A stretch of DNA of 55,298 bases from Acidobacteriaceae bacterium (lineage in GTDB: Bacteria; Acidobacteriota; Terriglobia; Terriglobales; Acidobacteriaceae), in the NCBI GenBank assembly GCA_903970395.1, contig CAJCIM010000100.1, positions 1 to 55,298 on the forward strand. The letters run 5' to 3'. Both the position numbers and the translations under genes were made by a program. Positions 1 through 55,298 of this stretch are shown in pieces. Position 1 is the first letter of the stretch. Each line of letters begins with the position of its first letter. The notes under the pieces were generated by a model. It saw nothing but the letters and a program-made list of their open reading frames with translations. It did no database searches and was not told the DNA's origin.

Positions 1-597
1 TCCTTCGGCGGCTCGGGCGATGCCGACGTCACGAAGAAGGAGGATATGACCAAGCTGAAGCAGGCGATCCTTGCATCACTGCGGCGGATGCCTGACTTCG
101 ACAAGCTGTCGAAGCACGTCGAGTTCACTGTAACGCCCGAAGGCCTGCGCATCGAGATGCTCGAAGATGCCAAGGGAACGTTCTTTGAGAACGGCAGCGC
201 TGCGCCTACTGACTCGCTGGTGAAGCTGCTTAAGGTCTTATCGAACGACATTGGCAAGTTGCCTAATCAAGTTTCCATTGAAGGCCACACGGACGCTCAG
301 CCCTACGCAGTCTCAGATGGCTACAGCAACTGGGAGCTATCCACAGACCGGGCAAATATGGCCAGGCGTCTGATGCAGGCCAACGGCATGCGAGCGGAGC
401 AAGTGGTGCAGGTTCGTGGCTACGCAGACAGGGAGCTGCGCCGCCCGCAACAGCCCTTGGATCCATCGAACCGCCGAGTTTCAGTCATTGTGCAATACAC
501 AGCGAAGAGCAGCAAGGACCTGCCTATTCTGCTGGAGGACGGTCAACCCACAGACACGCCTGAGTCCTCGAAGAAGGCAGCATCTACACGGCAGTGA
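1..597 (+). CDS. motB: MotB-type flagellar stator protein, C-terminal part
   Basis: The frame is open through base 1, so this is the last 198 residues of a MotB whose membrane helix and plug lie outside the window. MotB clamps the MotA/MotB ion channel to peptidoglycan beside the rotor. The OmpA-like peptidoglycan-binding domain is clear: EGHTDAQPY at residues 94-102, followed by NWELSTDRA and a closing SNRRVSVIV. The last ~32 residues form a polar tail rich in Ser, Lys and Thr. A second, complete motB lies at the far end of the flagellar locus (36598), so the organism has two stator B subunits. A motA partner would be expected just upstream, outside the window. Confidence 0.9.
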   Translation, partial: SFGGSGDADVTKKEDMTKLKQAILASLRRMPDFDKLSKHVEFTVTPEGLRIEMLEDAKGTFFENGSAAPTDSLVKLLKVLSNDIGKLPNQVSIEGHTDAQPYAVSDGYSNWELSTDRANMARRLMQANGMRAEQVVQVRGYADRELRRPQQPLDPSNRRVSVIVQYTAKSSKDLPILLEDGQPTDTPESSKKAASTRQ

Positions 598-735
598 TCA
601 CGCAGCCATACTCCCGATTTGCAACGTGTGCTGAAACGATTTCCCATTTTGCCTTCGATAAAAGATTTCAATGTTCAAAGAGCTTAACGACGTAGTAGGT
701 TACAGCTAGATGAAACCGAAAGGCCCCTGCGGAAT

Positions 736-1491
736 ATGGCTTCACTCTATGATTCCTCTCTTTTTGCCTCTTCGACTCAAACGACCAATTCGATTCTGGG
801 CTCGGCGCCGACAGCTGGCCGGAAGAACGTCCTCGTTGTGGAAGATGACGTAGCGCTTGCGCGTTTCCTATGCCGCGAACTGGAACGAAACCACTGCATT
901 GCGGCGATGACCCATGACGCCGAGGCTGCGCTGCTCGACATCGAAGCGCAGCGGCGCGACTTGTTGATCATGGACCTGAACCTGCCGAAGATGGACGGCA
1001 TGGAGCTGCTGGAGCGAGTGCGTCGCACTCAGCCACGGCTGCCGATCCTGGTGCTGACAGCACGCAGCAGGTCCGAAGATCGTGTGCTGGCCCTGCAGCA
1101 GGGGGCCGATGATTGCTTGATCAAACCGTTCTCCTACAAAGAGCTGCTGCTTCGGCTTGGCAGCCTGATGCGGCGGGATTCGACGGCAGTCACAGCGCCT
1201 CGCTTGGGCAATCTGATGGTCTACAAAGATGAGCGTCGCGTGATGCGCGGTGCGCGTCGTATAGAGCTGACACCGCGAGAGTTTGCGATCCTTGAATACC
1301 TACTGGAAAACGTGAACAGGCCTGTCTCGCGGACTACGCTGATGCGCGACATTTGGAACATGCCGCTCGACGCGACCACGAATATCGTAGATGTCTATAT
1401 GAAGTACCTTCGCGACAAGATCGATGGCGACGGTGAGCCGAAGCTGATTCGAACCGTGCGTGGAGTCGGCTATGTGCTTGGCGAAGAGTGA
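736..1491 (+). CDS. OmpR/PhoB-family response regulator
   Basis: Two-domain response regulator of 251 residues: a receiver (about 30-145) with the acidic pair E36-D37-D38, phospho-acceptor D80 in IMDLNLP, T108 and K130 in LIKPF, then a winged-helix DNA-binding domain (about 155-250) ending in the typical RTVRGVGYVL. The first ~29 residues are an unstructured Ser/Thr-rich extension that OmpR relatives usually lack. No kinase of the OmpR-partner type is adjacent; the nearest kinase (2933) looks NtrC-type, so its partner is unknown. Its position directly upstream of the σ54 flagellar module suggests, but does not prove, a role in flagellar control. Confidence 0.93.
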   Translation: MASLYDSSLFASSTQTTNSILGSAPTAGRKNVLVVEDDVALARFLCRELERNHCIAAMTHDAEAALLDIEAQRRDLLIMDLNLPKMDGMELLERVRRTQPRLPILVLTARSRSEDRVLALQQGADDCLIKPFSYKELLLRLGSLMRRDSTAVTAPRLGNLMVYKDERRVMRGARRIELTPREFAILEYLLENVNRPVSRTTLMRDIWNMPLDATTNIVDVYMKYLRDKIDGDGEPKLIRTVRGVGYVLGEE

Positions 1492-1672
1492 TCAATTCTG
1501 GCGCTCGCGTTGACGTGACGAGTGCGCAGGATCGGCTCGGCCTGATTGCTGCGCAGGCGTGCATTGGCGGCGAGATGCTCCACGATCTCAATTCCTTCGC
1601 AGTTCATATCGAACTTCCAATCGTATGCCTTATCGTAGTAGCCGCCGTTCTCTCTATCAGGAGATGCCCGCC

Positions 1673-2845
1673 ATGATCCTTGGATCGGATTCAATATCGA
1701 CAGACAGCGAGAATCAGGGCGCTAGCCTTTTAGTAGTGAGTCCGAACGGCAGGTTGCGCCAGGAGCTACGGGAACGGTTTGTGTATCCACGCTGGGCGCT
1801 AACCGAGTCAGGCAGTGGCGCCGAGGCATTTGAGTACCTGGAGGACGGCGCTGCTGCAGTCTTACTGCTGGACCCGCTGCTGCCGGACCTAGAATCGTCG
1901 GAGTTCAGCACGTTGGTCGCTGAGCGTTTTCCAGCTGTTCAGATCATCACATTGAACACGCATACTGGAAGGCTCGTTCTGGGTTCAACGTCTCCGACGC
2001 CGCTCTCCGCAGAGATTGCAGAAGCGCTACAGGGTGAGCGCGAGATTCCGGCTAGCCCGTCGAGGTCAGATGCGATGCTGTACCCGCATAGCGAATCGCG
2101 ACGGCCGATGGGTCTGCCTGGAGTCATCGGAGAATCGAGGCCCATGCTGCGCGTGGCAGAGATGACCCGGCTGGTCGCGGCGAGAGACACGACTGTGCTT
2201 GTGACCGGCGAAAGTGGCACGGGCAAGGACCTGATCGCGCAGGCAGTGCATCTGCTGAGTCCACGTCACAAGAAGCCCCTGGTGGTGATCAACTGTGCCG
2301 CAATTCCAGAGTCGTTGTTGGAAGCGGAACTATTCGGATACACCAAGGGCTCGTTTACCGGCGCGGTGCAGTCGCGGATCGGCCGCATCCACGCGGCGCA
2401 CGGCGGCACGTTGTTTCTGGATGAGGTCGGCGACATGCCGCTCTCACTGCAGAGCAAGATCCTTCGCTTCCTTGAGCAGGGCGAGGTGCAGAGGATCGGC
2501 AGCACTGACAACCTGCGAGTGGACGTGCGTGTTGTCGCGGCAACCAATGCCAGCCTGAAGACACTTGTTGCGCAAAAACTCTTTCGCGAGGACCTGTACT
2601 ATCGGCTTGCCATCTTTCCGATTCAGCTTCCGCAACTGCGTGAGCGCCACGGAGACGTCACACTGCTCGCACAGAACTTTGTGTCGAAGTTCTGTCCTCA
2701 CGCAGAGCTAAGCACGGCTGCATTGGACGTTCTGGAAAAGCATGACTGGCCGGGGAACGTAAGAGAACTGCGCAATGTGCTGGAGCGTACCAGCATCCTT
2801 GCGACGGATGAGCGGCAAATTCTTCCTCATCACATCCTGCTCTAG
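1673..2845 (+). CDS. NtrC-like σ54 activator lacking a DNA-binding domain
   Basis: This 390-residue protein activates σ54-RNA polymerase by ATP hydrolysis. The start at 1673 has AGGAG nine bases upstream; the frame extends upstream but without family similarity. Residues ~15-105 resemble a degenerate receiver: a possible phospho-acceptor D67 (LLLDPLL) is present but the acidic pair is replaced by VVSPN. The AAA+ domain has Walker A GESGTGKD (179-186), the σ54-contact loop GSFTGA (226-231, Ser for the usual first Ala) and Walker B LFLDE (247-251). The protein stops right after the AAA+ lid with no Fis-type helix-turn-helix, like Helicobacter FlgR, so it may act from solution. Neighbour genes suggest a flagellar role. 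Confidence 0.88.
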   Translation: MILGSDSISTDSENQGASLLVVSPNGRLRQELRERFVYPRWALTESGSGAEAFEYLEDGAAAVLLLDPLLPDLESSEFSTLVAERFPAVQIITLNTHTGRLVLGSTSPTPLSAEIAEALQGEREIPASPSRSDAMLYPHSESRRPMGLPGVIGESRPMLRVAEMTRLVAARDTTVLVTGESGTGKDLIAQAVHLLSPRHKKPLVVINCAAIPESLLEAELFGYTKGSFTGAVQSRIGRIHAAHGGTLFLDEVGDMPLSLQSKILRFLEQGEVQRIGSTDNLRVDVRVVAATNASLKTLVAQKLFREDLYYRLAIFPIQLPQLRERHGDVTLLAQNFVSKFCPHAELSTAALDVLEKHDWPGNVRELRNVLERTSILATDERQILPHHILL

Positions 2846-2903
2846 CGGCATGTCAGCGGGGTTTGCGTTGTGAAACCCTTTCACTGTGTACCCTTCGCAT
2901 CTT

Positions 2904-2919
2904 TGGCACGTCGCTTGCA
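2904..2919 (+). promoter_or_regulatory. σ54 promoter for kinase/regulator/basal-body operon
   Basis: TGGCACG at 2904-2910, four bases, then TTGCA at 2915-2919: every position of the σ54 -24/-12 consensus is matched. Transcription would start near 2930, only about three bases before the ATG of the histidine kinase at 2933. The operon downstream runs without a clear break through fliJ. Confidence 0.88.
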
Positions 2920-2932
2920 TAAGCATAGGTAG

Positions 2933-4228
2933 ATGTTGCCCACTTCTCATTATTCGCCAATCGAATCGCTCGGCGCACTCGTCCCTCCTGGAGATGTGCT
3001 CACCGGCGAGACGCATCGGGATGCAAATGCGACTGTGCTGGCGGATGCCTTCACACGTTTCATTCAAAGTTCGTCACGCTTGGAAGAGGTATACCGGCAG
3101 CTTCAGCAACAGATCCACATGCTGACGCAGCAACTGGCCAAACGCAACGCAGAGTTGAAAGAGAGCCTCGCCGACAACGAGGCGATGCGTTCATCCTTGC
3201 AACAGATCGTGGATACGATGCCGTGCGGTGTGCTTGTTACGCGTTGGGATGGCGCCGTAGCCATGATCAATCCAGAGTGCTATCGCATGTTGGGGTTTGA
3301 GACTGCAGGGGCTGACCACGCAAGCACACTGCAACTGCATGATCTTGCATCGCGGGTTGGCGTGGAATATACCGTGCTCCTGGAGTGTGACGCGGAGCAG
3401 GAGTTTCGCATCCATAGCCATGACGGAGAGCGCTGGATCAGTGTCCGCAACCGGCGCATTGGCTGTGCTGACAATACAAGAGCTCCCGGCGATAGGGTGC
3501 TGGTGCTCCGCGACATCACTGCGCGCAAGCGTGCCGAAGCAGACCGCGAGAATGGCCGCAAAGCGATGGCTCTCGCCGAGACCGCAACCATCCTGGCACA
3601 CGAGATTAGAAATCCGTTAGCGAGCCTGGAGCTTTTCTCCGATCTCATCGAGAAGGATGAGGAGCGTCGTAGCGAGTGGGTATCGAATCTGCGTGCAGGT
3701 GTGCGGATGCTCTCCAGCACGGTGAACAACGTGCTGAACTTGCAGAGACAGCCAGTCTTGTTTGCGCTGGTTGACATTGACTGCACGATTACCTGCGCCG
3801 TCAATTTACTTCAACCGTTGGCGCTACAGGCAGGTGTGACGGTCGAAAGGTTCACAACGCGATCGGGCTTGATGGTGTGGGGAAGCGCCGCAGGCTTGCA
3901 ACAGGTGATGGTGAATCTGATTCTGAATGCGATCCGGTATACACCAGCCAATGGCTCCATCACGGTCGCTGCTTCGGACAGCGTTGAGCAACCTGGGTGG
4001 GTTGTGATGGAGTGCGTCGACAGTGGTCCTGGAATCGATGCGACGCAACAGGAGCGGATATTCGAAGCAGGGTACAGTGGGTCGGGTGACACGCCGGGTT
4101 TGGGACTCGCCGTTTGCGCACGAATCGTCGAGCAGCATGGTGGACGCATCCGTGCTGCTAACGTGCCATCGGGAGGCGCATGTTTCACGGTTGCCATCCC
4201 TCTGCTCTCGTTGGAGAGTGCTCTATGA
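2933..4228 (+). CDS. PAS-domain sensor histidine kinase (FlgS/FleS type)
   Basis: Cytoplasmic kinase of 431 residues without membrane helices. A Gln-rich coiled coil (about 48-85) leads into a PAS domain (about 88-200), then a dimerisation/phosphoacceptor helix with H223 in AHEIRNPL, and an HATPase domain with the N box around N332 (NLILNAIRYT), DSGPGID and PGLGLAVCARIVEQHGG. It ends inside an ATGA overlap with the NtrC-type regulator gene, its probable phosphotransfer partner. The lack of membrane segments and the placement fit FlgS/FleS-like kinases that sense flagellar assembly from the cytoplasm. The start is uncertain because the σ54 transcription start would lie almost on this ATG; a GTG at 2996 is an alternative. 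Confidence 0.88.
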   Translation: MLPTSHYSPIESLGALVPPGDVLTGETHRDANATVLADAFTRFIQSSSRLEEVYRQLQQQIHMLTQQLAKRNAELKESLADNEAMRSSLQQIVDTMPCGVLVTRWDGAVAMINPECYRMLGFETAGADHASTLQLHDLASRVGVEYTVLLECDAEQEFRIHSHDGERWISVRNRRIGCADNTRAPGDRVLVLRDITARKRAEADRENGRKAMALAETATILAHEIRNPLASLELFSDLIEKDEERRSEWVSNLRAGVRMLSSTVNNVLNLQRQPVLFALVDIDCTITCAVNLLQPLALQAGVTVERFTTRSGLMVWGSAAGLQQVMVNLILNAIRYTPANGSITVAASDSVEQPGWVVMECVDSGPGIDATQQERIFEAGYSGSGDTPGLGLAVCARIVEQHGGRIRAANVPSGGACFTVAIPLLSLESAL

Positions 4229-5631
4229 CGAAGGCAAGTCTGAATCTCGATGGAAAACTTGTGCTCGTAGTGGATGATGAACCTGCGTTGCGGACCGCGC
4301 TAGAAGCAAGTTTTCTGCGTCATGGTTGGCGTGTTGCCACCGCTGGCGGACTGCTAGAGGCGGAGGCTGCGGTTCGTCGGATGGTCTTCGACTTGGTGAT
4401 AACAGATATGCGTATGCGGGATGGCGATGGACTGGGCGTGTTGAGGGCGGTGCGAGAGAGTTCGCCGTCTACCGCTGTGGTCCTGCTGACAGCCTATGCG
4501 AACGTTCCGGAGGCTGTCGAATCCATGCGCTGCGGCGCAGTCGACTATCTCATCAAGCCTGTGTCGTTTGATGTTTTGCTTGCAGCGGCGGCCAAGGTGA
4601 TGCAGTGCGTTGGAGCCGGCGTCAACGAGCGATCCTTTGTCCCATTTGTGACCAAACCGTCGCTGGCAGCTGCAAGTATCGTCGGCACGTCTCCACTCTT
4701 GTCGCAGGCTCTGCAGCGCGCACGAGTAGCTGCGAGCACAGATGCAGATGTGCTTGTGGAGGCCGAGAGCGGAACCGGGAAGGAGCTGTTGGCAAGGTTT
4801 ATCCACGATACCAGCCCACGCAGTGGCAAACCGTTCGTGGCAATTAACTGTGCGGCGGTGCCGGAACACCTGATTGAGAGTGAGCTCTTCGGACACTCCA
4901 AAGGCGCCTTCACTGGGGCAGTTGCTTCCAAGGCAGGCAAGTTCGAACTTGCAAATGGTGGCACACTCCTCCTCGATGAGATTGGTGAGATGCCGCTAAA
5001 TCTACAGCCGAAACTGTTGCGTGTCTTGCAGGAGCGCGAGTTTGAGCGCCTTGGGGAGACGCGTTCTGTCCGCGTAGACATTCGTATCGTCACAACAACC
5101 AATGCAAGCCTCGCCAGTCTCGTGGAGCAAGGGAAGTTTCGCAGTGATCTCTATTATCGGCTTAATGTGATTCCGCTTTCAGTGCCTCCGTTGCGGGACC
5201 GTGCGGAGGACATCCCCGCGCTTGCCGCTCACTTTGCAGAGCGCTATGCGAGTGAGCGCGGATGCCCTGTGCCTGCGCTCGACGAAGGATTTATCCAGAG
5301 GTTGAGGTCTCATCATTGGCCCGGCAATATCCGTGAGCTGTCGAACTTCATGCGCCGTGTTCTGTCGCTTTACGAGGGCAGAAAGATCGATGCAGCGTGC
5401 TTCGATCGGGAGTTTGTAGCTCGGGCGCGAGTTGCCCAACACGTGCCACAACTACTCAGCATGCCGTCAGCCGGCTCTCGCCTCTCCGTGATGGAGAAGC
5501 AGCACCTCGAAAACACGCTTGCTCTCGCTAACGGTAACCGCACCCACGCCGCGGAGATGCTCGGTATCAGCCTCCGCACCGTTCGCAACAAGATCAGGGA
5601 GTACGGACTTCCTCCCAGGAGCCTCGCATGA
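4225..5631 (+). CDS. NtrC-family σ54-dependent response regulator (FlgR/FleR type)
   Basis: Full-length three-domain activator (468 residues). The receiver carries VVDDE and phospho-acceptor D61 in VITDMRM; the AAA+ domain has ESGTGKE, the σ54 loop GAFTGA (227-232) and LLLDEIGEMP; a Fis-type helix-turn-helix near 424-463 reads NRTHAAEMLGISLRTVRNKI. I chose the ATG at 4225 because it overlaps the kinase stop as ATGA, has GGAGAG upstream, and removes an unrelated N-terminal run. It should bind enhancer sites and, when phosphorylated by the upstream kinase, switch on σ54 flagellar promoters such as those at 12003, 15938 and 24865. flgB follows with another ATGA overlap. Confidence 0.93.
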   Translation: MTKASLNLDGKLVLVVDDEPALRTALEASFLRHGWRVATAGGLLEAEAAVRRMVFDLVITDMRMRDGDGLGVLRAVRESSPSTAVVLLTAYANVPEAVESMRCGAVDYLIKPVSFDVLLAAAAKVMQCVGAGVNERSFVPFVTKPSLAAASIVGTSPLLSQALQRARVAASTDADVLVEAESGTGKELLARFIHDTSPRSGKPFVAINCAAVPEHLIESELFGHSKGAFTGAVASKAGKFELANGGTLLLDEIGEMPLNLQPKLLRVLQEREFERLGETRSVRVDIRIVTTTNASLASLVEQGKFRSDLYYRLNVIPLSVPPLRDRAEDIPALAAHFAERYASERGCPVPALDEGFIQRLRSHHWPGNIRELSNFMRRVLSLYEGRKIDAACFDREFVARARVAQHVPQLLSMPSAGSRLSVMEKQHLENTLALANGNRTHAAEMLGISLRTVRNKIREYGLPPRSLA

Positions 5632-6005
5632 TGCAAACCTCTGTAACGATCTCTTTTCTTGAAGACTACCTAAGGCTCACAAGCTCTAGAGAGCAGGTGA
5701 TCGCCTCGAATATGGCGAACATCGATACTCCCGGCTATCGCACCCGGGACATCGACTTCTCGAAAGAGCTCGACCGCGCGATGCAAGCCAACGAAGATGG
5801 CGCGTCATCCCTGGGCAGCCATCCCCGTATGGAACCTACCTCTTACGAGGTGAGAGGCCTGATGGAGCGCGCTGACGGAAACAACATTGATCTTGATCGC
5901 GAGGGCATGCTCTTGGCTGAGGTGCAGCTTCAGCATCAGTTGGGCGTGCAGCTCGTCAAGAGCTACTTTCACACGTTACTCACAGCGATCGATGGAGGAG
6001 CCTGA
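5628..6005 (+). CDS. flgB: flagellar proximal rod protein FlgB
   Basis: FlgB of 125 residues, one of the rod subunits that cross the periplasm. It keeps the rod signature ASNMANIDTPGYRTRDIDF near residues 24-42, and the C-terminal helix (LAEVQLQHQLGVQLVKSYFHTLLTA) that packs in the rod. The ATG at 5628 overlaps the stop of the upstream activator; a second ATG follows immediately at 5631. GGAGGAG near the end of the gene serves flgC. Length fits the family. Confidence 0.95.
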   Translation: MMQTSVTISFLEDYLRLTSSREQVIASNMANIDTPGYRTRDIDFSKELDRAMQANEDGASSLGSHPRMEPTSYEVRGLMERADGNNIDLDREGMLLAEVQLQHQLGVQLVKSYFHTLLTAIDGGA

Positions 6006-6007
6006 TT

Positions 6008-6454
6008 ATGGGGATCTTTGATGCATTAAACGTGAGCGCTTCGGCGCTGCAAGCCGAGCGTCAACGCGCTGAGATCGTCGCAGCCAATATGGCGAACTCG
6101 GAGACGACACGTACAGCTGGCGGTGGGCCGTTTCATCGACGACAGGTTGTGTTCGAATCGACGGGCTCGTCGCTCTTCCAACTGGCTCTGGCGCGCACCG
6201 GGGGCTACTCAGGACCACCTGTAGGCAGCGTGCGTGTCGCGGACGTGGTCGACGATCCGGCACAACCAGTGATGCGCTATGAGCCCGGACATCCGGATGC
6301 GAACCAGGATGGCTATGTGGCGTATCCGGCGATCAATCCTGCCATGGAGATGGTGGACATGATGAGTGCCGTGCGCGCTTATCAGTTGAATGCAGCAGCT
6401 GCGAACGCAACTAAGCAGATGATTCAGCAGTCGATGGACATCCTGAAAAGCTAA
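6008..6454 (+). CDS. flgC: flagellar proximal rod protein FlgC
   Basis: FlgC (148 residues), the second proximal rod protein. The N-terminal rod motif reads EIVAANMANSETTRTAGGGPF, and the C-terminal half has the usual NPAMEMVDMMSAVRAYQLNAAA stretch followed by a coiled-coil-prone tail. It starts three bases after flgB. The motif has NSETT where most FlgC proteins have a form of N-A-x-T, within normal variation. FliE follows after 12 bases, the standard flgB-flgC-fliE order. Confidence 0.95.
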   Translation: MGIFDALNVSASALQAERQRAEIVAANMANSETTRTAGGGPFHRRQVVFESTGSSLFQLALARTGGYSGPPVGSVRVADVVDDPAQPVMRYEPGHPDANQDGYVAYPAINPAMEMVDMMSAVRAYQLNAAAANATKQMIQQSMDILKS

Positions 6455-6466
6455 CGGAGTGCGGCT

Positions 6467-6769
6467 ATGAGCAACAGCATCACAAGTCTCGGTTCGATCA
6501 CGCCATGGAGCGAGTACTCCTCATCGCCCACGGACGCCGCACCAGACAGTGGCGGATTTAGCGGCGTTCTGACGAACGCTTTGCAGGAGGTGAATCAGCT
6601 GAGTAACGGTGCTGACGCACAGCTCGGAAGCTTGCTTCAAGGCGGCACTCCCGACATGAGCAGCGTCATGGTCGCGGTCGAGAAGGCAGACGTTGCATTT
6701 CAACTGATGATGCAGGTGCGCAACAAAATTGTTAGCGCCTACCAAGACATCGAGAAGATGCAGTTCTAG
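6467..6769 (+). CDS. fliE: hook-basal body adaptor FliE
   Basis: FliE (100 residues) joins the MS ring to the rod. The Ser/Thr-rich N-terminus is followed by the conserved C-terminal helical part: ADAQLGSLLQGGTPDMSSVMVAVEKADVAFQLMMQVRNKIVSAYQDI is the typical FliE fold, with the key segment VEKADVAFQLMMQVRNKIV (about 71-89). GGAG precedes the ATG by nine bases. The length matches the family. It is cotranscribed with flgBC and is separated from fliF by 59 bases in which I found no convincing promoter. Confidence 0.93.
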   Translation: MSNSITSLGSITPWSEYSSSPTDAAPDSGGFSGVLTNALQEVNQLSNGADAQLGSLLQGGTPDMSSVMVAVEKADVAFQLMMQVRNKIVSAYQDIEKMQF

Positions 6770-6828
6770 CAAACGAATGAATTTCAGGTGGTAGAAATCT
6801 CTGACAAGCAACCAACGAGTGGGGTCCG

Positions 6829-8433
6829 ATGAACAGTCTTGCAGCAAAGAATTCGGTGGCGGCGAAGACAGAGGTGCTGGAGCGCTTGAAGGTGTTCTGG
6901 GGTGGCAGGACACCGAAGCAGCGTATCTACATCGGTCTGGCGTTGGGCATTACACTTGCCGTTGCGGTGCTGCTGGGCCAGATGATCGCAAGCCCGGAGT
7001 ACAAGCCACTGATGTCCGGTTTGGACGCAGCAGACGCGCAGACGATCGCGTCAGAGCTCGCACAGAAGAAGGTCAACTACAAAGTTAGCGCGGACGGTGC
7101 TTCCATTAGTGTGCCTGCGGATCAGTTGGACGCAGCCCGTCTTGAGGTTGCGTCGCACGACTCTCCTCACAGCGGACGAATCGGCTTCGAAGTATTTGAC
7201 AAGGTCTCGTGGGGACAGACCGAGTTCGACGAGAAGGTGAACTATCAGCGTGCGCTTGAAGGTGAGCTCGGGCGCACAATCCAAACCATGAGCAACGTCA
7301 AGAGCGCTCGTGTTCATCTCGTAATGGCTACAGACTCCGTCTTCATGGACCGCGAACGGGGTGCGAAGGCCTCCGTAGCATTGCAACTGCGCAGCGGTAG
7401 TCTATCGCGGGAACAGGTCAACGCCATCGCACGCCTCGTGGCAGGCGCTGTGAATGAGCTGAAGCCGTCGGACGTCACGATTGTCGATGCCGATTCCAAT
7501 CGCCCCCTCACAACTGGAGATGGAATCGGCGAAGCTGGTGATGATCAGATGCAGGAACAACTCACAAAGCGTCTCGTGGAGACGCTCGCCCCCGTGGTTG
7601 GCCCTGACCATCTGCACGCAATGGTAAACGTGGAGTACGACAGCAGCACCAGCGAAGAGAGCCAGGAAAAGTACGATCCCGCTGTGAGTGCGCCGCTCAA
7701 CGTGCAGCGTTCGGAAGAGAACACCATCGGCGGATCAGTTGTCGGTGGTGTTCCCGGCACATCGAGCAATGTGCCGGGGGCAAAGGTGCCTGCTTCAACA
7801 ACAGCCGCTACTCCGGGCCAAAGTTCAAAGTCGGAGACGGCCACCTATGGAGTGAATCGAACCACGCGTCACATAGTAGAACCTGCCGGTCGCATACGCC
7901 GCATCAGCGCTGCGGTTGCCGTGGATGATGCCGTCGAGCGGAACCAGGAGAAGGGAAGGTGGATAGAGACACGTCATAAACGTTCGTCCGACGAATTGAA
8001 GTTGATCACAGAGCTAGCTCAGGCGGCAATCGGCTACGACAGTTTGCGTGGTGATGTTGTCAGCGTGGAAAACCTCCCATTTGATCGAGGTGACCCGCGG
8101 GATACTGCGCCACCGACATGGATCGACAAGACACACAGAGTCGTCGACGGCTATGCCTCTCTCTTGCGCTATGGAGCGTTTGCCACATTATTTGGCCTCA
8201 TCTACCTTCTGATGGTCAGGCCGATCCAGAAGCAGGCCCTAGCGGTTACAGCAGCACCACTTGATCTGCCCGGCGTCGGCGCGGATTTGCCTGCGCTCGA
8301 AGGCCAGAGCTCGGCCGAGGGCCTCGCGCAGCGCGCGCTCCTGCTGAAGAAGCAGATGTCGGAGTCAGTCCGGACAAACCCCGAGGGAAGCATGTCGGCG
8401 ATTCGGTCCTGGCTGCAAGAGGATAAAGTATGA
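6829..8433 (+). CDS. fliF: flagellar MS-ring protein FliF
   Basis: FliF (534 residues) forms the inner-membrane MS ring on which the switch and export gate are built. A first membrane helix lies at about 31-50 (YIGLALGITLAVAVLLGQ), the periplasmic ring-building motifs follow (KVSWGQTEFDEKVNYQRALEGEL), a low-complexity Gly/Ser/Thr linker sits near 300-340, and a second helix at about 446-465 precedes the cytoplasmic tail. The last ~25 residues (NPEGSMSAIRSWLQED) match the FliG-binding tail of the family. It overlaps fliG by four bases. Confidence 0.96.
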   Translation: MNSLAAKNSVAAKTEVLERLKVFWGGRTPKQRIYIGLALGITLAVAVLLGQMIASPEYKPLMSGLDAADAQTIASELAQKKVNYKVSADGASISVPADQLDAARLEVASHDSPHSGRIGFEVFDKVSWGQTEFDEKVNYQRALEGELGRTIQTMSNVKSARVHLVMATDSVFMDRERGAKASVALQLRSGSLSREQVNAIARLVAGAVNELKPSDVTIVDADSNRPLTTGDGIGEAGDDQMQEQLTKRLVETLAPVVGPDHLHAMVNVEYDSSTSEESQEKYDPAVSAPLNVQRSEENTIGGSVVGGVPGTSSNVPGAKVPASTTAATPGQSSKSETATYGVNRTTRHIVEPAGRIRRISAAVAVDDAVERNQEKGRWIETRHKRSSDELKLITELAQAAIGYDSLRGDVVSVENLPFDRGDPRDTAPPTWIDKTHRVVDGYASLLRYGAFATLFGLIYLLMVRPIQKQALAVTAAPLDLPGVGADLPALEGQSSAEGLAQRALLLKKQMSESVRTNPEGSMSAIRSWLQEDKV

Positions 8434-9449
8434 CGGCGCAGCGTGACGACAAGGCCATGAGCGGTGCACGCAAAGCCGCCATACTCCTTAGCGTACTTGG
8501 CGAAGACGTTGCCGCAGAGGTCTTTCGCAACCTCGGCGAGGAAGACCTGCAGCGCGTTGCCGATGAAGTGTCGAAACTCGAACCCATTCCTGTCGAGGTT
8601 TCTGTAGGAATATTCGAAGAGTATCTGCAAAGAACAGAAGAGCAAGACTACGCATCCCACGGCGGTCTGGATCTGGCGAAGCGCCTGCTCTTCAAAGCCC
8701 TGGGTGAGGATGAGGCCAACGGTATTCTGCAGAGTCTCACGAAATCGCGAGAGAGCACGCCTGTCGAGAGACTGCAACGGGCAGATGCAGCGAAGCTGTC
8801 AAGGTTTCTCGAAGGTGAACATCCCCAGACCATCGCGCTGGTGCTTGGGCAACTTGGAGAGCGGCAAGCTTCGGCTCTGCTCATCAGTCTTCCTGCAGAT
8901 CGACGCGCGGAGGCGATCAGGCGGCTCGCCGCTTTGCGACGCTTCTCACCAGAGATGGCAGAGCGAGTCTCCCTCACACTTAGCCAGAGATTGAAGGCCT
9001 ACGGAGAGCAAGGCAAAAGGGCGTACTCGGGATTCCAAAGTGTCGCCAACATCATGAATACGATCGAGTCCAACGTCGCGGCACAGATACTGGAAGAGAT
9101 TGCCCAGGAGCAGCCGTCCCTTGCGGTGAACATCCGCGACCTGATGTTCACATTCAATGATCTTTTGGGCGTGAGCGAAACGCAGATCCGAGAGTTGACA
9201 GGTGCCGTCGATAAAAAAGTGCTCGCGGTGGCGCTGAAGGGCACCAGCGAGGACCTGAAGAACCACTTCTTCCGCACCATGTCTTCGCGCGCGGTAGAGA
9301 TGCTGAAAGAAGATATTGATTCACTGGGCCCAACGCGAAGCAAAGAGGTCCTGAAGGCACAGCAGGATATCGTTGCGCTTGCACGCAAGCTGGAGTCCGA
9401 GGGCAAGATGGTGCTAAAGGGAGAGAGCAATGATGAATTTCTCATCTAG
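8430..9449 (+). CDS. fliG: flagellar motor switch protein FliG
   Basis: FliG (339 residues) is the rotor protein that contacts the stator. The N-terminal domain (KAAILLSVLGEDVAAEVFRNL) binds FliF; the middle domain has EHPQTIALVLGQL; the C-terminal domain carries FTFNDLLGVSETQIREL and the charged helix around KKVLAVALKGTSEDLKNHFF that interacts with MotA. Length and domain order are normal. It starts in an ATGA overlap with fliF and its end overlaps the start of fliH by 20 bases, consistent with translational coupling. Confidence 0.97.
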   Translation: MTAQRDDKAMSGARKAAILLSVLGEDVAAEVFRNLGEEDLQRVADEVSKLEPIPVEVSVGIFEEYLQRTEEQDYASHGGLDLAKRLLFKALGEDEANGILQSLTKSRESTPVERLQRADAAKLSRFLEGEHPQTIALVLGQLGERQASALLISLPADRRAEAIRRLAALRRFSPEMAERVSLTLSQRLKAYGEQGKRAYSGFQSVANIMNTIESNVAAQILEEIAQEQPSLAVNIRDLMFTFNDLLGVSETQIRELTGAVDKKVLAVALKGTSEDLKNHFFRTMSSRAVEMLKEDIDSLGPTRSKEVLKAQQDIVALARKLESEGKMVLKGESNDEFLI

Positions 9450-10119
9450 CCGACAGAGTGCGGTAGAGTGGCCAGTGATGGTCAGTCCGCTGGATTATCG
9501 CGATGTCTCGATGATGATGGCTGGGGACGAAGGTCCAGCTGAGCTCGACGTTATCATGAAGCCCACAGAAGAGCCCTCGGCGCAAGAGGCTCTCACTCCG
9601 GAGGAATTGGAGGCATTGCTTTCGACGGCGAAGGCAGACGCTGTGCACGAATGTGAACAGCGTCTGCGTCGTGAGTACGACACGAAGTCTAAACAAGAGT
9701 CAGAGAAGATACAGACCGCCTTGAGTGAGTTTGTTGAGCAGCGCAAAGACTACTTCGCCCGCGTTGAGGCGGAGGTCATCCGGCTCGCACTGGCAATTGC
9801 CGCGAAGATACTGCATCGTGAGTCAGCAGCCGATCCCATGCTGGTTGCGGCGATGGTTCGCGTTGCAATCGATAGGTTGCAAGCTGGATCGCATGTTTCC
9901 ATTCGAGTAGCCGCGACAGAAGCGGGGGCGTGGACAGAGTACATGCAGCATCTACCGCACGGAATCCGGGCTGAGGTCATCGGAGATCCTCACCTGAACG
10001 CGGGGGACTGCATCATGCAGACCGGCCTTGGCTCGCTTAACTTCGGCATTGAGGCTCAGTTGAAGGAGGTCGAGCAAAACTTCTTCGATCTCCTTGCGAA
10101 ACGACCGGTACTACCATGA
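9430..10119 (+). CDS. fliH: flagellar export ATPase regulator FliH
   Basis: FliH (229 residues) holds the export ATPase FliI at the base of the export gate. The central stretch (about 70-130) is a charged helix followed by the FliH/VATPase-E-like region VIRLALAIAAKILHRE and a C-terminal domain with VRVAIDRLQAGSHVSIRVA. GGGAGAG lies just upstream of the ATG at 9430; 9433 is an equivalent second ATG. Residues near 57-66 read LTPEELEALL, similar to the EIDALL-type peptide that FliM normally carries and that this organism's FliM lacks. Confidence 0.9.
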   Translation: MMNFSSSRQSAVEWPVMVSPLDYRDVSMMMAGDEGPAELDVIMKPTEEPSAQEALTPEELEALLSTAKADAVHECEQRLRREYDTKSKQESEKIQTALSEFVEQRKDYFARVEAEVIRLALAIAAKILHRESAADPMLVAAMVRVAIDRLQAGSHVSIRVAATEAGAWTEYMQHLPHGIRAEVIGDPHLNAGDCIMQTGLGSLNFGIEAQLKEVEQNFFDLLAKRPVLP

Positions 10120-11426
10120 TTGCAACCGATTTGCTGACTCCGTTCTTCGACAACCTCACCCAGACCTCGCCACTTCGTTGGCGAGGCAAGGTAACGCAAG
10201 TTATTGGCAACCTGATTGAATCGGAGGGTCCATTCTGCGCGGTTGGTGAAGCGTGTGACATCCTCAGTGTTTCGGGAAGCAGTTACTCCGGAGAGGTGAT
10301 CGGTTTTCGTGGCTCTGCGATCCTCTCGATGGCTGTCGAGCCTCCGCATGGAATTCACCCAGGAGACTGCGTTGTCTCTCGCGGCAGACGCCCATCGATT
10401 CGCTTCAGCGACGAGCTTCTCGGCCGGGTCATCGATGCGACCGGTGTTCCGCTTGACTCCAAGGGGGACTATAAGTCGAACTGCAACATCCTGGTAGATA
10501 GCCCCGCTCCGTCACCGCTGGAGAGAACTCCGATTCGCGAGCCACTCGGCTGCGGCGTGCGCGCACTCGACGGACTGGTTACGTGCGGCAGAGGCCAGCG
10601 GCTTGGAATCTTTGGTGGCAGCGGCGTAGGTAAAAGCACGCTGCTGGGCATGATGCTGCGCGGCACAAGCGCCGATATCACTGTGTTGGCGCTGGTTGGG
10701 GAGCGTGGACGCGAGGTCGGTGAGTTTCTTGAGGTGATCGGTGAAGAAGGCCGGCGCCGATGCGTTGTTGTGGTCTCCACCTCAGACCAGTCGCCGCTAC
10801 TTCGGTTGCGTGCGGCACTCTCGGCCACCGCAATCGCAGAGCACTTCGCGGCAAAAGGGAAGAGCGTTCTATTGGTGGTCGATTCGCTGACACGCTTCGC
10901 TATGGCGCAACGCGAGATTGGCCTGGCGGCAGGAGAACCACCCACCGCGAAGGGATATACCCCGTCCGTCTTGAACATGCTGGCGCGTCTGGTTGAGCGC
11001 GCTGGCCGGTTTCCGCATGGCAGCATTACCGCCTTCTATACCGTCCTCATGGAAGGTGACGACCAACAGGATCCGGTCGCCGACACCGTCCGGTCACTGC
11101 TCGATGGACACATTATTCTCGATAGGGAACTGGCAATGCGCGGTCACTATCCTCCGATCGCAATACTCGACAGTCTGAGCCGGTTGATGCCAAGCATCGT
11201 CTCGCCTCTTCATCTGGAAAGAGCGGGAGTGTTGCGGCAGCTCTTAGCGTCTTATGCTCGGTCTGAAGACTTGATCCGTATTGGGGCCTATCAGAAGGGT
11301 TCTGATCCAGTTCTGGATCGAGCCATCGATATCATGCCGAATCTCCGTGCCTTCCTGACGCAACGGCCTCATGACGTCATCTCATTCTCTTCTGTCGTTC
11401 AATCTCTTCTCGAGGTAGGGAACTAA
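10116..11426 (+). CDS. fliI: flagellum-specific export ATPase FliI
   Basis: FliI (436 residues), an F1-β-like ATPase powering or assisting type III flagellar export. The P-loop GIFGGSGVGKSTLLGMM is followed by the type III ATPase marks GERGREVGEFLE and LLVVDSLTRFAMAQREIGLAAGEPP, and the C-terminal part has ARSEDLIRIGAYQKGSDP. It begins in an ATGA overlap with fliH and ends one base before fliJ. Nothing unusual in length or motifs. Confidence 0.97.
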   Translation: MIATDLLTPFFDNLTQTSPLRWRGKVTQVIGNLIESEGPFCAVGEACDILSVSGSSYSGEVIGFRGSAILSMAVEPPHGIHPGDCVVSRGRRPSIRFSDELLGRVIDATGVPLDSKGDYKSNCNILVDSPAPSPLERTPIREPLGCGVRALDGLVTCGRGQRLGIFGGSGVGKSTLLGMMLRGTSADITVLALVGERGREVGEFLEVIGEEGRRRCVVVVSTSDQSPLLRLRAALSATAIAEHFAAKGKSVLLVVDSLTRFAMAQREIGLAAGEPPTAKGYTPSVLNMLARLVERAGRFPHGSITAFYTVLMEGDDQQDPVADTVRSLLDGHIILDRELAMRGHYPPIAILDSLSRLMPSIVSPLHLERAGVLRQLLASYARSEDLIRIGAYQKGSDPVLDRAIDIMPNLRAFLTQRPHDVISFSSVVQSLLEVGN

Positions 11427-11427
11427 C

Positions 11428-11865
11428 ATGTCATTTCGATTTTCATTGGCAACGGTACTGCGTGTCCGCGTCCAGCGTGAGGAGCACGAAGAGCGTGTTC
11501 TGCAACAGATACTTCAGGAGATAACACGCGCACAGTCGTCGATTCAGCATCTCGACCTGGAGGTCAGTCGAGTGAACCGTGAACGCGTCGAAAGACGTTC
11601 CACCATGCAGGCTGGGCGCGATCTTCATATGGAGTCGCGCGACGTAGGGCAACTCCAGCTTTGGCGCAAAGAGCTTGAGGCACAGCTTGAGAGGTTGGAG
11701 CAGTTGAAAGAGGAACAGTTGCTGCGCTATCAGTCAGCGCGTCGTGATCGTGAGTTGCTGGCCGGGTTGCATACTCGTCAACGCGCGCTCTACGACGCGG
11801 ACAGAGCAATGCGTGAGCAGCAGACGATTGCCGATTCCTTTGTCGCACGGAGACTCCGCGGCTAG
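11428..11865 (+). CDS. fliJ: flagellar export chaperone FliJ
   Basis: FliJ (145 residues), the coiled-coil stalk-like partner of FliI. The protein is almost entirely charged α-helix (FRFSLATVLRVRVQREEHEE at the start, then Arg/Glu/Gln-rich heptads to the end), which is the family's main recognisable feature because primary sequence is poorly conserved. Its place right after fliI and the start motif support the name. A 165-base gap with a σ54-type promoter separates it from fliK, so the first operon probably ends here. Confidence 0.88.
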   Translation: MSFRFSLATVLRVRVQREEHEERVLQQILQEITRAQSSIQHLDLEVSRVNRERVERRSTMQAGRDLHMESRDVGQLQLWRKELEAQLERLEQLKEEQLLRYQSARRDRELLAGLHTRQRALYDADRAMREQQTIADSFVARRLRG

Positions 11866-12002
11866 TCAGCTTCTCGCCTCAGGCAGAGTTTGCCTAGTGG
11901 CATGCTGCACTTCTTGCCGATGTCCATCTACTTACAGTGCAAGCTCTTCGTAAACAACGCGCCATTTCAAGCACATAGCATCGGTGGAGTCTGATTCGAG
12001 TT

Positions 12003-12018
12003 TGGCAGTTGGCTTGCA
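12003..12018 (+). promoter_or_regulatory. σ54 promoter for fliK-flgD-flgE
   Basis: TGGCAGT at 12003-12009, four bases, TTGCA at 12014-12018. The GG and GC are ten bases apart and 14 of the consensus core positions fit. Initiation would fall near 12029, immediately before the GTG at 12031 proposed as the fliK start, so the leader would be close to absent. Confidence 0.78.
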
Positions 12019-12030
12019 ACTCTCCTTTGC

Positions 12031-13854
12031 GTGAATGCAGCCTCTAAACTCGCGCCAGACAATGGTGTCTCTAGCAGCACCTTGCTCGTGGATCGGAACT
12101 CGCAGCCCAAGGCCGATGCCATATTTAGCAAGCTACTGCGCGATGTCTCGAAGCCAGTAGAAATGGCGGTCGCGTATGGAACGATCCCGAGAAACGAAGG
12201 TTCTGGCCCTATGCGACAAGGTGCCCATCTGGCCGCAGAGACTACGAACGGTTACATACCAGATCTCTCGACATTGAGAACGGCCAGATTCCAGAGTGTT
12301 CGTCCGCAAAACTTTCCAATTTCGAACGGTGTCCCCGAGAAAAGTGCAATTCGTAGCTTGCAACAACGTGATGCAGTATCAGGCAAACTGAACTTGGAAA
12401 GCACGAACTCCAGGAAAGCACTTGAAGGCGCGACCGAGACCGTCGCATCTTCGACTGAGTCGTTCACTGTTCTGCCAGGTCCTCTCCCCGCGTGTTTGTT
12501 GCCGCCCACGGCAACTCCGAATATGCCTGATGCAGGGCAGCAAACAAGGGAAAGTTTCGATGAAGGTGCCACGAACATCACCTTTGAAGTCGACATTCCG
12601 CAGTGTATGTCTTCTGTTGAGTCGCTCGTACCCGCCTCTTGCGCTACGAATTCTGTGACGGTTGATAGCGCGAACACAGGTACCATGCCCGATGGCAGTC
12701 CCGCCTTGAATGGATCAGCTCAGGACCCCTCACTCAAGCCCTCAGCCATCACAATTCTCGAGCATGCGGGCGATCCGGTTCTCTCGGTGGTCAAGACGCT
12801 CTTGGAAGGTGTACCTCCACCTTCCAACGTATGGTCTTCTCAAAAGAAAGCTTCTCCTGGGTTCAATGGCGATATCGCAATTCACGCAAACGCTCAAATC
12901 CCCTCGATGTTTGCAAAGCCAACGTCAGGTAGCGCGATCACATGCAATCTCAACGATCATAATGTAGCCGAGTCATCTAGCACGATTCCCATTGCGACAA
13001 CGAGCAATTCTCTGACGGTGTTGCCTTCAGCCGTCCTGAGCCACCCCGCTCAAGGCACAGCGCAGAGCCCAAGCAACGTCATTTCCCCTGACCCAAACGC
13101 GGGCTTGGTGCAGAGATCAAATCGGACCGGTGATGATCCCAATTCCTCTGCGAAGAGTGATACTGGGCCGTGCGATACAGACACTCAGACTTCTTCACAA
13201 CAGGCTGCGGTAACGCAGCTAGGCCATCATACGGATGTGGCGACTGCCATCCTCGCACCGGCAGCTCTCTCCCCAGCGCAGACATCTTCCGTTGCCCCGT
13301 TGGCCCATGCAGCTACGCCGATGCCAGTGAAGGATGCAACTCCGGGTATCCAAACGGAGGATCCAACCTCGCGGCCGGCAATAGGCAATCAGCCTCTATC
13401 GTCACAGGGCGCACCCGACACAGCATTCACGCTGGGCACGGCGAGGCTCACCCAGCAAGTTGGGCATACGGAGATGACGATCGGGATTCACTCTACCGAG
13501 TTTGGATCAATCTCGATTCGTACATCCAGTACACGTGACCAGGTCTCTGCCGACCTGTCTGTCGACCATCATGAACTAGGCACCGCCTTGTTGAATCATC
13601 TGCCTTATATTCAAGGTCGTCTCGGCAGCGATCGTCCCATAGAGATGCGAATCCATCAATCTGGTTCATCTGACGCCCCATCCGGACAGGCTGGAGGTTC
13701 TGGAGGTGCATCCCAGGACAGTGGGCGCAGAGCGTATCCAACGCAAACCACGAACGCTCGCACTGTAGGCCCCTCGCTGATCTCTGCTGAACGACCTGAG
13801 CCACCAGGTGTGATCACACCTCATGCGGATCTTCGACTGGATGTAAGAGCCTAG
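12031..13854 (+). CDS. fliK: flagellar hook-length control protein FliK
   Basis: Large (607 residues), poorly conserved protein with a long Ser/Thr/Pro/Ala-rich N-terminal ruler region and a recognisable C-terminal FliK/Flg_hook-type domain (about 470-555: ARLTQQVGHTEMTIGIHS, then FGSISIRTSS and LGTALLNHLPYIQGRLG). FliK measures hook length and switches the export apparatus to filament substrates. Position before flgD and flgE supports the call. The start is a GTG with no ribosome-binding site and sits almost at the predicted σ54 start; no better in-frame start with a ribosome site is visible nearby. Confidence 0.82.
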   Translation: MNAASKLAPDNGVSSSTLLVDRNSQPKADAIFSKLLRDVSKPVEMAVAYGTIPRNEGSGPMRQGAHLAAETTNGYIPDLSTLRTARFQSVRPQNFPISNGVPEKSAIRSLQQRDAVSGKLNLESTNSRKALEGATETVASSTESFTVLPGPLPACLLPPTATPNMPDAGQQTRESFDEGATNITFEVDIPQCMSSVESLVPASCATNSVTVDSANTGTMPDGSPALNGSAQDPSLKPSAITILEHAGDPVLSVVKTLLEGVPPPSNVWSSQKKASPGFNGDIAIHANAQIPSMFAKPTSGSAITCNLNDHNVAESSSTIPIATTSNSLTVLPSAVLSHPAQGTAQSPSNVISPDPNAGLVQRSNRTGDDPNSSAKSDTGPCDTDTQTSSQQAAVTQLGHHTDVATAILAPAALSPAQTSSVAPLAHAATPMPVKDATPGIQTEDPTSRPAIGNQPLSSQGAPDTAFTLGTARLTQQVGHTEMTIGIHSTEFGSISIRTSSTRDQVSADLSVDHHELGTALLNHLPYIQGRLGSDRPIEMRIHQSGSSDAPSGQAGGSGGASQDSGRRAYPTQTTNARTVGPSLISAERPEPPGVITPHADLRLDVRA

Positions 13855-13881
13855 ACACTAACTTTTGAACGGAGGAAATGA

Positions 13882-14379
13882 ATGGTTCATAACATCGCCG
13901 CAAACTACTCACCGACTGCCATGCTGAGCGCCGTATCCCAACAGTCGCCGACAAAAGCAAGCACTCCCGGCTCCACTGGCAGCACCGGCACAACCGGTAG
14001 CTCTGGTACGGGAACGTCATCGAGCAGCTCGAGCAACTCTGCCACCACGGATATTGGCACGACGTTTCTGAGCCTTCTCGTCCAGGAGTTGCAGAATCAG
14101 GATCCCACGGACCCAATGGACTCGACCGCGATGGTGGGCCAGATGATCTCTCTCAACCAGCTCGATCAACTAATCAGTATCAACCAGGCAGTTGACGGCA
14201 ATCCCGGCACGTTGAACACGGGCACATCCTCAAGCACGGGCACGGGCACAACGGCCGGCAACGGCACCGCAACGGGAGCCGTCGCATCTCCGGCAAATTC
14301 AGGCACGTCGCCGGCAGCAGCCTTCAGTTCGCCACTTACTCCTCAATCATCGCAGCCCACTCAGCAGGTGGCCCACTAG
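13882..14379 (+). CDS. flgD: flagellar hook assembly scaffold FlgD (short)
   Basis: The conserved FlgD N-terminal region is present: TTFLSLLVQELQNQDPTDPM, then MVGQMISLNQLDQLISINQAV (about 53-110). It caps the growing hook. At 165 residues it is short: the C-terminal part is a Gly/Thr/Ser/Ala low-complexity tail where FlgD normally has Tudor and Fn3-like domains. GGAGGA lies six bases before the ATG at 13882. A nearer ATG at 13878 is in another frame and closes at once. flgE follows 78 bases downstream. Confidence 0.9.
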   Translation: MVHNIAANYSPTAMLSAVSQQSPTKASTPGSTGSTGTTGSSGTGTSSSSSSNSATTDIGTTFLSLLVQELQNQDPTDPMDSTAMVGQMISLNQLDQLISINQAVDGNPGTLNTGTSSSTGTGTTAGNGTATGAVASPANSGTSPAAAFSSPLTPQSSQPTQQVAH

Positions 14380-14457
14380 CAGCATTCTTCATCTGCATCG
14401 TTAACACCGGCGATACGATATCGCGTAACTCCAACCCAATCCTTCAGGAGGTTCTCC

Positions 14458-15723
14458 ATGGCGTCATTTTCGATTCCGCTCTCTGGCTTGAACGCTGCAA
14501 AGCAGCAGCTGCAGTCTATCTCCAGCAATCTCTCGAACCTTAACACCGTCGGCTATAAGAACCAGACCGTGAACTTCAGCGATCTGTTTGCGCAGGCCGC
14601 GGAGACCAGCGGCAATGGCGATCCATTGCAGATTGGGGCTGGTGTCACAACCGCCTCGACGACATCTGACTTCAGCGATGGAACGCCGACAGCTACGGGT
14701 GTCTCATCTAACATGGCGCTCTCCGGCAACGGTTTCTTTGTTACCCAGGGGGCCGGCGGCACCGATAGTTTCACCCGTGCAGGGGACTTTACAGTGAACA
14801 ATTCCGGTCAACTAGTCGCGCCGGATGGCAGTCTGGTCATGGGCTATCCCGCAGTCGACGGAGTTGTGAATACCTCCGCGGCCTTACAGCCCTTGCAGGT
14901 AGGCAGCGCCAACAGTCCCGCTGTTGCAACAACGCAGTTTCAAATCACCGCAAACCTCGATTCCAATACCGCCGTGGGCGCGTCTGGCGGAGCCAGCACG
15001 TTGAAGGTGTATGACTCGCTCGGACAATCGCACACACTTTCGGTTGCTTACACCAACGCCGGCAACAACACCTGGAACTACAGCGTTACCATTCCTTCGT
15101 CAGACTTAAGCTCCGGCGGCGCAGGCACCACGCAGGTTGCGTCCGGAACGCTTAGCTTCAACACCTCGGGCCAGTTGGTTCTGCAGGGTACACCGCCTGC
15201 GAAGTCCATCAGCCTCAATATCCCCGGCAATGGTGCGACCTTCGCTAGCGGGGCCGCGCCGATGGCGGTCAACTGGGGTCTCACTGACGGCAATGGAAAC
15301 GGCTTGATCACGCAGACGGCCTCTGCGAGCACAACCAGCGCCACTCCGCAGAATGGATATGCGAGTGGATCCCTTTCGAGCTACACAGTGCAGCCCGATG
15401 GTACCGTCGAAGGCACCTTCTCGAGCGGAGCAACGCTGGCGCTCGGTCAGGTAGCGGTCGCCTCCTTTGCCAACAACCAGGGGCTTACCAGCAACGGCAG
15501 CAATGAGTACCAGGCCACGGTGGCGTCCGGTTCCGCAGTGATAGGCGTTGCCGGAACCGGTGGCCGCGGTACCATCACAGGCGGCTCCGTCGAAGACTCC
15601 AACGTGAACATCGCCACCGAGTTTTCCAAGATGATTGTGGCGCAGCAGGCATACTCCGCGAACGCCAAGTCCATCACGACCTTCAACCAGGTGTCGCAGA
15701 CGACGATTTCCATGATCCAATGA
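14458..15723 (+). CDS. flgE: flagellar hook protein FlgE
   Basis: FlgE (421 residues) polymerises into the hook. The N-terminal rod/hook motif is GLNAAKQQLQSISSNLSNLNTVGYKNQTV; the centre has the family's hook segments (GNGFFVTQ, LKVYDSLGQSHTLSVAYTN, YTVQPDGTVEGTFSSG), and the C-terminal helix ends VEDSNVNIATEFSKMIVAQQAYSANAKSI. CAGGAGG sits eight bases before the ATG. The gene is followed by a stem-loop at 15760, probably ending the fliK-flgD-flgE unit. Confidence 0.96.
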   Translation: MASFSIPLSGLNAAKQQLQSISSNLSNLNTVGYKNQTVNFSDLFAQAAETSGNGDPLQIGAGVTTASTTSDFSDGTPTATGVSSNMALSGNGFFVTQGAGGTDSFTRAGDFTVNNSGQLVAPDGSLVMGYPAVDGVVNTSAALQPLQVGSANSPAVATTQFQITANLDSNTAVGASGGASTLKVYDSLGQSHTLSVAYTNAGNNTWNYSVTIPSSDLSSGGAGTTQVASGTLSFNTSGQLVLQGTPPAKSISLNIPGNGATFASGAAPMAVNWGLTDGNGNGLITQTASASTTSATPQNGYASGSLSSYTVQPDGTVEGTFSSGATLALGQVAVASFANNQGLTSNGSNEYQATVASGSAVIGVAGTGGRGTITGGSVEDSNVNIATEFSKMIVAQQAYSANAKSITTFNQVSQTTISMIQ

Positions 15724-15759
15724 CCAGCGCAAACCATCTTGTCTTAGCCAGGCATTAGA

Positions 15760-15795
15760 TCCCGGCGGTCGTTCTCATCGATTGCGCCGCCGGGA
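15760..15795 (+). terminator. stem-loop after flgE
   Basis: A perfect nine-base stem, TCCCGGCGG at 15760-15768 against CCGCCGGGA at 15787-15795, with an 18-base loop, followed by CTTTAA. It lies 36 bases past the flgE stop. The poor T run makes it a weak intrinsic terminator or an mRNA 3' stabiliser. The rest of the 15724-16024 gap holds the σ54-like element at 15938 and no gene I can support. Confidence 0.55.
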
Positions 15796-15937
15796 CTTTA
15801 ACAATCGGCAAGCACTCTCATGGCCTCCTCATTCATCCAACCTTGTGAAGATCGGAGGAAGCGGTTCTGGCCTGGAATCGCACCCGTTTTCGTGTTTCCC
15901 CATCGCAAGATGGCTGGCCATGCAGATCGTCGCGAAT

Positions 15938-15953
15938 TGGTCACCCAATTGCT
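15938..15953 (+). promoter_or_regulatory. candidate σ54 promoter for fliN-like/export-gate operon
   Basis: TGG at 15938-15940 and TTGCT at 15949-15953, with GG and GC ten bases apart; the middle (TCAC) departs from CACG. Initiation near 15964 would give a 60-base leader with a ribosome site GGGAG at 16011 before the ATG at 16025. Plausible but less exact than the elements at 2904 and 12003. Confidence 0.5.
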
Positions 15954-16024
15954 CTTGCTTGTGAGTGAAGACGTGAGACCTGAAAATCAGTTCTCGCTAT
16001 CTCATCGCAAGGGAGCAGTTGCGA

Positions 16025-16318
16025 ATGTCGTCTCCGCCGACTCAACCAATGATCGAATCGTCCTCGACACCGCCGCCGCCCCCGCAGCCGGACGCCGAAT
16101 CACTCTTCCCCTGGCTACCCTGTCGGTTGTCGCTGGAGATCCCCGCTCTGCACTTTACAGTAGGCGATCTGCTGTGGCTCAAACCAGGCTCGATCGTCGA
16201 GACGATCTATCACCAGAGCAGTGACCTTCCTCTGCACGTTAATGGACAGTTAGTCGGATGGACTGAGTTTGAAGTGGTGGGTGAACGATTGGCTGTGAGG
16301 TTGACAGACCTTTCATGA
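16025..16318 (+). CDS. FliN-like (SpoA-domain) switch/export protein
   Basis: A 97-residue protein whose second half is a SpoA fold like FliN: VGDLLWLKPGSIVETIYHQ, then LPLHVNGQLVGWTEFEVVGE and RLAVRLTDL. The first ~30 residues are a Pro/Ser-rich linker. It occupies the classic fliN slot just before fliO-fliP, while a second, more typical FliN is encoded at 23626 after fliM. It may be a second C-ring subunit or an export-docking paralogue. I chose ATG 16025 (GGGAG nine bases upstream) over a TTG at 16019. It overlaps the next gene by ATGA. Confidence 0.8.
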   Translation: MSSPPTQPMIESSSTPPPPPQPDAESLFPWLPCRLSLEIPALHFTVGDLLWLKPGSIVETIYHQSSDLPLHVNGQLVGWTEFEVVGERLAVRLTDLS

Positions 16319-16716
16319 ACTCATCCGTCACAAGAACGCAGGCTGTGCAGGCCCATGAGCGGTCACCTGAAATGGTCGTGTTGAACCGCACCATGGAACG
16401 GCTCAAGCCGCAGGCGAGCAGCATCCTCGCGCAGGTACTGCGATGGTTCTCCTTAAAGCGAGCAGCGCGTGCACAGGCGCATCGCTTGCAGGTGATTGAC
16501 CGAACGGTACTGGGGGAAAAGAGTTATGTCGCGGTAGTGCAGGTGGATGGCCGCCGCTTCATGCTCGGCGGAGCACAGAGCGGCATCTCGTTGCTGACAG
16601 AACTAAACCCGGCTGAGACATTCGCGGCAGTGCTCGACAAAGCGCCGAAGTCGACGAAACCGCACGCGCGGCGAACATCGAAATCTGTGAGCCCGGGCGA
16701 TGCGGTGCGTTCATGA
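16315..16716 (+). CDS. fliO: FliO-like export gate assembly protein, no membrane helix
   Basis: This 133-residue protein has the FliO cytoplasmic-domain pattern (RLQVIDRTVLGEKSYVAVVQ, then DGRRFMLGGAQSGISLLTEL at about 60-100) and sits immediately before fliP, where fliO belongs. FliO helps assemble the FliP ring. Unusually, the N-terminal part has only a short amphipathic segment (SILAQVLRWFSLKRAARAQ) and no hydrophobic stretch long enough to cross the membrane, whereas FliO normally has one transmembrane helix. It overlaps fliP by four bases. The name rests on pattern and position. Confidence 0.75.
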   Translation: MNSSVTRTQAVQAHERSPEMVVLNRTMERLKPQASSILAQVLRWFSLKRAARAQAHRLQVIDRTVLGEKSYVAVVQVDGRRFMLGGAQSGISLLTELNPAETFAAVLDKAPKSTKPHARRTSKSVSPGDAVRS

Positions 16717-17546
16717 AAAGAGTTGTCATCCTCGAGGTCCTTATACTGCTGGTCCTCTCACCAGCATCGCCTCTGGCTCTCGCATCCTTGCCGAGAGATC
16801 TCCGCGCAACATCAATGCTGGATAGCGCTCCCGTCGATGCTGCACCGCAGGAACCTGTTGTGCCACGCATCAGGTCGACGTCGGTGAACCCAAATGAGAT
16901 ACGGATCACCGGTCTGGGTGGCTCTTCGCCGCAATGGACCATCGTGGTGCTTCTGACATTTCTAAGCCTGATTCCTTCTCTTCTCATCTGCATGACGCCC
17001 TTCGCGCGCCTCCTAATCGTCTTTCACTTCCTACGTCAGGCGCTTGGCCTACAGACCACTCCATCCAATCAAACGCTCGTTGGTCTCTCGCTTGTGATGA
17101 CCTTCTTCTTGATGCAGCCCGTCGGCGATGCTATCTATCGCGACTCGATCTTGCCGCTACAGCAGGGAAAGATCACGGCGATGGACGCACTGCAGATCGG
17201 CGCTGTTCCAATGCGTCACTTCATGGGTCACTTTGTGCGCGAGAAGGATGCTGCACTCTTCCTCGAGATGGCGCATGAACCAAAGCCGAGAAACATCGAC
17301 GATCTCTCTCTCCGCGTCCTTTTTCCCGCATACATCCTCTCGGAGCTGAAGTCTGGTTTTCAAATCGGCGCGGTGCTCTTTCTTCCATTTCTGGTGGTCG
17401 ACATGGTTATCGCTTCGATTACCTCGTCCGTCGGCATGATGCAGTTGCCTCCGGTCGTCATCTCAACTCCGTTGAAGCTCCTGTTGTTCCTCATGGTTGA
17501 TGGCTGGCACCTGCTGATTGGTTCGCTGATAAGGAGTTTTAGCTGA
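16713..17546 (+). CDS. fliP: flagellar export gate protein FliP
   Basis: FliP (277 residues), the main subunit of the FliP5Q4R1 export gate. An N-terminal signal peptide (KRVVILEVLILLVLSPASPL) is followed by a periplasmic stretch and then the conserved core: SLIPSLLICMTPFARLLIVF, FLRQALGLQTTPSNQTLVGL, FLMQPV, and the C-terminal helices with FQIGAVLFLPFLVVDMVIAS and SVGMMQLPPVVISTPLKLLL. Start overlaps the upstream stop (ATGA); the end overlaps fliQ by one base. Confidence 0.97.
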   Translation: MKRVVILEVLILLVLSPASPLALASLPRDLRATSMLDSAPVDAAPQEPVVPRIRSTSVNPNEIRITGLGGSSPQWTIVVLLTFLSLIPSLLICMTPFARLLIVFHFLRQALGLQTTPSNQTLVGLSLVMTFFLMQPVGDAIYRDSILPLQQGKITAMDALQIGAVPMRHFMGHFVREKDAALFLEMAHEPKPRNIDDLSLRVLFPAYILSELKSGFQIGAVLFLPFLVVDMVIASITSSVGMMQLPPVVISTPLKLLLFLMVDGWHLLIGSLIRSFS

Positions 17547-17815
17547 TGGATGTCGATCAGGTTGTTATGATGGGTCGGCTTATGCTGCGTGAGGTTGTGA
17601 TGTTGACTGCGCCGATCCTGCTGGCGGCCATCGTCATCAGTCTTCTGCTCAACGTCGTCCAGGTGCTCACATCTCTGCAGGACCAGACCCTCTCTGCGGT
17701 TCCGCGGCTGCTCGCCGTCGGTGCAACCATCTTCCTACTAATGCCCTGGATGTGGCGGCACCTCGCTCACTACACGTTGAGTCTGCTTTCGGACTTCCAT
17801 TGGGTTCTCCAATGA
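17546..17815 (+). CDS. fliQ: flagellar export gate protein FliQ
   Basis: FliQ (89 residues) has two membrane helices (about 17-37, VVMLTAPILLAAIVISLLLN, and 52-72) linked by VVQVLTSLQDQTLSAVPRLL, the family hallmark. AAGGAG lies ten bases upstream. It shares one base with the fliP stop codon and four with fliR. Confidence 0.96.
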   Translation: MDVDQVVMMGRLMLREVVMLTAPILLAAIVISLLLNVVQVLTSLQDQTLSAVPRLLAVGATIFLLMPWMWRHLAHYTLSLLSDFHWVLQ

Positions 17816-18585
17816 TGACGATTCCAATCGTGCAAATTTTCGGGGCGCTGTTGACCATCAGTGTGCGTCTCTCGGGTCTTGTTCTATTTGCGCCCTTCTT
17901 CGGCAGCGTTGCCGTTCCTCTACGCATAAAGCCGCTACTCATTCTTGCCCTCACAGCTCTGCTCTACCCAATGCTCTCTGCGCGAATGCCATCACTCACC
18001 ATCAGTCAGTGGCCGATGGTGGTCATCAGTGAGCTCATGATTGGCACCGCTATGGGTGTCGCTACCAGTGTTGTCTTCGACGGCGTCCAGATGGCTGGCC
18101 AGATCCTCAGCGTGCAAATGGGCTACTCCCTGATAAACATCCTCGACCCGCAGACTGAGGTTGAGTCCACGGTCGTCGCCATGTTCCATCAGACCATCGC
18201 GATGCTCATCTTCCTGCGCGCCGGAGTGCATCTCTGGATACTACGAGCCGTAGCCCACAGCTTCGACTACCTTCCGGCATCCTCCGGTCACATCAGCGCA
18301 GCATTCACCGTCGCCACGATCAACGCCTGTGCCGGCGTCTTCTCAATCGGAGTGCAGATTGCCGCGCCAGTGCTCGCCGCAACCTTGCTTGCGGACATTG
18401 CTCTCGCACTCCTCGGCAAGGCCGCGCCGCATTTGCCTCTCATGCTGCTTGGCCCGGCAGTCAAGACCGTGCCGGGCCTGCTCATCCTCATGGGAGCGCT
18501 GAAGTACTGGCCGGCTCTCTTCGAGCACCTCTTTCTCAACTCCATTCACACCACTGACCAGTTGTTTCATCTGGCGCGTACGTAA
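17812..18585 (+). CDS. fliR: flagellar export gate protein FliR
   Basis: FliR (257 residues), the single-copy subunit of the export gate, with about six hydrophobic segments. Conserved points are VRLSGLVLFAPFFGSVAVPL with RIKP at the end of helix 1, GVATSVVFDGVQMAGQILSVQMGYSL, and the C-terminal ALLGKAAPHLPLMLLGPAVK. I set the start at ATG 17812, which overlaps the fliQ stop; the adjacent ATG at 17815 is equally possible, and the frame continues upstream only inside fliQ. Confidence 0.95.
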   Translation: MMTIPIVQIFGALLTISVRLSGLVLFAPFFGSVAVPLRIKPLLILALTALLYPMLSARMPSLTISQWPMVVISELMIGTAMGVATSVVFDGVQMAGQILSVQMGYSLINILDPQTEVESTVVAMFHQTIAMLIFLRAGVHLWILRAVAHSFDYLPASSGHISAAFTVATINACAGVFSIGVQIAAPVLAATLLADIALALLGKAAPHLPLMLLGPAVKTVPGLLILMGALKYWPALFEHLFLNSIHTTDQLFHLART

Positions 18586-18597
18586 TACAGAGGACCC

Positions 18598-19728
18598 ATG
18601 GCAGACGGCAACAAAACCGAGCAGGCAACCGAGCGACGTCGCAAGCAAGCGCGGGAAAAAGGTCAGGTCTTGCGCTCACGCGAGCTGCCGGGTCTTGCTG
18701 CAGGCGCGGCTGTTATCACGCTCATGATGTGGGTCGTTCCCACAGCAATTACTCGTTGGAGCGTCCTGTACCGCGGTGTGGTCGAGACCGCTGCTACCGG
18801 CGACATCGACCCCAACGGCCCCATTCTCTTCCGGTCGGCGGTTGAGGTCTTACACTGGATCGTTCCCTTCCTGCTGGCCGCATTGGTCGCGTCGCTTGCC
18901 ACGGGTCTTATGCAGGGTGGTTTCAACGTCGCGCCCCAGGCGCTCGTCCTGCGCTTCGAGCGATTCAACCCCGCTAGCCGGTTGGGGCAGATATTCTCAC
19001 CGCTTGGTCTCTCCAGTTTGATGAAGTCAATGTTGCCCTTTGCCGCGATCACATGGATCGTAGTGAGCATCATGGAGGGTCACTGGAGCGCGATGCTGGG
19101 TGCCTCAAACCTGGGGCTTCGCGTCTTCGCGAGTTTTGTAGGCTCCATGCTATTCGAACTCACCTGGAAGGCAGGTCTGGTGCTGCTGGCATGGGCAGGA
19201 GTTGATTACGTCCTCAACTGGAAGAAGATGGAGGGCGATCTGAAGATGACAAAACAGGAGCTGCGTGAGGAGCACAAGCAGACAGATGGGAATCCTCAGA
19301 TCAAAGGCCGCATCCGGCAGATGCGCAACCGTATGCGCAAGGCACGGTCGCTGAAAGCCGCAGCGACTGCAACCGTAGTGGTCACCAACCCAACGCACTA
19401 CGCCGTTGCTCTGCGCTACGAGGCAGAGATGGATGCGCCCGTCGTCGTCGCCAAAGGCCTTGATCTGCTCGCAGAGAAGATCAAGCAGCTCGCCCGTGAC
19501 AGCGGCATCTTGCTGGTAGAAAACCGCCCTCTCGCGCAGGCACTTTATAAGACCGTCGAGGTCGGTGACTCTATCCCCGCAAAGCTCTATCAGGCAGTCG
19601 CTGAGATACTCGTGCTGGTCTATCGCGCCCAAGCTGACGTTCGCCGAAAGGACGCCGAACGCCGCTCCCGCGACGCCTCCGGCCGCACCATCACCACTCC
19701 AGGCCGCAGTACGGGAGGCTCGCGATGA
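18598..19728 (+). CDS. flhB: flagellar export switch protein FlhB
   Basis: FlhB (376 residues) switches substrate class during export. The N-terminus is the typical KTEQATERRRKQAREKGQV; four membrane segments follow between about 35 and 215; the cytoplasmic part contains the self-cleavage motif N264-P265-T266-H267 followed by YAVALRY. AGAGGA precedes the ATG. The last ~25 residues are Arg/Thr/Gly rich. It overlaps flhA by four bases. Confidence 0.97.
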   Translation: MADGNKTEQATERRRKQAREKGQVLRSRELPGLAAGAAVITLMMWVVPTAITRWSVLYRGVVETAATGDIDPNGPILFRSAVEVLHWIVPFLLAALVASLATGLMQGGFNVAPQALVLRFERFNPASRLGQIFSPLGLSSLMKSMLPFAAITWIVVSIMEGHWSAMLGASNLGLRVFASFVGSMLFELTWKAGLVLLAWAGVDYVLNWKKMEGDLKMTKQELREEHKQTDGNPQIKGRIRQMRNRMRKARSLKAAATATVVVTNPTHYAVALRYEAEMDAPVVVAKGLDLLAEKIKQLARDSGILLVENRPLAQALYKTVEVGDSIPAKLYQAVAEILVLVYRAQADVRRKDAERRSRDASGRTITTPGRSTGGSR

Positions 19729-21803
19729 TAGAGCGCATAGCGACAGTATTAAGAAAGAGCGGAGAGTGGATCGCTCCCATCTCTGCGGTAGCGCTTGTCT
19801 TCGTCATGCTTGTCCCTTTGCCTAGCTTCCTGCTGGACCTGCTGCTCACGCTCAGCATCAGCGCATCGGTGCTTGTGCTTCTCACCGCCATTCAGATTTT
19901 GCGTCCCACTCAGTTCTCCGTCTTCCCGAGTCTCCTGCTTCTGCTAACACTGATGCGGCTGGCTCTTGATCTCGCGGCGACACGTCGTATCCTGTTGCAC
20001 GGCAGCGATGGAACAGCGGCTGCTGGCAACGTCATCGAAGCCTTTGGGCAGTTCGTTGTCGGTGGCAACTACATCGTCGGCTTCGTGCTGTTCCTGGCAC
20101 TCATAGCGATCCAGTTTCTCGTCATCAGCCACGGTGCTGTACGAACCGCGGAGGTCACAGCGCGTTTCACCCTTGACGCAATGCCCGGAAAACAGATGGC
20201 CATCGATGCCGATCTTAACGCTGGACTCATCAACGAACAGCAGGCACGCGCTCGCCGCGAGCGCATCGCCCAGGAGGCAGAGTTCTGCGGAGCCATGGAC
20301 GGCGCAGCACGTTTCAGTCAGCGAGATGCCCTCGCAACAATCCTCATTATGGCTATCAATATCGTCGCCGGCTTTCTCATCGGCGTCTTCCAGCAGGGCG
20401 TACCTCTGCAGGAGGCATTGAAGACGTACACCATCCTCACCGTCGGCGATGGACTCGTATCGATTCTTCCATCGCTTCTGGTATCGGTGGCGGGAGGCAT
20501 CGTGGTCACCCGTTCAGCCTCACGAGAGTCGCTGGGCATCAACGTCGGCAAGCAGCTGTTCATGAACCCGCGGCTGCTTTGGATCGCGGGCGGAGCTCTT
20601 CTTCTGCTCGGCCTCATCCCCGGCCTACCCAAGCTACCGTTCTTCTGCGTGGCCGCTGTCCTGATGTACGCGGCCAGCAAGATGAAGCCGCAACTTGCCT
20701 CCGATGGTCTCGACGAGATCGATATTGCAGCCAAGGCAACAACTGCGGGCCAAGCACAACCTGCGGTAGATCCTATGGATGCCGCACTACGACTCGATGA
20801 GCTTATGCTCGAGGTTGGATCGAGTCTTGTGCCGCTCGTGGATGTGCAGCGAGGTGGTCAGCTTCTCTCACGTGTGAAGTCCATGCGTAAGAATCTGGCG
20901 CAGCAGCTCGGATTTCTCATCCCGTCCATTCATATAACCGACAACCTCTCGCTGCGAGATCGCGAGTACGTCGTCTACATGCGTGGGGTTGAGATCGCCC
21001 GTTGGGAGTTGCGCAATGACTGCTTGCTAGCCATCAGTTCCAAGCTGGACGCACCAGTGCTCCCCGGGCAGATCACCCGCGAGCCTGCCTTCGGCGCACC
21101 AGCCATCTGGATTGCGCCACACTCGCAAGGACAAGCGATCGCCGCCGGATACGCAGTGGTCGATCCTACCTCGGTGCTCGCAGCACATTTGACGGAGGTC
21201 ATTCGCAGAAACGCACATGAGATTCTCTCCCGAGGAGAGACCAGGCGTCTGATCGATCGTCTCGGCGAATCCTATCCAAAGCTTGCAGACGATCTCATCC
21301 CTAAACAGCTCTCGCTAGGAGAGGTGCAGAGAGTGTTGCAGCAACTCCTCCGCGAGCAGGTCTCGATTCGTGACCTCGGAACAATCCTCGAAGCTCTGCT
21401 TGAGACAAGCTCATTCAACAAAAACTCTGTTGCTCTCGTGGAAGCCGCACGTCATGCGCTCGGCAGGGCCTTGGTGCAGCCACTTCTAGACAGTCGAGGT
21501 GAACTGAAGGTCGTTACACTCGACCCGGCGATTGAAGAGGAGTGCCTGCGCGGTTCAAACCTTCAGCCGTCGCAGGCGATCTCACCCCAGCTTCACTCTG
21601 CATTGGCACGCAGAGTGCTAGATAGCTTGCGTGGATTGTTCGGCAAGGATGTCGACAGCGCCCCGCCAGTCCTGCTTTGCGGATCGCCGGGCCGCTATTT
21701 CCTCCGCAGGATGTTGGAGCCGTTTATCCCGAAGATCGTCGTGATCTCTCCCGGAGAGATCCCTGCGATGACACCTGTGGAATCGGTGGGAGTGCTTCGC
21801 TGA
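19725..21803 (+). CDS. flhA: flagellar export gate protein FlhA
   Basis: FlhA (692 residues) forms the nonameric cytoplasmic ring of the export gate. The membrane half (about 1-330) has the family stretch LRPTQFSVFPSLLLLLTLMR and FTLDAMPGKQMAIDADLNAG, the FHIPEP-type signature region; the C-terminal cytoplasmic domain includes VDPTSVLAAHLTEVIRRNAHE and the chaperone-docking region. Start overlaps flhB by ATGA. No flhF or flhG follows, which many flagellar loci place here; fliA comes next after 47 bases. Confidence 0.97.
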   Translation: MIERIATVLRKSGEWIAPISAVALVFVMLVPLPSFLLDLLLTLSISASVLVLLTAIQILRPTQFSVFPSLLLLLTLMRLALDLAATRRILLHGSDGTAAAGNVIEAFGQFVVGGNYIVGFVLFLALIAIQFLVISHGAVRTAEVTARFTLDAMPGKQMAIDADLNAGLINEQQARARRERIAQEAEFCGAMDGAARFSQRDALATILIMAINIVAGFLIGVFQQGVPLQEALKTYTILTVGDGLVSILPSLLVSVAGGIVVTRSASRESLGINVGKQLFMNPRLLWIAGGALLLLGLIPGLPKLPFFCVAAVLMYAASKMKPQLASDGLDEIDIAAKATTAGQAQPAVDPMDAALRLDELMLEVGSSLVPLVDVQRGGQLLSRVKSMRKNLAQQLGFLIPSIHITDNLSLRDREYVVYMRGVEIARWELRNDCLLAISSKLDAPVLPGQITREPAFGAPAIWIAPHSQGQAIAAGYAVVDPTSVLAAHLTEVIRRNAHEILSRGETRRLIDRLGESYPKLADDLIPKQLSLGEVQRVLQQLLREQVSIRDLGTILEALLETSSFNKNSVALVEAARHALGRALVQPLLDSRGELKVVTLDPAIEEECLRGSNLQPSQAISPQLHSALARRVLDSLRGLFGKDVDSAPPVLLCGSPGRYFLRRMLEPFIPKIVVISPGEIPAMTPVESVGVLR

Positions 21804-21850
21804 CAGCGGCTTGAAGTAAATGCGTTAAGCGCGATGAAAGGAGTGAGCAG

Positions 21851-22660
21851 ATGACCGAGTTGGAGAGAGCCTATAAGACGCGCGGCGATGAACTCGATGA
21901 GAGAAATGCACTCATCCTGCAGGAGCTTCCGCAGGTCTACTACGTAGCGGCACGTATCCGCGAACGGCTCCCACAGCATGTCGAGCTGGAAGATCTTGTC
22001 AACGCTGGTGTACTCGGGCTGATCGAAGCCTGTGCGAAGTACGACGGCTCCCGCAACGCCGGTTTCAGCACATTCGCAAAGTTCCGCATCCGTGGCGCCA
22101 TCCTCGACAGTCTGCGTAGCCTCGACTGGGGCTCGCGTACTCTGCGGCGGCGGGGTCGGGCGATCAGCGCTTCGGCATCGAAGTTGACCGGCACATTGGG
22201 CAGGCTGCCACTTCAAGAAGAGATTGCCGCCGATCTCAATGTAACGCTCGAGGACTTTCATCAAACTCTCACGGAGATCGACGGCCTGAGTCTTGTCAGT
22301 CAAAAAGCCCAGAGCCCGGACGACGCGTCGGAATCGTTTGACCTGATCGAGTCCGCCGAGAGCCGCGGCGACGACAACCCCTTCGACCTCTGTCTTGAGT
22401 CAGAGATGCGTGAGCATCTCGTCGAGGCATTGCGCAGCTTATCCGAGCGTGAGCAGATGATTCTCGCTCTCTACTATCAGGAGGAACTCACGATGCGGGA
22501 GATCGCTGAAGTGCTTGACGTCGGTACTTCCCGCGTCTCGCAGATTCTCTCCGCCACTTTGGTAAAGCTACGTGCGGGATTACAACATCTGCGGCACGCA
22601 TCTTCTGGTGTGGCCCCAAATAGTAGAGCCGAGCCTATCTACGTGAGGTCGCATCCGTGA
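21851..22660 (+). CDS. fliA: flagellar sigma factor σ28 (FliA)
   Basis: FliA/WhiG-type sigma factor (269 residues) that directs transcription of filament genes. Region 2 is clear (VELEDLVNAGVLGLIEACAKYD, FSTFAKFRIRGAILDSLRSLDW), region 3 follows, and region 4 ends with LYYQEELTMREIAEVLDVGTSRVSQI. AAAGGAG precedes the ATG by eight bases. Its partner anti-sigma factor FlgM is encoded at 29367, and σ28-like promoters occur before flgM and fliC. It overlaps fliM by GTGA. Confidence 0.96.
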   Translation: MTELERAYKTRGDELDERNALILQELPQVYYVAARIRERLPQHVELEDLVNAGVLGLIEACAKYDGSRNAGFSTFAKFRIRGAILDSLRSLDWGSRTLRRRGRAISASASKLTGTLGRLPLQEEIAADLNVTLEDFHQTLTEIDGLSLVSQKAQSPDDASESFDLIESAESRGDDNPFDLCLESEMREHLVEALRSLSEREQMILALYYQEELTMREIAEVLDVGTSRVSQILSATLVKLRAGLQHLRHASSGVAPNSRAEPIYVRSHP

Positions 22661-23607
22661 GCACGAACGATCCTATCGTTGAATCGCCATCCACAAGGCG
22701 CGCTCCACGTCATGCGTCCGATCCTGTGGTCCACCCATGTAACTTTCGTTACGCAGGTCGTCTGTCCAACGAAAATACACGCGCACTCTCTTCTCTCTTC
22801 GAAAAGTTTGCAGTCAACGCGTCGAACGCCCTCGAAGCCTATCTTGGAGCCGCATTGCGACTCAAGCTTACATCTATAGAACAGTCCACAATTCGGGGCT
22901 ATCTCGAAGCCATTCCCCTCGATAGTTACCTGGTGCCCTGCACGCTCAGCGTCATGCAGACCAGCCTCCTTACGCAGATGGACTTGCCACTGGCGCTGCC
23001 GATCATCGATCTGCTTCTAGGCGGGGTGGGCACTCCTTTGCCGAGTCTGCGCGAACTCACCGACATTGACGAAGAGATCCTGGAGAGTGTGTCCGCGCTC
23101 TTTCTCCGCGAGATTGAATCTCTGTGGTCTGCCCTCAGTCTCACCTACCGGCTCAGAAGCTGCATCCGTCCAGCATCTGTACCGGTCCTCTTTGGCACGA
23201 ATGAGAAGGTTGTCATCCTGCTCTTTGAGATGGAGATTGCAGGTGTCGTGGGAGGCTTTCGTATAGTGCTGCCAACGTCCTTCGTCGGTTACCTCATCCG
23301 TCACCTGAACGCGTCGCAAGCTGCCAAGCTGTCTGGCCGTCGTGACGACCATCGTCCTACGCTTCGTCAGCGAATTCTCGAATGCCAGTTCACCCTCTCA
23401 GTCGACGTCACACAAATGCGGGTGATGGTTCGGGACCTCATCTCGCTTGAGCCAGGACAGGTCATAAAAATGCGTGCTCCTGTAAAGAACGCAGGAAGGC
23501 TCACGGTAGAGGACACCGAAGTGTTTCACGCTACACCAGTTCGCAGCGGACTTCAGAAGGCCGCCCAGGTACACTCGCAACCCTTGGATTCAGCGCCATT
23601 CAACTAA
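22657..23607 (+). CDS. fliM: flagellar motor switch protein FliM, no CheY-binding peptide
   Basis: FliM (316 residues) builds the C ring with FliG and FliN. The CheC-like middle domain spans about 28-215 (CNFRYAGRLSNENTRALSSL; LPLALPIIDLLLGGVG) and a SpoA domain spans about 230-295 (FTLSVDVTQMRVMVRDLISL, GQVIKMRAP). The usual N-terminal CheY-P-binding peptide of the LSQxEIDALL kind is missing: the first 25 residues are a Pro/Arg-rich stretch without it. The GTG start overlaps the fliA stop, and no coding extension upstream is available. Confidence 0.9.
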   Translation: MSTNDPIVESPSTRRAPRHASDPVVHPCNFRYAGRLSNENTRALSSLFEKFAVNASNALEAYLGAALRLKLTSIEQSTIRGYLEAIPLDSYLVPCTLSVMQTSLLTQMDLPLALPIIDLLLGGVGTPLPSLRELTDIDEEILESVSALFLREIESLWSALSLTYRLRSCIRPASVPVLFGTNEKVVILLFEMEIAGVVGGFRIVLPTSFVGYLIRHLNASQAAKLSGRRDDHRPTLRQRILECQFTLSVDVTQMRVMVRDLISLEPGQVIKMRAPVKNAGRLTVEDTEVFHATPVRSGLQKAAQVHSQPLDSAPFN

Positions 23608-23625
23608 TAGGGAAGGAACACCACG

Positions 23626-23940
23626 ATGCCTATGTCTTCAAGCCAGGACGCCGAAAACCTGGGAGTCATTTTGAATGTCGAACTCGAAGTCACCATGCGA
23701 TTCGGCCAGCGTCTGATGACTTTGCGTGAGGTTCTCGAACTTTCCAGTGGCGCCGTGATCGAACTCGACCGGCAGGTGGATGAGCCCGTAGAACTGCTTC
23801 TAGATGGAAAGGTGATCGCATTGGGGGAGGCCGTTGTCATCGACGGCAACTACGGTTTTCGCGTCACCGAGGTCCCCGGGGCTATTCTCTCGCAGCCCGC
23901 TGAAATGCCTGCAGACAGCGGTGAGAGGAGCGACGCATGA
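23626..23940 (+). CDS. fliN: flagellar motor switch protein FliN
   Basis: Typical FliN (104 residues): LNVELEVTMRFGQRLMTLREVLELSSGAVIELD then PVELLLDGKVIALGEAVVID and NYGFRVTEV. It completes the C ring with FliM upstream. GGAAGGA stands before the ATG. It has no N-terminal extension. A second FliN-like gene lies at 16025. It shares ATGA with the following MshEN-like gene. Confidence 0.95.
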   Translation: MPMSSSQDAENLGVILNVELEVTMRFGQRLMTLREVLELSSGAVIELDRQVDEPVELLLDGKVIALGEAVVIDGNYGFRVTEVPGAILSQPAEMPADSGERSDA

Positions 23941-24806
23941 GGCTGCTTGAACAATTCGGAGCTTCGGAATGGGTTCGCGGCTTCAGGCCCGTCAACTGCG
24001 GCAACGAAACGTGCAGCCGATGGCTGACTGAGCGTCAACTCAGTGTGCGCAGGGTTGGCGTCTCCATGGGCGCCACGTGGTGGTGTAGCTTTCGCTGCGT
24101 CCGCACCAGTCTCGAATCGCAACTCAGCAGGCTTTTTTCACCACGTCATCATCGAACACAGGCGGCTGCACGCACCTCATTTGGCTTGACACTTCTCCGC
24201 CAGGGGCTGCTCACAGACTCCCAATATAGAACTACTCTCGATGTGCAACGTAGCGCCGGTGAAGAAATTGGCGAACTTGTGGTGCGTCTGGGGTTCATGT
24301 CGGAGCAAGCAGTTACAGAGTGCCGAGCGCTGCATTGGGCGTGTCCTATTTTTCCCAGCGCTCCCAGTGCATGCGGTGAGATGATCCGTATCCCATTTCG
24401 CTTGCGTCGCGATTACTCGATGGTGCCTCTATACCATCTCGCCTCTGGCAACAAGCTATTCGTAGGCTTTCAGTACAGCGTCGAATATGCACCTCTGTTT
24501 GCCATCGAGCAGATCAGCGGTTGCAAAACCCAACCCTGCTTTATCTCGCCATCGGAGTTTCTCGCTGCCGACTGCCTCGCGGAGCAGGTGATCGCAAATG
24601 CAGAGCAGAGCTTTGAAGATCTGAACACCGTAGCCGAGATGACACAGATCATCTGCGAGATCGGCCGTGCCACGGATGCGGAACGAATCGCCATCGCACG
24701 TTGTGGAGACAGGCTCTGGTGTCGTCTGAACCAAGGTGCGAAGACCACCGATATTCTCTTCCGGGTCGCCGGATCCTCATCAATCTCTCAGTTCCGCAAA
24801 ATGTAA
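23937..24806 (+). CDS. stand-alone MshEN-like (GspE N-terminal) protein with Cys motif
   Basis: No flagellar family recognised. The 289-residue protein starts with a Cys-bearing segment (C21-x4-C26 and C50-x3-C54, possibly a metal site), then has two tandem units of MshEN/T2SSE_N type: F82-G83-x2-L-x3-G90 running to Q104, and I111-G112-E-x-V-x3-G119 running to W134. A following MVPLYHLASGNKLFVGFQYS and ISGCKTQPCFISPSEF match the rest of that fold. MshEN domains bind cyclic di-GMP, but the usual leading Arg of the RLG motif is replaced in both units. No ATPase domain follows. Translationally coupled to fliN, so a role as a motor or flagellar-gene modulator is a reasonable guess. Confidence 0.65.
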   Translation: MRLLEQFGASEWVRGFRPVNCGNETCSRWLTERQLSVRRVGVSMGATWWCSFRCVRTSLESQLSRLFSPRHHRTQAAARTSFGLTLLRQGLLTDSQYRTTLDVQRSAGEEIGELVVRLGFMSEQAVTECRALHWACPIFPSAPSACGEMIRIPFRLRRDYSMVPLYHLASGNKLFVGFQYSVEYAPLFAIEQISGCKTQPCFISPSEFLAADCLAEQVIANAEQSFEDLNTVAEMTQIICEIGRATDAERIAIARCGDRLWCRLNQGAKTTDILFRVAGSSSISQFRKM

Positions 24807-24864
24807 CACCTTGGTCGTTTTCACAATCACTCAAAATACCGCAGTTCGAGCAAGTTCGCAGGAT

Positions 24865-24880
24865 TGGCATCAAGCATGCA
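24865..24880 (+). promoter_or_regulatory. σ54 promoter for flgF-flgG-flgA-flgH-flgI-flgJ
   Basis: TGGCATC at 24865-24871, four bases, ATGCA at 24876-24880; GG and GC are ten bases apart. Initiation near 24890 leaves a 15-base leader containing the ribosome site AGGTGG (24894-24899) before flgF. Confidence 0.7.
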
Positions 24881-24904
24881 TATGGCTATCAGCGAGGTGG
24901 AACG

Positions 24905-25642
24905 ATGAACAGTGGCTTCTATGCAGCCTGCACGGGCCTGATGTCGCGCATGGACGCGCTTGATACGATCGCAAACAACCTTGCCAACTCCAGCACCAAT
25001 GGTTTTCAGGCTCGACATAACGTCTTCAACTCCATACTCGCATCCACGGATAACGCGTCCTTGTCGGCATTGAATCAGGATATGAACGACTACGGTGTTC
25101 TCAGCGGCACCGCGCTCGATCCATCACAGGGATCATTGCAGCGGACGGGGAATCCGTTGGATGTTGCGATCCAGGGACAGGGCTACTTCGCTGTCCAGCG
25201 TGATGGTGCGGAACTTTACACGCGTTCGGGCAACTTTCGTGTCTCTTCGTCGGGCCAACTCGTTACGGCGAGCGGCGACCCTGTGCTCGGAGCCAAAGGG
25301 CCGATCCAGATCGTAGGATCTCCACTCTCCATCAGCGCCGATGGCACCATCTCGGTGAACGGAGCCATCGCCGGACAGCTGAAGCTCGTGGACTTTCCGC
25401 CGTCGGTACAGCTGCAAAACGCAGGCACGACGTATCTCAGTGCCCCATCCAACACCGCAACCCCCACAGCCAACGCCGTCGTACAGCAGGGAATGCTCGA
25501 GAGCTCGAATGTGAATCCCGTTACCAGCACGGTGGAGATGATAGGCGCGCAACGCGATGTCGAGACGATGCGCCGGGTTCTGAGCATGTTTGACAGTGAC
25601 ATGAACAAGATTGCAGTGCAGGATCTGCCCCGCGTCAGCTAG
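24905..25642 (+). CDS. flgF: flagellar proximal rod protein FlgF
   Basis: FlgF (245 residues), a rod protein. N-terminal motif: GFYAACTGLMSRMDALDTIA, NNLANSSTNGFQ; central GYFAVQRDGAELYTRSGNFRVSSSG; C-terminal LESSNVNPVTSTVEMIGAQRDVETMRRVL. I place the start at ATG 24905, with AGGTGG six bases upstream, rather than at earlier in-frame ATGs that lie before the σ54 transcription start. Followed by flgG, with which it shares architecture. Confidence 0.94.
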   Translation: MNSGFYAACTGLMSRMDALDTIANNLANSSTNGFQARHNVFNSILASTDNASLSALNQDMNDYGVLSGTALDPSQGSLQRTGNPLDVAIQGQGYFAVQRDGAELYTRSGNFRVSSSGQLVTASGDPVLGAKGPIQIVGSPLSISADGTISVNGAIAGQLKLVDFPPSVQLQNAGTTYLSAPSNTATPTANAVVQQGMLESSNVNPVTSTVEMIGAQRDVETMRRVLSMFDSDMNKIAVQDLPRVS

Positions 25643-25676
25643 CGCTCTATTCCAAGGAGAAGAGAGAGGACACAAC

Positions 25677-26468
25677 ATGTTTCGAGCACTCTATACCGCA
25701 GCAAGCGGCATGACCGCACAGCAGTTGAACCTGGACAACATCGCCAACAACCTCTCCAACTCCAGCACCGCCGGCTTTCAACAGCGTCGATTGCAGTTCT
25801 CTGATCTCCTCTATCAAAACGAGGTGATGCCTGGCAGCGCCGCCACCCAGCAGACTACGACCGCAGCGGGTCTCCAGATAGGGCTAGGTGTTCGGCCCGG
25901 CGCAACCGAGGTCATTCAGACGCAGGGCGCGCTCTCCACGACAGGCAATCAACTGGACCTTGCCATTCAGGGCCAGGGATTCTTTCAGATTCTTCTACCC
26001 AACGGTCAAACCGGCTACACGCGTTCTGGCTCATTCCAGCTCGATGCGCAGGGACAGGTTGTCACCGCAGACGGCAACCCTCTCCAGCCAGCTATCACCG
26101 TGCCAGCAAATGCACTCAGCGTCACCATCGGCAGCGATGGAACCGTGAGCATAACGCAGCCGGGGCAAGTTCAAGCATCACAGGTAGGTTCCATCCAAAC
26201 GTCGATGTTCGTCAATCCTGGCGGGCTCAACAGCGTTGGCAACAACATCTATCTTGCAACCACGGCGTCCGGTGATCCCATCATCGGCACACCCGGCGGA
26301 GCCGATGGTCTTGGCACTATTCAGCAGGGCATGTTGGAGCAGTCGAACGTCAGTGTCGTCGATGAGTTCGTGCAGATGATCCTCGCTCAACGTTCGTACG
26401 AATCCAACTCACGTGTCATCAAAGCTGGTGACGAGATGCTGCAGCAACTCAATCAACTGGCGCAGTAG
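25677..26468 (+). CDS. flgG: flagellar distal rod protein FlgG
   Basis: FlgG (263 residues), close to the canonical 260. The start at ATG 25677 gives the family N-terminus MFRALYTAASGMTAQQLNLD with NIANNLSNSSTAGFQQRR; the centre has GQGFFQILLPNGQTGYTRSG, and the end has LEQSNVSVVDEFVQMILAQR and YESNSRVIKAGDEMLQ. AAGGAGAAGAGAGAGG precedes the ATG. The earlier in-frame ATG at 25611 lies inside flgF and is rejected. Confidence 0.97.
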   Translation: MFRALYTAASGMTAQQLNLDNIANNLSNSSTAGFQQRRLQFSDLLYQNEVMPGSAATQQTTTAAGLQIGLGVRPGATEVIQTQGALSTTGNQLDLAIQGQGFFQILLPNGQTGYTRSGSFQLDAQGQVVTADGNPLQPAITVPANALSVTIGSDGTVSITQPGQVQASQVGSIQTSMFVNPGGLNSVGNNIYLATTASGDPIIGTPGGADGLGTIQQGMLEQSNVSVVDEFVQMILAQRSYESNSRVIKAGDEMLQQLNQLAQ

Positions 26469-26482
26469 CGGAGGTCTCAGCG

Positions 26483-27094
26483 ATGAAGCTCAATCCAGTT
26501 TCATGGCCGGCGTTCGTGGCGCTCTCCTTCGCCAGCATCAGCTCTGCGGCGCAGGTTAGTGTCCGCGATCGCTTTGCCGTCACGCAGACCGCGGTCGAGA
26601 AGGCGATCACGGACACCGTTTTCAATGGCTCCTCCGAACCCGGAGTTCATGTGCATCTGCTTACGGATATCGTAGCCTCAACGCCTTCTCCAGATCTTGA
26701 TGTCATGGCATTGGAACTGCTGCCATCTCGGACTGGCCACACGGTAGATAGCCGTCGCTTTGCCGTGCGGCTCATCTGCCATCTGCACAACTCGTGCCTG
26801 CCATTCTATGCAGAGTTGGTGGTTCCGCAGGGCATAACGTTCACAACCCTCACCGCGTCGACACATACCGCTGTTGCCGCTGCATTCCGTCCCCAACCAA
26901 CCGGTAGCAACATCATTCGGCGCGGAGCGCATGCGACTCTCGTCTTCAATGATGGCGCCTCACAGATAACGGTCCCCATTATCACCCTGCAGGATGCGGT
27001 TGTTGGAGACACAATCCACGTCGCAAGCCTCGACCATAGGCACATTTACTCGGGTCAAGCTGTCTCTGCAACGTTGTTAAAAGGCGAGTTCTGA
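26483..27094 (+). CDS. flgA: P-ring assembly chaperone FlgA
   Basis: Periplasmic chaperone for P-ring assembly, 203 residues. A signal peptide covers about residues 1-22 (cleavage near SSAAQ). The C-terminal SAF/FlgA domain is recognisable: IIRRGAHATLVFNDGASQIT, LQDAVVGDTIHVASLDHRHI, and SGQAVSATLLKGEF. The N-terminal half is weakly conserved, as usual. GGAGG lies nine bases upstream. Its position between flgG and flgH fits the standard order. Confidence 0.87.
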   Translation: MKLNPVSWPAFVALSFASISSAAQVSVRDRFAVTQTAVEKAITDTVFNGSSEPGVHVHLLTDIVASTPSPDLDVMALELLPSRTGHTVDSRRFAVRLICHLHNSCLPFYAELVVPQGITFTTLTASTHTAVAAAFRPQPTGSNIIRRGAHATLVFNDGASQITVPIITLQDAVVGDTIHVASLDHRHIYSGQAVSATLLKGEF

Positions 27095-27095
27095 C

Positions 27096-27809
27096 ATGCG
27101 TGTGTCCTCTCTGTGCTCCAACGCGACGCTGCTTTCGCTACTATTGCTCGTGTCGCTCTGTTCGGCAGCCAAACCCGACAAACACAAAGCAAACGATCCC
27201 GCACAGCTGCGTGCAGAGTACATTGCGAAAGCCGAACAGCATAACGATGCGCCGGCCTCGATACGCACCTCGGGCAGTCTCTGGTCGCCGCAGAACACGC
27301 TCGGCGACCTCGGTTCCGACTACAAGGCTACTCGCCTCAACGACACCGTCACCATCCAGGTATCAGTGCAGACATCCGCCTCGCAGTCCGGCACTGTTGC
27401 GGGGTCACGCGCGTTGACGGCGAACTCAAGCATCACCGGAATCATGGGACAGTCTCCATCGATTGCAAATCCACTGCTTGCCGCCCAATCGGCCTCCACG
27501 ATCAAAGGTCAGGGACAGACTGCGTCGAACACCAACTTCGTAACTAGCCTCACAGGCCGGGTGATTGCGGTGCTTCCGAGCGGCAACCTCGTGCTCGAAG
27601 CCGAGCGAGAGATATTCATGAACAACCAGCACGAACACATCATCGTTCGCGGCGTAATCCGGCCAGGAGACATCGGCCCAGCCAACGCCGTAGCGTCTAC
27701 TTCGCTCAGCAATCTCGAAATAGAGATGAAGGGAAAGGGAATCATCGCGGACAATACGCGTCCGCCGAACATTATCTCGAGGGCGGTGCTATGGCTTCTA
27801 GGCTTCTAA
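27096..27809 (+). CDS. flgH: flagellar L-ring protein FlgH
   Basis: FlgH (237 residues) forms the outer-membrane L ring. The conserved core reads SLWSPQNTLGDLGSDYKATR, LNDTVTIQVSVQTSASQSGT, NFVTSLTGRVIAVLPSGNLV and GVIRPGDIGPANAVAST. FlgH is normally a lipoprotein; here the only candidate Cys, C22, follows V-S-L, which is a poor lipobox because Leu occupies the position before Cys, so signal peptidase I processing is possible. Starts one base after flgA and overlaps flgI by 19 bases. Confidence 0.95.
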   Translation: MRVSSLCSNATLLSLLLLVSLCSAAKPDKHKANDPAQLRAEYIAKAEQHNDAPASIRTSGSLWSPQNTLGDLGSDYKATRLNDTVTIQVSVQTSASQSGTVAGSRALTANSSITGIMGQSPSIANPLLAAQSASTIKGQGQTASNTNFVTSLTGRVIAVLPSGNLVLEAEREIFMNNQHEHIIVRGVIRPGDIGPANAVASTSLSNLEIEMKGKGIIADNTRPPNIISRAVLWLLGF

Positions 27810-28924
27810 TATCAGGATTCATATGGGCAACCACTCGCCTGCGGCCAATGGCCCTGCGACTATTGTTCGCAATGCTGCTCATTATGTCATCTCCATATCG
27901 TTTGTATGCTGCTGACCCAAGTCAAAGCGTGCTGATTCGCGATGTAACGGAGGTAGAAGGCGTCCGTAGCAATCAACTTATCGGATATGGTCTTGTCGTC
28001 GGTCTGCACAGTACTGGTGACAGCCAGCAGACGTATCTGACCGTGCAAACTCTCGCCAATGCCATGCAACGCATGGGCGTACAGATCGTGCCCAGCATCG
28101 TCGTCGTAAAAAACGTCGCTGCAGTCTTCGTAACCGCTGAGCTGCCCCCGTTCGCTCGCCCCGGTATGAACCTCGATATCACGATCTCTTCCATCGGCGA
28201 CGCCCGCAGTCTTGAGGGCGGCGTCCTTCTGCTCACAGCACTGCGCGGCGTCGATGGAGAGGTCTACGCACAAGGCCAGGGCGCTCTTACCATCGGTGGC
28301 TACACCCAGAGTGGTCCAACCACCAGCAAGCTCACTAGGCATCCGACCGTGGGCAGGATCGCGGAGGGTGCCATCGTTGAGCGTGATGCGTCCGTCGACC
28401 TCAGCCACTTTCAGACGGTCTCGCTCCTCTTGCGCGATCCCGACTTCACCGCCGCGCGCAACATCGCCGAAGCCATCAACCACGACTTTGCAAAGCCCAT
28501 CTCTCGCGCAGTAGACAGCCGCCGCATTGAGATCCTCGTCGCAGACAGCGGCATCGCCTCTGTGCCAATCCTCCTGTCCCGCGTCCAGAACCTCGCCGTT
28601 GAGGTAAAACCCGCTGCGAAGGTTGTTGTCAACGAACGTACCGGCACCATCGTGCTCGGTGGCGATGTCACCCTGTCGCCAGTGGTCATCATGCAGGCCG
28701 GGCTTACTATCCAGATACAGCCGTCACCGCCCGCATCGTTGCCACCAACCCTGCCCACGGCACCACCAACCGTCGGCCAGGCAATCCAGATGCAGGAAGG
28801 TTCGAGTGTCAATGAGTTACTCAAGGGGCTTCACACCATAGGTGCCTCATCGCAGGACATTTTGGCAATCCTGCAGGCCATCAAGGCCGCAGGCGGCCTG
28901 CAAGCAGATCTAGAGGTGATCTGA
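27791..28924 (+). CDS. flgI: flagellar P-ring protein FlgI
   Basis: FlgI (377 residues) forms the periplasmic P ring. The mature start resembles the family: LIRDVTEVEGVRSNQLIGYG with LVVGLHSTGDSQQT, then MGVQIVPSIVVVKNVAAVFV and the C-terminal INELLK-like SVNELLKGLHTIGASSQDIL and AIKAAGGLQADLEVI. A signal peptide ends near YRLYAAD. The start is either 27791 (GAGGG upstream) or the internal ATG at 27848, which would give a more usual signal peptide length. A Pro-rich insert lies near 315-330. One-base overlap with flgJ. Confidence 0.96.
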   Translation: MASRLLISGFIWATTRLRPMALRLLFAMLLIMSSPYRLYAADPSQSVLIRDVTEVEGVRSNQLIGYGLVVGLHSTGDSQQTYLTVQTLANAMQRMGVQIVPSIVVVKNVAAVFVTAELPPFARPGMNLDITISSIGDARSLEGGVLLLTALRGVDGEVYAQGQGALTIGGYTQSGPTTSKLTRHPTVGRIAEGAIVERDASVDLSHFQTVSLLLRDPDFTAARNIAEAINHDFAKPISRAVDSRRIEILVADSGIASVPILLSRVQNLAVEVKPAAKVVVNERTGTIVLGGDVTLSPVVIMQAGLTIQIQPSPPASLPPTLPTAPPTVGQAIQMQEGSSVNELLKGLHTIGASSQDILAILQAIKAAGGLQADLEVI

Positions 28925-29310
28925 TGTCGAAGGTGCAATCTTTGAATACAGCTCTCTCCGTAGCGACAATGACACCGCTCCCTCGTACCGATAGCGTCTT
29001 GCGCCCATCCGGCAAGCAGCCGGCAAGCGACGCAAAGATCGACAAAGCCGCAAAGGACTTCGAGTCTATACTGCTTGGCGACTGGTTGCAGCATGCCGAA
29101 GACACAGTCGCGAAGGTCCCGGGCACCGACGAGGAAGAGAGTGAGGACGATGGGACCGCGCAGATGCAGCAGGGACTGGCAATCCGTCCCCTCGCCGACG
29201 CCCTGACTGCCTCTTGCGGCATTGGGATCGCAGGCATGATCGTTGCTCAGCTGCGGAAAGGTCAGCCCAACGAGCCGACAGATGTTCCTAACTCGGTTCG
29301 ACTCGGCTAA
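28924..29310 (+). CDS. flgJ: rod-binding protein FlgJ (N-terminal type)
   Basis: A 128-residue rod-cap protein corresponding only to the N-terminal half of enterobacterial FlgJ: the helix pattern KIDKAAKDFESILLGDWLQH, then GTAQMQQGLAIRPLADALTA. There is no muramidase domain, as in many non-enteric bacteria, so peptidoglycan must be opened by another enzyme. It lies last in the flgF operon, before the flgM promoter. Confidence 0.85.
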   Translation: MSKVQSLNTALSVATMTPLPRTDSVLRPSGKQPASDAKIDKAAKDFESILLGDWLQHAEDTVAKVPGTDEEESEDDGTAQMQQGLAIRPLADALTASCGIGIAGMIVAQLRKGQPNEPTDVPNSVRLG

Positions 29311-29311
29311 C

Positions 29312-29338
29312 TCAACAATTCCTGATGGCTGCCGATAG
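29312..29338 (+). promoter_or_regulatory. σ28 promoter for flgM-flgN-flgK-flgL
   Basis: The -10 element GCCGATAG at 29331-29338 matches the σ28 consensus GCCGATAA at seven of eight positions, with TCAA at 29312-29315 as the -35, 15 bases apart. Initiation would fall near 29345. Confidence 0.72.
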
Positions 29339-29358
29339 AAGGAACGTGCCATCAGGAG
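29319..29358 (+). promoter_or_regulatory. stem-loop masking the flgM ribosome site in read-through RNA
   Basis: TTCCTGATGGC (29319-29329) pairs with GCCATCAGGAG (29348-29358), 11 pairs with one G-U, loop 18. The 3' arm covers most of the ribosome site AGGAGGG (29354-29360). RNA begun at the σ28 promoter would start after the 5' arm and so leave the site free; read-through RNA from flgJ would mask it. Confidence 0.55.
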
Positions 29359-29366
29359 GGACCGAA

Positions 29367-29645
29367 ATGAAGATCGAAGCAGGCGAAGTTGCCGTCGGTC
29401 AGTTGCAACCCGATTGGATATCCAAACAGGCCGGCAGCATCAGCCCCGCATCCAGCCAGGGCGTCGATGGTGACCGCACTACGCTAAGTTCAGACAGCAC
29501 CACAGTCAAGTCATTGGTTACTCGGGCACTCAACATGCCGGACGTTCGTCGGGAAAAGGTGCAGGCATTACGCGAGGCCGTCAGCAGTGGCGGCTATCAG
29601 GTAGACCCGCAAAAGCTCGCCTCCGCCATGATGAGCGATTGCTAG
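29367..29645 (+). CDS. flgM: anti-σ28 factor FlgM
   Basis: FlgM (92 residues) holds FliA inactive until it is secreted through the finished hook. The C-terminal half carries the σ28-binding helices: VKSLVTRALNMPDVRREKVQ, ALREAVSSGGYQVDPQKLAS, AMMSD. The N-terminal half is disordered and Ser/Gly rich, normal for the family. The ATG at 29367 has AGGAGGG six bases upstream; an upstream ATG at 29325 lies before the predicted σ28 start and adds nothing conserved. Confidence 0.92.
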   Translation: MKIEAGEVAVGQLQPDWISKQAGSISPASSQGVDGDRTTLSSDSTTVKSLVTRALNMPDVRREKVQALREAVSSGGYQVDPQKLASAMMSDC

Positions 29646-29694
29646 TTCGCCGTCCACTGTTGCATTTCGAGACGGGTCAAAGAAGGGGAGTGAC

Positions 29695-30108
29695 ATGGAT
29701 CTCGCATCACCTGGGGACGAATCATCAGTCGTCGAAGTGTACTTGCATCAGCTCGACTCTCTCGCTGCGGAACTAGACACCGCGTTCAAAGCTATCGCCG
29801 CTAACAATCTCGCCGCGGTGAAGGCAAGTGTCACTCGCCAGGAGTTCTTGACGGCCAGCCTTTCAGCGATGCTGCGTGCCGTCACGCGGCATTTGCATGG
29901 AAACCCAGCACCGTCTCCTAGCCTGCGTTCGCGAATGACCACCGCAGCACGCGGACTGCATGCAGCGAATCAAAACTATGCGGCGCTATTGAAGAACACC
30001 GGAGGCACAATCGCCATGCTTCTATCGCTGTGCAGAAGCCACTCAGATAATCCGATGGAGATTCGCGGAACCAGTTCTGCGCGGCAGACCTGGTCCTGCG
30101 AGATGTGA
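29695..30108 (+). CDS. flgN: FlgN-like export chaperone for FlgK/FlgL
   Basis: A small all-helical protein (137 residues), with a first long helix (VEVYLHQLDSLAAELDTAFK) and a Cys/Ser-containing tail. Sequence similarity to FlgN is only a pattern match, but its size, helical make-up and position between flgM and flgK are the classic ones. FlgN would keep the hook-filament junction proteins export-ready. AGGGGAG lies before the ATG. Confidence 0.72.
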   Translation: MDLASPGDESSVVEVYLHQLDSLAAELDTAFKAIAANNLAAVKASVTRQEFLTASLSAMLRAVTRHLHGNPAPSPSLRSRMTTAARGLHAANQNYAALLKNTGGTIAMLLSLCRSHSDNPMEIRGTSSARQTWSCEM

Positions 30109-30112
30109 TGCC

Positions 30113-31495
30113 ATGTCCCTGACCTCCTCACTAGCGACAGCTCTCGGTGGTTTGAACGCCTCGCAGGGTGCGATCCAGATCACCAGCAATAACATCGCCA
30201 ACGTCAACACTCCCGGTTATTCCCGCGAGCTAGTTGATCTGCAGACTGCAACGCCCTCACAAGATGGCAACGATCAGCTCGGCAACGGCGTTGTGCTCCA
30301 GGGATACACCAGCGTGCGCAGCGAGCTGCTGCAATCGCAGCTTCAACAGCAGACCTCACAGCAGGGCCTGGCCGACGCGCAATCCAGTGCGATGCAGCAG
30401 ATCGAGCCACTCTTCGCCACTTCCACCAACGACATCGGCACGGAGATGTCCACCCTCTTCTCCAGCCTCTCCGCCCTCGCCACCGATCCCACGAACTCCT
30501 CCTCGCGTCAGGCAGTTCTCACCGCGGGGCAGGGACTCGCAAATGCATTCAACACTGCATCGAACGCTCTCACCTCGCAGCAGGCCGGCCTCAACACCCA
30601 GGTTACGCAGGATGTCGGTCAGATCAATCAGCTCACGCAACAGATCGCCGCCCTCAATCCGCAGATCGTTGCGCTGCAGCAGAGCGACGCCGCGCAGAAC
30701 GGCGGTACGCTGCAAGACCAGCAGAACGAACTCATCCAGCAGCTCTCGCAACTTACCAACGTACAAACGACGCAGACCAACAACGGCATCACGCTTGCCA
30801 CGGGCAACGGAACTCCGCTTGTTGTGGGTGATCAAAGCTACGCTCTGCAGACATCGACAGGCAGCAACGGAGCAATACAGGTGCTCGACCAAAGCGGCAA
30901 CAACATCACCACATCAATGGAGAGCGGCGACCTCGGCGGAGCGATTCAGGTTCGCGATCAGACGATACCGAACGTCCTCACGCAGCTCGACACACTCGCC
31001 AACCAGGTTGCAACGGCGTTCAACAGCGCGCAGGCCAACGGATTTGATCAGAACGGCAAAGCGGGCACGGCCTTCTTCAACATCCCCTCCAGCGTCCCTG
31101 GATCTGCCGCTTCTATAAGCCTGGCGCTCACCAACGCGTCGCAGGTTGCAGCCAGCTCCGATGGCACGTCCGGCAGCAGCGGCAACCTCACCAACTTTGC
31201 GTCTATCCAGACCGCCGCGCTTCCCAGCGGAGCCACACCCACGAACACCTACGCCAGCCTTGTCTATCAGGTTGGCAGCATCGCCGCCACGGCAAACTCC
31301 AACTCCACCGCGACCGCCGCCAGCCTGCTTCAGCTCAACAACCAGATCAGCTCTCAATCGGGTGTCTCCATTGATCAGGAGACCACCAACTTGATCCAGT
31401 ATCAGCAGTCATACCAAGCCGCTGCCCAGGTTGTGAACATCATCAACAGCCTCTTCACCGCGACGATGGACATGATGACTCCGACTACCTCATAG
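30113..31495 (+). CDS. flgK: hook-filament junction protein FlgK
   Basis: FlgK (460 residues), first hook-associated protein. N-terminal motif LGGLNASQGAIQITSNNIAN then VNTPGYSRELVDLQT; long coiled-coil region with TQDVGQINQLTQQIAALNPQ; C-terminal VSIDQETTNLIQYQQSYQAA and AAQVVNIINSLFTATMDMM. It starts four bases past flgN. The middle is Ser/Thr/Asn/Gln rich. Confidence 0.96.
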   Translation: MSLTSSLATALGGLNASQGAIQITSNNIANVNTPGYSRELVDLQTATPSQDGNDQLGNGVVLQGYTSVRSELLQSQLQQQTSQQGLADAQSSAMQQIEPLFATSTNDIGTEMSTLFSSLSALATDPTNSSSRQAVLTAGQGLANAFNTASNALTSQQAGLNTQVTQDVGQINQLTQQIAALNPQIVALQQSDAAQNGGTLQDQQNELIQQLSQLTNVQTTQTNNGITLATGNGTPLVVGDQSYALQTSTGSNGAIQVLDQSGNNITTSMESGDLGGAIQVRDQTIPNVLTQLDTLANQVATAFNSAQANGFDQNGKAGTAFFNIPSSVPGSAASISLALTNASQVAASSDGTSGSSGNLTNFASIQTAALPSGATPTNTYASLVYQVGSIAATANSNSTATAASLLQLNNQISSQSGVSIDQETTNLIQYQQSYQAAAQVVNIINSLFTATMDMMTPTTS

Positions 31496-31526
31496 CCCCT
31501 CACACTTCGCAAACCCAGGAATCTTT

Positions 31527-32414
31527 ATGCGCGTAACAAGCATGCTGCCCGACGTACAGTACGCAATCCAGCAGAGCAACCAGTCGCTCGCCACAGCGCT
31601 CCAACAGGTGTCAACGGGCAACCGTGTCAACCAACTCTCTGACGACCCTACCGCCTCCGCCAACATGGTCCGTTCACTTGCCAGCTCTGCGAATGTAGAT
31701 CAGTACACCGCCAACGTCAGCGCTCTGCAGTCGCGTTTGCAGACGGCTGATTCGGCCATCAGCTCGGTCGTCACGTCGTTGAATCAGGCCATTACGCTTG
31801 GTACGGAAGGCGCGACCTCAACCACCAGCACAACAGACCGCCAGGCGATCGCGACGCAGGCGCAAGGCATCCTCTCTGATGTCGTCTCACAGGCGAATGC
31901 GTCCTATCAGGGCTCCTATCTCTTTGGCGGCTCTGCAACAACGTCACCACCCTTCGTCGCCGACGCAACCTCTGCCAGCGGCTACACCTACAAAGGCAAC
32001 GACACCGCAAACCAGGTGCAGGTTGGCGACTCCACTAACATCAGTGCAAACATCCCCGGCGATCAGCTCTTCACCTCCGGCACCAACGTCATCGGCTCCC
32101 TCAGCAGCCTAGTGACAGCTCTGCAGTCCGGAACCTCTGCGCAGATCGGCGCAGCCACAACGGCCATCTCCTCAGCACTCAACGCTCTGGACGTACAACG
32201 CACGCCGCTCAGCAACACAGTCGACCAGCTCAACTCTCAGGAGAGTTATCTAGGTCAGGAGAAGGTCACGCTGAGCACACAACAAAACTCATTGGTCAGC
32301 ATCAATCTTGCCGAAGCCGCCACAAATCTGTCGCAGGCTGAGACAGCGCACTCCGCCGTGCTCGCGGCTACGGCGCAAGCACTGCCCACAACGCTACTCA
32401 GCTACCTCAAGTAG
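31527..32414 (+). CDS. flgL: hook-filament junction protein FlgL
   Basis: FlgL (295 residues), second hook-associated protein, related to flagellin at both ends: TALQQVSTGNRVNQLSDDPT at the N-terminus and the C-terminal LVSINLAEAATNLSQAETAH and SAVLAATAQALPTTLLSYL. Central YQGSYLFGGSATTSPPFV is the family's usual insertion point. AGGA lies seven bases before the ATG. Confidence 0.95.
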   Translation: MRVTSMLPDVQYAIQQSNQSLATALQQVSTGNRVNQLSDDPTASANMVRSLASSANVDQYTANVSALQSRLQTADSAISSVVTSLNQAITLGTEGATSTTSTTDRQAIATQAQGILSDVVSQANASYQGSYLFGGSATTSPPFVADATSASGYTYKGNDTANQVQVGDSTNISANIPGDQLFTSGTNVIGSLSSLVTALQSGTSAQIGAATTAISSALNALDVQRTPLSNTVDQLNSQESYLGQEKVTLSTQQNSLVSINLAEAATNLSQAETAHSAVLAATAQALPTTLLSYLK

Positions 32415-32441
32415 CCACCGCTCTACCCCTTTTGCGGTAGA

Positions 32442-32467
32442 GAAAGATCTCAGCAGGGAACCGATAG
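32442..32467 (+). promoter_or_regulatory. σ28 promoter for flagellin
   Basis: GAAA at 32442-32445 and ACCGATAG at 32460-32467, 14 bases apart: six of eight -10 positions and three of four -35 positions match the σ28 consensus. It gives a ~150-base leader before fliC. Confidence 0.6.
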
Positions 32468-32498
32468 CTATCTTGCAACGCGATTCCAATTGAACGGA

Positions 32499-32544
32499 AT
32501 CAGGCAACTGGTCGATAAGAAGCTGTACACGTGAGCTGCCTGAT
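32499..32544 (+). promoter_or_regulatory. stem-loop in the flagellin leader
   Basis: ATCAGGCA (32499-32506) pairs with TGCCTGAT (32537-32544), an eight-base perfect stem closing a 30-base loop that can form a small inner stem. It would sit near the 5' end of the fliC mRNA, where it could stabilise the message. Structure is inferred from complementarity only. Confidence 0.4.
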
Positions 32545-32622
32545 GTTCTGCAGCTTGACTTGCACAGCGGCAAACAACAACTCAGGCGCACCCGGCCACA
32601 TACACAAAAGGAGCATCACGCA

Positions 32623-33777
32623 ATGTCACTCACAATTCTCAACAACATCTCCGACCTCACCGCAGAGAATTCTCTCTCGATGACGCAGATGAACCTGCAG
32701 AAGACCCTCACGCAGCTCTCCACCGGCCTCAAGATCAACTCCGGCTCGGACGACGCCGCAGGTCTGTCCATCGCCAACGGTATGACGGCGAACATGGCAG
32801 CACTTACGCAGTCGCAGCAGAACGCAAACAACGGCGTCGGCCTGCTGCAGACCGCCGATGGAGCGCTCTCGCAGGTCACCACGCTGCTCAACCGCGCCGT
32901 CACGCTGGCAACGGAAGCATCTTCCAGCGGTCTCACCTCCGGCACCAACAGCCAGGCTTCGGCGCTCAACAATGAGTTCCAGTCGATCCTCACCGAGATC
33001 AACCAGATCGGCAATACCACTAACTTTAACGGCGAAAATGTCTTCTCCTCCAACTCGCCTACCAGCTTCCTGTCCACGCAGGCCGGTCTGGCCACCACCA
33101 CCGCTCTCACCGCCGGATCCGTTACCACGATCACCGATGCTGCCACCGGTGGCAGCTTCGTCTTCAAGGCCGCAGCGGGTGACACTGTTGCGACGCTGCA
33201 GACTGCTATTGCGGGCGCCGTGTCGGCGGGTACTCTGTCCGCCGGAACCACGGCGACCCTCAACGGTACCGGTCAACTCGTCATCGGTCCTAACACCGGC
33301 AACACTGGCATTCAGGTCAGCAGCAACGACGCAGTGCTCGGCGCCATAGAAGCTGCACCAGGCACCAACAACAGCAACACCGTCTTCATCAGCGACGGCA
33401 CCACCAGCGGTGCGGCCAACACCACCATCACCACCACCATCGACTCGCTCTCTGCCACCTCGCTGAACCTCAACACCCTCGACCTCAACAGCACCACCGA
33501 TGCGCAGGCAGCTCTTACCGCGATCAACTCTGCCATCAATCAGGTCTCGGCCCAGCGAGGGCAGATCGGTGCTTCGGTCAATCGTCTCCAGGCTGCGAGC
33601 AACGTTATGAACACCCAGGTGCAGAACCTGCAGAGTGCAACCAACAGCATCCAGAACGCCGACATCGGCACCACGGTAGCCAACATGACGCAGTTCAACA
33701 TCCTCCAGTCTACCGGCATAGCCGCACTGCAGCAGTCCAACCAGGCGCAGCAGAACGTCCTCAAGCTGATCCAGTAA
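32623..33777 (+). CDS. fliC: flagellin FliC
   Basis: Flagellin (384 residues). Conserved D0/D1 ends: TQMNLQKTLTQLSTGLKINS and GSDDAAGLSIANGMTANMAA at the N-terminus, and QRGQIGASVNRLQAASNVMN with NIQNADIGTTVANMTQFNIL-like sequence at the C-terminus (SIQNADIGTTVANMTQFNIL). The central ~110 residues (about 155-290) are variable and Thr/Gly/Ala rich. Start at ATG 32623 with AAAGGAG nine bases upstream. It is the only flagellin gene in the window; fliD and fliS follow. Confidence 0.97.
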   Translation: MSLTILNNISDLTAENSLSMTQMNLQKTLTQLSTGLKINSGSDDAAGLSIANGMTANMAALTQSQQNANNGVGLLQTADGALSQVTTLLNRAVTLATEASSSGLTSGTNSQASALNNEFQSILTEINQIGNTTNFNGENVFSSNSPTSFLSTQAGLATTTALTAGSVTTITDAATGGSFVFKAAAGDTVATLQTAIAGAVSAGTLSAGTTATLNGTGQLVIGPNTGNTGIQVSSNDAVLGAIEAAPGTNNSNTVFISDGTTSGAANTTITTTIDSLSATSLNLNTLDLNSTTDAQAALTAINSAINQVSAQRGQIGASVNRLQAASNVMNTQVQNLQSATNSIQNADIGTTVANMTQFNILQSTGIAALQQSNQAQQNVLKLIQ

Positions 33778-33791
33778 TCCTCAACTGCTCG

Positions 33792-33825
33792 TTCAGAAGG
33801 CCGCTCTCTGTCGCGGCCTTCTGAA
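33792..33825 (+). terminator. strong stem-loop after flagellin
   Basis: TTCAGAAGGCCGC (33792-33804) pairs perfectly with GCGGCCTTCTGAA (33813-33825) around an eight-base loop, 14 bases after the fliC stop. There is no T run, so it may act as a partial terminator or 3' stabiliser that sets a high flagellin-to-FliD ratio. Confidence 0.7.
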
Positions 33826-33872
33826 GCGCATCGACAAGCGCATTCGAACCCTACGGCAATGGAGCACTACGC

Positions 33873-35303
33873 ATGAGTTCAGCCTCTGCCATCAGCTCGC
33901 TACTCTCTTCTGCGAGCACAACAGGCACCTCCGGCATCGACATCAGCAACATCCTCGCTGCTGTTGCAGGCGCGCAAACGCCGGGCATCAACGTCACCTC
34001 CGCAGTCAGCGCTGCCGTCACCGCAGCCCAGGCGCCCGAGCAGGTATGGCAAAACGACCAGACGACACTCTCCAGCCAGATGAGCGATCTTCAGTCCATT
34101 CAATCTGCGACCAGTAGCCTGCAGACCGACATGCAGAACCTGAACTCACTCTCTGGTCCACTCTCTTCACGCACGGTAACCTCTTCCAACGTCACCGCGG
34201 TCACGGCCACCGCAGCCGAAGGCACAACACTCGGCAACCACCAGGTCGCAGTCAGCAATCTTGCAACAACGGCCTCCTGGTACTCCGGTGAACAGAGCAA
34301 CGCAACCGCAGCGCTCCCATCCGGTTCATTCACCATTACTACAGCCTCCGGCACATCGACCACCATCAATACCGGGTCCAATGGTGACGTCACGCTCAAC
34401 GATGTCGTCGCAGATATTAATTCGCAGAACCTCGGCATCACCGCATCGGTCATCACCGATGCGAACGGCGCGCGGCTATCCCTCGTGAGCAGAAACTCTG
34501 GCAGTGCAGCAAACTTCACCGTCACTTCCGGCAGCTCCAGCATCGGATTCACGCAGGCCGTCGTCGGCAACAACGCCTCGCTCACTGTGGATGGAGTACC
34601 TGTTAGCAGCGCCACCAATACCGTCACAGGTGCCATTGCAGGAGTCACTCTTAACCTCCTCTCAACCAACTCGACAGGCACACCCGTTGATCTTTCAGTT
34701 GCCTCCAACACGACGCAGATATCCACGGCCGTCAACCAGTTCGTCACCGACTACAACAGTGCGGTTACGCTCCTCAATCAGCAGTACAGCTTCAGCACAA
34801 GTTCCGGCACCGAAGGCGACCTCGCCTCCGACCCCACCATCGCCTCATTGCAGCAGGCGCTTGGCAGCATCGCTACGTACACGACAAGCTCGGCCTCTGG
34901 CATTAGCTCACTCAACGATCTCGGCATATCGATGAACACAGACGGAACCCTGGCCGTAGATTCGACTACTCTCGGCAGTGCCCTCAGCAACAACCCCACT
35001 GGCGTCCAGAACTTCCTGCAGGGCACAGCACTCAACGGTTTCGCCAACACTGCCAACAACGAGCTCAGTTCCTTCACCGATCCCAGCGACGGGGCCTTCA
35101 CCGTCGACCTCAGCAGCATGAGCGCTCAGAATACGGATCTCACGACCGAGATCAACAACTTTCAGACCAACTACATCGCTCCTCTGCAGACATCTCTGAC
35201 AGCCGACTACACCAAAGCAGAAGAGGCGTTGCAGTCACTCCCCACGCAGCTCGCGCAGATTCAGGCTGAACTCGGCAACTCACCCTCCAGCAGCAACGGA
35301 TAA
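33873..35303 (+). CDS. fliD: filament cap protein FliD
   Basis: FliD (476 residues), pentameric cap that folds flagellin at the filament tip. N-terminal FliD domain with QMSDLQSIQSATSSLQTDMQ, LGNHQVAVSNLATTASWYSG; central LNDVVADINSQNLGITASVI; C-terminal AVNQFVTDYNSAVTLLNQQY, SLNDLGISMNTDGTLAVDST and a final coiled coil. TGGAG precedes the ATG by nine bases. Confidence 0.95.
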   Translation: MSSASAISSLLSSASTTGTSGIDISNILAAVAGAQTPGINVTSAVSAAVTAAQAPEQVWQNDQTTLSSQMSDLQSIQSATSSLQTDMQNLNSLSGPLSSRTVTSSNVTAVTATAAEGTTLGNHQVAVSNLATTASWYSGEQSNATAALPSGSFTITTASGTSTTINTGSNGDVTLNDVVADINSQNLGITASVITDANGARLSLVSRNSGSAANFTVTSGSSSIGFTQAVVGNNASLTVDGVPVSSATNTVTGAIAGVTLNLLSTNSTGTPVDLSVASNTTQISTAVNQFVTDYNSAVTLLNQQYSFSTSSGTEGDLASDPTIASLQQALGSIATYTTSSASGISSLNDLGISMNTDGTLAVDSTTLGSALSNNPTGVQNFLQGTALNGFANTANNELSSFTDPSDGAFTVDLSSMSAQNTDLTTEINNFQTNYIAPLQTSLTADYTKAEEALQSLPTQLAQIQAELGNSPSSSNG

Positions 35304-35324
35304 CCACGCAGTCACGGATAACTT

Positions 35325-35774
35325 ATGACCAGCACGATGGAACTCTCCTATCGCATCGCAGCCGTCGACACAGGCAGCCCCATCGGCCTGCTACTCGCGC
35401 TCTACGATACGCTCTCCGGCAATCTTCGCCGCGCCGCCATCGCTATTCGCAGCCAGGAGATCGAGCGCCGCTGCGCCGAACTCAGCCACGCCTACGTGAT
35501 CCTCGGCCAGCTTGAGAGCTGGGTCGACCCTGACCGTGACCATCAGCTGGCCGAGAGCCTCACACTCTTCTACGCGTATTTACGTGCGCAGATGCTTCAG
35601 GCGTCACTTGCACAATCGGCGTCAACACTCGACGCGCTCATAGCGCTTGTGGTTCAGGTACGCACAGCATGGCAGCAGCGCGAAGCCACGTTAACCAGCA
35701 GCAGTACTCCCCTCCATGACACAACATCACAGCCAGCGGATAGCAACCGCGTGGCCCTCTCGCAGACCGCCTAG
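35325..35774 (+). CDS. fliS: flagellin export chaperone FliS
   Basis: FliS (149 residues) binds flagellin before export. Recognisable start TSTMELSYRIAAVDTGSPIG and LLLALYDTLSGNLRRAAIAI; middle YVILGQLESWVDPDRDHQLA and LTLFYAYLRAQMLQASL, matching the four-helix chaperone. It follows fliD by 21 bases with a weak ribosome site. The C-terminal ~25 residues are polar and variable. Confidence 0.9.
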   Translation: MTSTMELSYRIAAVDTGSPIGLLLALYDTLSGNLRRAAIAIRSQEIERRCAELSHAYVILGQLESWVDPDRDHQLAESLTLFYAYLRAQMLQASLAQSASTLDALIALVVQVRTAWQQREATLTSSSTPLHDTTSQPADSNRVALSQTA

Positions 35775-35830
35775 TCTGAGCGCATCTTCTCTCGCGCCTC
35801 CGACTGAACCCGCCGCGCCACAGGAGCTTC

Positions 35831-36613
35831 ATGGGAAAGAAAAGTGCCTTCGGCGGTGTTATCATCTCGCTCGCGGGCATCGCAGCCGGCCTTTACCTCG
35901 ATGGCGGCAAGCTGGGCCAGATGCTGCAGCCGACTGCGGCGCTGATTGTCCTGGGGGGCACCTTTGGCGCTCTCTGCGTTCAGTTTCCGCTGACGGTGCT
36001 GTTGGCAGCAACCCGCCAGCTTGGTGCTGTCTTCCTCGGAACCGACGATCCGATCCCGCAGCGGATCAGCGATCTCTCTCGCTTCGCCTCACAGGCCCGG
36101 CGTCACGGCACACTCTCACTTGATCGCGAGATCGAAACGATCGACGATCCATTCTTTCGTCTCTGCATCACGCTCATCGTTGATGGCATGAAGCCGGAAC
36201 CGCTACGCACGCTCGCCGATGCCGCAATCGAAAACGAAGCTGCGAAGGACGCCCTACTGCCACGAGTCTTCGACGCTGCAGGTGGCTTCGCTCCCACCAT
36301 CGGAATTCTCGGTGCAGTCATAGGCCTCATTCAGGTGATGCAAAAGATGCAGAACATCAACGAAGTCGGGCAGGGAATCGCCGTTGCCTTCGTCGCAACA
36401 CTATACGGAGTCGGCATAGCCAACCTGTTCTTTCTCCCATGCGCCGGCCGCATCAAATTGCTCGCCGCAAAGCGTCAGCACCTCCGCGAGATGACCCTCG
36501 AAGGCGTGGCCTGCATCGCCGAAGGCCTCAGCCCCAGCGCCATTGAGCAGCGCCTCTCGGCCTACGTCGATATCCCCGCCCGCGCTGCAGCCAACTCGTG
36601 GGCGATCCAGTGA
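35831..36613 (+). CDS. motA: flagellar stator protein MotA
   Basis: MotA (260 residues) with four membrane segments: two near the N-terminus (GGVIISLAGIAAGLYLDGG; LIVLGGTFGALCVQFPLTVL) and two after the cytoplasmic loop (GGFAPTIGILGAVIGLIQVM; IAVAFVATLYGVGIANLFFL). The conserved prolines before and after helix 3 are present. The cytoplasmic loop that touches FliG is normal in size. CAGGAG lies upstream. It overlaps motB and makes a complete second stator set. Confidence 0.95.
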   Translation: MGKKSAFGGVIISLAGIAAGLYLDGGKLGQMLQPTAALIVLGGTFGALCVQFPLTVLLAATRQLGAVFLGTDDPIPQRISDLSRFASQARRHGTLSLDREIETIDDPFFRLCITLIVDGMKPEPLRTLADAAIENEAAKDALLPRVFDAAGGFAPTIGILGAVIGLIQVMQKMQNINEVGQGIAVAFVATLYGVGIANLFFLPCAGRIKLLAAKRQHLREMTLEGVACIAEGLSPSAIEQRLSAYVDIPARAAANSWAIQ

Positions 36614-37326
36614 AGCGCCGCATCCATCACGAAGAGGACTCGCGCCACGAGCGTTGGACCGTCTCCTACGCCGACTTCATGACACTGCTCTTCGCTCTCT
36701 TCGTAGTTCTCTTAGCCTCATCACAACAGGACAAGCGCTCCGTCCAACGCGTCTCAGCCGCGGTCAAAGACGGTTTCGACGGAGAGGTTGTGTTCACAGA
36801 CGGCCACGGTGCACCTCGCTCCGATACTCTCGGTGGACCCATCAAGATCAGCGCCGGTGTCAACGTCGTCGATCTGCAGCGAGACCTCACCGGTGCGCTC
36901 GGCAAAGCCATCGAACGTAAGGAGATCGTGCTACGCATGACCCCCGACGGCTTCGTCATCAGCCTCCGCGAACTCGGATTCTTCAATAGTGGCGAAGCCA
37001 ATCTTCTTCCCGGTGCCGCTGACAAAGTCAAACGTATCGGTGCAGTTCTGATGAAGTATGGCCTCAATATGCGCATCGAAGGCCATACCGATAACATCCC
37101 CATCCATACTGCGTCCTTCAACTCCAACTGGGATCTCTCCACCGCACGCGCCACATCCGTCGCCATGATGCTGATTGACGAAGCACACTTCGATCCCGGC
37201 AAGCTCTCCATCGCAGGCTACGGCGAATACCACCCCGTCAGCACCAACGACACACCTGAAGGTCGCCAAGGCAATCGCCGCGTGGACCTGGTCATCGTCT
37301 CCACGGAGACCGCCCGCACGCACTGA
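36598..37326 (+). CDS. motB: flagellar stator protein MotB
   Basis: Full-length MotB (242 residues). The single membrane helix contains the proton/ion-binding Asp: D26 in VSYADFMTLLFALFVVLLAS. The OmpA-like domain carries IEGHTDNIPI, NWDLSTARA and NRRVDLVIV. It overlaps motA by 16 bases; a GTG at 36610 that would give a GTGA overlap (as seen for fliM) is an equally good start and would shorten the protein by four residues. Only ~35-40% of the sequence would be expected to match the first MotB at position 1, by eye. Confidence 0.95.
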   Translation: MGDPVKRRIHHEEDSRHERWTVSYADFMTLLFALFVVLLASSQQDKRSVQRVSAAVKDGFDGEVVFTDGHGAPRSDTLGGPIKISAGVNVVDLQRDLTGALGKAIERKEIVLRMTPDGFVISLRELGFFNSGEANLLPGAADKVKRIGAVLMKYGLNMRIEGHTDNIPIHTASFNSNWDLSTARATSVAMMLIDEAHFDPGKLSIAGYGEYHPVSTNDTPEGRQGNRRVDLVIVSTETARTH

Positions 37327-37332
37327 GCCGAT

Positions 37333-37355
37333 GATCACATCGTCGGAGTGTGATC
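37333..37355. terminator. stem-loop between convergent motB and CLC genes
   Basis: GATCACA (37333-37339) pairs with TGTGATC (37349-37355) around a nine-base loop. It overlaps the stop codon of the antiporter gene and lies seven bases after motB, so it may end transcription from both sides. Short, no T run. Confidence 0.4.
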
Positions 37356-38618
37356 TTCATCCGTTGCACGTGCCGGATGCTTTCTCCTGCCCACACGTTG
37401 CGCATGGTATATCCCGTGATGGCCCGAGAATAGGTAGCTGATCACGCACGCGATACCGGCATAGGCTCCAGCCTCTGCGCCAAACAGCTCCACCGCCATC
37501 AACGTCGATGCAATCGGTGTATTCGCTGCTCCCGCAAACACCGCGACGAACCCCATCCCTGCCAGCAGAGACGGCGGCAGCGCCAGCACATTCGATAGCG
37601 CATTTCCCAGCGTCGATCCAATGTAAAACAGCGGCGTCACCTCGCCGCCCTTGAAGCCCGTCCCCAGCGTGACCGTCGTAAACAAAAACTTGGCCGCAAA
37701 GTAATACGCAGGCAGTTTGCAATGGAAAGACGCAACAATCGTCGGCACACCCAGGCCCAAAAAATCCTTCGTGTGCGAGTACCCAATGCCAAACACCGCT
37801 GCTGTCACCACCATGCCGCCAATCACAGGCCGTAGCGGAGCATTCGCAATATGTCTGCGCACCGTGCGCTGAATCCAATGCGTGCACCTCCCAAACGCCA
37901 TGCCGCACAAGCCAAACGCAACGCCTGCCACAATCGCCAACAGCAGCCGCTGTACCGTCATCGGCGGCGTGTCGGACACCACGTACAACGTGTGGTGCAC
38001 GCCCCACGCATGCGTCACCATGTCCCCCACAAACGACGCCAGAAAACACGGCGCGATCGCGTCGTAGTTCAGTGTCCCAATCGCCAGCACCTCAATGCCG
38101 AACACTGCACCCGCCATCGGCGTACCAAACACCGATCCGAACCCCGCGCTGATGCCCGCCATCAGCAGTATGCGGCGGTTGCGTGGCCCCATCCTGAACG
38201 GCCTCGCCAGCTGATCCGCCAGCGACGCTCCAGTCTGGATCGCCGTGCCTTCACGCCCGGCCGATCCACCAAACAGATGCGTCAAAAACGTTCCCAACAA
38301 AATCAGCGGCGTCATCCGCACTGGAATCGTCTGCGTCGGGTCATGCACCTGGTCGAGAATCAGGTTGTTGCCCGCCTCCACCGACGCGCCAAAGTGCTTG
38401 TACAGCAACCCCACCACGCCACCCACAGGTCCCAGCAGCAGAATCATCCACCGATGCGCTTCACGAACTCTCGTGGCATAGTCTAGAGACATCAGCAACA
38501 ACGCCGACGCAGATCCCGCCAGAATCCCGACCAGCGCAGAGATTGGAATCCACCGCGCCAGTTCGATCAAAACCGAAAGCTGTTCGGAATCACGATTGAA
38601 AAGCTTGTTTTTTGGCAA
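37335..38618 (-). CDS. CLC-F-type fluoride/proton antiporter
   Basis: CLC-family membrane protein (427 residues, about ten hydrophobic segments). The marks point to the fluoride-exporting CLC-F branch: GREGT instead of GREGP in GSAGREGTAIQTG, GNNLI in place of the chloride-type GSGIP, and GTGFKGGEVTPLFYIGSTLG. The upstream fluoride riboswitch strongly supports fluoride as the substrate. The start is a TTG at 38618 with AGGAGG four bases before it; the frame is open upstream to an ATG at 38684, but that ATG and the next ~20 codons are the riboswitch itself. It faces motB tail to tail. Confidence 0.88.
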   Translation of the reverse strand: MPKNKLFNRDSEQLSVLIELARWIPISALVGILAGSASALLLMSLDYATRVREAHRWMILLLGPVGGVVGLLYKHFGASVEAGNNLILDQVHDPTQTIPVRMTPLILLGTFLTHLFGGSAGREGTAIQTGASLADQLARPFRMGPRNRRILLMAGISAGFGSVFGTPMAGAVFGIEVLAIGTLNYDAIAPCFLASFVGDMVTHAWGVHHTLYVVSDTPPMTVQRLLLAIVAGVAFGLCGMAFGRCTHWIQRTVRRHIANAPLRPVIGGMVVTAAVFGIGYSHTKDFLGLGVPTIVASFHCKLPAYYFAAKFLFTTVTLGTGFKGGEVTPLFYIGSTLGNALSNVLALPPSLLAGMGFVAVFAGAANTPIASTLMAVELFGAEAGAYAGIACVISYLFSGHHGIYHAQRVGRRKHPARATDEDHTPTM

Positions 38619-38636
38619 GAGTCCTCCTACGGAATA

Positions 38637-38690
38637 GTAGGAGTCATCAGCGCTGCTGCGAAGCAGGCATCGGGCGAACTCCATCGCCTG
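38637..38690 (-). ncRNA. fluoride riboswitch (crcB motif)
   Basis: Read on the - strand, the region begins GGCGATGGAGTTCGCC (P1, GGCG with CGCC around loop ATGGAGTT), continues with a hairpin CTGCT-TCGC-AGCAG and closes with GCTGATGACTCCTAC. Loop bases GGAGT (38682-38678) can pair with ACTCC (38644-38640) as the known pseudoknot. CTCCTAC (38643-38637) can instead pair with GTAGGAG (38630-38624), which contains the ribosome site. Fluoride binding should therefore free the site: a translational ON switch. Confidence 0.9.
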
Positions 38691-38749
38691 AGATTATGGC
38701 TTGAAGATATCAGCACACCTCTCACAGCGTCAACGCGAAGCGTAGCATC

Positions 38750-39694
38750 TCACCCGCGCCGCATCGTAATCGCTGCTCGCGCAGCCGCCAGCGGAGCAGC
38801 CTCATCAAACGCCGCGCGCCCGTTCGCGACATGGATGCCCATCCGCTGCCAAAGCCCCGGCAGATCCACCCGCACCGGCATCACGCTCCATTTCGCGTAC
38901 ATCGTCGATAGCACATCGGTCTTCGTAGCCTCGTCTGCAATCTGCAGCACTCGCGCCAACGGAGTCTCCGTATTGATCGTCGCCCCCGCGGTCACAATCG
39001 CCCGCAACGCATCCTGCAATCCCTTGCGATTGGCAGTCGCTGTGTGGATCGCAATATCCGCATTCAAACAGAACAGCGCTCCACCCCAGTACGTCCGTCC
39101 CCACGTGTGCGTGTGGTCCAGCCCGCGATCGCCCGACTCCGGCTCGCCGTTCACCATGCCTGCAACCACATCGGCCCACATCTTCGCAGGGTCCAGTTGT
39201 CCCGTCTGTACTCGCGCAATCGGCTCCACATAGCTGGCGATTCCTTCCTCCAGCCAGTGTTGATCATCCGGCAGATCGGCCAACGCCGTATGAACCAACT
39301 CATGGGTTATCACCCAGTCGGCACGCAGCTCGTCGGCTGTTGTCTCCTCGCCAACACGCAGCCGCAAAAACGCCGGGAAGCCATCGATATCGCCCCACGT
39401 CGTGCCCTGAACCACACCGTCTTCACCTGCAACCGGAATTACCAGCAGGCGCGCCCGTGACACCGGAAACCTCCCGTAGTAAGTCGTTACAGCCGTTGCT
39501 GCCGCGCGCACTCGCTCCACAATCGCAGCTCTTGTTAGTCGGATCTCGCCCTGCGTGAAGTCGATCTGAAGACTCGACCCACCCACTTCAATCATCTGCG
39601 TAAATACAACAGCAGTATGCCGTCCAAACTGTGCCAACGCTCTCCGGCAGACCACAAGCCCGACCCCGCCGGCGATGAAAGATCGCCTGTCCAT
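38750..39694 (-). CDS. secreted HExxH metallopeptidase (gluzincin-like)
   Basis: A 314-residue protein with a Tat-like N-terminus (DRRSFIAGGVGLVVCRRALA, twin Arg) implying export. The zinc site is HELVH in WVITHELVHTALADLPDD, followed 15 or so residues later by WLEEGIASYVEP, whose Glu is the usual third ligand of gluzincin (MA clan) peptidases. Around it are GTTWGDIDGFPAFLRLRVGE and HTWGRTYWGGALFCLNADI. Substrate unknown. The start at 39694 gives the signal peptide; the frame stays open upstream but only antisense to a lyase remnant. Confidence 0.78.
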   Translation of the reverse strand: MDRRSFIAGGVGLVVCRRALAQFGRHTAVVFTQMIEVGGSSLQIDFTQGEIRLTRAAIVERVRAAATAVTTYYGRFPVSRARLLVIPVAGEDGVVQGTTWGDIDGFPAFLRLRVGEETTADELRADWVITHELVHTALADLPDDQHWLEEGIASYVEPIARVQTGQLDPAKMWADVVAGMVNGEPESGDRGLDHTHTWGRTYWGGALFCLNADIAIHTATANRKGLQDALRAIVTAGATINTETPLARVLQIADEATKTDVLSTMYAKWSVMPVRVDLPGLWQRMGIHVANGRAAFDEAAPLAAARAAITMRRG

Positions 39695-39733
39695 ATCTAT
39701 AACGTACCTCTTCGCCGCATCCAGCAGAAATGA

Positions 39734-39910
39734 GACGCCAAAGCCAGCCATTTGAAGGTCGCCCTCAACGGCGATTTTCTGCCGAACCTCAACACTTACT
39801 CGCTCGACGCGCCGCTCAGCTACTTCAAGGCCGGCAACTACAACCAGAGCTCCGGCACCACCAGCGGACCATCGGACGTCCACTTCTACGCCCTCACGAT
39901 TCAGCACTAA
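39734..39910 (+). pseudogene. remnant of a PL7-type alginate lyase
   Basis: Fifty-eight codons preceded in frame by TGA at 39731 and closed by TAA at 39910. The translation contains LKVALNGDFLPNLNTYSLD, then PLSYFKAGNYNQSSGTTSGP and VHFYALTIQH, the C-terminal signature of polysaccharide lyase family 7. No start, signal peptide or catalytic core is present, so it is a fragment left after deletion. From 39911 to 40155 I see no gene, only a small hairpin near 39953-39972 and the miaB leader. Confidence 0.7.
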
Positions 39911-40155
39911 ACCTTCCCCCACTTCCAGGTCTGTATGTGCTTTACAAAGCTCCTGCATGCCGATCTGCAGGGGCCACCTACCCGCATTGCTTGACACTGC
40001 CAGTACAATAAAGACATGGAAAACGACCCTTCCAGCGATGATCCCGCTTGCTCCGTTCGCCCTGCGACGCAAATCGGGTATCAACCGCTAACCCCAATCT
40101 GCTGCAGCTTTTAGCCGCAAGAACTGGGGAGGGTCTGCCCGCAGAATCGAGCCTC

Positions 40156-41616
40156 ATGTCCAAGACCTTTTACATCGAAACCTTCGGCTGCCAGATGAAC
40201 GCCCACGACTCGGAAAAGGTCGTCGGCACGCTCATCCGCGAAGGCTACCAACAAGTCATCGACGAAGCCGAAGCTGGCCTCATCCTCTACAACACCTGCT
40301 CCATCCGCGACAAAGCCGAGCAGAAGGTCTTCCACCGTCTCAACGAGTACAAGCGTCTCCAGGGAGAAGGGAAGCGATTCGCCGTCATTGGCTGCGTCGC
40401 TCAGCAGGAGGGCGAAAAGATCTTTGAGAAGGCACCATACGTATCCATCGTCGCCGGTAGCTCTTCCTACCGCAATCTTCCGGAGATGCTCGATCGCCTC
40501 GAAGCCGGTGAGACCCGCATCACCGGCCTCGACGACCGCCAGACCGACGAGACCTTCGACACCGAGTTCACCGCGCGCAGCAACCCGTACCGCGGCTACA
40601 TCACCATCATCGAAGGCTGCGACAAGTTCTGCGCCTACTGCGTCGTCCCATACACACGCGGCAAGGAACGCTCGCGCACCTCGGCTTCCGTTCTCGCCGA
40701 AGCGCAACGCATCGCAGCACTCGGTTACACAGAGATCCAGCTCCTTGGCCAGAACGTCAACAGCTATGTGGACCCAAGCGGCAAACGCACCTTCGCTGAG
40801 CTGCTTGCCGCAGTGGGTGAAGTGAACGGCATCCAGCGCGTGCGTTTTACCACCTCGCACCCGCGCCAATTCACGAAGGACATCGTCGACGCCATCGACG
40901 CGATGCCCGCACTCTGCGACCACATTCACCTGCCTGTGCAGTCCGGCAGCACTAGCGTCCTCAAGGCGATGCAGCGCGAGTATACCCGCGAATGGTACCT
41001 GGAGCGCATCGCCTGGACCAAGGCCGCCAATCGCGACATCTCGCTCACCAGCGACATCATCGTTGGCTTCCCTGGCGAGACCGACAAGGACTTTGAGGAC
41101 ACCATCACGCTCCTCGACGAGGTCGGCTACGACGCCATCTACGGTTTCAAGTATTCGCCGCGCCCCAACACGCCGGCGATCCACATGGTCGACTCCATCC
41201 CGGAGGAGGTCAAGGTCGAACGCCTCGCCATCCTCAACGCCCGCCAGCGTGAGATTCAGCGCGCCAACTACCAGCGCCATCTCAACCAGACGATGACGGT
41301 CATGGTCGAAGGCCACAACACCGCCCGCAACCAGATCATCGGCCGCAGCAGCCAAAACAAGACCGTCAACTTCACCATGCCGCCTACTGAGTCCGCTTTG
41401 AACGGGCACGGCTTCAGTCGTGCCGGTAGGGAGGCAGAAATAAGAGGGGCTTTAGCCCCGGAGGGAACTGCCCTGCCAGCACCTGGCAGCTACATCGACG
41501 TCCGCATCACTCAGGTATTCCCCAACTCCCTAGTAGGCGAAGCCATCGCGCCAGCCGTTGCACCCTCACCAGCGCTCCTCGCCCAGCAGGCCCTGAACGC
41601 CCGCATCACCGTATAG
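40156..41616 (+). CDS. miaB: tRNA-2-methylthio-N6-isopentenyladenosine synthase MiaB
   Basis: Radical-SAM methylthiotransferase (486 residues) that thiomethylates A37 in tRNAs. N-terminal cluster cysteines C12 (FGCQMN), C48 (NTCSIR) and C80 (GCVAQQ); radical-SAM cysteines C155/C159/C162 in GCDKFCAYCVVPYTRG; then IQLLGQNVNSYVD and HLPVQSGS. The C-terminal TRAM domain is interrupted at about 413-443 by a ~28-residue segment (NGHGFSRAGREAEIRGALAP) that is encoded by two palindromes and is absent from ordinary MiaB. Start at ATG 40156 gives the family N-terminus SKTFYIETFGCQMN. A weakly supported 32-codon open frame precedes it. Confidence 0.95.
   Translation: MSKTFYIETFGCQMNAHDSEKVVGTLIREGYQQVIDEAEAGLILYNTCSIRDKAEQKVFHRLNEYKRLQGEGKRFAVIGCVAQQEGEKIFEKAPYVSIVAGSSSYRNLPEMLDRLEAGETRITGLDDRQTDETFDTEFTARSNPYRGYITIIEGCDKFCAYCVVPYTRGKERSRTSASVLAEAQRIAALGYTEIQLLGQNVNSYVDPSGKRTFAELLAAVGEVNGIQRVRFTTSHPRQFTKDIVDAIDAMPALCDHIHLPVQSGSTSVLKAMQREYTREWYLERIAWTKAANRDISLTSDIIVGFPGETDKDFEDTITLLDEVGYDAIYGFKYSPRPNTPAIHMVDSIPEEVKVERLAILNARQREIQRANYQRHLNQTMTVMVEGHNTARNQIIGRSSQNKTVNFTMPPTESALNGHGFSRAGREAEIRGALAPEGTALPAPGSYIDVRITQVFPNSLVGEAIAPAVAPSPALLAQQALNARITV
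41405..41459 (+). repeat. REP-like palindromes inside miaB
   Basis: Two stem-loops 21 bases apart: GGCACG (41405-41410) with CGTGCC (41419-41424), and GGGGCT (41446-41451) with AGCCCC (41454-41459). Together they encode the extra peptide in the MiaB TRAM region. The layout resembles short dispersed palindromic elements; no other copy is present in this window. Confidence 0.55.
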
Positions 41617-41676
41617 TTTTTCTACTCCTTACCCCTTACTCACTGCTCCTTAGCTCTCCGGCATTACACTAACGAC

Positions 41677-42210
41677 ATGCACCTTCCCGGATTCAAACCC
41701 GAGCCGGAACTCAAGGCCACCGAAGCCGAGATTGAAGTACGTATCCGCGGCCTGATGATGGACCCCACCACGCGCCAGCCCATAGTGGTGCTCAACGACC
41801 TCACCGGCGAAGTTGTGCTGCCTATCTGGGTCGGCTTGTTCGAAGCCAATGCGATAGCCCTGGAGATTGAGAAGGCCAGCACGCCGCGGCCCATGACACA
41901 CGACCTCCTACGCTCGGCCATCCACGGCCTCAACGCGCGCGTCACCCGCGTCGTGGTCGGCTCGCTACGCGAGGACACCTTCTACGCCACCATCTGGATA
42001 GACCAGGGCGGGGAGGTCGTCGCCCTCGACGCGCGCCCATCCGACGCCATAGCGCTCGCTCTGCGCAGCGATTGCCCCATCTTCGTATCGCAGCAGGTCT
42101 TCGACCACGCCCGCCACGCCGCCGCCGGCGCCAACAACCTTAGCCCTGAAGACCTCCGCCGTTGGCTCGAAAGCTTGAACGACGACGAAATGGGCCGTTA
42201 CAAGATGTAG
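41677..42210 (+). CDS. bifunctional nuclease (BFN/DUF151) domain protein
   Basis: A 177-residue protein built on the BFN fold: IEVRIRGLMMDPTTRQPIVV, GEVVLPIWVGLFEANAIALE, PRPMTHDLLRSAIHGLNARV and VVALDARPSDAIALALRSDC. Plant and bacterial relatives have been reported to cut RNA and DNA, but the bacterial role is unsettled. The C-terminal ~30 residues (LSPEDLRRWLESLNDDEMGR) are helical. It follows miaB by 60 bases and may be cotranscribed. Confidence 0.88.
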   Translation: MHLPGFKPEPELKATEAEIEVRIRGLMMDPTTRQPIVVLNDLTGEVVLPIWVGLFEANAIALEIEKASTPRPMTHDLLRSAIHGLNARVTRVVVGSLREDTFYATIWIDQGGEVVALDARPSDAIALALRSDCPIFVSQQVFDHARHAAAGANNLSPEDLRRWLESLNDDEMGRYKM

Positions 42211-42296
42211 CCCCTCCTTCTCCGCAATCTCTGCACCTCAGAGCCTTCTTGCCTTATGCTAAAGATGTCGCATAGGCGAATAAAAGGAGAAGAATC

Positions 42297-42875
42297 GTGG
42301 CCAACAAAAGCCAGCTGATGATTCAACCTCACACATTCCGTGAGCGTCGCTATGCCATGAAGAAGCATAAAGCTAGCCGTCTTCACTATGACCTGAGGCT
42401 TGAGTGGAATGGCGTTCTTCTAAGTTGGGCAATTCCAAAGGGACCTGATCGAGACCCTCGGCGTGAGCGAGAGGCTATTGAGATGGAGGACCATCGATCA
42501 GAATACCTGCTCTTCGAGGGACCGCATAGAACCGGGCCGATCATGTTGTGGGATCTTGGAACATGGGAACCACATCCCGACTCCGAAGATGTTGAAAGTA
42601 GCCTGAGGCAGGGTTCACTCAGATTTATATTGCGAGCAGAGAAGCTCGAAGGCGGTTGGACACTTGCCAAAACCACGAAGCACGAGCGTGGGCATCCAAT
42701 CTGGCGCTTGATTAAAGATGATGACGCGTTTGCCATCCATAGCGTTGATGATTTGTTGGAGCAACGTCCGAACAGCGTAAACAATGAAAGAACGATGGAT
42801 GACATCGTGCAGCAGTGGAATGGATGCCGGAAGGATTCCAAGCAACAAGCGCTCCCATTTCACATCGGGTCATGA
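42297..42875 (+). CDS. stand-alone LigD-type 3'-phosphoesterase
   Basis: A 192-residue protein equal to the phosphoesterase module of bacterial NHEJ ligase LigD, which trims 3'-phosphates and ribonucleotides. The catalytic set is intact in spacing: H-x5-H-x-D-x-R in KHKASRLHYDLRLE, and H-x3-Y in EDHRSEYLLFEG. The loop usually reading IPxGxYGAGxV is missing (FEGPHRTGPIMLWDLGTWEP). No ligase, polymerase or Ku gene is present here. GTG start with AAGGAG nine bases upstream. It may act alone in end repair. Confidence 0.85.
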   Translation: MANKSQLMIQPHTFRERRYAMKKHKASRLHYDLRLEWNGVLLSWAIPKGPDRDPRREREAIEMEDHRSEYLLFEGPHRTGPIMLWDLGTWEPHPDSEDVESSLRQGSLRFILRAEKLEGGWTLAKTTKHERGHPIWRLIKDDDAFAIHSVDDLLEQRPNSVNNERTMDDIVQQWNGCRKDSKQQALPFHIGS

Positions 42876-42879
42876 TGGT

Positions 42880-44031
42880 ATGGTTCTTACAATGCGCAAC
42901 ACGCTGTTACGGGTCTTCTTTCATCTCATTCGTTTGCGTCGTCCGCGCACCTCGTTAGCGTCGCCCGTCTTTTTGGTTTTGCAGTACCGCATCCCTCTCG
43001 GCTGTTGTGTTCACGCCACGCCAATCTACGCAGCGCTCAAGGCCGCGCACCCAGGCTGCACAATCATCGTGGCCACGCGTGGTCTCGGCCGCTCTGTCCT
43101 GCTACACGATCCCAACATCGATCACCTGCTCGACACACCCGATCCCGGTACATCATTTCGTGATGTGCGCAGCCACGCACGCCTTCTCCGTGAGCGGTTA
43201 CAACGCCTCAACCTGCGGCCCACGCACATACTGCAGGACGCCTCGAACCGCCGCGGCACACTCGCTCTCTTCGCGCTGCTGCTGCGCCTCGCGCCTACCA
43301 AGGGCTTCGCCGACATTCCACAGCTCTACGACACGCATATCACGTACGACACATCGCGCAGCCTTATCGACAACAACCTTCGCCTTGTCGGTGACGCAAC
43401 ACCGCACGTCGAACCAGCTGTTTACTTCACCACCGACGACCTCGCCGCCGCGAGCTCACTGCTGCGCGCAACCAACCCGGACGCACATCCCATCACCGCA
43501 TTCGTTGTGCAGGGCAGCGGCGCACAACCCAACAACTGGCACGACCACCGCTTCGCCGAACTCATCCGTCACGTCGAATCCGTCGGACACCGCACCGTCT
43601 TCCTCGGCACTCACGCCGAAGCCGACACCATCAATCGTATCCGCTCACTCGCCGCATCGCAGGGTCACACCCTAGCCGGTCGCACCACCATCCCGCAGCT
43701 CGCCGCTCTGCTCTGCCTCTGCGACGCGCTCGTCACCGTCGACACCGGCACGCTGCACGTAGGCCGCGCCGCACAGGTCCCCATGATCGTCCTGGCACCG
43801 ACTTGGCAGGCCGCCATCGAGTGGCTCCCACTTACCGTTGCCAACGCCATCGTCCTGCGCGGTGAAGACAATCTGCTAGCGCGTGCCGACATCCCTGAGG
43901 ACTATCGCCTCGACGAGATCAGCGTAGCCTCCGCTATTGACGCCTTCACGCAGCTCGACACTCGCTTCCCACCGTCAGTACACGCGCACGAGCAGCGCCT
44001 CGCCCGCCTGCTCTCGAACACGCGCACCTAG
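42880..44031 (+). CDS. GT9 glycosyltransferase (heptosyltransferase-like)
   Basis: Family 9 glycosyltransferase (383 residues) of the ADP-heptose:LPS heptosyltransferase kind. N-terminal domain: FLVLQYRIPLGCCVHATPIY and AALKAAHPGCTIIVATRGLG; C-terminal nucleotide-sugar domain: FVVQGSGAQPNNWHDHRFAE, LAGRTTIPQLAALLCLCDAL and TVDTGTLHVGRAAQVPMIVL, which holds the D-T-G-x2-H pattern. Acceptor and sugar are unknown. ATG 42880 is five bases past the phosphoesterase stop; ATG 42892 is the alternative. Its stop shares CTAG with the stop of aroA on the other strand. Confidence 0.82.
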   Translation: MVLTMRNTLLRVFFHLIRLRRPRTSLASPVFLVLQYRIPLGCCVHATPIYAALKAAHPGCTIIVATRGLGRSVLLHDPNIDHLLDTPDPGTSFRDVRSHARLLRERLQRLNLRPTHILQDASNRRGTLALFALLLRLAPTKGFADIPQLYDTHITYDTSRSLIDNNLRLVGDATPHVEPAVYFTTDDLAAASSLLRATNPDAHPITAFVVQGSGAQPNNWHDHRFAELIRHVESVGHRTVFLGTHAEADTINRIRSLAASQGHTLAGRTTIPQLAALLCLCDALVTVDTGTLHVGRAAQVPMIVLAPTWQAAIEWLPLTVANAIVLRGEDNLLARADIPEDYRLDEISVASAIDAFTQLDTRFPPSVHAHEQRLARLLSNTRT

Positions 44032-45338
44032 CGAATTGCCAGCTCATCCAGCCACGTAAAGAACTCCGGAAACGACACGCTCGCCGCTTCTGATCCGAGA
44101 ATCGTCGTCTCTCCCTCAGCACGCAGCGCAGCAATTGAGAACGCCATCGTAATCCGGTGATCAAGTCCCGAATCAATCACGCCGCCGCGCAGCGTCTGCC
44201 CGCCGGGAATGTCCATTCCGTCCTCATGTTCGGTCACCTCAGCGCCCATCGCGCGCAGGTTCTTCACCACCAGCGCAATGCGGTCGCTCTCCTTCACGCG
44301 CAGCTCCTTCGCATCGCGAATCTTTACACCGTTCTCGGTATACGGAGCAATCGCCGCAATCACTGGCAGCTCATCAATCAGCTGCGCCGCCAGCGAGCCG
44401 TTGATGTCCATCCCGCGCAGCTGCTTGCCTCTGCTCACTTGGATTGTGCCCACCATCTCGCCGTGCTGTTCTTCGACATTCAGCACCTTGATCTTGCCGC
44501 CCATGCCCGTGATCACATCCAGCAGGCTCGCACGTGTCGGATTCATGCCCAACGCATCCAGCACGACATTGGAGTCCTCAAACAGCAACGCAGCACACAG
44601 AAAGAACGCCGCCGAGGACATATCGCCCGGCACCGTAGCATCAATCGCATGGAGCTTCTGCCCGCCTCGAATAGACAGCCGCTCATCCTCGCGCTTCAGC
44701 GTCGCGCCAAAAGCACGCAGCGCATGCTCGGAGTGGTCACGCGTCCGAATCTTCTCCGCAATCGACGTCGTACCATTCGCTTGCAAGCCCGCAAACAGTA
44801 CCGCGGTCTTTACCTGAGCGCTGGCAATCGGAGTCTGAAAGTCGATCGCTTTCAGCTCGCCACCACGAATTGTCATCGGAGCATGGCCGTCAGTCAGTTC
44901 AATCCGCGCGCCCATCTTCTCTAGCGGTACGCGAATCCGCTCCATCGGCCGCACCGTCAGCGACTCATCGCCGATGAACCGGTAGACACCGTTCTGCGCG
45001 GCCACCAGCCCAGCCAGCATCCGCATCGTCGACCCGGAGTTGCCACAATCCAGATCGCCCTTTGGCTGCGCCAGCACGCCACCGGTGCCGGTCACCGAGA
45101 TCACCTTGCCGGCAGTCTCCACAGTCGCGCCCATCGCTGCCATGCAGCCCAACGAGCTGTGTGGGTCTGCGCCCGTCGAAAAGTTCGACAGTCGCGAAGC
45201 ACCCTCCGCAAACCCGGCAAGCATCGCGTAGCGGTGCGAGATCGACTTATCGCCAGGCAGCATCAGAGAGCCGCGAAAGCTCTTGGCCGGAAGAATAATT
45301 CTTGTGACGGAGGGAGCGCTATGCGTACTTGAATCCAT
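44028..45338 (-). CDS. aroA: 3-phosphoshikimate 1-carboxyvinyltransferase (EPSP synthase)
   Basis: AroA (436 residues), sixth step of the shikimate pathway. Conserved stretches: LMLPGDKSISHRYAMLAGFA, LDCGNSGSTMRMLAGLVAAQ, ESLTVRPMERIRVPLEKMGA, IASAQVKTAVLFAGLQANG, RVKESDRIALVVKNLRAMGA-type LRVKESDRIALVVKNLRAMG, and a closing HRITMAFSIAALRAEGET. Length is normal. The ribosome-site-like AGAGGG abuts the ATG, so the exact start is uncertain. It converges with the GT9 gene. Confidence 0.96.
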   Translation of the reverse strand: MDSSTHSAPSVTRIILPAKSFRGSLMLPGDKSISHRYAMLAGFAEGASRLSNFSTGADPHSSLGCMAAMGATVETAGKVISVTGTGGVLAQPKGDLDCGNSGSTMRMLAGLVAAQNGVYRFIGDESLTVRPMERIRVPLEKMGARIELTDGHAPMTIRGGELKAIDFQTPIASAQVKTAVLFAGLQANGTTSIAEKIRTRDHSEHALRAFGATLKREDERLSIRGGQKLHAIDATVPGDMSSAAFFLCAALLFEDSNVVLDALGMNPTRASLLDVITGMGGKIKVLNVEEQHGEMVGTIQVSRGKQLRGMDINGSLAAQLIDELPVIAAIAPYTENGVKIRDAKELRVKESDRIALVVKNLRAMGAEVTEHEDGMDIPGGQTLRGGVIDSGLDHRITMAFSIAALRAEGETTILGSEAASVSFPEFFTWLDELAIR

Positions 45339-45444
45339 CCCTCTAGTGTAACGGTCTCAAGCTCTCTTCGCATCCATCCATACAGCGCGGAGGCCATCGT
45401 TCTAACTAGCCACAGAGTTATTAGATTTCGCCGCTAAACACGAC

Positions 45445-45845
45445 TTATTCAAAGTTCACTGTCCAGCTAAAACCGTACCTGTCGGCAAACATCCCAAACT
45501 TCTTAGCCCAAAAGGTCCGCCGCAACGGCGTGAACACCGTTCCGCCCACGCTGAGCGCCCGGAACGCCGTCTGCCTCCGTGTACATATTCAACGAAGGCT
45601 GCGTCATCGGGTTGGGCGCCTTATAGCGGTCGGCAGGGACATCGGACGCGATGATCCGGAATCCATCGTCGCGCAACTGAGCATGCATCACACGGTCAAG
45701 CTGCTCAGGCGGCCACTGCGCTGCCATAGGGTGAGTCGCGCATCAAAAGGACGCTGAGATCTCTGTCGAGAGCGTCCTTATAGAACTGCATCGCCTCGGC
45801 ACAGTTGCCGTTGAAGCTGAGGTAATGAATCAGGTCGGCTTTCAT
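45445..45845 (-). pseudogene. frameshifted PhnB-like VOC-family gene
   Basis: Read on the - strand, three pieces of one VOC/PhnB-like protein appear in different frames: from ATG 45845 KADLIHYLSFNGNCAEAMQF and the following residues; then EQLDRVMHAQLRDDGFRIIA, SDVPADRYKAPNPMTQPSL; then FRALSVGGTVFTPLRRTFWA and KKFGMFADRYGFSWTVNFE ending at TAA 45445. At least two frameshifts separate them, so the gene is broken unless the assembly is wrong. The rest of 45339-45932 holds nothing else I can support. Confidence 0.8.
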
Positions 45846-45932
45846 GCCTCACTCTCTACACGCACCAACGCTAACCTAGCGATAAATCCTGCGGCAGCCC
45901 GTGAGCGCACTGCGTCGCTACACCCGCAGACC

Positions 45933-46496
45933 CTAGTGCCCCGGAGGATTCTCTGGAAAGATCCGAATATCCGCCACGCCGCGATACCGCTCGGCATAGT
46001 CCATGCCGTAGCCGATCACGAAGCGGTTCGGAATCTGGAAGCACGTGTAATCGGACTCGATCGGCACCAGTCGACGCTCCGGCTTGTCCAGGCAAGTCGC
46101 AATCTTCAGAGAAGCCGGCTTGTGCTGCAACATCAGCCCGCGCAGATAGCTCAGCGTCAGTCCGGTGTCGAGAATGTCCTCGACCAGGATCACGTGCTTG
46201 CCCTCAATCGGGTTGTCGATGTCTTTGATCAACTTCACAGCTCCACTCGACACACGTGCGCGTCCATAGCTCGACACAGCAACGAAGTCGAAGGTGTTAT
46301 CCACCTCGATTGATCGCGCAAGGTCAGCCAGAAAGATCGCCGCGCCCTTCAGCACGCCGATCAACACAACAGAGTGCCCATGGTAGTCCTCCGAGATCTG
46401 TTTTCCGATCGCCTTAACGCGCTCGGCAATCTGTTCGGTGGAGAAAAGAACGTCCATGGTCTTGGGATCGACATACGGGGGCAGGGAAGTAGCCAT
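45933..46496 (-). CDS. hpt: hypoxanthine phosphoribosyltransferase
   Basis: Hpt (187 residues) salvages hypoxanthine and guanine with PRPP. Type I PRTase features: VVLIGVLKGAAIFLADLARS (metal/PPi loop), the PRPP motif HVILVEDILDTGLTLSYLRG, and the base-hood FVIGYGMDYAERYRGVADIR. Length is normal. Upstream 46497-46688 is a divergent intergenic region shared with lgt; no regulatory element was recognised there. Confidence 0.95.
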   Translation of the reverse strand: MATSLPPYVDPKTMDVLFSTEQIAERVKAIGKQISEDYHGHSVVLIGVLKGAAIFLADLARSIEVDNTFDFVAVSSYGRARVSSGAVKLIKDIDNPIEGKHVILVEDILDTGLTLSYLRGLMLQHKPASLKIATCLDKPERRLVPIESDYTCFQIPNRFVIGYGMDYAERYRGVADIRIFPENPPGH

Positions 46497-46688
46497 GAAT
46501 CCAGCGTAGCGCGAACCCCTGCACCTTCGCCAAACTTGCGCTGAGGAAAACCCGTACTTCTTCTCCGAGATTCCAGCATAGATGTGTTATCTCGGCTGAA
46601 GTACGCTCTCTTTGCGGACACAGCGGAGAGACCTGCAGGTAGGACTATCCTCTGCTTTCAGCCCACAACCTCTATACTGAAAGACTGA

Positions 46689-47594
46689 ATGTACCCTTTC
46701 ATTAATATTGCCTCCTTCCACATCGGCACCTTCGGGCTTCTTCTTTGGTTCGCCGCGGTCTGCGCGACCGTAGTCCTCTATAGGAACTTCGATCGCAACA
46801 ACATCGACGCCGACGCGCTCAACGTTGTCACCATCGTCGTTCTTGCAGGCATCGTCGGCGCGAAGCTCTGGCATGAGTTCCAGAGCCCCCGCGAACTCGC
46901 CATAGCCTGGCATCAGATTCTGCTCCCCGGCCTCTCGCATCCCGTCGACATCATCCGCGGCTTCCTCAGCTGGTTCGCCGCCGGATTCGCCTGGTATGGC
47001 GGCCTCCTCGCCGGCATCGCCGGCTTGCTCTGGCAAGGCAGTGTCTCCCGCTTCAAAGGTCCCGCAAAAGGTCCCGCAGAAGGCATCCCCGGCCCACGCC
47101 TCGGCGGTATCCGTATGTTGGACCTCGCGGCACCAGCGACCGCCCTCGGCTACGGCGTTGGCCGCATCGGCTGCCTCACCTCCGGCGACGGCGACTACGG
47201 CATCAACACCACGCTCCCCTGGGGCGTCCACATGATGAATGGGGCCGATCAGTATCACCGTGCCCTTGTGCCGCCCACGCCGCCTGACGCCCTCGTCCAG
47301 CCCACGCCCATCTATGAGCTGCTCTTCTCGCTCCTCGTCTTCTGGATACTCTGGCAGCTTGGCAAGAAGCACAAACCCGTCGGTTGGATGACCGGCCTCT
47401 ACCTCGTACTAGCCGGCATCGGCCGCTTCCTCGTCGAGTTCGTCCGCATCAACCCCAGACTCTACTGGGGCATGTCCAACGCGCAGATGGCAGCTCTCGG
47501 CAGTATTCTCATAGGTATCCTTGCCATGCTCTGGTCTTCAAGGGCCAACAAGCAATGGACGCCACAACACTTGCCGACTGATTCGACAGTTTAA
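46689..47594 (+). CDS. lgt: prolipoprotein diacylglyceryl transferase Lgt
   Basis: Lgt (301 residues) attaches diacylglycerol to lipobox cysteines at the inner membrane. Multiple hydrophobic segments; FAAGFAWYGGLLAGIAGLLW corresponds to the catalytic loop region, and GRIGCLTSGDGDYG to the Lgt signature in its variant form. Near residues 120-130 a short KGPAKGPAEG-type repeat interrupts a loop. lspA, the next enzyme of lipoprotein maturation, lies in the same window at 53998 on the other strand. Confidence 0.93.
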   Translation: MYPFINIASFHIGTFGLLLWFAAVCATVVLYRNFDRNNIDADALNVVTIVVLAGIVGAKLWHEFQSPRELAIAWHQILLPGLSHPVDIIRGFLSWFAAGFAWYGGLLAGIAGLLWQGSVSRFKGPAKGPAEGIPGPRLGGIRMLDLAAPATALGYGVGRIGCLTSGDGDYGINTTLPWGVHMMNGADQYHRALVPPTPPDALVQPTPIYELLFSLLVFWILWQLGKKHKPVGWMTGLYLVLAGIGRFLVEFVRINPRLYWGMSNAQMAALGSILIGILAMLWSSRANKQWTPQHLPTDSTV

Positions 47595-47608
47595 AGCTTC
47601 TCTGGGTG

Positions 47609-47644
47609 CCCCACTCATGACAAGCTTCATCGTCATGAGTGGGG
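47609..47644. terminator. palindrome between convergent lgt and SprT-like genes
   Basis: CCCCACTCATGAC (47609-47621) pairs perfectly with GTCATGAGTGGGG (47632-47644), loop of ten. It sits between two convergent stops, so it can end transcription from both sides. Flanks GGGTG and GTGAC give it the look of a dispersed palindromic element, which I cannot test here. Confidence 0.6.
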
Positions 47645-47668
47645 TGACAATGCCTGAGTTCCACCACC

Positions 47669-48379
47669 TTACAGACGCTTCAAATACTCCTTCGCCAGTT
47701 CAAGCTCAGGAAATAATCTCTCCTCCGCCTGAAACGCTGGCCCATGCACACAGCGCCGTCCTGCGCGCACCGTCACCGGATGCTTGAGATGCAGCATCTC
47801 GTGGTAGAGCAGATACTCAATCGCATACCGCGGCGTCCCGGGACGATCAAACACGCGGCTCACCACAATCGTGTTGTGGGCCGCGTCATAGTGTCCCAGC
47901 ATGCGCTTCGCTACATGCGCGCTCCACGTCAAAGTCGGCCGTCCCAGCAGCCCATGAAAGAACCGCCTGTTCACCGACTCGAAGACCTCATCCAGATCGT
48001 AGTGATGTCCCTTCGGGGACGTCAGCACCTTGCGCCCGCGTGTCTGCCGAATCCGTTCCGCCTGCTTCGACACTGCCTCAGACTGCGTATACCGCCGGTA
48101 GCGATCAGAAAAGATCGGCTCAATCGGCTTACGGTACAGCTTTGCCAGCAGGATGTGCGCAATAGCACGATGCACGCTCTCCGGCGCATACTCCAGCAGA
48201 TCGCTCAGCCGCACAATCAGCCTTCCCTCGCGTAGGCGGATCGTCGTATTCAGGCTCGTAAATCGTCGGAACCGTATCTCCAGCTCCGGTACCGGGGCGC
48301 GCGGCCGCAGCCCGCGGTACTCCTCGGCAAAGACCGTATAGATCGGTTGAGACACAACGGGAAGGGAGGTACGTGACAC
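47669..48379 (-). CDS. SprT-like zinc metallopeptidase
   Basis: A 236-residue cytoplasmic-looking protein with a SprT/YgjP-type zinc site: YHEMLHLKHPV followed by HGPAFQAEERLFPELE, giving H-E-x2-H plus a later His. The middle has VNRRFFHGLLGRPTLTWSAH and RMLGHYDAAHNTIVVSRVFD. The N-terminal half is Arg-rich. Start is a GTG at 48379. Substrates of bacterial SprT-like proteins are mostly unknown. It is the last gene of the long - strand run that begins with ileS. Confidence 0.82.
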   Translation of the reverse strand: MSRTSLPVVSQPIYTVFAEEYRGLRPRAPVPELEIRFRRFTSLNTTIRLREGRLIVRLSDLLEYAPESVHRAIAHILLAKLYRKPIEPIFSDRYRRYTQSEAVSKQAERIRQTRGRKVLTSPKGHHYDLDEVFESVNRRFFHGLLGRPTLTWSAHVAKRMLGHYDAAHNTIVVSRVFDRPGTPRYAIEYLLYHEMLHLKHPVTVRAGRRCVHGPAFQAEERLFPELELAKEYLKRL

Positions 48380-48444
48380 ACATTAAGGCTACCATCGCCC
48401 CCGCTGTGTATACTCCTGCCGAATCGATACAGCGTCATCTGCAG

Positions 48445-48987
48445 TTACTGCTCCGCCCTCTGCTTCTCCGTCTTCGCAGCCTCAGGATGAGCCTTGAAGT
48501 ACACCTCTTGCTCGCTCTGCATTTGGCCTGCGATCTCCCGCAGGTCCCCCAAGTTATCCAGCGCAATCTTCTTTACGATGTCATACCCGCCATCCGCTGG
48601 CGGAGACCGCAACACCGTCGCCCACCGCTCCGCATTCTTCAGCAACTTCGGCAGCTCCTTGCGCACATCGCGATTGCCTTTCTCCCACTCATCCAGGTTG
48701 TCGTTGAACTCATCGGCGATCTGCCCAAACTGCTCAAGCGCGTCGTGCATATCCGCCGCGTAGCCCGGCCGCCGCGGCTTCGAGAGCAGGTCTTCCACCT
48801 GCTTCGCCCGCGTATCAAGAATCTTCTCAAACGCCTTCATCCGCTCCAGCGGCACAGGGGCCATCTCCCGCAGCGACTCCACCTCAGCCTCGCTCAACGG
48901 CCCATCCGTGTCCTGTGCGCGCAGCGGGGCAGCCATCACCATCACCAACCCCGCCAGCACCGCAACACGCCACAAGGTCCACCTCAA
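48445..48987 (-). CDS. small secreted helical protein, function unknown
   Basis: Not recognised. A 180-residue protein with a signal peptide (RWTLWRVAVLAGLVMVMAAP, cleavage near LRAQD) and then charged, likely all-helical sequence (PLERMKAFEKILDTRAKQVE; FNDNLDEWEKGNRDVRKELP). The start is a TTG that overlaps the stop of the upstream gene (TTGA), so the two are translationally coupled. They probably work together in the periplasm. Confidence 0.65.
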   Translation of the reverse strand: MRWTLWRVAVLAGLVMVMAAPLRAQDTDGPLSEAEVESLREMAPVPLERMKAFEKILDTRAKQVEDLLSKPRRPGYAADMHDALEQFGQIADEFNDNLDEWEKGNRDVRKELPKLLKNAERWATVLRSPPADGGYDIVKKIALDNLGDLREIAGQMQSEQEVYFKAHPEAAKTEKQRAEQ

Positions 48988-49463
48988 TGCGAAAACACCA
49001 TCGCCAGCACGCTGCTATGCACCTGGTTCATATGCTGCCATGTTGCCTGCAGCGCCTGCTGCTGTCCGACCCCAACCACATGCACCATGTCCGAAACGCG
49101 ATGCGTCGCATACTCCAGCATCTTCTCGGTATCCTTCAACTTCTTCGCATCGCCGGCGGCGGCTACCTGCACCTTCGCGGCTATCTCGTCCATCTTCTGC
49201 ATCGTCGCGCGAGCCTGATCTTCCTGACCGGCTGCAATCTGCTGTCCTTCCACTTCGGTCAGCGCCGCCAGCAGCTCCGTATAGCGAAAACATCGCTCAC
49301 GCGGATTCGCCAGCGCCGCCTGCTCCTCCATATGGGTCAGAGTCACGGCATCCAGGGCTATCACCGGCCCCGCTGCTCTTGCTGTTCCACCGCACGCAAG
49401 GCCTATCCCTGCAGCCGCCCACAACCCACATATCAACCGATACATTAGCCTTCGTGGACCCAT
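48984..49463 (-). CDS. small secreted helical protein, function unknown
   Basis: Not recognised. 159 residues with an N-terminal signal peptide (YRLICGLWAAAGIGLACGGT, cleavage near ARAAG) and a mostly helical remainder (MEEQAALANPRERCFRYTEL; KMDEIAAKVQVAAAGDAKKL; MLEYATHRVSDMVHVVGVGQ). A single Cys lies in the mature part. ATG 49445 is a possible later start. It follows the TPR gene by 40 bases and overlaps the next gene, suggesting a TPR-linked periplasmic unit. Confidence 0.65.
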   Translation of the reverse strand: MGPRRLMYRLICGLWAAAGIGLACGGTARAAGPVIALDAVTLTHMEEQAALANPRERCFRYTELLAALTEVEGQQIAAGQEDQARATMQKMDEIAAKVQVAAAGDAKKLKDTEKMLEYATHRVSDMVHVVGVGQQQALQATWQHMNQVHSSVLAMVFSH

Positions 49464-49503
49464 AGCGCACCTCGAGGTGCTGCATTGCGTCCCCTGCTGC
49501 CGT

Positions 49504-50853
49504 CTACTTCTCGTTTCGCAGAGCTACCAGTCTGTGCCTCGCCTGGAACTCCTGATCGGGATACTTGCCATTGGCAGCGGCAAGAAACGCCTTATACGTC
49601 TCCTCAGCCTCTTTCCGTTGGTGCAGGCTGTCGTACGATATCGCCTGCAGAAACAGGGATGATGCCGAGTTGGGCATGACTGTAGCACGCGCAGCTAAGG
49701 CTTGCAAGGCCAGCTTCGGATTGTTGTTCTTCGACGACGCAAATGCCAGATGCTCCGCCGTATCGCCCCACGCGTCGTCGTCGTCAAACTGCTTCCGCAT
49801 TCCGAACGCTTTGCTCAGCACCGTCTCCGCCTGCGCGTACTTGCCCAGCCGCACCTCCGCAGATCCCAGATCATCCAGCAGAGTCGGATCATCCGGCGTC
49901 TTCGTCACCAACTCCAGATAGAGCTTCTCTGCGCTGGCCTCATCGTTCTGCGTCTCGTACAGATGCGCCAGGACCAGCGTCATCTCCGCATTCGCCGCGA
50001 ATGTGGCATCGCTCTTGCGCAACACCTCCATCATTGGGATCGCCACGGCAGCCTTATCTTCCGCCGCGTAGACCGGTACCGCCTGCGCCACCAGCCGTGG
50101 ATCACCTGGATGCTGTGCGAGTCCCTCTGTCACGACCTTATCGGCCTCATCCAACTTTTTTTGCTGCATCAAAACATGCGCCAGCCCGGCGTCAGCCTCA
50201 ACATCTCCCGGAGACTGCTCCAGCGTTTTGCGATATGCCTTCTCCGCCAGCTCCGGCTCGCCCATCTGCTCGGCCAGCTCGGCACCCAGCCGCACATCCG
50301 CTGGAGTCTCCGGCGTCAGCTTCAGCGCCTCCATCAACTCCGCCTGGGCATTGATTGGGTCTTCGCCATCATCCAGACTCGCCATCGCGCGAAACGCCCG
50401 CGCCCGCAGCTCCGGCGTTGCGCCCTGAGTATTCGCAGCCGTCAGCAGATCCTCATGTGCCTGCTTCGTCTTGTCCGCACGAGCCTCCATCAATCCCAGC
50501 GCCAGCTTCGGTTCCGCTACCGAATCATCTGCTGCAATCGCGGCTCGATACCCCGTCTCGGCGGTGGCCTCATCATTGTTATGGTCCGCCGCGAACCCCA
50601 GGTCATACTGCACCCGTGCATCCTTTGGATGGCTCGCCGCCAACGCCTTTAACTTCGCCTCAGCCCCAGCGTAGTCGCCATGCTCCAGCGCGCTCTCCGC
50701 TGCTGCAATCTCTTCCTGTGCAGGATCCTGTTGCGTAGGATCGTCGACACTATGCGTCCCGGGCGGCAGATTCTGCGCAAGCCCCACTCCGGCGACCATC
50801 ATCACCACCCCGACCGTCGCCACTCGCACAAAATTGCGTATTACCGTCTTCAC
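49504..50853 (-). CDS. exported tetratricopeptide-repeat protein
   Basis: 449 residues: a signal peptide (about 1-26, ending GVGLAQ), a Pro/Gln-rich linker, then at least eight TPR-like units, for example ESALEHGDYAGAEAKLKALA, LAEQMGEPELAEKAYRKTLE and GSAEVRLGKYAQAETVLSKA, with the A-x-x-A and Y/F-L patterns of TPR helices. It should act as a protein-binding scaffold in the periplasm. It starts 17 bases after the uvrA stop, so likely cotranscribed with uvrA although no functional link is known. Confidence 0.82.
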   Translation of the reverse strand: MKTVIRNFVRVATVGVVMMVAGVGLAQNLPPGTHSVDDPTQQDPAQEEIAAAESALEHGDYAGAEAKLKALAASHPKDARVQYDLGFAADHNNDEATAETGYRAAIAADDSVAEPKLALGLMEARADKTKQAHEDLLTAANTQGATPELRARAFRAMASLDDGEDPINAQAELMEALKLTPETPADVRLGAELAEQMGEPELAEKAYRKTLEQSPGDVEADAGLAHVLMQQKKLDEADKVVTEGLAQHPGDPRLVAQAVPVYAAEDKAAVAIPMMEVLRKSDATFAANAEMTLVLAHLYETQNDEASAEKLYLELVTKTPDDPTLLDDLGSAEVRLGKYAQAETVLSKAFGMRKQFDDDDAWGDTAEHLAFASSKNNNPKLALQALAARATVMPNSASSLFLQAISYDSLHQRKEAEETYKAFLAAANGKYPDQEFQARHRLVALRNEK

Positions 50854-50870
50854 TACTCACTACTCCTTAC

Positions 50871-53800
50871 TCACTGCTTCAAAACCGGCCCTAGCCACCT
50901 ACCCGTATACGACTCCTTCACCTTCGCAACATCCTCCGGAGTGCCTGTCGCCACCACTTGTCCGCCGCCGCTGCCACCCTCGGGGCCCATATCGATCACC
51001 CAGTCCGCACACTTGATCACGTCCAGGTTGTGCTCGATCACCAACAGAGAACCGCCGCCCTCAATCAGCTTGTGGAACGCCGCTAGCAGCGTCGCCACAT
51101 CTTCAAAGTGCAGCCCTGTCGTCGGCTCATCCAGGATGTACAGCACCCGGTTTGTCGCCTTCCGTGCCTCCACTCTAGCTGACTCCGTCCGCGACCCAAC
51201 AGGCCCACTCGCCCGCACCGTCGCCAGGTGCTGCGCGAGCTTCACTCGCTGAGCCTCGCCGCCGCTTAGCGTCGTTGCGCTCTGTCCCAGCCGCACATAG
51301 CCTAGTCCAACCTCTTCCAGCACGGCCAACTTGTCCACAATCTTCGCGTGCCCAGCAAAATACACCAGAGCCTCGCGAACCGTCATCCCTAGCACCTCGT
51401 GGATGTTCTTCCCTTTGTACTTCACCTCAAGGATGGACGCTTTGTAACGCGTTCCGTTGCACTCCTCGCAAGGCAATTCGACATCGGCGAGAAACTGCAT
51501 CTCCACCGTAACGGTTCCATCTCCCTCGCAGACATTGCAGCGACCGCCCGGCACGTTGAAGCTGAACGACCCAGCTGTGAGTCCCTTGCGCCGCGCATCC
51601 GGCTGCACCGCAAACAGCTCGCGAATCGCATCGAACGCCTTTATGTACGTCACCGGGTTCGACCGTGGCGTCCTTCCAATCGGCGACTGGTCCACCAGCA
51701 CTACATCGGTTACGAAGTTCGTCCCACTCAACTCGCGATACAGCCCTGCTGTCTCACGTTTCTCGGTATCGCCCGTCTCATCCGCCTGCCCTAGCCACTG
51801 CATCAGCGCACGGTGCAGCACCTGGTGGATCAGCGTCGACTTGCCCGACCCCGAAACTCCCGTCACGCAGCACAGCAGACCCAGCGGAATCTCCACATCC
51901 ACGCCGCGCAGATTGTGGATGCGAGCGCCCTTCAGTACCAGCTTCTCGCGTCCCGGTTCACGCCGCAGCTTCGGCACCGCAATCTTCGCGCGTCCGCTCA
52001 GGTACTTGCCCGTCAGCGACGCCGGATTCTTGCTCACCTCATCCACCGTGCCCGACGCCAGCAGCCTTCCACCCAGCTCACCCGCACCCGGACCAAGATC
52101 CAGCAGATGGTCCGCCGCACGAATCACATCCGGATCATGCTCCACCACAAGAATGGTGTTTCCCAGATCACGCAACTCTTCCATGATCGTGATCAGTTTT
52201 GCTGTATCGCGCGAGTGCAGCCCAATCGAAGGCTCATCGAGCACATACAGCGCACCCACCAGCCGCGATCCCAACGAAGTCGCAAGCTGAATGCGCTGCG
52301 ACTCGCCACCACTCAGCGTGGAACTCAACCGGTCGAGCGTCAGATACTCCAGCCCAACCTGCTCCAGAAAGTGCACCCGTTGCCGCACCTCTTCCAGAAT
52401 CTTCCCGGCGATCTCCATCTGCGACGGACTCAGCGTCAACGCGTCGAAGAAGTCTTCCGCCTCGGTGATCGTCAGCGAACTAACTTCGCAGATGTTGCGG
52501 CCCTGTAGCAGCACTGCGCGAGCCTCAGCCCGCAGCCGCTGTCCACGGCACTCTGGACACGTCGCATACCCGCGATACTTCGACAGAAACACGCGCACAT
52601 GCAGCTTGTATTTCTTGCGCTCCAGCTCTGCGAAGAACCCGCGTATCCCCGCCCAGCTGCCACGTCCTTCTTCAATGAACAGCCGCTGCGCATCGGTCAG
52701 GTCATACCATGGCACATCCATCGGCACGCCTTCGCTCTTGGCTGCGCGACGCATCTCGGCATGCCATGGCCGATATTTCGGCTTCGTCCACGGATCGATA
52801 GCGCCCTCTTCCAGCGTCTTCGACCGGTCCGGCACAATCAGGTTCGGATCGAAATCGATCGTGTTCCCAAACCCCTGGCACCGCGGGCACGCTCCAAATG
52901 GATTATTGAAGCTGAACAGCCGCGGCTCCGGCTCACGATACGCACGATGGCAACTCTCGCACTCAAACGCAGCCGAGTATCGCATCGTCCGCGCCGCCTC
53001 ATCCTCACGAGGAACCGTACGAAACACAATCTCGCCACCCTCGCGATATCCCATTTCAATCGCATCCACCAGCCGAGACCGAACCTCCGCGCTCAGCGCC
53101 AGCCGGTCGACCAGCACATAGATCGGTCGCGAAAAATCCAGCTCCAGCAAAGACTCCGGCGCAGAGAACTCCACAATCTTCCCCGCCGAAGAGCCGCCAC
53201 TGTTGGGTGCCCCGTTCATGGCGTCAGCCTTACCGTCGACATAAGTGGGGTGCGAATCTTCCCCCTGCCACAGCCGATTGAACCCTCTACGCCGCAGCTC
53301 ACCCAGCCGCTCCTTCATCGACTCGGTAAGATCCACCACCGGCTCAGCCTTGACCTTCGTCACTTTCTTCGCAGCCGCTTTCTTCGGAGCAGCCTTCACC
53401 TCGGCCTCACCCTCAGCCACCGCCGGCTCAGGCCCCCGCAACGGCTCCAGCTTCACCTCGGTCCGCACGATAGGGAACAGCGCATATACCCGCGTCCCTT
53501 CAGGCTGCTGCAGCACGCGTGTCACAATCTCATCCACCGAGTCCCGCCGCACCACACCGCCGCAGTGCAGACAAGTCACCGTCCCGCAGCGTGCAAACAG
53601 CAGCCGCAGATAGTCGTAGATCTCCGTAGCCGTCGCCACCGTGCTGCGCGGGTTACGAGTCTGGTTCTTCTGCTTGATCGCAATCGCCGGCGCCAGCCCG
53701 TCCATAAAGTCGACGTCCGGCTTCTCAATCCGCTCCAGGAACTGCCGAGCGTACGCCGACAGGCTCTCGACATATCGCCGCTGCCCCTCGGCATACACGG

Positions 53801-53933
53801 TATCGAACGCCAGCGAACTCTTGCCTGACCCCGACACGCCGCTCACGACCGTCAGCGCATTGTGTGGAATCTCCACATCAATGCCCTTCAGGTTGTGCGT
53901 CCGTGCCCCCCGAATTACGATCTGATCATTCAC
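50871..53933 (-). CDS. uvrA: excinuclease ABC subunit A (UvrA)
   Basis: UvrA (1020 residues), damage-recognition ATPase of nucleotide excision repair. Two ABC modules: Walker A GVSGSGKSSLAFDTVY (32-47) and GVSGSGKSTLIHQVL in the second half, each with an ABC signature (TLSGGESQRIQLA; TLSGGEAQRVKLA). Zinc-binding cysteines include CLHC at 121-124, CESC, CPRC, and CNVC with CEEC. The protein is ~75 residues longer than usual because of a Lys/Ala/Glu-rich insert at about 161-203 and a second at about 226-258, both within the first domain's insertion region. Confidence 0.96.
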   Translation of the reverse strand: MNDQIVIRGARTHNLKGIDVEIPHNALTVVSGVSGSGKSSLAFDTVYAEGQRRYVESLSAYARQFLERIEKPDVDFMDGLAPAIAIKQKNQTRNPRSTVATATEIYDYLRLLFARCGTVTCLHCGGVVRRDSVDEIVTRVLQQPEGTRVYALFPIVRTEVKLEPLRGPEPAVAEGEAEVKAAPKKAAAKKVTKVKAEPVVDLTESMKERLGELRRRGFNRLWQGEDSHPTYVDGKADAMNGAPNSGGSSAGKIVEFSAPESLLELDFSRPIYVLVDRLALSAEVRSRLVDAIEMGYREGGEIVFRTVPREDEAARTMRYSAAFECESCHRAYREPEPRLFSFNNPFGACPRCQGFGNTIDFDPNLIVPDRSKTLEEGAIDPWTKPKYRPWHAEMRRAAKSEGVPMDVPWYDLTDAQRLFIEEGRGSWAGIRGFFAELERKKYKLHVRVFLSKYRGYATCPECRGQRLRAEARAVLLQGRNICEVSSLTITEAEDFFDALTLSPSQMEIAGKILEEVRQRVHFLEQVGLEYLTLDRLSSTLSGGESQRIQLATSLGSRLVGALYVLDEPSIGLHSRDTAKLITIMEELRDLGNTILVVEHDPDVIRAADHLLDLGPGAGELGGRLLASGTVDEVSKNPASLTGKYLSGRAKIAVPKLRREPGREKLVLKGARIHNLRGVDVEIPLGLLCCVTGVSGSGKSTLIHQVLHRALMQWLGQADETGDTEKRETAGLYRELSGTNFVTDVVLVDQSPIGRTPRSNPVTYIKAFDAIRELFAVQPDARRKGLTAGSFSFNVPGGRCNVCEGDGTVTVEMQFLADVELPCEECNGTRYKASILEVKYKGKNIHEVLGMTVREALVYFAGHAKIVDKLAVLEEVGLGYVRLGQSATTLSGGEAQRVKLAQHLATVRASGPVGSRTESARVEARKATNRVLYILDEPTTGLHFEDVATLLAAFHKLIEGGGSLLVIEHNLDVIKCADWVIDMGPEGGSGGGQVVATGTPEDVAKVKESYTGRWLGPVLKQ

Positions 53934-53997
53934 TCTTTAGCTTCTGTCTCTTTGTCTGTCATTCCCGAGGAAATCTGCGTTTGTCTTCTCTAGCCCT

Positions 53998-54486
53998 CTA
54001 CTCGCTACTTCTCTGCGGTCGCGCCATCTCTAGCAGCAACAAACACGCGCCCACCACAATCGCCGAATCCGCCACATTGAAATCAGGCCAGTGGTAATGG
54101 AAGATGTGGACCTCCAGAAAGTCCACCACATACGCATACCGTATGCGGTCGTACATATTCCCAATTGCACCGCCCAGGATCAGCGCCAGCGCCACTGCAG
54201 CAACACTCATCTGCTGGCCCAGTCGCCAGATCAGCACCAGCACCACCACCACGGCCACAATCGAAAACGCGACCAGCAGGTTCCTCACCAGCGCCGGATT
54301 GTGAACGCCCTCAAACAAGCTGAACGCAGCGCCTGTATTCAGCAGGTGCGAGATCCGAAATCTATGCGGCCAGATCGTAATCCCTTGTCCGATGTTGACA
54401 TGGTTCTCCACCCATATCTTCGTCACACGGTCCAGCACAATCACCAGAGCCGCAATCACCAACATCACCCAACGCCTGTCGCGCAT
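53998..54486 (-). CDS. lspA: lipoprotein signal peptidase LspA
   Basis: LspA (162 residues) cleaves prolipoprotein signal peptides. Four hydrophobic segments; the two catalytic aspartates are in GNMYDRIRYAYVVDF and DFNVADSAIVVGA; HLLNTGAAFSLFEG is the conserved substrate loop. Its ATG shares one base with the ileS stop (TAATG), the common ileS-lspA coupling. Confidence 0.96.
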   Translation of the reverse strand: MRDRRWVMLVIAALVIVLDRVTKIWVENHVNIGQGITIWPHRFRISHLLNTGAAFSLFEGVHNPALVRNLLVAFSIVAVVVVLVLIWRLGQQMSVAAVALALILGGAIGNMYDRIRYAYVVDFLEVHIFHYHWPDFNVADSAIVVGACLLLLEMARPQRSSE

Positions 54487-55298
54487 TAAACCGTTCCTTC
54501 CGTAGCTTCAAAACCAATTGCATCGAGAGCATCAGCACACCGGGCACACACGTCAGGCCAGCGTCCATCGCTGCCCACATCGGACACCACGCGCCAGCAC
54601 CGCCCGCACTTAGCTCCGTCCGCAACACGTGTCTCAATCAGCACAGCCTTTGCGCCCTCGCTCGCGCCGACCACCTGCACCGTCGCCTGCGACACGTTGA
54701 AGAACTCCGCCAGCGCCGTCTCATACTTCATCAGCACCGCCACCGCATCCGAGCCCTCGGTCGCAATCACCGTCACGGTCGCCTCCAGGCTCTTGCCAAT
54801 CGTCTTTGCGGCACGCATCGCCTCCAACTCCACCATCACCAGCGACCGCACTTCCAGCAACTGCTCCCATTCGCGCTCGATCCCCGCTACCGTCCCCGGC
54901 ACAATCTCCAGCATCGTCGGAAACAGCGCCGTGTGCACACTTGCCGTGCGGTCGTCCATCTTCGGTAGATACTGCCATACCTCATCTGCCGTAAACGAAA
55001 GAATCGGAGCAATCAACCGCGTCAGAGCTTCAGCAATCCGCCACATCGCCGTCTGCGCACTGCGCCGTTCGCGACTCTTGGGAGCGAACGTGTACAACCG
55101 GTCCTTCACCACATCCAGATAAAGCGCGCTCAGATCCGAATTCGTAAACTCATTCAGCGCCTGATACGCCCGATGAAATTCGAACTCGTCATATGCCTTC
55201 CGAATCGCCGCATCCAGCTCTGCGGTCCGAGCCAAAATGTACTGGTCCAGCGGCTGCATCACGCTCCACTCCACCGCATCCTTTGCAGGATCGAACCC
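54486..55298 (-). CDS. ileS: isoleucyl-tRNA synthetase, C-terminal part
   Basis: The frame is open through the right edge, so this is the last 270 residues of IleS. It covers the end of the editing/anticodon-binding region: PLDQYILARTAELDAAIRKA, LSALYLDVVKDRLYTFAPKS and LIAPILSFTADEVWQYLPKM, and ends with the zinc-binding module CGRCW followed by CARCADAL. The N-terminal catalytic domain with HIGH and KMSKS lies outside the window. First gene of the - strand run ileS-lspA-uvrA. Confidence 0.95.
   Translation of the reverse strand, partial: GFDPAKDAVEWSVMQPLDQYILARTAELDAAIRKAYDEFEFHRAYQALNEFTNSDLSALYLDVVKDRLYTFAPKSRERRSAQTAMWRIAEALTRLIAPILSFTADEVWQYLPKMDDRTASVHTALFPTMLEIVPGTVAGIEREWEQLLEVRSLVMVELEAMRAAKTIGKSLEATVTVIATEGSDAVAVLMKYETALAEFFNVSQATVQVVGASEGAKAVLIETRVADGAKCGRCWRVVSDVGSDGRWPDVCARCADALDAIGFEATEGTV

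Follow-up and report, generated by a model that had tools for sequence, protein, structure and literature searches.

Flagella are among the chief targets of cyclic di-GMP; the textbook connection between the two is through PilZ proteins, with YcgR acting as a PilZ-type flagellar brake. MshEN (GSPII) domains, known as cyclic di-GMP sensors in other proteins, belong to the ATPases of type IV pili and type II secretion systems, such as MshE, PilF and PilB. In MshE, the contact and motif positions are R9, L10, G11, L25, L29 and Q32, followed by R38, L39, G40, L54, L58 and Q61, with R38 and L58 in the half-motif responsible for holding the second guanine, as given in the available sections of PMC5013675. 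According to the available part of PMC12002112, the GSPII-A domain of Thermus thermophilus PilF does not bind cyclic di-GMP and deviates at Q32, R38, G40, L54, L58 and Q61, and restoring the full consensus did not by itself bring binding back. The GSPII-B domain from T. thermophilus is described, in an excerpt of PMC11731258, as not relying on arginine.

Here, we describe gene X, located in the flagellar locus of an Acidobacteriaceae bacterium; the window is the whole stretch of 55,298 nucleotides that was analysed. Its product has the same fold as the MshEN/GSPII ATPases over both subdomains, shares their two 24-residue half-motifs and runs colinearly with PilB, perhaps as far as the point where the N2 domain begins. 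Unlike these ATPases, X has no ATPase domain, carries a zinc-finger-like part and lies in a flagellar locus, and the copy in the window is without half of the contact residues. Like the YcgR-type brakes, it would be a cyclic di-GMP effector on the motor, by analogy only, as it differs from them in having no detectable PilZ domain. The switch-associated proteins CheC/CheX/FliY and FliN share a cluster with X in part of the loci but are absent from its sequence and fold matches; a relation to them is possible. The closest parallel to the window copy is PilF GSPII-A, an MshEN fold reported not to bind cyclic di-GMP, whose lost residues include the second Arg and the closing Gln of half-motif II; GSPII-A differs in belonging to a large ATPase and in being blocked also by subdomain contacts and by an elongated, N-capped helix 1 (available part of PMC12002112). 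We found no description of a flagellar-locus zinc-finger-MshEN gene among the papers listed from the open-licence PMC literature; the MshEN protein in the accessible portion of PMC12943098 is a GspE. If the pocket is largely intact in most lineages seen, such a conserved gene placed after fliN and before the rod genes would be a second, unrelated cyclic di-GMP route to flagella.

Gene X and its domain architecture

The window holds a large flagellar cluster. Pfam matches back fliF, fliG, fliH, fliI, flgD, fliO, fliM, flagellin, fliD, motA, motB and flhA, and the fliK match was under the cut-off; fliP, fliQ, fliR, flhB and a sigma factor, as well as flgF, flgG, flgA, flgH, flgI, flgJ, flgM, flgN, flgK and flgL, were named from translations and gene order. 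On the forward strand, fliM (22657–23607, Pfam FliM, 3.6e-21) is followed by fliN (23626–23940, Pfam FliMN_C, 2.3e-22) and then by X, an ORF at 23937–24806 that encodes 289 aa (P0001). The ATG of X shares four nucleotides (23937–23940, ATGA) with the TGA stop of fliN, an overlap that suggests coupled translation of X and FliN. After a gap of 98 nt comes flgF (24905–25642, forward strand), identified from sequence, ORF and synteny; its mechanical ORF begins at TTG 24701, within X, and ATG 24905 is the likelier start. Because orthologues were found in 18 further relatives and dN/dS is 0.10–0.15 within the window's clade, X is a real coding sequence. The window FliN has 104 aa, and the FliN of a number of relatives carries an N-terminal extension of ~150–190 aa (e.g., L044:13717-14526, L034:10202-11020 and L106:3123-3881); in the two extended proteins scanned, from L034 and L044, Pfam matched FliMN_C at the end only.

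The MshEN relation of X was invisible to Pfam with a single protein and could be seen only through a family profile. A Pfam scan of window X alone yielded no family at E ≤ 10, neither MshEN nor an ATPase, and a genome-wide Pfam search for MshEN matched a single frame of 552 aa, which was not X. When X was aligned with its 18 orthologues, the resulting profile matched the solved structures of T. thermophilus PilF (6f8l, 5.6e-42) and Vibrio cholerae MshE (5htl, 3e-14) and those of three further PilB types (2e-18 to 8e-17). The NCBIfam model c-di-GMP_motif (NF053729) matched 19/19 orthologues, with window X alone reaching 3.1e-8 and 33.3 bits, under the curated cut-off of 38, and Pfam MshEN matched 12/19 at E ≤ 1.

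An AlphaFold model of X built from 19 sequences (mean pLDDT 83.9, pTM 0.80) agreed with the profiles. Using VIA-align, residues 79–216 were placed on MshE-N (5htl_B) with a Z score of 11.9 and an rmsd of 2.8 Å over 134 aligned residues. The first 19 rows of a Foldseek search were MshEN/GSPII domains, the sole rows with E ≤ 0.001; the best match was T. thermophilus PilF GSPII-A (PDB 9g1w, 6.3e-9), and others were PilB-N from its complex with PilZ and GspE from its complex with GspL. No PilZ domain was found in X by Pfam, and the model matched MshEN, not PilZ. Based on the model and hhalign, the MshEN domain covers residues 79–218 (24171–24590, forward strand) and consists of the four helices of MshEN_N and the alpha/beta subdomain MshEN_C.

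When 27 X proteins were set against ten PilB/GspE-type ATPases from Acidobacteriota by hhalign, residues 75–266 of X were colinear with PilB 35–254 (99.8%, E 2e-28). The homology stops near PilB residue 254, and the RecA-like ATPase domain is absent. X thus resembles the first half of a pilus-type ATPase preceded by a zinc-finger-like part, and we infer that it was derived from a protein of the PilB/GspE type, leaving out the ATPase itself. The original prediction had described a stand-alone protein of the GspE/MshE N-terminal type, coupled to fliN and lacking an ATPase, and the ORF boundaries, the profiles and the structural match to MshE-N all agree with it. What it had taken for two MshEN units are the two half-motifs of one MshEN_N, followed by a complete MshEN_C and a C-terminal piece, and its Cys pair motif proved to be not one pair but two.

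The zinc-finger-like N-terminal part covers residues 17–66 (23985–24134, forward strand; Cys codons at 23997, 24012, 24084 and 24096). In the model, the region around its pairs, C21-x4-C26 and C50-x3-C54, forms short strands and one helix. All four Cys are invariant in 68/68 aligned rows (67 distinct genes, as L045 and L056 carry an identical gene) and kept in 79/80 further loci, the remaining one, L149, being cut by a contig end. Judging by this residue pattern, the part is likely a zinc finger, possibly treble-clef-like. No convincing relative was found among solved structures: the nearest was the YNG1 PHD finger (E 0.0086), followed by weaker matches to CW and MetAP1 fingers. The VIA-align rows barely cover residues before 53, and hence we make no claim of a new fold for this part.

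The C-terminal piece, beta-alpha-beta-beta-beta in the model, spans residues 222–278 (24600–24770, forward strand) and contains an invariant W261 and a near-invariant R263. Among 19 PilB segments compared with it by hhalign, those at the start of N2 were the best (P 0.0011 and 0.0017) and the remaining ones had P 0.18 or worse; the hhalign probabilities at the N2 start were only 21% and 16%, and that for whole PilB was 3.3% (E 0.013). Given its position and P value of 0.001, with a probability of 21%, the piece is possibly a remnant of the start of the PilB N2 domain. A glyoxalase-like match of the same piece was set aside, the structural match being weak (Z 4.3).

The cyclic di-GMP pocket and its change in one clade

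Pocket residues were scored at the 12 MshE positions, with K counted for R and I, V or M counted for L. In the alignment, half-motif I (MshE R9–Q32) corresponds to residues 81–104 (24177–24248, forward strand) and reads S81, F82, G83, G90, Y97, L101 and Q104; half-motif II (MshE R38–Q61) corresponds to residues 110–133 (24264–24335, forward strand) and reads E110, I111, G112, G119, V126, R130 and H133. The complete double motif RLG..Q / RLG..Q is thus not found in window X, which scores 6/12 and deviates at S81, F82, Y97, E110, R130 and H133; five of these are the replacements L10 to F82, L25 to Y97, R38 to E110, L58 to R130 and Q61 to H133.

Most relatives retain most of the pocket. Scores were 12/12 in 16 of the 68 rows, 9–11 in 44 and 5–7 in eight, the last being the window and L031–L037; the 80 further loci scored 10–11. 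As yardsticks, 10 of 11 PilB proteins scored 11–12 and one scored 9. The commonest deviation among relatives was a Pro at the first Arg (43/68 rows), which is also the usual residue in the window's own family, f1. Since the restored consensus was not enough for binding in GSPII-A, a high motif score is no proof of binding in the relatives of X.

When 68 X and 10 PilB rows (78 in all) were placed in a tree with IQ-TREE, the eight rows of low score fell into a single clade (UFBoot 100, SH-aLRT 96), and the pocket loss is therefore best read as one event. All eight combine E110 with R or K at position 130, and neither residue occurs in the other 60 rows; the Glu-Arg/Lys pair may fill the place of the second guanine in this pocket-less clade. 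By sequence comparison, the degeneracy is local and confined to the window's clade. The original prediction had reasoned that nucleotide binding may be lost because the leading Arg is missing from both units. Both Arg are indeed missing (S81 and E110), yet this is a weak sign alone: R79, two residues before the start of half-motif I, is Arg in 58/68 rows, and arginine is not what GSPII-B relies on according to the excerpt of PMC11731258. R130, H133 and Y97 appear to be the stronger signs. The suspected loss of binding would hold for window X and its clade, as far as the residues indicate, and would not extend to 60/68 rows and the 80 further loci.

Purifying selection goes on in the pocket-less clade. 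For L034/L035, dN/dS was 0.15 at dS 0.60, and pairs with L036 gave 0.10–0.12, where dS was higher and less reliable; the ratio was 0.05 for one pocket-bearing pair and 0.30 for another. Synonymous sites were saturated between the window and L031, and the dN/dS of the clade rests on three other members.

The source genome, in an assembly 94.7% complete, encodes two GGDEF domains and one PilZ protein, and no EAL domain was found in it at E ≤ 0.1. The sole PilZ protein (~136 aa) lies on another contig and, by reading, adjoins a response-regulator-like ORF. Such scant cyclic di-GMP machinery fits a loss of sensing and is silent on a role in motility. Across genomes, pocket-less ones had 1–17 GGDEF hits (median 4, n = 8) vs. 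4–25 in pocket-bearing ones (median 8, n = 11), with a p-value of 0.052 that ignores relatedness and includes two pocket-less genomes whose completeness is only 54% and 59%. That a lost pocket goes with a low GGDEF count is suggestive, and the separation is not clean: genomes G017 and G027, with 13 and 17 GGDEF genes, are contrary to it.

Neighbours of X and its possible role

Gene neighbourhoods were compared in 148 loci (the window, L031–L048, L056–L104 and L105–L184), a few genes being counted twice, e.g., L045/L056. Loci L105–L184 are the best 80 of 118 relatives from a collection scan with a narrower alignment, in which the pattern HR[VI]PLGL[VLT][LM][LVM] finds one type of X only and says nothing on other phyla. 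Conservation beside fliN, on which the original prediction depended, was extensive: fliN was the nearest recognised flagellar gene 5' of X in 144/148 loci, with three of the four exceptions (L096, L126 and L149) starting at contig edges and the fourth, L104, lying elsewhere. A start codon of X lay no more than 30 nt away from the stop codon of fliN in 121/142 measurable loci. The order fliM-fliN-X was found in 18/18 relatives with X, including L047 and L048, where X was missed by tblastn with the window protein and located by ORF. In distant loci the gap is wider, and one or two genes lie between fliN and X in the three examined (L088, L090 and L093). The gene L104:7746-8570 has the same zinc-finger and MshEN architecture with a 12/12 motif in a non-flagellar setting, with neighbours read as secD, secF, yajC and tatD and with flhA on another contig.

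On the 3' side, cheY was the next recognised gene in 60/148 loci, followed by cheX in 55 of these 60, and the order cheY-cheX-flgF was seen in 50 loci among L105–L184 (e.g., L106:4920-5897). An HDOD gene was among the nearest recognised genes in 11/148 loci. In the window's clade, either an HDOD gene (L032 and L034–L037) or no recognised gene takes the place held by cheY-cheX in others. Pfam identities were checked on one cheY, one cheX and two HDOD examples, and in many loci the available stretch ended, or had no recognisable gene, before flgF.

The explanation that we favour, with belief and doubt in about equal parts, is that X is a lineage-specific protein of Acidobacteriota that serves as a cyclic di-GMP effector at the flagellar switch or the export gate, and that its dependence on the ligand was lost in the window's lineage. 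With the pocket largely intact in most lineages seen, X probably binds cyclic di-GMP. The zinc finger or the C-terminal piece would then relay the ligand state, either to the switch (FliM/FliN, CheY) or to the export gate that lies behind the switch; the motor would be slowed or biased, or assembly held back. In the window's clade, a fixed Glu and Arg-or-Lys pair took the place of the pocket, most simply in a single event, and the docking role would most likely be kept in one constant state in which cyclic di-GMP is no longer read. The genes around X, with fliM, fliN and often cheY and cheX, are in keeping with the earlier idea that it may brake the motor or regulate assembly. If window X cannot bind cyclic di-GMP, it is not itself a YcgR-like ligand-driven brake, a role that would apply to its pocket-bearing relatives. 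More tentatively, and with doubt outweighing belief, X may represent an undescribed class, the first of its kind in the literature searched: an MshEN-type cyclic di-GMP receptor of the switch or export gate, made from the front half of a pilus-type ATPase and a zinc finger, in which a salt-bridge-like Glu/Arg pair in the window's clade replaces the second guanine and locks one state. The pocket-less clade offers a ready comparison for the role of X without ligand and, if this proposal is true, shows a natural ligand replacement.

The main rival to a role at the switch is one at the export gate, which we consider somewhat unlikely. X would dock either on the flagellar type III export machinery or on the C-ring while it forms, in the way that the N-terminal domains of GspE and PilB dock on partners of their own machines, and would gate rod and hook export, not rotation. 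The structural matches from the PilB-N/PilZ and GspE/GspL complexes are in line with such docking, and window X directly precedes the rod genes flgF-flgG. Furthermore, a small-protein gene like L090:7810-8229 or L088:8938-9327 lies directly 5' of X in 16/148 loci. Both examples have a hydrophobic start, read by eye, and the L090 protein weakly matches DUF2802/DUF6115, which we take to be of the SwrB type; SwrB activates flagellar export in Bacillus. These DUF matches, however, are under the curated cut-offs, the L088 protein has no Pfam match, and wherever genes were recognised before flgF on the 3' side of X, cheY and cheX were the commonest, in favour of rotation. The same two genes would suit X as a chemotaxis adaptor that partners the neighbouring CheY and CheX and tunes CheY-P signalling at FliM/FliN, with cyclic di-GMP secondary. 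MshEN fusions with CheA and CheX are also reported in the available sections of PMC5013675. Yet X is retained where cheY-cheX was not found beside it, namely in the window, in its clade and, apart from L092, in the distant loci, and this makes the adaptor improbable.

That window X is a decaying remnant without function is the least credible reading by far. The pocket is degenerate and the nearest relative only 44% identical, but the reading frame, the four Cys, W134, W261 and R263 are kept, and the identical two substitution sites are fixed in 8/8 clade rows. Decay is also largely contradicted by the dN/dS of 0.10–0.15 among the three other clade members.

Distribution of X among flagellated relatives

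X is almost restricted to FlhA-bearing genomes. Among 61 relatives, it was found in 19/24 genomes with FlhA vs. 0/37 without. Of the five FlhA-positive genomes without X, three (G018, G039 and G054) have fliN but no X, and the loci of G045 and G052 stop at contig edges. In the flagellated congener L050 (G018), X and the sigma factor gene are both missing from an otherwise conserved flhA-fliM-fliN-flgF stretch.

In a phylum sample of 396 genomes, FlhA was detected in 127, and X in at least 56 among the matches listed: in 55 the match included the N-terminal part, and in G267 a contig edge truncates the gene. The X and FlhA draws were taken as one set, their handles agreeing. FlhA was present in 55 of these 56 genomes, one of them being G304, whose X (L104) lies outside the flagellar locus; the exception, G392, has fliM and fliN and no FlhA hit. 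Among the matches listed, X was missing or too divergent in 72/127 FlhA-positive genomes, 25 of them from family f32, and X is thus not a general flagellar part. In family f1, it was found in at least 34/36 FlhA-positive and at least 1/8 FlhA-negative genomes among the matches listed. Records with X include those of the cultured species Terracidiphilus gabretensis, Acidipila rosea, Granulicella rosea and Edaphobacter lichenicola, which makes X open to experiment. Two loci titled Rhodanobacteraceae, L164 and L176, show the acidobacterial fliN-X arrangement and perhaps come from misnamed or mixed bins.
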